28,324 bases of DNA from a virus. The first letter of the stretch is position 1, and the number at the start of each line of letters is the position of its first letter. The translations under genes and the position numbers were made by a program. Below the pieces are notes generated by a model, which was given only the letters and a program-made list of their open reading frames with translations, was not told where the DNA came from and did not search any database. The DNA is taken from positions 1 through 28,324 of the IMG/VR virus record IMGVR_UViG_3300008108_000618, one strand, 5' to 3'. This document shows positions 1 through 28,324 of this stretch, in pieces.

Positions 1-4
1 CGTG

Positions 5-397
5 TCATTTGATTTGATTTTGTTTTTTAAAATATTCGTCAATTACTGATTTGCAGTGATCAAAGCCACATCCAAAGATGGCCGCATAACCCAGCCGTTT
101 CAATTCCTCCAAAGATTTCAATTGCTCCTGAACGTGCTGGTCATTCCTAAAATGTCCCGATTTTGTCAATATTTGAGACAGATCTTTTTTAATCTCAATA
201 ATCAGTCCATGATAGCTTTTGTTCGGGTGCATGATAATAAGGTCAGGTATCTTATAACCCTTGCACCGGATGGACTTTAATGCCTTTGCCATACCGATAC
301 TTACCCGCACCCCTGAGCTATCAGACGTATAAATCACCTTTGGATATTGAAGGTTAAGATATCTACACACCTGTGAGTGTATCTGCTTTTCGGTCAT
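5..397 (-). CDS. VRR-NUC domain nuclease
   Basis: A 130-residue protein matching the small phage VRR-NUC nucleases (PD-(D/E)xK fold), a family that includes structure-specific and Holliday-junction nucleases. The core is visible: an N-terminal helix with Glu/Gln (EKQIHSQV), a PDLII motif at about residues 51-55, an EIKK motif at about 68-71 (the ExK of the active site) and a downstream QEQL helix around 90. The length is typical of a stand-alone VRR-NUC domain. Its start lies inside the 3' end of the upstream DnaA-like gene (35-bp overlap), so the two are probably co-translated. With an ERF recombinase in the same operon, processing of recombination or replication intermediates is the likely role, but the substrate is inferred. 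The stop codon falls at the left edge of the window, so the protein is complete. Confidence 0.8.
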   Translation of the reverse strand: MTEKQIHSQVCRYLNLQYPKVIYTSDSSGVRVSIGMAKALKSIRCKGYKIPDLIIMHPNKSYHGLIIEIKKDLSQILTKSGHFRNDQHVQEQLKSLEELKRLGYAAIFGCGFDHCKSVIDEYFKKQNQIK

Positions 398-806
398 CTG
401 TTAGTCTTGTTCTTCCCGGAACAAACGGAGTGATTTTGTAATCTTTAAAATAATGGATAATAGTCGTATGGTCACGGTTTAAAAACTTACCCAATTTTTT
501 AAAGCTGGCATTGTGGATTAATCTCATGTGCCTGCAAAAGTGTACGCGAGCCATCACGTAGATATGGTATCGCTCTTTGCATTTGAGATTATCGATCGTA
601 ATGCCATATATCTGACAGATATCTTCAGCATTGGATAAAAGCATTTCATCGGATACGAAGCCGCCTACACGGTATGCCCTTACCTTGTCTTTCAGGTAGG
701 CATCTTCATATTCCTGCAGAATATCTACAAGAACATTATAAGCGGCCGGGATTAACGTGACATCCAACAATCCACTGATTCTTTTTATTAATTGGTTTCT
801 GGTCAT
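363..806 (-). CDS. Stand-alone DnaA domain IV-like DNA-binding protein
   Basis: A 147-residue protein without Walker motifs. Residues of about 80-120 resemble the DnaA C-terminal domain (domain IV): an 'R..HIYVMARVHFCRHM' helix followed by LGKFLNRDHTTIIHYF. The latter matches the DnaA signature (LG..F..RDHTTV.HA) that contacts DnaA boxes. Full-length DnaA is about 450 residues, so this is only the DNA-binding part plus an unrelated N-terminal helical region. It ends inside the nuclease gene and begins 3 bp after the upstream gene's stop. By family logic it should recognise a DnaA-box-like sequence, in the phage replication origin, in the host oriC region, or as a transcription regulator. The sequence does not distinguish these options. 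Confidence 0.75.
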   Translation of the reverse strand: MTRNQLIKRISGLLDVTLIPAAYNVLVDILQEYEDAYLKDKVRAYRVGGFVSDEMLLSNAEDICQIYGITIDNLKCKERYHIYVMARVHFCRHMRLIHNASFKKLGKFLNRDHTTIIHYFKDYKITPFVPGRTRLTDDRKADTLTGV

Positions 807-808
807 GA

Positions 809-1057
809 TTAGAAGGGTAAGTCGGTTTTATCGTCAAAGACGGTTTTAGGTTTGTTATCGTAAACATTATCTTTTTTCATCGGCTCACTTATCTTGATGC
901 TGATAAACTTACCCGATTTGCCTTCACGTATCCAGCCGGCAATGTCTTTTTCTTTGCCTTCGATGTTTACTTTGCCTTTGTAGTCAGGAGCTTTTTCGTT
1001 CCCTTTTTTGTCGTTTTTAAACAGAACTCCGCTGTTTGTGTTGTCGTAGTTTGACAT
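809..1057 (-). CDS. Small DUF736-like protein with SSB-type acidic C-terminal tail
   Basis: An 82-residue protein of a type common in phages and mobile elements of Bacteroidota. The N-terminus (NTNSGVLFKND) is followed by a compact beta-rich stretch with AGWIREGKSGKFISIKI, similar to DUF736-like proteins. The chain ends in an acidic, flexible tail finishing in DLPF, which closely resembles the C-terminal tip of bacterial SSB (DDDIPF/DDLPF) used to recruit repair and replication proteins. No OB-fold can be confirmed by eye. It lies directly upstream of the DnaA-like gene in the replication/recombination operon. I infer a role at single-stranded DNA, either binding it or mimicking the SSB tail. 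The biochemical function is not established. Confidence 0.6.
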   Translation of the reverse strand: MSNYDNTNSGVLFKNDKKGNEKAPDYKGKVNIEGKEKDIAGWIREGKSGKFISIKISEPMKKDNVYDNKPKTVFDDKTDLPF

Positions 1058-1075
1058 TTTGATTTGATTTATTGG

Positions 1076-1393
1076 TTAATTAAAAAATTTACTAATGAAT
1101 GATTTTTTCTCTTGTTCTTTAGTTTTTTGTTTCGTTTCTAATTCATTAATTCTCAGTAATGCTTTTTCTAGAGCATCTTTATATTGTGTTAATTCTTCCT
1201 TTGATTGATTAGGTAAGCTTTCGCTCTTTTGATTAATCTTTTGATTTATCTTAGAAAAACTTTCTTCAGAAATTTCTTTTCTTTTATTATTTATTTTTTC
1301 AATCATTTCAAGGTTAGGAGGATTTCCTTTCCATATTATTTTTCCGTTTTTCATTTCACTTAAAAGTCCACATATCTGGATTTGTGGTTTCAT
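1076..1393 (-). CDS. Hypothetical coiled-coil protein
   Basis: A 105-residue protein of unknown function. The first 30 residues include a short hydrophobic strand (IQICGLLSEM) and a GKIIWKGNPPN turn. From about residue 35 to the end it is Lys/Glu/Gln-rich and predicted helical, with a heptad-like stretch around residues 65-95 (ALEKALLRINELETKQKTKE) and a basic hydrophobic end (FISKFFN). It overlaps the upstream gene's 3' end by 38 bp and is AT-rich like its neighbours. No catalytic motif is seen. It is probably a real gene because of its operon position and continuous coding, but function cannot be assigned. Confidence 0.5.
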   Translation of the reverse strand: MKPQIQICGLLSEMKNGKIIWKGNPPNLEMIEKINNKRKEISEESFSKINQKINQKSESLPNQSKEELTQYKDALEKALLRINELETKQKTKEQEKKSFISKFFN

Positions 1394-1655
1394 TCCAATA
1401 TTTACTTTGTTTCTCTATCTCATCATCTGATATTTCTGGTATAACCATAGATTTAGATGCTTCTACTAATGCTTTTACAATCACTTTATCTACATAATCA
1501 GCCGTGTCTTCAGCACCATCTAATGTTCTTTTAATAATTTCTGCATTCTCCATTTGTTTAGCTTGTTCAAATGCTTCTTTTAATTCTTTAAAAAAATGAA
1601 TATTGAACGTTGCCATTTTATTTTCTAACCATTCTACTGCTGTTTGTTGTGCCAT
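1356..1655 (-). CDS. Hypothetical early phage protein (TAVEWLE family)
   Basis: A protein of about 99 residues; I chose the internal ATG at 1655 because the family typically begins MxQQTAVEWLE. An in-frame ATG at 1688 would add 11 basic residues that look like upstream-frame read-through. The sequence is mainly alpha-helical (HFFKELKEAFEQAKQME), a pattern frequent in small early proteins of Bacteroidota phages and prophages. The C-terminal half has an acidic segment (ISDDEIEKQSKYW). The start overlaps the preceding gene by 22 bp, indicating translational coupling. Function is unknown and no DNA-binding or catalytic motif is evident. Confidence 0.6.
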   Translation of the reverse strand: MAQQTAVEWLENKMATFNIHFFKELKEAFEQAKQMENAEIIKRTLDGAEDTADYVDKVIVKALVEASKSMVIPEISDDEIEKQSKYWNETTNPDMWTFK

Positions 1656-1858
1656 AACTTTTCTATTTCTTGTTTTACTTCTTGCCAATAATTTACCAAT
1701 GGGTTAATATCATTACTCAATACCTCTATTATCTCATCCACTGCAATTAAAGCACATTGTTTGGATTCAAATTCATTCATTGCACTTGTACCTTCTCTGT
1801 CAAGAACTTTTATATGAAACTTATTTACTAACTCTTTTGCTTTTTGTTTTGGTGTCAT
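1634..1858 (-). CDS. Hypothetical early phage protein (MTPKQKAKELVNKF family)
   Basis: A 74-residue protein with the arrangement MTPKQKAKELVNKF, then KQCALIAVDEIIEVL, then YWQEVKQEIEKL, often seen in small conserved proteins of Bacteroidota phages and prophages. It is predicted all-helical, with no cofactor or nuclease motif. It overlaps the following gene in the operon and is preceded by another small AT-rich gene. The co-occurrence of this gene with the TAVEWLE-type gene next to it is itself a recurring phage arrangement, from memory of such genomes. Function is unknown. Confidence 0.65.
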   Translation of the reverse strand: MTPKQKAKELVNKFHIKVLDREGTSAMNEFESKQCALIAVDEIIEVLSNDINPLVNYWQEVKQEIEKLWHNKQQ

Positions 1859-1869
1859 AACTATTTATT

Positions 1870-2082
1870 TTATAATTGTTTTAGTAGATTTAGTGTTGTT
1901 CTTAATTCTTTTTCATCAAGACAAACAGCAATTTGTCTGTGCATAGGAATCCAAAAACATCTATAATTTTGTACTATTACATAACCAATATAGTTTCTAC
2001 CTCTACAAGAATACAGTTTTTTATAATAAGTGTAATTTAAGTCTTCAAATCCACGTTTAAAAAAATTTAATAGTTTTTTCAT
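1870..2082 (-). CDS. Hypothetical small basic protein
   Basis: A 70-residue basic protein rich in Tyr, Lys and Arg, with no recognised family. It starts MKKLLNFFKRGF, has a central aromatic segment (NYIGYVIVQNYRCFWIPMH) that could form a beta-hairpin, and ends in a short helix (KELRTTLNLLKQL). It has no clear signal peptide or membrane segment. It lies immediately downstream, on the transcribed strand, of the two tRNA-like elements and is the first clear gene after them. Its position within the early operon suggests expression early in infection. It could be a host-takeover factor, but that is only inference from size and position. Confidence 0.45.
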   Translation of the reverse strand: MKKLLNFFKRGFEDLNYTYYKKLYSCRGRNYIGYVIVQNYRCFWIPMHRQIAVCLDEKELRTTLNLLKQL

Positions 2083-2098
2083 TGTTTATAAATTTAGT

Positions 2099-2185
2099 AG
2101 TCAGGACAGGATTCGAACCTGTATAAACCAGTTGTTGCTGATTGCTTTCCTATTGATTACGTCTAATCAATTTCGCCACCTGACT
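2099..2185 (-). tRNA. tRNA-like element 1 (type II length, anticodon unresolved)
   Basis: An 87-nt segment with strong tRNA hallmarks on the minus strand. It has a perfect 7-bp acceptor stem (AGTCAGG/CCTGACT), followed by TGGCG and an AATTGATTAGACG D-arm reminiscent of tRNA-Leu, and a perfect T-arm (ACAGG-TTCGAAT-CCTGT). The length fits a long-variable-arm tRNA. I cannot draw a standard 5-bp anticodon stem with a 7-nt loop. Instead a 7-bp hairpin (ATTGATT/AATCAAT) occupies the D-to-anticodon region, and the GG normally in the D-loop is missing. A CAG/CTG pair could form a short variable arm. The discriminator would be A, and CCA is not encoded. It may be a degenerate or atypical tRNA, or a tRNA mimic. 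Confidence 0.45.
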
Positions 2186-2245
2186 ATTTTGCTTGTCTTT
2201 CCAAGCTGTCATTCCTATATTTTGTTAAGGATGGAACACCCTTGC

Positions 2246-2332
2246 AGTCAGGACAGGATTCGAACCTGTATCAATGATGTGTTTTGCTTCCACCACATTA
2301 CCACGAATTGACTCCAATTCCGCCACCTGACT
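2246..2332 (-). tRNA. tRNA-like element 2 (type II length, anticodon unresolved)
   Basis: A second 87-nt element, 147 bp from the first, with the same acceptor stem, the same TGGCG start and the same T-arm. The D-loop retains AATTGG, as in tRNA-Leu or tRNA-Ser. The middle differs almost completely from element 1. It can form a GAATTG/CAATTC hairpin and then an ATGTG/CACAT hairpin with a 12-nt loop, neither of which is a canonical anticodon arm. The discriminator would be G, and CCA is not encoded. Conserved ends with a changed middle suggest tandem duplication followed by divergence. Function as an aminoacylatable tRNA is unproven. Confidence 0.45.
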
Positions 2333-2383
2333 ATGATTTATTAAGTAATTTAATTAAGTATACAAACAAAATTTTGCTTGTTG

Positions 2384-2592
2384 TTATTTATTTTTTAATT
2401 GTTCTCTATACCATTTAGCACCTGCTTTCCATGCTAATATAAATCAAAATGTCTTAATGCATCTCCTAATTGATTGCCAAGGTCATGATATCGTATTATG
2501 TTATGTAACGAATATTCCTCTTTACCTTGTTGTGATTTGCAGTAAATATCATATACTGCTGCTGCTACCTTGTAGATTGTAATTTTTGCCAT
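2384..2592 (-). pseudogene. Small phage gene broken by an apparent frameshift
   Basis: From an ATG at 2592 an open frame of 52 codons runs to a TAG at 2434-2436 (begins MAKITIYKVAAAVYDIY, ends GDALRHFDLY). Immediately past that point, in another frame, the sequence continues as LAWKAGAKWYREQLKNK and stops at 2384. The second piece has no start codon of its own and resembles the C-terminal ends (AGAKWYREQL) of small conserved proteins of Bacteroidota phages. Joined, the two halves would give a protein of about 68 residues. The break lies near T-rich bases at about 2440. It is either a real inactivating indel, a sequencing or assembly error, or, less likely, programmed frameshifting, since I see no slippery heptamer. 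Without this gene, 2333-2603 would be an unusually long non-coding gap. Confidence 0.55.
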
Positions 2593-2603
2593 GTTTGTTT
2601 TAA

Positions 2604-2984
2604 TTATTGATTATAAAAATTGATTGACTGCATTTCAGTTTTCAGGGCGGATAGAATCGACCTTATAAGGTCAAGCTGATGCGTAGCGGCTGCATTAGTA
2701 CGGTCTGCCAGTTCAAAGTTATATTCCTGATCGGCTACGGATGCGGTAACATATTCTTTGAAGTTAGCAGGTGTTAATCTGTGGTTCTCCATCATTAACT
2801 TATCAATGGTTTCTTTTTTCCTTTGCAGTAAATCACGCTTCGCCTGTGCCTTTGCAAGTCCGGTATAAGCTATCCATCCGGCCAACTTTGCACCGTACTC
2901 AGTACAAGCCGCAATGCTTTCCAACGTTTGCGGGGTTACGGCCTGAAGCTGTGTATTGATTTCGGTAATGCTTAACTGATTCAT
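2604..2984 (-). CDS. Hypothetical helical protein in the recombination operon
   Basis: A 126-residue protein, predicted almost entirely alpha-helical, with repeated Ala/Leu-rich stretches (AGWIAYTGLAKAQAKRDLLQRKKETIDKLM) and a C-terminal helix (HQLDLIRSILSALKTEM) likely to pack as a coiled coil. I do not recognise a named family. The start codon overlaps the upstream gene's stop as ATGA, so the two are translationally coupled. Together with the upstream 160-residue gene it sits directly downstream of the ERF annealing protein. This placement suggests an accessory role in recombination, such as mediator or loader, by position only. Confidence 0.55.
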   Translation of the reverse strand: MNQLSITEINTQLQAVTPQTLESIAACTEYGAKLAGWIAYTGLAKAQAKRDLLQRKKETIDKLMMENHRLTPANFKEYVTASVADQEYNFELADRTNAAATHQLDLIRSILSALKTEMQSINFYNQ

Positions 2985-3463
2985 TTTAATGTTACTGCTA
3001 TTGATGTGGTGGATGTTTTTACCGGAGGATACATTTTAATGACCTCACCTGAATCGGCATTGACTACCTCAATACCTTCGGCCGGCAATACCTTTAAATG
3101 AGCCTCAACTGCTTTCTGCTTATCCTTTAATTCAGTAATTTGATTTTCCAACATCTGCCAGTTCGGATCGCCACATTTAGAATAATCGTACTTAACGCCG
3201 GTCTCTTTGATTTCCATCTTTGATCCATTAAATTGAAAGGACTTACCATGCTTCATGCCTTCGGTTAATACGGCATCTTTATACCGGCTATTAGCCGTCA
3301 GCATCTTAATAAAGTCTTCCATTGCCTTTACCTGATAATGGATATCCAGCGGGTTAAGGTCACCGGCATCAATCGCTTCGACTATCTGAATAGCCAGTTC
3401 TTCCCGGTTTGCCTTATTTACGGCGAAGGCTGCCATGCTTTCTGTGGTTTGTAATTGTTGCAT
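2981..3463 (-). CDS. Conserved phage protein of unknown function next to ERF
   Basis: A 160-residue protein. A helical N-terminal half (EELAIQIVEAIDAGDLNPL, VKAMEDFIKMLTANSRYKDAVL) is followed by a short beta region with GKSFQFNGSKMEIKETGVKYDYSKCGDPNW. A helical coil (LENQITELKDKQKAVEAHLK) and a terminal beta segment (EGIEVVNADSGEVIKMYPPVK) complete it. The KYDYSKCGDPxW block followed by a coiled coil recurs in proteins beside annealing recombinases in Bacteroidota phages, from memory. The arrangement is loosely like Gp157-type phage proteins, but I cannot confirm membership. It is coupled to the downstream gene through an ATGA overlap and begins 10 bp after the ERF stop. Confidence 0.6.
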   Translation of the reverse strand: MQQLQTTESMAAFAVNKANREELAIQIVEAIDAGDLNPLDIHYQVKAMEDFIKMLTANSRYKDAVLTEGMKHGKSFQFNGSKMEIKETGVKYDYSKCGDPNWQMLENQITELKDKQKAVEAHLKVLPAEGIEVVNADSGEVIKMYPPVKTSTTSIAVTLK

Positions 3464-3473
3464 AATTATTGGT

Positions 3474-4022
3474 TTATTGGTTTGTGATTTCGTTAATACG
3501 TTTCTCTATTTTGATAAGGTCGGCCATTGCGGATGCGTCATTAATTGACCTTTGAGCGGATGCGCGTTTCATGGCATCGGTAATATCCTGACATTTAAGA
3601 ATCAGTTTGCTTTTATAGTCCGTTAAGTCCTCTTTGCCATGTGTATTGGTAGCGTCTGCATCCTTACTGTCATCCAGTAGAAATAATCCCGATAAGGCAT
3701 ACTTCCGTGCATATGATGAAGATGCACCAAAGCATTGAGCCGCTGACATTCCTTTTGTATTTAAGTCTACACCTGCCTGAGCAGTTACCTTTATACCATC
3801 TTTGAAATCTGGGAATAATAATGTTGCGGTAGTTTCTATAAATATAACTGAGCCAACCTCTTTAATCTCATCAGATAATTTTAATACGCATTCGTATTTT
3901 TTAAGTAAAGGTTTAAGAGCCTCCAGAATTTCCTCTGCGTTTCTGTAATAATATTTACCAAAAGAATTAAATTGACCTTTAGGTACTTTTAAATCAGATT
4001 GTATTTGTATTAATTGTTTCAT
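3474..4022 (-). CDS. erf: ERF family single-strand annealing recombinase
   Basis: A 182-residue protein of the ERF superfamily, which anneals complementary single strands during phage recombination. Features seen: an N-terminal basic region, FGKYYYRNAEEILEALKPLL, a beta-rich central part, and the family hallmark near residues 95-125, GASSSYARKYALSGLFLLDD followed by SKDADA. The start at 4022 lies inside the 3' end of the homing endonuclease gene (29-bp overlap). The 5' half is AT-rich with AT-biased codons, whereas the 3' third (from about codon 110) is richer in GC, like the downstream genes. A decayed second copy of the first about 35 codons lies upstream of the endonuclease (4711-4814). 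The complete protein appears functional. The mosaic composition suggests that its 5' part was replaced together with the endonuclease. Confidence 0.85.
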   Translation of the reverse strand: MKQLIQIQSDLKVPKGQFNSFGKYYYRNAEEILEALKPLLKKYECVLKLSDEIKEVGSVIFIETTATLLFPDFKDGIKVTAQAGVDLNTKGMSAAQCFGASSSYARKYALSGLFLLDDSKDADATNTHGKEDLTDYKSKLILKCQDITDAMKRASAQRSINDASAMADLIKIEKRINEITNQ

Positions 4023-4710
4023 AATATTTAAAGTTTGTTTTATTTGGGTTTTTGTTTTGTAACATTGCTCTTAATGTAGAATAATTCATGTTTAGCAATA
4101 TTGCAACTTCTTTAGCGCAATCATATATTTCTCCAGTTTTAATATTTATTACTTTTTTTGCTTTATTATTTTTCCCTAATAATTGCATACCCTTTATTTT
4201 ATCTGATATAATTTTTCGTGTTTCTTCAGTATGTTTTTTACCTTTAAAATATGCATTGCCATAAGCGGGATTATCTTTCCCATATTTAATTCTTTTTTTA
4301 ATATGCTCAGGAGATTGTTTTTTGCCTTTAATATAACTTAATAATTTATCTTTTTGTTCTTTGGATAACTTTTTACCTTTATGAATTTTTGACATTTTTA
4401 ATAAAGTTTCTTTTGAAAAAGATTTTATTTTATCTCCTTTCAATGGTATTTTTAAATTAAGATTATATCTATGTAATACATTATGTTTTATGCACCAATA
4501 CCTTTCCTTTTCTAATAAATTGTCTTTATTGCATAGCTCAAGTATTATAAACCTATGGTTCTTGTAACCATATTTATTTATTGAATTTCTAATTTTATGC
4601 TGCTCCTTAATTCTCAGGTATTTGTATTGTTTAATTCTTCTTTCAATATTTATTGAACTCCCAACATATTTGGCATTTACTGGATTTATTATCATGTAAA
4701 CTCCTACCAT
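3994..4710 (-). mobile_element. GIY-YIG homing endonuclease (NUMOD3 and C-terminal HTH)
   Basis: A 238-residue GIY-YIG endonuclease. The catalytic domain begins at the N-terminus: GVY (residues 3-5), YVG (15-17), the catalytic Arg in INIERRIKQY, and the catalytic Glu in LLEKERYWCIKH. Several NUMOD3-like DNA-binding motifs follow (SKETLLKMSKIHKGKK, SKEQKDKLLSYIKGKK, TEETRKIISDKIKG). A C-terminal NUMOD1/IENR1-like helix-turn-helix comes last (INIKTGEIYDCAKEVAILLNMNYSTLRAML). Such enzymes cleave alleles lacking the insertion and spread by repair. The gene is much more AT-rich than its neighbours, a sign of transfer. It is flanked on both sides by ERF 5' coding sequence, which points to insertion into the annealing-protein gene. 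It is free-standing: no intron or intein features are seen, and both ERF copies carry their own start codon. Confidence 0.85.
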
Positions 4711-4814
4711 ATCGCAAACTTAAGGATATATCTTCAGGTTTCCAAATAAACAAAGCTGTTGAATTGGTTTTTAGGAGCTTTCAGCTCCGATTGAATGTTA
4801 ATAAGCTGTTTCAT
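4711..4814 (-). pseudogene. Decayed 5' remnant of a second ERF gene
   Basis: An ATG at 4814 opens a frame reading MKQLINIQSELKAPKNQFNSF before stopping after 26 codons. This matches the start of the intact ERF protein (MKQLIQIQSDLKVPKGQFNSF) at 17 of 21 positions. Beyond the break, shifting frames restores WKPEDI and then LKFAI, corresponding to NAEEILEAL in the intact protein, so homology runs to about codon 35, right up to the endonuclease start. At the DNA level 9 of the 17 conserved residues use different codons, with the remnant GC-richer. Its start overlaps the upstream gene's end by 17 bp, the tight packing expected for the original ERF locus. I infer this is the original gene's 5' end, cut off by the endonuclease insertion. 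Confidence 0.75.
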
Positions 4815-5043
4815 TTGATATGTTTGAAAATTCTAAAATACCTGCTTTCTTACCTGCATAAAAGATATCGGTCATAAGATATGCAATACGTTCACTATCA
4901 AAAGAAAATCTCATCTTTTTGTAATCAGTATCAGTATTCTCAATTGAAATGATGGTAAAGGAATGTAACATATTCTTATCGGCAATATCCTGATATTCTT
5001 TTATGTTTTCAGGATGTGTAAGAATAAAATCAGTAATAATCAT
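4798..5043 (-). CDS. Hypothetical small early protein
   Basis: An 81-residue, slightly acidic protein with no family I recognise. It begins MIITDFILTHPENIKEYQDIADKN, has a beta-type centre (MLHSFTIISIENTDTDYKKMRFSF), and ends in a helix (SERIAYLMTDIFYAGKKAGILEF). There is no membrane segment. Its ATG overlaps the stop of the upstream 39-residue membrane protein gene as ATGA, and its 3' end overlaps the start codon of the decayed ERF copy. This indicates that it belonged to the same translationally coupled unit before the endonuclease arrived. Function is unknown. Confidence 0.55.
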   Translation of the reverse strand: MIITDFILTHPENIKEYQDIADKNMLHSFTIISIENTDTDYKKMRFSFDSERIAYLMTDIFYAGKKAGILEFSNISNETAY

Positions 5044-5159
5044 TTTTTACGTTTTAATGGGTGGCGCACCCGGTTATTGTTAATGTCGTTTAAATAATCC
5101 TGAAACTGAACTTCTATGGCGAAGAAGATAATCAGGGCAAATATGGCTATTATTATCAT
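5040..5159 (-). CDS. 39-residue single-pass membrane peptide
   Basis: A short open frame starting at the ATG at 5159: MIIIAIFALIIFFAIEVQFQ, then a polar segment and a basic C-terminus (HPLKRKK). The first 16 residues form a clear hydrophobic membrane segment, and the Lys/Arg tail predicts a cytoplasmic C-terminus. The stop overlaps the start of the next gene (ATGA), and the frame fills the otherwise empty 120 bp between neighbours, both of which support a real gene. Small membrane peptides in early phage operons can be exclusion or host-modulating factors. No specific role can be read from this sequence. Confidence 0.5.
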   Translation of the reverse strand: MIIIAIFALIIFFAIEVQFQDYLNDINNNRVRHPLKRKK

Positions 5160-5177
5160 ATCTCGTCTGTAAATAGG

Positions 5178-5465
5178 TTATAAAGTGAAAGCGAGATTAT
5201 CAATAAACATACGATCAAAAGTATCAGCATCATTGTTTTTCTCGTTTAATAGTGAAATAATAGCTTGTAACAGGTCATTGTATCTGGACTGATCAAATGT
5301 CATGGATTCAGCGCGGGGCATGGTAAATCCCTGATAAATCAATTTACCGGCAGGCGTTTCAGATACGTGAAGCGTGATGGATGGGTAAGTACCTTTGCCG
5401 TCAAAGGTTGGCCAGAATGTCTTTGCATCAGGGTAAAACTGAATGTCGAAAGTTTGAAGTTGCAT
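5178..5465 (-). CDS. Hypothetical protein, first gene of the early operon
   Basis: A 95-residue protein and the first gene after the candidate leftward promoter, so probably among the earliest expressed. The N-terminal half looks like a beta-sandwich fragment (LQTFDIQFYPDAKTFWPTF, YPSITLHVSETPAGKLIYQGF). The C-terminal half is helical (QSRYNDLLQAIISLLNEKN, FDRMFIDNLAF). There is no recognised domain, signal peptide or membrane segment. The leader between promoter and start codon is about 30 nt and A/T-rich, without a Shine-Dalgarno motif, as usual in Bacteroidota. Confidence 0.55.
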   Translation of the reverse strand: MQLQTFDIQFYPDAKTFWPTFDGKGTYPSITLHVSETPAGKLIYQGFTMPRAESMTFDQSRYNDLLQAIISLLNEKNNDADTFDRMFIDNLAFTL

Positions 5466-5495
5466 GGTTTTAGGTTTAATTGTGAATTAATAGTG

Positions 5496-5527
5496 TAAAG
5501 CTATACCATTGTTTTCAACATTCCAAA
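5496..5527 (-). promoter_or_regulatory. Candidate early promoter (Bacteroidota type)
   Basis: On the minus strand, TTTG (5524-5527) is followed after exactly 20 bp by TAGCTTTA (5496-5503). The Bacteroidota primary sigma-factor consensus is TTTG, about 19-21 bp, TAnnTTTG. The match is complete except for the final G. The start of the first early gene is about 30 bp downstream. The surrounding 115-bp region is the only intergenic space between the divergent early and late arms. Confidence 0.5.
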
Positions 5528-5580
5528 TATTTTTTTATCTTTTTTTAAATTATTTGTATTAACTAAAATACTTTTATATT

Positions 5581-5883
5581 ATGGCAGCCTCCACATTTAG
5601 TCACAAACTAAATAAATTAGCCGAAATACTGGAGGCCGAATACTCAACACCCAAATTCAGAGAGTGTACGGATAAGAATAAAGAATACGACAAAAGTCGC
5701 TATCTTTACATTTGGTACGCATTTAACAGCTTAAATACCCCAAGAATAGTAATCCGGGATACATTGCCATGCTACGGATACGGCAAAACAATATACCAGG
5801 TAATCAGACGAATGTATTTAAGACGAAAGGATAAAGAATTGATATTAGAAATAAATCACATTAAGCGGTTGTATGGCTTATGA
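5581..5883 (+). CDS. Hypothetical protein upstream of terminase (possible HTH)
   Basis: A 100-residue basic protein opening the rightward arm. The C-terminal two thirds are helical: RYLYIWYAFNSLNTPRIVIRDTL, then YGKTIYQVIRRMYLRRKDKELILEINHIKRLYG. The pattern of a long helix, a short turn, a 'GKTIYQVIRR' recognition-like helix and a final helix faintly resembles the DnaA domain IV layout, so it may bind DNA. Sequence identity is too low to claim this. Its stop overlaps the terminase small subunit start by 11 bp. Position suggests involvement in packaging-site recognition or late-gene control, but this is inference. Confidence 0.5.
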   Translation: MAASTFSHKLNKLAEILEAEYSTPKFRECTDKNKEYDKSRYLYIWYAFNSLNTPRIVIRDTLPCYGYGKTIYQVIRRMYLRRKDKELILEINHIKRLYGL

Positions 5884-6271
5884 TAAAGATGAAATATTAA
5901 GTAAGTGTTTAAAGGCAATAGAGGAGCATAAATGCACTACTTTTGACGAAATGAGCCTTTATGTTGAGCCGACAATAAAATGTTTATATGATTGGAAATT
6001 TCATGAATGTGAGGATATAAAAGGTGCAATAGCAAAACAAAAGGTTATAGCTAAAAGCCGAATGAAGAAAAACTGGCAAAGCCAAGAGGCGGCACCGGCA
6101 TTGCAAATAGCAGCATTTAAGCTGATGGCAGATGAAGATGAATTTAATAAGCTGATTACTAATAAAAGCGATGTAAAAGCCGATGTAAACATTCCACAAC
6201 TCAAACAAGTTATTATTACCCCTAATGGCAGTACCGAGCAAAGTAATATGGCCGACGCATCAAGCATATAA
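5873..6271 (+). CDS. terS: Terminase small subunit
   Basis: A 132-residue protein with the features of phage small terminase subunits, which bind the packaging site and recruit the large subunit. An N-terminal helical DNA-binding region (DEILSKCLKAIEEHKCTTFDEMSLYV, PTIKCLYDWKF) precedes a central oligomerisation helix (IKGAIAKQKVIAKSRMKKNWQSQEAAPALQIAAFKLMADEDE). The family-typical ALQIAAFKLMA..E is visible. The C-terminal tail (DVNIPQLKQVIITPNG) is the segment that often contacts the large subunit. It overlaps the large subunit gene by 47 bp, the classical arrangement. Confidence 0.8.
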   Translation: MAYDKDEILSKCLKAIEEHKCTTFDEMSLYVEPTIKCLYDWKFHECEDIKGAIAKQKVIAKSRMKKNWQSQEAAPALQIAAFKLMADEDEFNKLITNKSDVKADVNIPQLKQVIITPNGSTEQSNMADASSI

Positions 6272-7382
6272 AGACGGGGCGCAAATAATATGTAATGAAG
6301 GCGGCAGTCGGTCCGGTAAATCATATTCAACTATTCAGATACTTGTCAGCATTGCAACTACACAAAATAATAAACGAATATCAATAGTATCTCATTCGCT
6401 TCCACACATCAAACGTGGTGCATTTAGGGATTTACAACAGGTTTTAAGGGATACGGGCAATTGGTATGAAGAATGGATGCGATGGACTGACTTTGTTTAT
6501 TCATTTCCAAATGGATCTTACATTGAATTATTCGGCCTTGAAGATGAAGGCAAAGCACGTGGACCGGGTAGAGATATTCTATTTATAAATGAAGCTAACC
6601 TAATCAGTAAGCTATTATTTGACCAGTTGGCCATGCGGACAACCGGTACCATCTTTATGGACTGGAATCCGGCTGAGTTCAGATCATGGGTATATGATAT
6701 TGCCGACAACCCTAAAAACATAAAGATCCATAGTACTTATGTAGACAATATCCACAACTTAAGCCAGCAGCAAATTGATTACATTGAAAGTTATAAAGAT
6801 TTGCCCGATGATTTTATGTGGAAGGTATATGGGTTAGGGGAAAGGGGAGCGGCAAAAGAATTGATATACACCAACTGGAAGATAGTGAGCGAACTACCGG
6901 GCAAAGGTACTGTATTTTATGGCCTCGACTTTGGTTATACTGTACCTACTGCTCTCGTAAAGATAGAACATTATGAAGGTGCAAATTATGTAGAAGAAAT
7001 GCTTTATTTGCCTAAGTTGACAATTTCAGACCTTATAAACAAATTAAAGGGTTTAAATTTGACAAGGAGCGATGAGATATTTTGTGATGCAGCCGAGCCG
7101 AAAACAATAGAAGAGCTTAGTCGGAATAACTTTAACTGCAAACCAGCCGACAAAGATGTATGGGCCGGCATCATGAAGGTAAAATCACATCCTTTGCATA
7201 TTGTACATAATAGCAACAATCTGAAAGCAGAGTTGCAATCGTACAAATGGAAGACTGATAAGGATGGCAATATAGCAAGTGATGAAAGTCCTGTAAAGGA
7301 GAATGATCACTTATTGGATGCAATGAGATATGGCATCTTTACTAAACTTACAACAAAATCACCCAGTTGGGTAGCATTCTAA
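6225..7382 (+). CDS. terL: Terminase large subunit (ATPase/nuclease)
   Basis: A 385-residue terminase of the Terminase_3/PBSX type, the motor and nuclease that packages DNA into the prohead. Walker A is GGSRSGKS (residues 26-33) and Walker B is DILFINEAN (about 117-125). A MDWNPAE segment follows in the coupling region. The C-terminal RNase H-like nuclease domain starts with GLDFGYT (about 230), continues with IFCDAAEPKTI, and ends with DHLLDAMRYGI. All expected acidic residues of the nuclease are present. The length is slightly shorter than the usual 400-450 residues. The start at 6225 is the only ATG upstream of the ATPase domain. The stop overlaps the portal start (TAATG). Confidence 0.92.
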   Translation: MAVPSKVIWPTHQAYKDGAQIICNEGGSRSGKSYSTIQILVSIATTQNNKRISIVSHSLPHIKRGAFRDLQQVLRDTGNWYEEWMRWTDFVYSFPNGSYIELFGLEDEGKARGPGRDILFINEANLISKLLFDQLAMRTTGTIFMDWNPAEFRSWVYDIADNPKNIKIHSTYVDNIHNLSQQQIDYIESYKDLPDDFMWKVYGLGERGAAKELIYTNWKIVSELPGKGTVFYGLDFGYTVPTALVKIEHYEGANYVEEMLYLPKLTISDLINKLKGLNLTRSDEIFCDAAEPKTIEELSRNNFNCKPADKDVWAGIMKVKSHPLHIVHNSNNLKAELQSYKWKTDKDGNIASDESPVKENDHLLDAMRYGIFTKLTTKSPSWVAF

Positions 7383-8737
7383 TGAGTTGGATAAATAAAC
7401 TTTTAGGCATTGAAAAGATACAGAAAAAAGCAATGTCATTTCCAGGTGTTTATGTAGGCGCGCCAATAAGCTTTTTTAAATGGGATCGTGACCAGAATGC
7501 TTACGATAATAATGACACGGTTTATACGGTTGTCAAAAAGATAGGGCGCAAAGCTGCAACCGTGCCCATTTATAGCTACTTGCCAAAGAATCAAACCACA
7601 TTAAAGCGTTATAAACATTCACCAGTTAATAACGTACAACGTTACCAAATAGACCGGATAAAGGCATTGGATGAAGTTGTAAGCAATTCAGCATTAAGTA
7701 ACCTGATTAATAACCCTAACCCTACACAAGGGGCCGATGCATTCTTTGAGGGTGTATTTAGCTTTTATGCTTTAAATGGTGAGGCGTTTATCTGGCTTAA
7801 TCGTGGCGGCATTGAAGATGGTGAGGTGTTAGAGATGTACTTAATCCCGCCGGATAAAGTTGAATTAGTGCCCTCTCCAAATGATTTATATGGTGTTTTG
7901 GGTTACATATTGGATATAAACGGAAAGCTTATATCTATACCTAAATCGGACATAATACACTGGAAAACATTTAACCCAAATTTTGATGTTGTTGACCGTA
8001 GCCATTTACGTGGCTTTAATCCAATGCGGCCATTAAAGCGTAGGTTACAACAAGATAATGATGCGATGGAGGCGGCAGTTGCAATGTTTCAAAATGGCGG
8101 TGCAAAGGGGGTATTGACAAATGAGACATTGGATAATTTAACGCCAGAGCAGGCCGGGCAATTAAAGGCGGTTATTGACAATAAGATAAATAACACGGCC
8201 ATGAAGGCGGCGGTGGCTACTCTACAGGGCAAATGGGAGTTTTTAAATATAGGCAAGGATAGTGTTGATATGCAGCTATTAGATAGCCAGGATAAGACGA
8301 TGGAGCGTATCGCAATGGCATTGGGTGTAGATCCTGACATATTAGTACCGGGTCAATCATTTAGTAACAGAGAATGGGCGCAAAAGAAGTTTGTGACCGA
8401 TCTTATCATGCCGATGTGTAATAGCTTACGTGATGAACTAAATCGGGTATTAGTGCCATCCTTTGGCAGCCGTGAGTATTTAGATTATGATTTCAGTACA
8501 TTACCCGAACTGCAGGATGATTATTCTAAAATGTCAACGGTGTACAATGGCATGTTTGACAGAGGCACGATAAATGGTAATGAATATCGCAAGTTGTTAG
8601 GTTTTGAAGCTACTGCTATACCAATGCATGAGCGGTATTTAATTACTGGAAATTACGGATTAATAGAGGATGTGGATGTACCTGAAGAAGATATAAACAA
8701 TGACAACAGCGGAGAATACAACGATTATATGGCTTAG
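7382..8737 (+). CDS. Portal protein (HK97 family)
   Basis: A 451-residue portal protein, the dodecameric ring at one capsid vertex through which DNA enters and to which the tail attaches. I chose the ATG at 7382, overlapping the terminase stop as TAATG; an upstream in-frame ATG at 7367 adds only MGSIL. The family pattern is clear: VYTVVKKIGRKAATVPIYSY, LINNPNPTQGADAFFEGVFS, ALNGEAFIWLNRGG, EMYLIPPDKVELV, IIHWKTFNPNFD, RGFNPMRPLKRRLQQDNDAM, FQNGGAKGVL, and a C-terminal LDYDFSTLPEL region. The Asp/Glu/Asn-rich end (VDVPEEDINNDN) is probably disordered. Confidence 0.92.
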   Translation: MSWINKLLGIEKIQKKAMSFPGVYVGAPISFFKWDRDQNAYDNNDTVYTVVKKIGRKAATVPIYSYLPKNQTTLKRYKHSPVNNVQRYQIDRIKALDEVVSNSALSNLINNPNPTQGADAFFEGVFSFYALNGEAFIWLNRGGIEDGEVLEMYLIPPDKVELVPSPNDLYGVLGYILDINGKLISIPKSDIIHWKTFNPNFDVVDRSHLRGFNPMRPLKRRLQQDNDAMEAAVAMFQNGGAKGVLTNETLDNLTPEQAGQLKAVIDNKINNTAMKAAVATLQGKWEFLNIGKDSVDMQLLDSQDKTMERIAMALGVDPDILVPGQSFSNREWAQKKFVTDLIMPMCNSLRDELNRVLVPSFGSREYLDYDFSTLPELQDDYSKMSTVYNGMFDRGTINGNEYRKLLGFEATAIPMHERYLITGNYGLIEDVDVPEEDINNDNSGEYNDYMA

Positions 8738-8849
8738 GGGGTATGGATGGTATTTTGTGCAAATGGACTATTTCAGCGCCAATATAAACGTGCCGGCCAT
8801 AAGCTTTTTTAGGGAATGTTTTGAGAATGTCAACTACAACAGAAATTAA
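8700..8849 (+). CDS. Possible 49-residue protein between portal and MuF gene
   Basis: An ATG at 8700, inside the portal 3' end, opens a 49-codon frame: MTTAENTTIIWLRGYGWYFV, then an aromatic-rich stretch with FSANINVPAISFFRECF. It fills the 89-bp gap between the portal stop and the next gene and overlaps both. In a genome otherwise packed with overlapping genes this supports coding. However, the composition is unremarkable, no family is recognised, and the overlap of 23 bp with the next gene could be accidental. Confidence 0.3.
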   Translation: MTTAENTTIIWLRGYGWYFVQMDYFSANINVPAISFFRECFENVNYNRN

Positions 8850-9039
8850 AAGTTATTGTCAAAGTATAGCCAAGCGGGTATATCCTGAAACTGAAAGGGA
8901 GAAAAACTGCATTAATGAGTATGGCAAAATGATAGTGAGGCGTGGGCATTTTACAAAAGAACTGATTAACTTCATATCGAAATATGACGGCAAGACAGCG
9001 GAGAATATACTGGAACAGGGAAAGGAACAAAGCCGTTAA
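8827..9039 (+). CDS. Hypothetical small protein in head module
   Basis: A 70-residue protein; I use the ATG at 8827. It is predicted helical (TTEIKSYCQSIAKRVYPETE, TKELINFISKYDGKTAENIL) and charged, with no membrane segment or motif. It overlaps the MuF-like gene by 56 bp in a different frame, so the two are translated from the same message. Small genes at this position between portal and head morphogenesis protein are common and mostly uncharacterised. A role in head assembly is possible but unsupported. Confidence 0.5.
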   Translation: MSTTTEIKSYCQSIAKRVYPETEREKNCINEYGKMIVRRGHFTKELINFISKYDGKTAENILEQGKEQSR

Positions 9040-9823
9040 ATACATTAACAAGTATAAGGGTAAATTTTATCGGGCATTGCAGGCCGATATGAAAGGCTTT
9101 CAGGATGCTTTGCAGAATAGCGAACAGGATGCAAGGCGTTATGTCAATACGTTGTTATTTAGCGATGGCATAAGCCGGACCATGAATCAAATCATTAGAG
9201 ACGTGGCGGTTAAGTATGCAAGGGATAATTACAATACTTTACGCAAAGAGAAGCAGTTTGGAACAAGTGAGGAGTGGATACAAATGATAATGGAGTATTT
9301 AGGCACTAACTTTTACGATAAAGGTGTATTGCAGATAGTCCAGACCAGCCGGGCCATGATGTTGGATATATTGGATAAAGGCAATCGTGAGGGGTGGGGA
9401 TATTATGACTATGCAAGGTATATTAGTGAAACGGTGCCGGGGTTAAATCAGAATAGAGCTGATATGATAGCCAGAACGGAGGTGGGGCGCGCTATCCATG
9501 CCGGCACATTTATAGGTGCTGATAAGTCACCATTCCAAAAGCAGAAGATGTGGGTGGCTGCAAAGGATAATAGAACAAGGGGCAATCCGTTTAAAGGGAA
9601 AAAAGATAAAGCAGACCATTGGAATATGGATGGGCAGACCGTTGACTTTAATGATAAGTTTGTAGATAGCAGGTCAGGATCTGAAATGGAGCATCCACAT
9701 GATCCACAAGCCAAAGCGGTTGATGTTATACGTTGCAGATGTACTTTTGTAGTAATTAATAAGAGGGATAAGAATGGCAATTTGATAAGGAAAAATAATA
9801 TAGTTGACGCATTTAGATTATAA
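8984..9823 (+). CDS. Head morphogenesis protein (Mu gpF-like)
   Basis: A 279-residue minor head protein of the MuF/SPP1 gp7 type. It associates with portal and capsid during prohead assembly and may be ejected with DNA. The N-terminal two thirds are helical. The MuF domain is in the C-terminal third: IARTEVGRAIHAGTF (about 160-174), KMWVAAKDNRTRG, HWNMDGQTVDFNDKF, then HPHDPQ and VIRCRCTFVVI. The conserved Arg-Thr-Glu and the CRC cluster of the family are present. The position after the portal gene is canonical. There is no C-terminal toxin fusion, which some MuF proteins carry. Confidence 0.85.
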   Translation: MTARQRRIYWNRERNKAVKYINKYKGKFYRALQADMKGFQDALQNSEQDARRYVNTLLFSDGISRTMNQIIRDVAVKYARDNYNTLRKEKQFGTSEEWIQMIMEYLGTNFYDKGVLQIVQTSRAMMLDILDKGNREGWGYYDYARYISETVPGLNQNRADMIARTEVGRAIHAGTFIGADKSPFQKQKMWVAAKDNRTRGNPFKGKKDKADHWNMDGQTVDFNDKFVDSRSGSEMEHPHDPQAKAVDVIRCRCTFVVINKRDKNGNLIRKNNIVDAFRL

Positions 9824-9852
9824 ATATATTTTAGTATTTGAATTTTGTTGAT

Positions 9853-10710
9853 ATGCCAAGTCCGAGAGCAAATGAGAATAGAGATCAGTTTTTAGACAGG
9901 TGTATGGGTGATAGTGAAATGGTGGGTGAGTTTGGTGAGAATGATCAGAGATACGCGGTTTGTGTGTCGTACTGGCAAAATAAAAAGGTAATGAATACTA
10001 TTCAGCATAAGGTTTACGATTTAAAGGCTCTCGATGTGGATACATCCAATAGGAGCGTAAAGGTGGCCATTGCTGAAATGGAATCTATTGACCGGGATGG
10101 GGATGTATTTGACAAGTCTGCATTTGATAAGACAATAACAGAGCGCGGACCATTAGGCTCAAATGAGATTTGGCATTTGATAAACCATGAACGTAAACTG
10201 GAGAGCAGTTTAGGTAAGTTCCAAAAGTTATATAAAGAGGGCAAATATATCGTTGGTGAAAATAATTACCGGGATATGTTCCTTTGGAAAGAGGTTGCAT
10301 GGCCTTTATATGAAAGCGGAGACATTACCCAGCATTCAGTTGGATTTACCGTACTGAATCAGCAAAAGGCCGTAGATCACAATGTAATTACACAGGTTGC
10401 ATTATGGGAAGGTAGCGCGGTGTTGTGGGGTGCAAATCCAAATACACCTACTTTTGACGTGGTTAAATCATTTTTAGATCAGAAGAAAGAAACGGCCATC
10501 GATTACATGGCATGGGTTATTAAGAAGCTGAAAGAAGGTAAATATACCGGCGAAAACGAATCATTATTAGTAAACGAATTGCAGGAAGTATCAGCATTAT
10601 TTTTGCCGCAGGAGACTGCACAAAATACAGAAGAGCCGCAGGAAACTGCACTTGATGTAAGTAAGCTGAGAAAGGCAATAGACATACAATTATTAAAATT
10701 TTACAAATAA
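9853..10710 (+). CDS. Prohead protease (HK97-type)
   Basis: A 285-residue protein with start chosen at the ATG at 9853 (MPSPRANENRDQFLDRCM). Residues 1-45 form a small domain (RCMGDSEMVGEF, NDQRYAVCVSYW) often fused ahead of proteases in such phages. The protease domain begins near residue 47 and has the S78/U35 family pattern: AIAEMESIDRDGDVFDKSAF, EIWHLINHER with catalytic His112, GKFQKLYKEGKYIVG, and DITQHSVGF with catalytic Ser162. It cleaves the capsid protein's N-terminal delta domain and itself during maturation. The C-terminal 80 residues are charged and possibly scaffold-like. An ATG at 9991 could serve as an internal start giving the bare protease. Confidence 0.88.
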   Translation: MPSPRANENRDQFLDRCMGDSEMVGEFGENDQRYAVCVSYWQNKKVMNTIQHKVYDLKALDVDTSNRSVKVAIAEMESIDRDGDVFDKSAFDKTITERGPLGSNEIWHLINHERKLESSLGKFQKLYKEGKYIVGENNYRDMFLWKEVAWPLYESGDITQHSVGFTVLNQQKAVDHNVITQVALWEGSAVLWGANPNTPTFDVVKSFLDQKKETAIDYMAWVIKKLKEGKYTGENESLLVNELQEVSALFLPQETAQNTEEPQETALDVSKLRKAIDIQLLKFYK

Positions 10711-10716
10711 CAAAAA

Positions 10717-11853
10717 ATGGCAAATGAAATCCTCGATGCATTGAATCCCCTTGTGGATGGCATCAAATCAGAAATCAAGGCAATTGATACAAAATTAGCC
10801 TCTGACATCGCGCAACTTAATGAAGACGCGCAAAAGAAAAATGAGACAATCGGCGAACTGAGCAACAAAGTAAAAGAATTTGCTGCTGCTGCAAACCGTC
10901 TTAAATCTGGCGTTGAAGATAGCGCTAAGAGAGATTGGTCAAATAGCGACAGATTCAAATCTGCTATTGTTGACATTGTTGCTGAAAACTTCGAGAAGAT
11001 CAAATCTGAAACTCCTTTTACTGCAACTAAGGATGTAAAAGATATGACTTTGACTGGTAACCTGACCGGTACTTCTCAAATCAGCTACGTACCTAACGCT
11101 ATCATGCGTTCATTCTACAATCCGCATTTGTATGATGTTTTCCGCATCATTCCAACTTCAACCGGAAACGTTACTTTCCCTCGTGCAAGTGATACAGTTA
11201 GTGAAGGATCTTTTGGTGCTCAAACTGAAGGAAACAGCAAACAGCAAATTGACTACAACATCACAATGGTGAATGTAGCTGTGCCTTTTATCGCTGGTTT
11301 CTCTAAAGTAAGCCGTCAGATGCTGCAAGATCTTCCTTTCTTACAAGCTTACCTTTCTCAGTCGCTTGTTGAAGATTGGAACAGAGCCGTTAACACTCGT
11401 TTCCTGAATACAATCGCTTCCGGATCAACTGCACTTTCTTCCGCTGCTACTGTTAATGCTGAAAAAATGATTGATGGTGTTGCACAACATGGCGCTCTCG
11501 GTTTAGGTCAACCTAACCTGATCCTGACTACTCACGCATCATGGGCAACTTTGATGAAGACTAAGCCAGGCGATTATAGCATCCCCGGTGGTGTAACTAT
11601 CGGAGCTAACGGCGAAACTCGCATCGTTGGTGTGCCTGTAGTGCCTCATTCTCAGGTAACTGGATCTCGTTTCTATGTCTTAAATACTGATGCTTTCGGT
11701 ATCGCTCAGGCTTCTGCTCTTAGCGTTCGCAGCACTGAATTTGATGACAAAGACTTCCAGAAGAACTTAATCACATACCGTGCTGAAGCTCGTATCGAGT
11801 TGTTAAGCTTCCAGCCGAAAGCTGCCGTTTACGGAACTACCGGAACTGCTTAA
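10717..11853 (+). CDS. Major capsid protein (HK97 fold)
   Basis: A 378-residue HK97-type major capsid protein. Residues 1 to about 105 are a Lys/Glu/Ala-rich coiled-coil delta domain that acts as an internal scaffold and should be removed by the upstream protease. The mature part follows: TGNLTGTSQISYVPNAIMRS, YDVFRIIPTSTGNVTFPRAS (N-arm/E-loop region), VAVPFIAGFSKVSRQMLQDL (spine helix), and the P- and A-domains ending in YRAEARIELLSFQPKAAVYG. Codon use is strikingly different from neighbours: many Ala GCT, Arg CGT, Leu CTG and Asn AAC codons, as expected for the most abundant virion protein. The stop is followed by the glycosyltransferase cassette. Confidence 0.92.
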   Translation: MANEILDALNPLVDGIKSEIKAIDTKLASDIAQLNEDAQKKNETIGELSNKVKEFAAAANRLKSGVEDSAKRDWSNSDRFKSAIVDIVAENFEKIKSETPFTATKDVKDMTLTGNLTGTSQISYVPNAIMRSFYNPHLYDVFRIIPTSTGNVTFPRASDTVSEGSFGAQTEGNSKQQIDYNITMVNVAVPFIAGFSKVSRQMLQDLPFLQAYLSQSLVEDWNRAVNTRFLNTIASGSTALSSAATVNAEKMIDGVAQHGALGLGQPNLILTTHASWATLMKTKPGDYSIPGGVTIGANGETRIVGVPVVPHSQVTGSRFYVLNTDAFGIAQASALSVRSTEFDDKDFQKNLITYRAEARIELLSFQPKAAVYGTTGTA

Positions 11854-11854
11854 T

Positions 11855-12355
11855 TTGGTTTGTTTTGGTGGCTTAAATGTGGAAAGGTTTGCAGCCATAC
11901 CAAATGTGGATAGGTTTTTATCATTCAATTTATCGCAACAGGCTATACTACAAAGCATCACAGAAAATACTATGGTATTTGAAGATGATGTTAAGTTTGT
12001 GAATGACAAATTAAGCGATGTATTAACTACTGCACCAAAGGACTGGCATTTATTGTACTTATCAGGGCATACATTGCAGCCGTTGAAACATAAGCAATAT
12101 CATTGGTGGCGGTGTAAGCATACCCATACAACGCATTCTGTTATTTATAGTCCATTTGCTGCTAAATACATTTTAAGCAAATACGATCCTTATAAGAGTG
12201 GTATTTATGATGACTTTTTATTAAGGAAGATACAACCTGTTTTAAATTGTTATATTTGTAAGCCATTCATCACTACACAGCGGCCTGGATATAGTGACCT
12301 TTGGCAGACCGAAACGGATTATGGCATTTTACATACTCAAAGCAAATTATTGTGA
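11855..12355 (+). CDS. GT25-like glycosyltransferase, short N-terminus
   Basis: About 166 codons resembling family 25 glycosyltransferases (LPS-type, small phage versions). It has MVFEDDVKF at about residue 40, the DxD-like EDD that binds the nucleotide-sugar metal. DWHLLYLSGHTL, then HTTHSVIYSPFAAKYIL, then IQPVLNCYICKPFITTQRPGYSDL correspond to the family's middle and C-terminal signatures. The usual N-terminal strand (YVINLxxRxDR) is absent, and no ATG precedes residue 40. The start must be a TTG (11855) or GTG (11876), or the gene has lost its 5' end on insertion next to the capsid gene. It ends in a GTGA overlap with the next gene. Donor and acceptor are unknown. Confidence 0.6.
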   Translation: MVCFGGLNVERFAAIPNVDRFLSFNLSQQAILQSITENTMVFEDDVKFVNDKLSDVLTTAPKDWHLLYLSGHTLQPLKHKQYHWWRCKHTHTTHSVIYSPFAAKYILSKYDPYKSGIYDDFLLRKIQPVLNCYICKPFITTQRPGYSDLWQTETDYGILHTQSKLL

Positions 12356-13086
12356 GGAAACTGCATATTACCTTTAGCGACAATAATATGACGAAGGCGG
12401 CTATCTTATGCCGGGATAGTGCAATAAAGCATGGCGCGCATCATTCCATTATGTTTAATGAAAAATGTTATGATCCTATATTTTATAGCCTAAACAAACA
12501 CATTTTAGAACAACCAAGGGGAGCGGGTTATTGGTTATGGAAACCATACATCATTTACAATAATTTATGCAGATTAAATAAAGGGGATGTATTGATTTAT
12601 ACAGATGCAGGTGTTGAAATAGTAAATAACCTAAATCATATTATTGACCGGATGGATAATGATGTGTTTTTATTTGGCAATAATTACAGGCATTTGGATT
12701 GGTGTAAAATGGATGTGATGAATGCCATATATCCTGAATGGGGGAAAAAGTTTGACCGGGAAAGCAGGCAAATACAGGCATCTGCTATTTTTATTCGCAA
12801 TACTGAGGCGGCGCGGTTATTTATTGGTAAATGGCTTAAATATTGCCAGTTGGATGGGTTTATTGACGATTCGCAAAGTTTGGTTTATAATTACCCATCC
12901 TTTCAGGAGCATCGGCATGATCAGGCAATACTTACGTGCCTTGCTTATTATCATAATATAAAGATTCATTATTGGCCGGCGCAATATAACGGCGGGCAGT
13001 TTGTATATGATAAACATCCGCAATTTTCACAAGATAATTATCCTATTATATTTCATCATCACCGCAAACGAAACAACGAATGGTAA
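12352..13086 (+). CDS. Glycosyltransferase (capsule/LPS type, GYWLWKP family)
   Basis: A 244-residue protein starting with a GTG at 12352 that overlaps the preceding stop (GTGA). The resulting N-terminus (MRKLHITFSDNNMTKAAILC) fits the family. Key motifs are GAGYWLWKPYII at about residues 60-71, GDVLIYTDAGVEIVNN at about 81-96 (Asp-containing nucleotide-sugar site), an IQASAIFIRNTEAARLFI segment, and EHRHDQAILTCLAY near 200 (HDQ, common in GT-A enzymes). These match a group of uncharacterised GT-A glycosyltransferases in phage and bacterial surface-polysaccharide clusters. The sugar specificity is unknown. Its stop overlaps the methyltransferase start by 7 bp. Confidence 0.7.
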   Translation: MRKLHITFSDNNMTKAAILCRDSAIKHGAHHSIMFNEKCYDPIFYSLNKHILEQPRGAGYWLWKPYIIYNNLCRLNKGDVLIYTDAGVEIVNNLNHIIDRMDNDVFLFGNNYRHLDWCKMDVMNAIYPEWGKKFDRESRQIQASAIFIRNTEAARLFIGKWLKYCQLDGFIDDSQSLVYNYPSFQEHRHDQAILTCLAYYHNIKIHYWPAQYNGGQFVYDKHPQFSQDNYPIIFHHHRKRNNEW

Positions 13087-13646
13087 AGAGAATTACATTA
13101 GAACGCTGGCATGAGGCTCAAATAGCTGAAAGGATATGCCATAAGTTTGACCGCAAACAAGGCGAAAACCATTATAAAAATACCTATTACAATTATTTTA
13201 AATATTTAGATATAAAAGATTCAGACGCTTTTATTATAGAAATAGGATGTGCTGACTTCCCGGCATTGCAATGGGTGAAGTTTGGTAAAGGATTATTTAT
13301 TGAGCCTATGCCATCAGATATATTAAAAGAGATAGCAAAAGAATTAGGATGCGATATAATTGCAGAACCTGTTGAAAATATTGATATACCTGAATGTGAT
13401 GAAATTTGGCTTTTAAATGTCATGCAGCACGTTATTAATCCGGACTTGTTTATAGCAAAGTGTAAAGCATCTGCTAAATTAATTAGATTCTTTGAGCCAA
13501 TCGACTGGCCTATTGAAATATATCATCCGCATACATTTACATTTGAATGGTATAAAAACCATTTCCCTGATGCTAAATTATACGATGGTAAGCATCCTAA
13601 TTTTCATGAAGCTAAATGTGCATACGGTATATGGTCACAAGTTTAA
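13080..13646 (+). CDS. SAM-dependent methyltransferase (class I)
   Basis: A 188-residue protein with a Rossmann-type methyltransferase core. Motif I is AFIIEIGCADFPAL (about 51-64), which binds S-adenosylmethionine. Motif II is LFIEPMP with an acidic residue at the strand end. DEIWLLNVMQHVINPDLF (about 107-124) is the motif IV/V region typical of methyltransferases acting on small molecules or sugars, and FFEPIDWP follows. No DNA-methylase (N/D)PP(Y/F) motif is present, so DNA modification is unlikely. It is sandwiched between glycosyltransferases with overlapping ends. The most plausible substrate is a sugar in the glycan built by the neighbours, for example an O-methyl cap, but this is inference. 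Confidence 0.7.
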   Translation: MVKRITLERWHEAQIAERICHKFDRKQGENHYKNTYYNYFKYLDIKDSDAFIIEIGCADFPALQWVKFGKGLFIEPMPSDILKEIAKELGCDIIAEPVENIDIPECDEIWLLNVMQHVINPDLFIAKCKASAKLIRFFEPIDWPIEIYHPHTFTFEWYKNHFPDAKLYDGKHPNFHEAKCAYGIWSQV

Positions 13647-14386
13647 GTATAGGCACCGGCGGATTAGGTCGGTTTGGTAATCAGATGTGGACCATTGCGG
13701 GGTGCATTGGTATCGCAAGGGCAAACGGGATGGATTTTGCCTTTCCTAAATGGATTAATCATGATAATGCTTTGTTTGGGGGCAATAGAGACGATTTCAG
13801 CAAGTATTTCGTTAATCCATTGCCATTGCTACCTGATGGCCGGCATTGGCAGAATTACGGCTATTTTTGGGGTTTTAAATTGGTTAAGCTAAATCGGGGG
13901 GACTGGTCAATAGATTCACATTTGCAAAGTCCGATGTTTTTTGAGCATTGCATTGAAGAGGTCAGGCATTATTTTACGATGCGGAATGAAGGTGAGCAAA
14001 ATGATTTTTGCGCTATCCATGTGAGGGCCGGTGATTATATCGACGATCCTAATGCTTATCATCCAAGGTGTAGCAAAGAATATTATCAGCAGGCTATCAG
14101 TATGATGCCGGCCGGTACTAAATACCTGATATTTAGTGATGACATTGAATTTGCCAAAGAGCGTGTAGGTGTAAAGGGAACATATTTAAGTGGCCACTAT
14201 TTGAGTGATTTTAAATTAATGAAGCGGTGCAAACATTTTATAATAGCAAATAGCAGTTTTTCCGCAATGGCAGCATTATTAGCGGACCATCCCGAAAAGA
14301 TAGTTATTGCACCCAAATCATGGTTTGGGCCGCACGTTGACATATCGGCAAAAGATATTTATCATCATAAATGGCTTGTAATATGA
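13631..14386 (+). CDS. GT11-like alpha-1,2-fucosyltransferase family protein
   Basis: A 251-residue protein; I use the ATG at 13631 because the family begins just before the GLGNQM motif (here GGLGRFGNQMW, residues 10-20). Other family motifs are AIHVRAGDYIDD (about 128-139), corresponding to HxRxGDY that binds GDP-fucose, YLIFSDDIEFAKE, and KHFIIANSSFSAMAALL near 205-221. All three diagnostic GT11 regions are present, so a fucosyltransferase-type enzyme is likely, although the exact sugar could differ. It overlaps the methyltransferase end by 16 bp, and its stop overlaps the next start as ATGA. Confidence 0.78.
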   Translation: MVTSLSIGTGGLGRFGNQMWTIAGCIGIARANGMDFAFPKWINHDNALFGGNRDDFSKYFVNPLPLLPDGRHWQNYGYFWGFKLVKLNRGDWSIDSHLQSPMFFEHCIEEVRHYFTMRNEGEQNDFCAIHVRAGDYIDDPNAYHPRCSKEYYQQAISMMPAGTKYLIFSDDIEFAKERVGVKGTYLSGHYLSDFKLMKRCKHFIIANSSFSAMAALLADHPEKIVIAPKSWFGPHVDISAKDIYHHKWLVI

Positions 14387-15321
14387 ACATACTTTGGTCA
14401 ATCCATCTTTACTTTCCCAAACATGGCAGCGGAGCAGAGGCAATGGCTCGAAATATAAACAGGTATTTAAAGGCACAAGGTCATGACATTAAAGTGTTAT
14501 TACATCAGGCAAATCAGTATAAGATTACTGAAATGTACGATTATGAAGGGGTGGATGTGTTCCCTCCTGATGACTATATTATAGATCGGTTATTTACATG
14601 GGCCGATGTTGTTATTAGCCATTTAGATTATAACAAATGGACATCCCATCATTGTGAAAAGTATGGCAAAAAGTTTGTTCATATCGTACATAATGATATA
14701 AATTACCCATCCGTTGCAGATAGTCCGGTACCTGTTCATGTCGTTTACAATTCTCAATGGTGTGCTGAAAAGCTTAATTATAATCATAAGTCGATTATAT
14801 TCCCGCCTCCGTTAAATGAATGGGTAAAGGTTGAGCCGACAAAAAGGGAGTACATTACGCTTATAAACCTGAATCAAAATAAGGGGGCGCGCTATTTTTA
14901 TAGCCTTGCTAAAAAGTTACCTAAATATAAGTTTTTAGGAGTCAAGGGCAGTTATGATAATCAATATGTTGAGAACGTGCCTAATGTAAAAGTAATACCA
15001 AATACCCCTGATATCCGTGAGGTTTACAAGGTTACGAAAATACTGTTAGTGCCATCGCATTATGAAAGCTGGGGAATGGCAGCGGCCGAAGGTATGGCAA
15101 ACGGCATTCCGGTTATTTATAACCCTACACCAGGACTGATTGAAAATGTAGGTGATGCTGGTATCTGCATGAAACGTGAGCAAACACAAGAATGGGCAAA
15201 GGAAATCACAAAGCTGATGACTGATGACGAATATTACCAAAAATGGGTAAATAAGGCATTAAAGAGGGCAACGGAGCAAACACCTGATTGGCCGGCATTG
15301 GAGCGGTTTATATGCGAATAA
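14383..15321 (+). CDS. GT4-family glycosyltransferase (GT-B fold)
   Basis: A 312-residue protein; the ATG at 14383 overlaps the preceding stop (ATGA) and gives MNILWSIHLYFPKHGSGAEA, the typical GT4 start with a Gly-rich acceptor-side loop. The N-terminal Rossmann half includes ADVVISHLDY and HIVHNDINYP. The C-terminal half has ITLINLNQNKGARYFYSLAK, PNTPDIREVYKVTKILLVPS, and the E-x7-E donor-binding motif in ESWGMAAAEGMANGIPVI. The whole GT-B architecture is complete though compact. It is the last gene of the cassette; 4 bp after the stop a CCCGGC hairpin begins. Confidence 0.85.
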   Translation: MNILWSIHLYFPKHGSGAEAMARNINRYLKAQGHDIKVLLHQANQYKITEMYDYEGVDVFPPDDYIIDRLFTWADVVISHLDYNKWTSHHCEKYGKKFVHIVHNDINYPSVADSPVPVHVVYNSQWCAEKLNYNHKSIIFPPPLNEWVKVEPTKREYITLINLNQNKGARYFYSLAKKLPKYKFLGVKGSYDNQYVENVPNVKVIPNTPDIREVYKVTKILLVPSHYESWGMAAAEGMANGIPVIYNPTPGLIENVGDAGICMKREQTQEWAKEITKLMTDDEYYQKWVNKALKRATEQTPDWPALERFICE

Positions 15322-15349
15322 AAAACCCGGCAAATAAAAATAAGCCGGG
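15322..15349 (-). terminator. GC-rich hairpin after the glycosyltransferase cassette
   Basis: CCCGGC (15326-15331) and GCCGGG (15344-15349) form a perfect 6-bp stem with a 12-nt A-rich loop. On the minus strand the stem is followed by a run of six T, the shape of an intrinsic terminator for leftward transcription. On the plus strand, the direction of all surrounding genes, it is followed by AATAAC without a T-run. For the late transcript it may be a weak terminator, a processing site or an attenuator, lowering expression downstream of the capsid and cassette genes. The remaining 100 bp to the connector gene hold nothing else I can support. Confidence 0.45.
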
Positions 15350-15453
15350 AATAACCTATAACCATGCTTGCCTATGAAACAGGATACGAAGTTATAATTT
15401 TTAGTTGACAAATGAAAAGATAAACGCGTCAACAAGGTATTAATTTTGATAAG

Positions 15454-15987
15454 ATGAATAATATTTACGAAATAAAGGTTACTGATGGAGCAGAGCCTAT
15501 AAGCCTCGAAACTGCAAAGGATTGGTTAAGGGTTACAACCGAAGACGATGACACTATTATAACCGATCTTATTAAGGCCGCAAGGCAGCGGATTGAGGCA
15601 TATAGTTTAAAATCAATGGTGAGCAAATCCGTTGTTTTGACGGGATATATTGAAACATCATTCAATATGCCGTATGCTCCTATTTCAACAATATCGGCCG
15701 TTAAGGCATTGCAGGGGCAAATTGTGGATACAGGTGCAAATGACTGGGATAATTTGGATGCTGATGAATATCAGGTAATAGGATACAACGAGAAGCAATT
15801 TAGACCGCAATTTAGCGGGGTTTATGAAATTACCTACACAACATCCGCAAATGCTGATGCCCGGCTTAAAACCGATTTAAAACGCGTTTTATTGTGGATG
15901 TACGAAAACCGGGGTGATGATACCGATGAAATGCCGGCCGAATTAATGAGCAATGCTAAAACATTAAAGGATTTGACATGGGTATAG
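15454..15987 (+). CDS. Head-tail connector (HK97 gp6-like)
   Basis: A 177-residue protein with the pattern of phage head-tail connector proteins that form a ring below the portal. It opens with YEIKVTDGAEPISLETAKDW, then LRVTTEDDDTIITDLIKAARQRIEAYS (the characteristic helical part). A beta domain follows (VVLTGYIETSFNMPYAPIST, YQVIGYNEKQFRPQFSGVYE), then a C-terminal helix with VLLWMYENRGDD. The order connector, stopper, gp10-like, tail terminator, tube follows the HK97/SPP1 plan. Its stop overlaps the next gene by 10 bp. Confidence 0.85.
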   Translation: MNNIYEIKVTDGAEPISLETAKDWLRVTTEDDDTIITDLIKAARQRIEAYSLKSMVSKSVVLTGYIETSFNMPYAPISTISAVKALQGQIVDTGANDWDNLDADEYQVIGYNEKQFRPQFSGVYEITYTTSANADARLKTDLKRVLLWMYENRGDDTDEMPAELMSNAKTLKDLTWV

Positions 15988-16346
15988 GAGCGGCCAGGAA
16001 AGTAAAGATAGTTGTGGTGGGGCAAACGGAGGGCGTAGATGGGCCGGATGTAACTGCTGATGAAGTGGCAAATCTTTGGGCTCAAATAAATACAATAACG
16101 CAAACGAGAGGATTTGATGCTGGCAAAGCTAATTATAAGACAAGTTATGAGTTTTTGATTAGGTATGATTCAGCGGTGAGCATTACAATCCGATGCATGA
16201 TTGAATATAGCAATAGGTTTTATTCAATACAAAGTATAGAGCGCGTTGATAGGGTAAGGGCGGAAAATAAGTTTGCAAGTCAGTTATTGAACAATCCGGA
16301 GGGTAATTATTGGCGAATTGTGGCTACATCACAAGACATTGCATAA
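15978..16346 (+). CDS. Head-tail adaptor/stopper protein (SPP1 gp16-like)
   Basis: A 122-residue protein resembling head-closure proteins. These small beta-barrels dock onto the connector and block DNA leakage until the tail attaches. The pattern DEVANLWAQINTITQTRGFD, then SYEFLIRYDSAVSITIRCMI, then YSNRFYSIQSIERVDRV is typical: an aromatic 'W A' segment, an 'F.IRY' strand and a 'Y.I.SI..V' strand. It is translationally overlapped with both neighbours, and its stop overlaps the next start as TAATG. The identification rests on motif pattern and gene order. Confidence 0.75.
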   Translation: MGIGAARKVKIVVVGQTEGVDGPDVTADEVANLWAQINTITQTRGFDAGKANYKTSYEFLIRYDSAVSITIRCMIEYSNRFYSIQSIERVDRVRAENKFASQLLNNPEGNYWRIVATSQDIA

Positions 16347-16873
16347 TGGCAACATTAAAGTTTGATATTAAAGGTTTTACTGAGTTACAAACAAAAATTA
16401 AGGCATTGCCTAAAGAATTGCAGGAAGAAGTTGTTGGTGAGATACAAGCGTGGGGTAATGATGTAAATGCCGAACAGTTGGGTTTAATTAGCCAGCAAAA
16501 GATTCAGGATTTGGGGGCGTTGCAACAAAATACAAAGGCATTTCCAAAACCTGATGGCGTTGAATTGATTAGCAATGTTTATTATGCGCCTTATATTGAA
16601 TTTGGAACAGGGCCGAAAGTAAAAGTACCTGCTGAATTAAATGATTATGCCAGCCAGTTCAGAGGCAAAAAAAGAGGTGATTTTAGGACATTTGTAAAGG
16701 CATTAGAAGCATGGTTAAAACGTAAAGGTGGCAATCCTAAATTCGCCTTTAAGGCGGCATTAAATATTATTGCAAATGGTCAGGAAGCAAGGCCATACTT
16801 TTTCCCTCCGTACCTTAGAAAACGTAAAGATTTGATTAACCGGCTAAATGTAGTTATTGGTAAAGTAATATGA
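16346..16873 (+). CDS. HK97 gp10-like minor tail/neck protein
   Basis: A 175-residue protein; the ATG at 16346 overlaps the preceding stop (TAATG), which I prefer to an in-frame ATG 36 bp upstream. It contains the family hallmark VYYAPYIEFGTGPKVKVP near residues 78-95. An N-terminal amphipathic helix region (FTELQTKIKALPKELQEEVV) and a C-terminal EARPYFFPPYLRKRKDLINRL complete it. Relative to short gp10 proteins (about 110-130 residues) there is an insert between IEFGTG and ARPYFFP (residues 95-145). The protein takes part in head-tail joining or tail assembly. Confidence 0.78.
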   Translation: MATLKFDIKGFTELQTKIKALPKELQEEVVGEIQAWGNDVNAEQLGLISQQKIQDLGALQQNTKAFPKPDGVELISNVYYAPYIEFGTGPKVKVPAELNDYASQFRGKKRGDFRTFVKALEAWLKRKGGNPKFAFKAALNIIANGQEARPYFFPPYLRKRKDLINRLNVVIGKVI

Positions 16874-17313
16874 AAGATCCAATTAAATTTATAAAGTCAG
16901 CATATTATACGGCATTGGATGGAGTTATTATATACAATGGCAGTACTATCCCGGTATATGATGAAGAGGCCGATGAAACAGGCGGGGATTATTACATTGT
17001 AATATCTACTATTGTAGATGCTGATTTGCCTAATAAGGGCAAGTTTATGAATGAAGTTGAGGTATTGATTGATGTGGTTAGTCAAAACAATTGGCGCGTA
17101 GATTTGGTGAAGCAGATAGTTGACGCAATAACTGCAAAGGTGTTAAATACAATAATACCTTCGATAAACACTACTTCGCTGCCTGGTAATGCGGACTTTC
17201 AGATAGTAGATGTAAGGAAATCGGCCAGTCAACACGTACCGATTTTAGATACAGGCACAAAGAAGATAGTTAGAAGATTGACACGATTTACTCAAATTAT
17301 AATAGAAAAATAA
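16870..17313 (+). CDS. Tail terminator/tail completion protein (DUF3168-like)
   Basis: A 147-residue protein in the position of the tail terminator, which caps the tail tube and fixes its length. It starts with an ATGA overlap. The alpha/beta pattern fits the family: DPIKFIKSAYYTALDGVI, then TIPVYDEEADETGGDYYIVI, a central strand (KFMNEVEVLIDVVSQNNWRV), a helix (DLVKQIVDAITAKVL) and terminal strands ending in RRLTRFTQIII. Identification is by pattern and synteny (immediately before the tube gene), so family membership is probable rather than certain. Confidence 0.72.
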   Translation: MKDPIKFIKSAYYTALDGVIIYNGSTIPVYDEEADETGGDYYIVISTIVDADLPNKGKFMNEVEVLIDVVSQNNWRVDLVKQIVDAITAKVLNTIIPSINTTSLPGNADFQIVDVRKSASQHVPILDTGTKKIVRRLTRFTQIIIEK

Positions 17314-17314
17314 A

Positions 17315-17737
17315 ATGGCACAAATTCAGGGATCAGCAGTTACCATGCAAATTCGCGAAAGTGGAACAACTGGCGGTTATTTAAACGTAGTTTGTGAAAC
17401 TACATCCAGCCTTTCCGGATCGGCTTCTGTAAGTACCGAAGTAACTAAATGTAATACATTAACATCCGTTGCAAGTCCTACAATTACTTTTTCAGTTGAA
17501 GGTATTGCAGAAACTGCACCATCTGCAGGTCAGGTAAGTGTTGAACAGCTTTTAGGTTGGTTTACTGCAAAGACTTTACTGGATATTAAATACGAAGATC
17601 CTCAATCTACTGGCGTAAACTTTTATGTGCAAGGTGCTGGATATATGACTGAATTTGGCATAACTGCGCCTTCAGAGGGGAATGTAAGCTTTACAGCTTC
17701 TTTCCAATTGACTGGGAATATCGATGTAACTCCATAA
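17315..17737 (+). CDS. Major tail tube protein
   Basis: A 140-residue all-beta, Ser/Thr/Gly-rich protein of the TP901-1 type tail tube family. The pattern is: QGSAVTMQIRESGTTGGYLN, CETTSSLSGSASVSTEVTKC, a central SVEGIAETAPSAG, then FTAKTLLDIKYED, and VSFTASFQLTGNIDVTP at the end. Stacked hexameric rings of this protein form the tail tube through which DNA passes. It sits between the tail terminator and the assembly chaperone genes, as expected. Codon use is somewhat GC-enriched relative to neighbours, in keeping with abundance. A second protein with a related N-terminal pattern is encoded at 23287-23925. Confidence 0.82.
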   Translation: MAQIQGSAVTMQIRESGTTGGYLNVVCETTSSLSGSASVSTEVTKCNTLTSVASPTITFSVEGIAETAPSAGQVSVEQLLGWFTAKTLLDIKYEDPQSTGVNFYVQGAGYMTEFGITAPSEGNVSFTASFQLTGNIDVTP

Positions 17738-17738
17738 C

Positions 17739-18119
17739 ATGAATATAAAAGGTAAAGAAATAAGCCTCCGCTTTGGGATGCTTAGCGTAGAGATATTCTT
17801 AGGAGAGGCCGCAAAATTTGACGGCCTTTCTTATTACAGTTCCTATGCAATCAGTAAAATCATTTATGCCGGCATGGTAAATTACTACGAAGTCAAAGGG
17901 CAAAAGCATCCATTGACATTTGAAGAGATTTACGATTATGTCGAAGACAGTATGTTGACAAAGGCCGACATGGCTCAAATTACGGATGTAATTAATGAGT
18001 TTAGCAACTGCCAGGCGTTAACACGTAAAACCGAAGATTTGGCGGAGGTGAATGAGGAATTAAAAAAAAAGAGTATGGATGGAATGACACAAGAGTCACA
18101 GCCTATGCAGCAGGGTTAA
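17739..18119 (+). CDS. Tail assembly chaperone G
   Basis: A 126-residue protein at the lambda gpG position, directly between tail tube and tape measure. It is mostly helical: EISLRFGMLSVEIFLGEAAK, YAISKIIYAGMVNYYEVKG, TFEEIYDYVEDSML, and a charged C-terminus (VNEELKKKSM). The frame contains a nine-A run near its end. Ribosomes that slip -1 there read into the following frame and make the longer G-T fusion. These proteins coat the tape measure protein and recruit tube subunits but are not in the virion. The zero-frame tail after the slip site (DGMTQESQPMQQG) looks unstructured. Confidence 0.8.
   Translation: MNIKGKEISLRFGMLSVEIFLGEAAKFDGLSYYSSYAISKIIYAGMVNYYEVKGQKHPLTFEEIYDYVEDSMLTKADMAQITDVINEFSNCQALTRKTEDLAEVNEELKKKSMDGMTQESQPMQQG
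18065..18071 (+). promoter_or_regulatory. -1 programmed ribosomal frameshift site (A AAA AAG)
   Basis: Within a run of nine A followed by G (18062-18071), the heptamer A AAA AAG lies exactly in the zero frame of chaperone G. This is the slippery sequence used in E. coli dnaX. The -1 frame is open from here and immediately encodes EYGWNDTRVTAYAAGL, leading without a stop into the T part. A small inverted repeat (TGAC/GTCA) lies about 15 nt downstream. Two-frame chaperones with -1 shifting are conserved in long-tailed phages. Confidence 0.8.
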
Positions 18120-18400
18120 AACCTGATGAATACTTTTGGATGCGGCCTGTTGACTTTTATCAGTTCATTGAGGGTTATAATAAGAGATTATTAGATCAGC
18201 ATGAGATTGCGAGGCGGCAGGCTTATTTTATGTTAGCTCCGCATCTGAGCAAACCGATGAATATCGGGAAATTTTATAAGGAATATTGGCCATTGCCGGG
18301 TGATAGTTTTGAGGAAAATAGCAGGCAAAAAAGATTATTGGATAAGTTAAAGAAGTTAAAAGAAAATGGCAGAGCAACTCCAGATACAAGTACAAGCTAA
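18071..18400 (+). CDS. Tail assembly chaperone T (frameshift extension)
   Basis: The -1 frame from the slippery site to 18400 encodes about 109 residues: EYGWNDTRVTAYAAGLKPDE, then YFWMRPVDFYQFIEGYNKRL, then a helical segment and LDKLKKLKE. There is an in-frame ATG at 18140, but the 69 bp before it are clearly coding and have no other start, so production as a G-T fusion of about 220 residues (17739 to 18400) is most likely. The pattern 'PDEYW.M...E...FI.G' is typical of the T part in siphophages. The 3' end overlaps the tape measure start by 35 bp. Confidence 0.8.
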   Translation, partial: EYGWNDTRVTAYAAGLKPDEYFWMRPVDFYQFIEGYNKRLLDQHEIARRQAYFMLAPHLSKPMNIGKFYKEYWPLPGDSFEENSRQKRLLDKLKKLKENGRATPDTSTS

Positions 18401-20348
18401 CGTAAGCAATGCTATAAATAATCTTAATGATTTAAATAAATCATTAGTTACAACAAATACGGCTGCGGTTAAAACCGGAACGACCGGAATGCAGTCATTA
18501 GCCAAAGGGGCAAATCAGGCAAACACATCCATGATTAATTTGGGGCGTACCGTATCGGATGCGCCTTTTGGATTTATTGGTATTGCGAATAATATCGGTC
18601 CTTTAGTTGAAAACTTTACACAATTAAGAAAAGAATCAGGTACTACTGGCGGAGCGTTAAAAGCATTAGGCAGTAGTTTAGCCGGCCCGGGTGGTGTGAT
18701 TGTAGGGATTCAATTAGTTGTGGCAGCCGTGCAATTTGCGCAATTAGGTTTTAGCAGATGGACTGGAAGTACAAAAAAGGCAAAAGAGGAACAAGACAAA
18801 TTAAAGCAAGGTACTGATCAGCTTGTTACATCAATAAGCAAACAAAAGTTAGAAGTTGAAACATTAGTAAAAGTTTCAAGAGATGTAACCCTTGCAGAAA
18901 ATGATCGTGTAAATGCAATTAAAAAGTTAAATGATATTATTCCTGATAATATAGGTAAATTAAATTTACAGAATATTGCAACGGCCGAAGGTACAAATGT
19001 AATTAGAGAATATATAAAAGCTGTTGAAGCTAAAGCAACTGCCGATTTAATATCAAATAGAATTGCCGAAAATAATATCAAATTATTTGATAACAGAAAT
19101 GATGCTTTAAAAGCAACAGAAGATGCTGAAAAACAAATAAATGATTTAAAAGCAAAGCAAAATGAATTATATGCAAAGGGTAGATTTGAAGCATCTGAAC
19201 AATTAGGGATACAAATTAAATCTCTAATTAAATTAAACGAAACTAATCAATCGCAAAATATATTTAGAAAAAAGGCAAAAGAAATATTGGCCGATAATCA
19301 AAAATTAAGGGCTGAATATCAAAGATTACTACCTATTGCTAATACAATAGATAAAACAGTAACTAAAACTGAAACTACAAAATCAAAAGAACAAACATTA
19401 CAAGAAAAGATAAATGAATTATTAAGTGATTATCAAAATACTTTAAAATCTATAAAGTATGAAGAGCAAATCAAAGGTATAAATCAGTCTAATCAAAAAT
19501 TAGAAACAAATTTAGATTTTCTTAAACGTGCGGCTGATTTAGTTGGATTTACGGGACAGGCATATAAAACAATAGCAAAAGATACACAAGCATTTGCAGT
19601 TGCAGCTTCTAATCAAAAGATAGTAGAAGTAATTAAAAACTACCAAACGGCCATAAGTGAATTAGATTTAAGGCAAGCCGTTACTGGTCAGGATCAGTTA
19701 AATCAAAGAATTAATCAAACAACTGATGCACTTATTAAGCTGAAGCAGTTAGGTGTTAGCGATACTAATGAAGAATTTATTAAGCTTAACAATACTTTAA
19801 ATGCCTTAAAGAATGAGGTTGCATTAAAGGAAATCCGCAAACGTACTGAAGAGATTACAAAGACATGGGAGCGGTTTCAGTTACAAGTTGATAAACTTAA
19901 TTTCAATAAAACCAAAGAGCCGCTGGATGCTTTAAAATCTAAAATAGATTTAATTGGTAATGCCATTCAGGAATTAAAATCCAAAGGATTAACGGATAAA
20001 GATTTAGGCATAGGCATTTTGTCAATACAATTTGAGCAGTTAGGTAAGCAGTTTGAGAAGCTTAAAGAGCAAAAGGAGATATTAGATAATATTAAAAATA
20101 CGATAGAAAGCGGATTAACCAATGCATTTGGCTCTGTATTTGAGGCGGTTGCATCCGGTGAAGATGCATTTAAAGCGTTAGGTGATAGCGTAAAAAGATT
20201 GCTCGTAGATTTGTTAAAAGTTATTATTCAGGCAACTATATTAAAAGCTATAACTAATGCCATTGCGCCGGGATTAGGTGGTGCATTTAGTGGTGATGGT
20301 TTTGCAATTAGAGGTGATTATTTACGCAAAATTATCGCATTAAGATAA
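18366..20348 (+). CDS. Tape measure protein
   Basis: A 660-residue protein, the longest gene but one of the tail module. The N-terminus (EQLQIQVQANVSNAINNLND) and VSDAPFGFIGIANNIGPLVE are typical of Bacteroidota-phage tape measures. A hydrophobic glycine-rich segment follows (about 100-125, GGVIVGIQLVVAAVQFAQLG) that may cross the host membrane during DNA entry. Then comes a long Lys/Glu/Gln/Asn-rich helical region with coiled coils (about 135-560), and near the end a second hydrophobic segment (LLVDLLKVIIQATILKAI). It sets tail length; at about 0.15 nm per residue this implies a tail near 100 nm. No peptidase or lysozyme domain is visible. Confidence 0.85.
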   Translation: MAEQLQIQVQANVSNAINNLNDLNKSLVTTNTAAVKTGTTGMQSLAKGANQANTSMINLGRTVSDAPFGFIGIANNIGPLVENFTQLRKESGTTGGALKALGSSLAGPGGVIVGIQLVVAAVQFAQLGFSRWTGSTKKAKEEQDKLKQGTDQLVTSISKQKLEVETLVKVSRDVTLAENDRVNAIKKLNDIIPDNIGKLNLQNIATAEGTNVIREYIKAVEAKATADLISNRIAENNIKLFDNRNDALKATEDAEKQINDLKAKQNELYAKGRFEASEQLGIQIKSLIKLNETNQSQNIFRKKAKEILADNQKLRAEYQRLLPIANTIDKTVTKTETTKSKEQTLQEKINELLSDYQNTLKSIKYEEQIKGINQSNQKLETNLDFLKRAADLVGFTGQAYKTIAKDTQAFAVAASNQKIVEVIKNYQTAISELDLRQAVTGQDQLNQRINQTTDALIKLKQLGVSDTNEEFIKLNNTLNALKNEVALKEIRKRTEEITKTWERFQLQVDKLNFNKTKEPLDALKSKIDLIGNAIQELKSKGLTDKDLGIGILSIQFEQLGKQFEKLKEQKEILDNIKNTIESGLTNAFGSVFEAVASGEDAFKALGDSVKRLLVDLLKVIIQATILKAITNAIAPGLGGAFSGDGFAIRGDYLRKIIALR

Positions 20349-20363
20349 AGACTTTTATTAATT

Positions 20364-22712
20364 ATGGCATACATTACACGATATAGATTAGAATTTGATA
20401 CCATAAAGGGAAGAACCGTAAAATTGGAAATTGAAAAAGAGCGTAATATTGTTAGTCCAGTTAATTTTTCTGCTATTGCATCATCTGTATTTTCTGCATC
20501 AAATAATAGTTTAGTTACGGGTACACAAGCTTTAACATTTTTAGAAGTCGGAGATATTATAACAATAAGCGGAACGGTAAGCAATAATAAAACATTTACT
20601 TTAAAGGATTTTAGCTATACAACAGGCGGATTTGGATCTACAACATTATTCTTTAATGAAGCCGTTATTAATGAAACTGATGGATCTTTTCAGATGACGA
20701 TTTCCGCGCCAGCGGTTACTAATTTAACCGGATCAACACAGTCACCTGTTGAGTTATCATATCCTAATGGTGAGTTTGAAAAGATGAATCCAATTAGGGA
20801 AAGCAAAATGCGGATTAAGATATTGACTGATAATGTCAATTATGAAGATTTTACGGTGTTATATGATACACAATACAAAGTAAAATTATACCTAAATAAC
20901 ACATTAGAATGGTCAGGATGGCTTGATAATGATTACATCACAGAGCCGTTTTTAGATACACCAGTTGAATTGGAACTATCTGCAAGTGACGGATTATCTA
21001 TACTTAAAACAACAGATTTACAAACGCAGAGCGGTGATCAGATGTGGGGGTTTTATAGGATAAAAGAATTTATTGCAAATGCATTATATCGTACAAAGTT
21101 AGATTTAGATTTTGTAAGCTTTATAAATATGTATCCTGAATCTACTTTGGAAAGAAATTCAGTAGTCCCATCAAGTTATGATTGGGATGCTTTCTTTTAT
21201 GCTCGTATTTATGCATCTGCATTTTTAAAAGGTCCGCGTGATTTTGATGATTGTTATGAAGTTTTATCAAAAATTATGCAAGCATTTGGATGTACTTTAT
21301 ATCAGTCAAGAGGCAAATGGTATATAGTTCAAACAAATGATAGGATTGCAAACGTTTTGGATGGCACTATTCGAGATTATACCGGAACAGCTACCGGCAT
21401 AGCGATGAATCAAAACTTTGCCATTAGTATTGGTTTAAATGAGATTACAAAGCTTATTAATGCTGATGCATTGGTAAGTATAGAAAAGCCATTTAAAGAG
21501 GTTTTAATTAAGCATAAGTTTGATGTTCCTCCTGTATATTTTAGGAATTTTGATTTATTGGATTTAGCTGCCGATGCTTATTCAGGTGTTGCGCCTGCTT
21601 ATTGGACTGCCGCGCCAAGTGATTTATCAAATTTTTATGGATATATAAATCAAGGTGAGGTGTTTATTGATTATGTACCTGGAACAGATGCTGAAATTAG
21701 AAGAGGAATTAAATTAAGAGGTGGCTCTACTACAATTGGAGCTGGTGCCAAAAGATCAACTTTATATCCAGTCAATAAAGGTGATAAAATAAGTTGTGGG
21801 TTTTCAATAAAATTTAATATACCATATTTTAGATCAGCATCACAATGGGCATACGTTTTATTTGTTAGTGAAAGTGGGGAATGGTATTATTTAAGTCTGA
21901 ATGGATTTTGGTATAGAAATTTTACTGCAATAGGTTATACTTATGCAAATGAAGAAGATCGCAGGTTTTGGAAATCATATAGTATAAATACACAACCAGT
22001 TCCAGGTAATGGGACAGTTTCTTTAATTTTAACCGGAAATAGTTCAAGATTAATAGCAGGTGCAATTTATGATGTATTTTATAAAGATTTAGAATTTAGC
22101 ATTGAAACATCATTTAATGAAATGACCGAAGTTGATGGATATGAATATAAATGCGATACATCGGCTAATCTCAAGAATAAATTTGATGCTGAAATATTTA
22201 TTGCTAATGCGCCAAATATATCAACACAAGGCAGTATTTTAAAAACTGATTTTGTAAGCTCACAAAACTGGAAATATAAAGGCGGTGGCAGTCCAATAAT
22301 GCCATTTGCTAAATATATTACCCGTTCATATTGGCGTACTATGTGGCGTAACTTTATGAGAATAGAGGGCAGATTATATGATTTATATCAGGGCAGCCGA
22401 CTGCTTTCACCACTTAATTCTATTGAGTTTACGGAAGTAGAAGATAAAGAGTTTATGTTGACTACCTTGCAAATGGATATTAGACAGGAAACGGCTGAAT
22501 TTACAATGATTGAATTGCGAGATACATCAAATACTAATGATTTTACTCAAAATGGTACTGAATCATTTAGATATTTGAATGTTAAGGCAAAAGATGAAGA
22601 TGATCCTATTAAAGAGCCGAAAACGCCGATAGATTGGAAGTTTGGGACAATAGGAGTTATTTCATCATTATTAAGACGGAAAAAACGAAGAAGGTTTAAT
22701 AATTATTCATAA
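20364..22712 (+). CDS. Large tail tip/hub protein with inserted beta domain
   Basis: A 782-residue protein following the tape measure, the place of distal tail or hub proteins. It begins AYITRYRLEFDTIKGRTVKL, typical of a Bacteroidota-phage tail protein group. From about residue 30 to 120 it carries an extra beta domain with VGDIITISGTVSNNKTFTLK, a module also found elsewhere in phage tail proteins. The core resumes with NPIRESKMRIKILTDN and LEWSGWLDNDYITEP (about 145-200). A later part has VLSKIMQAFGCTLYQSRGKW, a motif recurring in these hubs, then further beta regions. The C-terminal end is basic (RRKKRRRFNNYS). The exact structural role (Dit-, Tal- or hub-like) cannot be fixed by eye. Confidence 0.68.
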   Translation: MAYITRYRLEFDTIKGRTVKLEIEKERNIVSPVNFSAIASSVFSASNNSLVTGTQALTFLEVGDIITISGTVSNNKTFTLKDFSYTTGGFGSTTLFFNEAVINETDGSFQMTISAPAVTNLTGSTQSPVELSYPNGEFEKMNPIRESKMRIKILTDNVNYEDFTVLYDTQYKVKLYLNNTLEWSGWLDNDYITEPFLDTPVELELSASDGLSILKTTDLQTQSGDQMWGFYRIKEFIANALYRTKLDLDFVSFINMYPESTLERNSVVPSSYDWDAFFYARIYASAFLKGPRDFDDCYEVLSKIMQAFGCTLYQSRGKWYIVQTNDRIANVLDGTIRDYTGTATGIAMNQNFAISIGLNEITKLINADALVSIEKPFKEVLIKHKFDVPPVYFRNFDLLDLAADAYSGVAPAYWTAAPSDLSNFYGYINQGEVFIDYVPGTDAEIRRGIKLRGGSTTIGAGAKRSTLYPVNKGDKISCGFSIKFNIPYFRSASQWAYVLFVSESGEWYYLSLNGFWYRNFTAIGYTYANEEDRRFWKSYSINTQPVPGNGTVSLILTGNSSRLIAGAIYDVFYKDLEFSIETSFNEMTEVDGYEYKCDTSANLKNKFDAEIFIANAPNISTQGSILKTDFVSSQNWKYKGGGSPIMPFAKYITRSYWRTMWRNFMRIEGRLYDLYQGSRLLSPLNSIEFTEVEDKEFMLTTLQMDIRQETAEFTMIELRDTSNTNDFTQNGTESFRYLNVKAKDEDDPIKEPKTPIDWKFGTIGVISSLLRRKKRRRFNNYS

Positions 22713-22897
22713 TGGAAAATGTTATATTAATAAAGATTGTTGGAGATCCTGATTTTGAGCAAGTACCTGATAATATGCTGGTTAAGGATATAGAATCAGG
22801 AAAGCTTTATATTGGCAATCAGACTAATATTATGGATGAAGTAAAGACGGATAAATCAAATAACTGGGCAAAAATGTTTTTTTATGGAGGTAATTAA
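22712..22897 (+). CDS. Hypothetical small tail-module protein
   Basis: A 61-residue acidic protein coupled to the tail-tip gene by a TAATG overlap and overlapping the next gene by 14 bp. The sequence (VILIKIVGDPDFEQVPDNML, then VKDIESGKLYIGNQ) looks like a small beta-structured domain, with KLYIGNQTNI similar to the short segments that introduce fibre-binding parts in phage tails. There is no hydrophobic segment or catalytic motif. I do not recognise the family; a minor tail or linker role is inferred from position. Confidence 0.5.
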   Translation: MENVILIKIVGDPDFEQVPDNMLVKDIESGKLYIGNQTNIMDEVKTDKSNNWAKMFFYGGN

Positions 22898-23276
22898 AAT
22901 ACTTGGGCAGGCAAATCCGCAAGAAGCAACTGGTGTAACTGAAATTTTATACGTAGTTCCAGAAAATAAAGGATGTGTTATTTCATATTTAAATATAGTT
23001 AATAGAGGTTTATCAGATGGAAATATAAGTATTCAAATAGGGAGTGCTGAATATTTAGAAAATTTTCCTGAATCAACATGGATAGAGAATAATATGTTAG
23101 TTTATGCACAATGCAGTTCACAAAGATTAAAAGGCGCTACACTTGCTGCTGGCGATATTGTTCAAATAACAGCATGGACAGATGGTATGACATTTGTATT
23201 ATTTGGTAGTGAATTTGATCAAAATTTTAGCTATACCGGAGATGGCGGCGGAGGTGATTATGGTTATGGATATTAA
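22884..23276 (+). CDS. Putative minor virion protein (decoration/tail-type beta protein)
   Basis: A 130-residue protein that starts IKILGQANPQEATGVTEILY and continues VVPENKGCVISYLNIVNRGL. This matches a common phage beta-sandwich pattern (LGQ..P..T..T.LYTVP....VS.L.V.NRG), found in tail-associated and decoration-type virion proteins. The C-terminus is a glycine/tyrosine-rich tail (YTGDGGGGDYGYGY) that is probably flexible and may be exposed. Position between the tail-tip protein and a tail-tube-like protein supports a tail-tip function such as fibre attachment, but the family is poorly characterised. Confidence 0.5.
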   Translation: MEVIKILGQANPQEATGVTEILYVVPENKGCVISYLNIVNRGLSDGNISIQIGSAEYLENFPESTWIENNMLVYAQCSSQRLKGATLAAGDIVQITAWTDGMTFVLFGSEFDQNFSYTGDGGGGDYGYGY

Positions 23277-23286
23277 ATTATAAATT

Positions 23287-23925
23287 ATGGCACAATTAAA
23301 AGGAGACGATTTAGTATTATATGCTTATGGTGATTTAGAGCCTATTGGTTGCGAAGATAGCTTTATTTTGACCATAACATCATCTGAAATTATAACGACA
23401 ACAAAAGGCAGCGGAAGAGCTACAAATAGAGAATATGGCAGTTATGATTGGAATATCCAATGTACCGGCGTTATAACTTTAAATGAAGCCGGACGGGTTA
23501 GTTCGTTACATTTTAATGACAATATTATAAAAGGCAAAAAAATAGCTATAAAGGCTAATGTTGGAGCTGAATTTTACTTTGGTATAGGCATTATTACATC
23601 TGCATCCAGTACGGCAACAAGTGGTGAGTTTGCCAAGTTTGATGTAACTATTGCAGCGGATGGGCCGTTATACAGCACAAACGAATTAAAGAATACGGAA
23701 AATGAGCCTACATATTTAACGTATTCAAGTACAACATATTCTATTACATATTCATCGGTTGATTTGTTTAGAGCTAACATTTTAATGGTATTTGTTAATG
23801 ATGTTTATTATGCTCCTGATTTATATGAATTTTTACCGAGCAATGGTTATGGGAGTGGGGTAATTACATTTGATTCTGCTTTGCCGAGCGGTGAAACAGT
23901 TAAAATATTTTATATTCCTGAATAG
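23287..23925 (+). CDS. Second tail-tube-like protein with C-terminal extension
   Basis: A 212-residue protein. Residues 1 to about 130 have the layout of TP901-1-like tail tube proteins: KGDDLVLYAYGDLEPIGCED, SFILTITSSEIITTTKGSG, EYGSYDWNIQCTGVITLNEA, and FAKFDVTIAADGPLY. After this comes an extra segment of about 75 residues (TYLTYSSTTYSITYSSVDLF, ILMVFVNDVYYAPDLYEFLP, VITFDSALPSGETVKIFYIP) that looks like a small beta domain of fibre or adhesin type. It is encoded far from the true tube gene, among tip proteins. It may form a ring at the distal end of the tube that carries receptor-binding parts. The fold assignment is by pattern only. Confidence 0.55.
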   Translation: MAQLKGDDLVLYAYGDLEPIGCEDSFILTITSSEIITTTKGSGRATNREYGSYDWNIQCTGVITLNEAGRVSSLHFNDNIIKGKKIAIKANVGAEFYFGIGIITSASSTATSGEFAKFDVTIAADGPLYSTNELKNTENEPTYLTYSSTTYSITYSSVDLFRANILMVFVNDVYYAPDLYEFLPSNGYGSGVITFDSALPSGETVKIFYIPE

Positions 23926-23953
23926 GTTGACAAATTAATAAAAGCGGCAAAAA

Positions 23954-25246
23954 ATGAAGATTAATTTTGATTTTATGAAGTATTTAATAGCTTTTGTACT
24001 GATTTTTAGCTTTTTTAGCGGATCGGCTCAAAACAGATTCCCATCCGTAGATAGTGCAAAGAATTACGTTTTAAGGTATGTAAAGAATAGCGCGGTTGAG
24101 ACTTTTACAAATTGGAGGGCGCAAAATGTATCTTATGGAACTTTGGAGCTATTGGATAGTCTTGCCGGTAATGGTGCAATAGATAGCATTTGGAAAACAG
24201 GTGATACTTTAAAATATAGCAAAAGTGGTGTAAATTATACAATTGGAACAATTTCTGCTGCAAGCGATACGGCTACCGTTGTAAAAGCATACGTAACCAA
24301 TGCCGAAGCGGTTACGATTACAAAGGGGCAGGTGGTTTATATCTTTGGCGCATCCGGTGACAGAGCATCCGTTAAGTTAGCAAAGAATACAAGCGATACG
24401 TTTAGTTCAAAGACTTTGGGGATTGTTAGGGCGGACATTGCGGCCGGTGCAGCCGGATGGATTACAACGCAAGGGCAGGTAAGCGGAATAAATTTAGGGG
24501 CATATAGTCCGGGGGATATTTTATGGCTGGATAGCATACCGGGTGGGTTTACAAAGATAAGACCTCAAGCGCCTTATCATGGTGTATTTGTAGGTGTTGT
24601 GGAAAGGGCAAATGCTGGCAATGGTTTGATATACGTTAAGCCACAAAACGGAGTAGAATTAGAGGAGCTTCACGATGTGACATTAACTTCGCCAACAAAT
24701 AATCAGATTTTAGCTTATACATCATCTACTAAAGTTTGGGAGAACAAAAGCGTTGCAACTGCTTTGGGATATACTCCGTTAAATGTTACCGATACGACTG
24801 CCATGCTTTCTCCTTATTTGAGGTCAAACGTGGCGGCTGCGACTTATCAGCTTATCTTAGATACTATCCCTTTGGCTGCTTTCGGTGCAGGTAGTGGGGC
24901 GGCTGGAGATACTTTGGCATTCAGCACATCGGCGGTTTATGGTAGTTTCTACAATGCAGGCAATGACACTTTAATAATTACGCAAATGAGAGCGGGTGTG
25001 TTAGGTACATCGCCAAGCATTACGACTGAAGTATATTGGAACGATAGTTTGAATATTACAGCAGGTGCAACGATATTAGTAACAGGCGGTACATCGGTAA
25101 CGGGCACAATCGGAGCAACAAACGTAACATCATTCACAAATAATAAGATTCCGCCAAATGTATGGGTATTTGTTCGCACAAGTGCGGTTGCAACAAAGCC
25201 GACATATTTCACATTAACATTACTCGGATATAGAAAACGCCAATGA
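23954..25246 (+). CDS. Tail-fibre-like protein with Sec signal peptide
   Basis: A 430-residue protein. A hydrophobic signal peptide starts it: YLIAFVLIFSFFSGSA, with predicted cleavage before Gln (SGSA|QN). An alternative ATG at 23975 gives MKYLIAFVLIF, nearly the same signal start as the gene at 26180, and may be the true start. The mature part has fibre-type features: AEAVTITKGQVVYIFGASGD and IKGQVSG-type beta segments, ELHDVTLTSPTNNQILAYTS, and SVATALGYTPLNVTDTTAML (the ALGYTP motif common in tail fibres). A C-terminal beta-rich Thr/Ala region completes it. Signal peptides are unexpected on cytoplasmically assembled tail parts. The protein may instead be exported, or the hydrophobic end may serve another purpose. 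Confidence 0.65.
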   Translation: MKINFDFMKYLIAFVLIFSFFSGSAQNRFPSVDSAKNYVLRYVKNSAVETFTNWRAQNVSYGTLELLDSLAGNGAIDSIWKTGDTLKYSKSGVNYTIGTISAASDTATVVKAYVTNAEAVTITKGQVVYIFGASGDRASVKLAKNTSDTFSSKTLGIVRADIAAGAAGWITTQGQVSGINLGAYSPGDILWLDSIPGGFTKIRPQAPYHGVFVGVVERANAGNGLIYVKPQNGVELEELHDVTLTSPTNNQILAYTSSTKVWENKSVATALGYTPLNVTDTTAMLSPYLRSNVAAATYQLILDTIPLAAFGAGSGAAGDTLAFSTSAVYGSFYNAGNDTLIITQMRAGVLGTSPSITTEVYWNDSLNITAGATILVTGGTSVTGTIGATNVTSFTNNKIPPNVWVFVRTSAVATKPTYFTLTLLGYRKRQ

Positions 25247-26178
25247 GATATATTTTAATCATATTACTTTTTTGTTCGGTAGGTGCAAATGCCCAAATGG
25301 TTATAAAGGCGCATCCTAATTATGTGCCGTTTGCTTCTGTTAATATATTTGCTCAAACAAGTAACACTTATTCACTTCGCAAAGTAATTTCATCTTATAC
25401 TGGTTCAGCTATTAGGGTGCGAAAAGATACAACAGGGCAACCGGAGCAGGACATTGGATTTCTGGGAAGTGGGGAACTTGATACGGTAAGCCTTAAAAGT
25501 TTTTTGAATGCTCGCAGCGGTTTTGCGGTTACATGGTATTCACAAAATAATAATCAAAACGCAACGCAGGCAACGGCAGCGAATCAGCCAAGAATAGCGT
25601 TAAATGGTGTGATTGATAGATTAGGAGGTAAACCGACATTGTTATTTGATGGCTCAAATGATTTTATGAGTGCTGCATCTTTTAATAATAATGCGGTAAG
25701 TATTTACACCGTGTTTTCAAGAACTGGAGGTTCATCTTTATTTAGGATAATTTTAAGGAAAGGATTTACAACTAATAATACATTTGAATATTTATTGAGA
25801 AATACAAGTCCGAGTAATTTCCTTGAAGGTAGCGCATCTACAGGTTTGTCATTTAATACAGTAAATACAAATCCTTCGACAGTTGGCGGTGTTTCTGGTC
25901 AACCTGATGTTATAAAATTAGGTATATTTATTTTTGATAATACCAATATAAAAATTGCTTTGAATAATGACAATTTATCAACATCTGCATTATCTGGCAC
26001 ATTATTTCAAGGTAGTTCTCCCTTAATTATTGGAGCGCAATGTACTTCTGATCTTTGTAATGGTTACTCTGCTTTTTGGCCAGGTCGCATAAGTGAAATA
26101 TTGATTTACGGGGCAGATAAGACAAATGATAATGCAGATATAAAAACTAATATAAATACTTTCTATTCTATTTATTAA
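25243..26178 (+). CDS. Secreted LamG/arabinofuranosidase-like beta-sandwich protein
   Basis: A 311-residue protein whose start overlaps the previous stop (ATGA). Signal peptide: RYILIILLFCSVGANA with cleavage before Gln (ANA|QM). The mature chain resembles the catalytic/jelly-roll domain of alpha-L-arabinofuranosidase B and LamG-type lectin domains: TYSLRKVISSYTGSAIRVRK, EQDIGFLGSGELDTVSLKSF, FAVTWYSQNNNQNATQATAA, GGKPTLLFDGSNDFMSA, and a C-terminal PGRISEILIYGA. In phages of Bacteroidota, domains of this kind occur in appendage proteins and probably bind or cleave polysaccharide. Catalytic residues cannot be verified by eye, so carbohydrate binding is the safer call. Confidence 0.62.
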   Translation: MRYILIILLFCSVGANAQMVIKAHPNYVPFASVNIFAQTSNTYSLRKVISSYTGSAIRVRKDTTGQPEQDIGFLGSGELDTVSLKSFLNARSGFAVTWYSQNNNQNATQATAANQPRIALNGVIDRLGGKPTLLFDGSNDFMSAASFNNNAVSIYTVFSRTGGSSLFRIILRKGFTTNNTFEYLLRNTSPSNFLEGSASTGLSFNTVNTNPSTVGGVSGQPDVIKLGIFIFDNTNIKIALNNDNLSTSALSGTLFQGSSPLIIGAQCTSDLCNGYSAFWPGRISEILIYGADKTNDNADIKTNINTFYSIY

Positions 26179-26179
26179 A

Positions 26180-26644
26180 ATGAAATATTTATTCATCATA
26201 TTATTTATCCTTTCCTCATTTACTATGAGCGCACAATATATTAAGGTTTTACCCCAAGCGGGATTTACAAGCGAAGAAAGGGCAATCGCAATAAGCCGCG
26301 AGTTATTCCGCATTCAGCGACCAATCAACCAACAAAATGATGCGACTTTGTATTTATTCGGATGGATTAAGCACCCAACAAAAGATAGTACTTATACAGA
26401 TACCGTAAATGCAGCATTGCAGATAGATACCAATCAGGTTATTTATGTGCATCCCGATAATGATTTAACAAATCTTATCGCTTTGTTTCCTGAATTAAGC
26501 CAAGCGGAAAAAGATGGCTTAGCGGCGTTTATTGAATCGCAGCAAATGTTTTTATTTAAGTATATCATTCCGAGCGATGTGACGGTATTTACAGAGGCTG
26601 AAATGAAATCGGCGGGGTGGTTACCTGAGCCTGAAGAGTTATGA
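26180..26644 (+). CDS. Hypothetical secreted protein
   Basis: A 154-residue protein with an N-terminal signal peptide, MKYLFIILFILSSFTMSA, cleaved before Gln (MSA|QY). The mature part is acidic and includes QAGFTSEERAIAISRELFRI, a beta segment (DATLYLFGWIKHPTKDSTYT), and a helical C-terminal part (LSQAEKDGLAAFIESQQMFL) ending in AEMKSAGWLPEPEEL. No family is recognised. It is the third signal-peptide gene in a row and is coupled to the next gene by an ATGA overlap. It could be a partner or chaperone of the two larger exported proteins, by position only. Confidence 0.55.
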   Translation: MKYLFIILFILSSFTMSAQYIKVLPQAGFTSEERAIAISRELFRIQRPINQQNDATLYLFGWIKHPTKDSTYTDTVNAALQIDTNQVIYVHPDNDLTNLIALFPELSQAEKDGLAAFIESQQMFLFKYIIPSDVTVFTEAEMKSAGWLPEPEEL

Positions 26645-26985
26645 GAGGCTTTGTATTATTAATAACGGCTATACTAATAGCAATAATAATACTGCCAATT
26701 GGGTTTGGATATCAGATTATAAGTTCTTTGTTTCGAGCGGTAAACGAGTATTTATTTAAGGTGGCGAAAAGTATTGACCAGTTGGGGAATGTGGTTTGCC
26801 GGGACTTATTTAACGATACTTTGATAAAGAAAAGCGGTTACCGATTTGGTAATGAAGATGTGACCATTAGTCACGTGTTGGGGAAGAATGAAGAAACAAA
26901 GACTTTGAGTATATTGGGTAAGGGTTTAGCATGGATATTAAATACAATAGATAAAGATCACAATAAAAAAGCGATTGAGAGATGA
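26641..26985 (+). CDS. Hypothetical membrane-anchored phage protein
   Basis: A 114-residue protein with one N-terminal membrane segment (FVLLITAILIAIIILPIGFG) and a cytoplasmic or periplasmic helical part. The DQLGNVVCRDLFNDTLIKKS, then GYRFGNEDVTISHVLGKNEE, then LGKGLAWILNTIDKDHNKKA pattern recurs in small proteins near the lysis region of Bacteroidota phages, from memory, but its function is not known. Start and stop both overlap the neighbours as ATGA. The position ahead of further membrane proteins and the candidate spanin makes a lysis-related role possible. Confidence 0.6.
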   Translation: MRGFVLLITAILIAIIILPIGFGYQIISSLFRAVNEYLFKVAKSIDQLGNVVCRDLFNDTLIKKSGYRFGNEDVTISHVLGKNEETKTLSILGKGLAWILNTIDKDHNKKAIER

Positions 26986-27175
26986 GCGCGAAGTTTGAAT
27001 ATGCAGTGTTAACGATAATGAGTATCTATTGCAAGTGAAGCCTATCCCTGAACAGAATCATGACCTCGTATTAACGGCTGGGGGGTTTATATTTGGTGGT
27101 GCGCTTGCAGGTGTGGTGGGTTATTATTTCGGAGCTACAAAAACGGATAAGAAAGATGGCAACACCGAAGGATAA
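26982..27175 (+). pseudogene. Small membrane protein gene with apparent frameshift
   Basis: An ATG at 26982 overlaps the previous stop (ATGA), marking an expected gene start, but the frame (MSAKFEYAVLTIM) stops after 18 codons. In the -1 frame, from about 27011, the sequence continues NDNEYLLQVKPIPEQNHDL, then a membrane segment (AGGFIFGGALAGVVGYYFGA) and a charged end (TKTDKKDGNTEG) to a TAA at 27173-27175. One added A in the TTAAC at 27009-27013 would join the halves into a protein of about 64 residues. Either a base was lost in sequencing or the gene is truly broken. I see no recoding heptamer. If intact, its single membrane segment and small size would fit a holin-like protein. Confidence 0.5.
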
Positions 27176-27398
27176 AGAGATGCACTTTTGGGCGGGTGTT
27201 ATGGTAAGCTTCGCGGCTCTTATATTATTTAAGGCCATTGAAGTTCAGCATTGTTGGTTGTGGGTACTTTGTGCGGTGTTAGCGGCTGCCATCGGTAAGG
27301 AGCTGAAGGATTTATTGGATTATGGTAAATTCGACTGGCGGGATGCGGTTTATACAATCGTGGGCGGTATGTCAGGTTTTTTACTCTCATTCTTTTAA
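27156..27398 (+). CDS. Small multi-pass membrane protein (possible holin)
   Basis: An 80-residue protein; I use the ATG at 27156 (MATPKDKEMHFWAGVMVS) because upstream codons in this frame lie in the previous gene. Three hydrophobic segments are visible: FWAGVMVSFAALILFKAI (about 11-28), CWLWVLCAVLAAAIGKE (about 33-49), and VYTIVGGMSGFLLSFF at the end. A charged KDLLDYGKFDWRDA loop precedes the last one. This KDKExHF-(membrane)-GKE...-WDA-(membrane) layout is common in Bacteroidota phages and prophages. Size, topology and neighbours suit a holin, but the family has no proven function to my knowledge. Confidence 0.6.
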   Translation: MATPKDKEMHFWAGVMVSFAALILFKAIEVQHCWLWVLCAVLAAAIGKELKDLLDYGKFDWRDAVYTIVGGMSGFLLSFF

Positions 27399-27399
27399 T

Positions 27400-27948
27400 A
27401 TGGGCAAATATTTAGTTTTTTTATACTCGTTGGTATTATACCTTTTAGCGTCATGCAGTACACCTAATAAGTTACATAAGATAATGGATAAGCTTCCGGA
27501 GGCATCTGCAAAGGAATGCTCCCAAAGGTATCCAATAAAGGAAACCATTGAAATGGTAACTGTTGCAGATACTGCAATGCTTCAGCAGTACGAGGTTGAG
27601 TTTCAGTATATGAGTTATTTGATTGATAGTCTGCTATCTGCCAACTGCGACACGGTTATAGTGGAAAAAATTAAACAAGTTATTACAAAAATACCATGTA
27701 AGCCGACTATTAAATACATAATTAAGACGCAAGAGAATACGGCGAAGAGTCAAGTAATCATTGACAGCTGCCAAAAAATTAGTAAAGATTTAAATTTACA
27801 GGTTGACAAATTAAGTAAAAAAGTCAATGTATTATCTGACGAATGCGATAAGTATAAACGGCAAAGGAATAGGTATTTATGGATGCTTATTGCATTAATT
27901 ATTTTCAGCTTCCGTAGACAGATTGGACAATTATTAAAAATCATTTAG
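27400..27948 (+). CDS. Lipoprotein with C-terminal membrane segment, candidate u-spanin
   Basis: A 182-residue protein starting at the ATG at 27400. The N-terminus is a lipoprotein signal (YLVFLYSLVLYLLASC) with lipobox LASC, Cys at about residue 18. Then comes a helical periplasmic region with an extended coiled coil (CQKISKDLNLQVDKLSKKVN, VLSDECDKYKRQRNR). The C-terminal membrane segment is YLWMLIALIIFSF, followed by basic residues. An outer-membrane lipid anchor at one end and an inner-membrane anchor at the other is the topology of unimolecular spanins such as T1 gp11, which fuse the two membranes in the last step of lysis. The neighbouring small membrane proteins support this. It would also fit a tethering protein. 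Confidence 0.6.
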   Translation: MGKYLVFLYSLVLYLLASCSTPNKLHKIMDKLPEASAKECSQRYPIKETIEMVTVADTAMLQQYEVEFQYMSYLIDSLLSANCDTVIVEKIKQVITKIPCKPTIKYIIKTQENTAKSQVIIDSCQKISKDLNLQVDKLSKKVNVLSDECDKYKRQRNRYLWMLIALIIFSFRRQIGQLLKII

Positions 27949-27949
27949 T

Positions 27950-28258
27950 ATGTATAAATTAGCACCATTAGCAGACAATTTTGATATGTACATAGCTATT
28001 CTTATCTGCTATATTCCCATCATTCCTTTGCTTATATTAGCTTACAAATCGCATAAGTCGGGAAGCATGGTAAAGCAGCATAAGCCAGGTACACCTGACT
28101 GGCAGTACACATGGGTAAAATCTGATGTTAATATCCCTTTCCGAAAGAACGCATGGTTTCACTTTGCAATACTTTGGTTTGTGATGGGTAGTTTATTCTT
28201 TTGGGTTGCGTTATGGCCTGACCATCATGATGTATGGTTTATCATTACTGACAAATGA
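27950..28258 (+). CDS. Hypothetical two-pass membrane protein
   Basis: A 102-residue protein with two membrane segments: MYIAILICYIPIIPLLILAY (about 13-32) and FAILWFVMGSLFFWVALWP (about 72-90). A basic loop lies between them (KSHKSGSMVKQHKPGTPDWQ) and a short HHDVWFIITDK end follows. It starts 1 bp after the spanin candidate's stop, and its own stop overlaps the next start (ATGA). The membrane topology and gene order make it a possible holin, antiholin or other lysis membrane protein. No family is recognised. Confidence 0.55.
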   Translation: MYKLAPLADNFDMYIAILICYIPIIPLLILAYKSHKSGSMVKQHKPGTPDWQYTWVKSDVNIPFRKNAWFHFAILWFVMGSLFFWVALWPDHHDVWFIITDK

Positions 28259-28324
28259 CATTAGTATATCCCATAGCGGCTGCTTCATTATGTGCGATAA
28301 TTGAATTTATACGCATCATGCGGT
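28255..28324 (+). CDS. Partial gene at the right edge, hydrophobic N-terminus
   Basis: An ATG at 28255 overlaps the preceding stop (ATGA) and opens a frame of 23 codons that runs off the window: MTLVYPIAAASLCAIIEFIR, then IMR. The beginning is hydrophobic and could be a membrane segment or signal anchor, continuing the run of small membrane proteins. Too little is visible to name it. Confidence 0.4.
   Translation, partial: MTLVYPIAAASLCAIIEFIRIMR

Follow-up and report, generated by a model that had tools for sequence, protein, structure and literature searches.

The locus described here raises the question of why a phage should carry the start of its erf gene twice, with an endonuclease gene between the two copies, and of how such an arrangement might spread. 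We analyzed the whole of a 28,324-base stretch of phage DNA (hereafter the window), IMG/VR virus record IMGVR_UViG_3300008108_000618, whose gene neighborhood, based on Pfam and PHROG matches, includes the terminase large subunit, the portal and single-strand-binding-like proteins. The early region of the window also has an imperfect direct repeat of about 90 nt (positions 2099-2187 and 2246-2334, 73% identity). Phages with and without a homing endonuclease gene (HEG) are referred to as HEG+ and HEG-.

The erf stub and the uninvaded relatives

The features of the locus are all read from the minus strand, in the order of an 81-residue gene, an erf stub, a 40-nt leader, a GIY-YIG HEG and a complete erf. 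The upstream 81-residue gene (4798-5043, from the ORF list) forms the left flank of the insertion. The stub (4751-4814, 64 nt, MKQLINIQSELKAPKNQFNSF) consists of native erf codons 1-21 and one additional base, with no erf continuation, and is followed by the leader (4711-4750), as delimited by pairwise alignment to native erf. The HEG (3994-4710) encodes 238 residues with a NUMOD3 motif, and the intact erf (3474-4022) encodes 182 residues, of which residues 2-133 match the Pfam ERF superfamily (PF04404, 3.6e-32). As the earlier note on this DNA had described, the stub, the endonuclease and the complete erf were all present, and the erf start codon lies within the 3' end of the endonuclease gene, the ORF list giving an overlap of 29 nt. 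When the intact ERF was used as a tblastn query within the window it produced two matches only, its own gene and the stub (77% amino acid identity, E 2.2e-5). The same arrangement was identified in two other IMG/VR contigs, 3300031963_007345 (100% nt identity) and 3300042691_022011 (99.99%), and on this basis an assembly chimera or artifact was ruled out.

Relatives of the window's phage were gathered by a scan with the ERF protein, and four of these (L005, L006, L007 and L009) were uninvaded, each having one erf start and no second copy. The comparison with L005 was especially informative: the two genomes have 92% nucleotide identity over 3.3 kb up to position 4751, where the similarity stops, and it resumes at the erf start, L005 itself having erf as a single intact gene. 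A HEG+ phage (L003) and the HEG- phage L005 were derived from one metagenome, 3300031963. The presence or absence of the HEG is therefore polymorphic between otherwise similar genomes, as seen for the window versus L005 and also for L197 versus 12 empty relatives (see below).

The earlier note had proposed that erf is interrupted by a mobile endonuclease that supplies a divergent 5' end for the gene, a proposal that it held would be contradicted by HEG-free relatives that still carried both ERF N-termini. The empty sites in the four relatives, once aligned across the junctions, supported the proposal, and no HEG-free relative with both N-termini was seen in a tblastn search upstream of 173 ERF loci, in which a second erf N-terminus was identified only in copies of the window's phage. 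We also looked at 85 HEG loci for target starts that are duplicated on either side of the whole HEG. The phage of the window was the only one to have this arrangement, all other matches being ORF overlaps or weak, short nucleotide matches.

The stub was identical to the erf start of L009 at 64 of 64 nucleotides and to that of L005 at 63 of 64, and the resemblance to native erf broke off abruptly after codon 21. It had been described as a decayed N-terminus with two frameshifts, a description that we revise: since the match is perfect and then collapses immediately, the stub is a clean truncation of a verbatim native start, and the supposed frameshifts are the boundary to the leader. A tandem duplication of erf was also ruled out, as the stub is the native allele of the relatives and the 5' part of the full copy is not. 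The leader is probably derived from the element, and a weak erf-like match within it (GGAAACCTGAAGATATA, 14 of 17 positions) may represent an older stub.

The last codons and the stop of the 81-residue gene overlap the stub (ATGAAACAGCTTATTAA, read as ..N-E-T-A-Y-stop), and the same overlap between this gene and the erf start was found in the empty site of L005 and in L008, a HEG+ phage of the same group. Coding of the end and stop of the upstream gene thus independently helps to retain the first nucleotides of the stub. L008 retains just about the length of erf start that overlaps the end of the upstream gene.

The endonuclease and the hybrid erf gene

The window HEG was matched by the Pfam profiles for GIY-YIG (PF01541, 1.2e-9) and, in a NUMOD-type DNA-binding tail, NUMOD3 (1.4e-6), by a PHROG homing endonuclease family (1.5e-27) and by the profile of the I-TevI catalytic domain structure (1mk0_A, 4.8e-6). 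The motifs GVY..YVG and the residues R25 and E69 are present in the window HEG and are invariant in our alignment A2. Since it is a separate ORF with its own stop codon, we assign it, from its sequence, as a freestanding (intronless) homing endonuclease gene with putative cleavage activity. Its closest GIY-YIG relatives, in L014 and L015 (55 and 52% amino acid identity), are each directly upstream of an erf, and the erf genes beside them belong to another ERF subfamily. The C-terminal domain of the window protein (residues ~166-231; window 3994-4200) is about half identical to the C-terminal domains of HNH endonucleases in L018, L019 and L020, which we attribute to domain shuffling between nuclease types.

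The intact erf of the window is a hybrid. Divergence from L005 is 35% as far as aligned nucleotide 276 (codon 93) but 6% beyond, and the breakpoint was strongly supported (max-chi2 71, permutation p 0.0005). We refer to the two segments as the replacement 5' part (about codons 1-94; 3741-4022), delimited by this divergence and by the GC profile, and the resident 3' part (3474-3740), which is common to the uninvaded phages and about 94% identical in nucleotides to L005. The AT bias previously noted for the intact copy is real and lies in the 5' part, where GC content per 60 nt is 22, 33, 28 and 28%, lower than the 35-44% of L005, and thereafter 33-43%, compared to 33-45% over the length of the empty-site erf of L005.

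The replacement had also been characterized as differently coded. That its 5' end is divergent was upheld, and synonymous recoding was not: over the first ~92 codons the window and L005 have 68% amino acid and 66% nucleotide identity, with dN 0.25 and saturated dS. By these values the differences are not purely synonymous but leave the protein conserved, and the 5' part is a true divergent homologous allele. Its exact donor was not found, the best HEG- match being L034 with 76% identity over 205 nt. We also considered an NSFGKY protein change as a mark of resistance in HEG+ phages, a candidate that was abandoned as HEG-free loci commonly have NKFGNY as well.

HNH endonucleases beside erf in other phages

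The proposal that an endonuclease brings a divergent erf 5' end could be extended to two independent cases with HNH endonucleases. The first is L008, which belongs to the window's phage group and has an unrelated HNH_3 endonuclease at the same place, with 15 nt of the native erf start (ATGAAGCAGCTTATT) kept 5' of it. The first 92 codons of the L008 erf are AT-rich and 41% divergent from the empty relative L007, the rest only 3%, with the breakpoint at codon 92 (left 0.41, right 0.03, permutation p 0.0005).

The second case is a set of four contigs from a third phage group, L196-L199, with another HNH (63% amino acid identity, in its best segment, to the L008-led HNH query alignment). The ORF of this HNH begins at the native erf start position and shares its MSLL, and 12 HEG- relatives have the same upstream gene and a native erf. 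For L197 versus L076 the breakpoint was at codon 97 (left 0.46, right 0.00, permutation p 0.0005), such that the hybrid-erf breakpoints of the three independent HEG+ groups (window, L008 and L197) are at most 5 codons apart. Across the four contigs, the 733-nt block comprising the HNH and erf codons 1-100 has 99.3-100% identity, compared to 89-97% for the 270 nt upstream and 94-96% for the 3' part of erf (Fisher p 1e-7 to 1e-17). As the block is near-identical and its flanks differ by 3-11%, the HNH and the erf half move as a unit, and we regard this block as the best evidence for an endonuclease and a replacement half traveling together.

To place these HNHs, 80 contigs were collected by HNH sequence alone and split at a score of 118 bits. 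At or above this score, erf was directly downstream of 17 of 18 HNHs; below it this was so for 0 of 62, and for 0 of 3 more distant HNH loci. Four of the 18 high-scoring contigs had also supplied query sequences, and with these removed 13 of 14 adjoin erf. The 18 include near-copies (L196-L199; L204, L206 and L207) and represent about nine independent lineages. On an HNH tree of 70 rows, in which most deep branches are unresolved, the erf label required 2 changes versus 15.4 in shuffles, with none of 500 shuffles as low. In addition, L460, which came to light solely through its ERF sequence, has an upstream HNH of the erf-linked type. Together, these data point to an HNH clade tied to erf.

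The one exception, L195:2504-3629, is near L008 and more closely related to the HNH query group than any other (76%), and adjoins a non-erf gene encoding a 231-residue protein (phrog_19042) for which the single-sequence structure model was poor (pLDDT 41). Two further arrangements were observed among HNH loci: in L220 (1403-2396) a more distant HNH is directly upstream of a gene for a Sak-type annealing protein, and in L308 (Pantoea phage PdC23, 2480-3576) an HNH is directly downstream, not upstream, of erf. None of the named phage records holds the fused HNH plus ERF query, or the GIY-YIG plus ERF query, over 80%.

Spread of the element and comparison with known systems

We consider it likely that the locus is a cassette of the freestanding homing-endonuclease type, in which an endonuclease gene is coupled to a divergent first half of its own target, erf, and that it spreads by homing. 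The sequences show an insertion relative to empty sites, a verbatim stub and a hybrid erf with a sharp breakpoint, and likewise co-transfer of the block in L196-L199 and recurrence with two unrelated endonuclease types. We further propose that the endonuclease has erf itself as its target and would leave the divergent allele uncut, that a break induces the copying and that ERF participates in the repair. In such a scheme the endonuclease would cut native erf early, close to the end of the stub at the conserved NSF|GKY codons, and the broken genome would be repaired from a co-infecting HEG+ phage. Repair would copy in the endonuclease and the donor erf 5' end, and recipient sequence would resume at about codons 92-97, a conserved stretch that precedes GASSSYARKYAL. 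The outcome would be a complete erf and the loss of the native, cleavable allele, with the old start left as a stub.

The alternative that fares best, although we think it unlikely, is that the HEG homes at or upstream of the erf start and that the divergent 5' end was carried along passively, by co-conversion or hitchhiking, and plays no part in resistance. Homing normally co-converts flanking sequence (PMC2988022), and the breakpoint at codons 92-97 may be merely the first well-conserved stretch. Additional weight for a passive tract comes from phages in which insertion and recoding are uncoupled. In the phages L014, L015, L106 and L110-L115 the endonuclease is exactly between a 58-residue gene and erf, and a comparison of L014 with L107 (P0001-type phages) showed the HEG at the erf start and an erf without recoding past codon ~13. 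L014/L107 thus rule out that recoding always accompanies the HEG, and there was no comparable step in L015, L106, L110 or L112. Since erf is hardly recoded in L014/L107, protection there may be provided by the insertion alone, or the site may be elsewhere. A divergent replacement half accompanies insertion in three of the four groups with a close HEG- relative, a tally that excludes L200-L205, L212 and L460, for which no close HEG- relative was found.

Against a passive tract, the left junction of the window is inside erf, after codon 21, and not upstream of it, and three independent HEG+ groups have a hybrid erf with breakpoints within 5 codons. A further argument comes from L034, which has no endonuclease directly upstream of erf and in whose 16.9 kb the L008 HNH query found no match. 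Its erf start is native (24 of 24 nt as in L005), and nucleotides 25-126 of its erf are of the window-type allele (88 of 102 positions, versus 68 of 102 for L005, p 0.0015), this being a single contig in which the segment spans the end of the stub and the presumed cleavage target. Divergence over the presumed target with no adjacent HEG is what a selected resistant allele would look like, and the pattern fits such an allele having been acquired without the endonuclease or left after endonuclease loss.

Ordinary mosaicism, in which a foreign HEG-erf segment was acquired by recombination, whether illegitimate or homologous, with no endonuclease-driven copying, seems to us very improbable. ERF-type annealing proteins promote recombination between diverged sequences, which would favor such an origin, and HEG-free phages of the window's group also have mosaic erf genes. 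For L005 versus L007, both HEG-free, the best erf breakpoint was near codon 98 (0.33 versus 0.14), and the HEG-free L009 has a sharply divergent patch, at about codons 80-120, in an otherwise near-identical erf. Because of this mosaicism in HEG- phages, part of the hybrid pattern may be a general recombination joint. Mosaicism as the whole explanation is opposed by the near-identity of the HEG and erf 5' block in four phages with diverged flanks, by the recurrence of one HNH clade beside erf in many phages, and by catalytic domains that are intact in sequence and in frame. That the locus is instead a group I intron or other spliced element, with the stub joined to the later erf segment in the mRNA, is scarcely credible even though GIY-YIG and HNH endonucleases are often intron-borne, as searches for Rfam group I and II introns gave no match in the window region (E up to 5), L008, L197, L014 or L106, a group I intron with an endonuclease ORF being ruled out by the lack of an Rfam ribozyme core around the HEG, and as the downstream erf has a start of its own and is complete, and splicing would duplicate the N-terminus.

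Returning to the homing cassette, a broader and more tentative reading, to which we give somewhat less than even credence, is that a GIY-YIG lineage and an HNH clade form a guild specialized on single-strand annealing recombinases, each with a cleavage-resistant recoded rescue half. If this speculation is correct, the element would be nature's equivalent of a homing gene drive that carries a recoded rescue, it would attack an enzyme that may help to copy it, and resistance alleles with no adjacent endonuclease, such as that of L034, would be in circulation already.

Phage homing endonucleases are known to lie beside the genes that they cut, yet natural sequences seldom reveal how an essential target outlasts HEG insertion and escapes cutting. 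At the window locus one can read the empty site and the stub as well as the replacement half with its joint, and in L196-L199 endonuclease and replacement half can be seen to have spread as a unit through phages that have diverged. That two unrelated endonuclease types have converged on erf suggests that recombination genes are favored targets of homing. As native, invaded and patch-bearing (L034) alleles coexist, cleavage, resistance and drive are directly testable.

Both intronless homing and the fungal elements that combine an endonuclease with a gene end are known precedents; an endonuclease-erf cassette of this kind was not found described in the open-licence literature. The T-even freestanding endonucleases, with their intronless homing (SegA/uvsX, SegF/gene 56, SegG/gene 32 and MobE/nrdB), cut a neighboring gene and co-convert its sequence, uvsX and gene 32 being among the targets of T4-type enzymes (PMC2988022). 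The window element resembles these Seg and Mob systems in that a freestanding GIY-YIG or HNH endonuclease is beside its presumed target, a recombination gene (PMC2988022). It differs in that Seg and Mob genes are between intact genes, with no target-start stub and no Erf-type target in the parts of that source available to us (PMC2988022), whereas the window element is inside the start of its target and supplies a replacement.

Lactococcal skunaviruses have freestanding, I-HmuI-like HNHs at fixed places near core genes (insertion sites H1-H11), for which exclusion activity was shown and neighboring polymorphism was suggested to affect sensitivity (PMC12724721). One of these adjoins a Sak-type annealing protein, at an alignment coverage of only 26%; unlike the window, that is a different annealing-protein family, and the sections consulted describe no stub-replacement architecture (PMC12724721). 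Barth et al. (2023) reported "HEG islands", with HEGs near essential phage genes and at the borders of exchanged DNA (PMC10448857). In the portions of that paper seen, these are at the scale of genes or islands, erf is not among the named markers and no recoded half is described, unlike the window (PMC10448857).

A further parallel is provided by mobile ORFs of fungal mitochondria, known from atp6 of Allomyces macrogynus and from atp6, atp9, cox2 and nad3 of Glomus, where the inserted and native copies of atp6 share only 63.5% of nucleotides (PMC3630166). As in the window, an endonuclease ORF is within an essential gene, a divergent gene end takes over and a native remnant stays; the fungal ORFs replace the 3' (C-terminal) end in mitochondria (PMC3630166), whereas the window element replaces the 5' end, in a phage, with a new start codon. 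The window element thus works like the fungal mobile-ORF hybrids but is not a member of them, as it is the 5' end that is replaced. The erf cassette resembles, in a natural setting, a gene drive whose target has been recoded.
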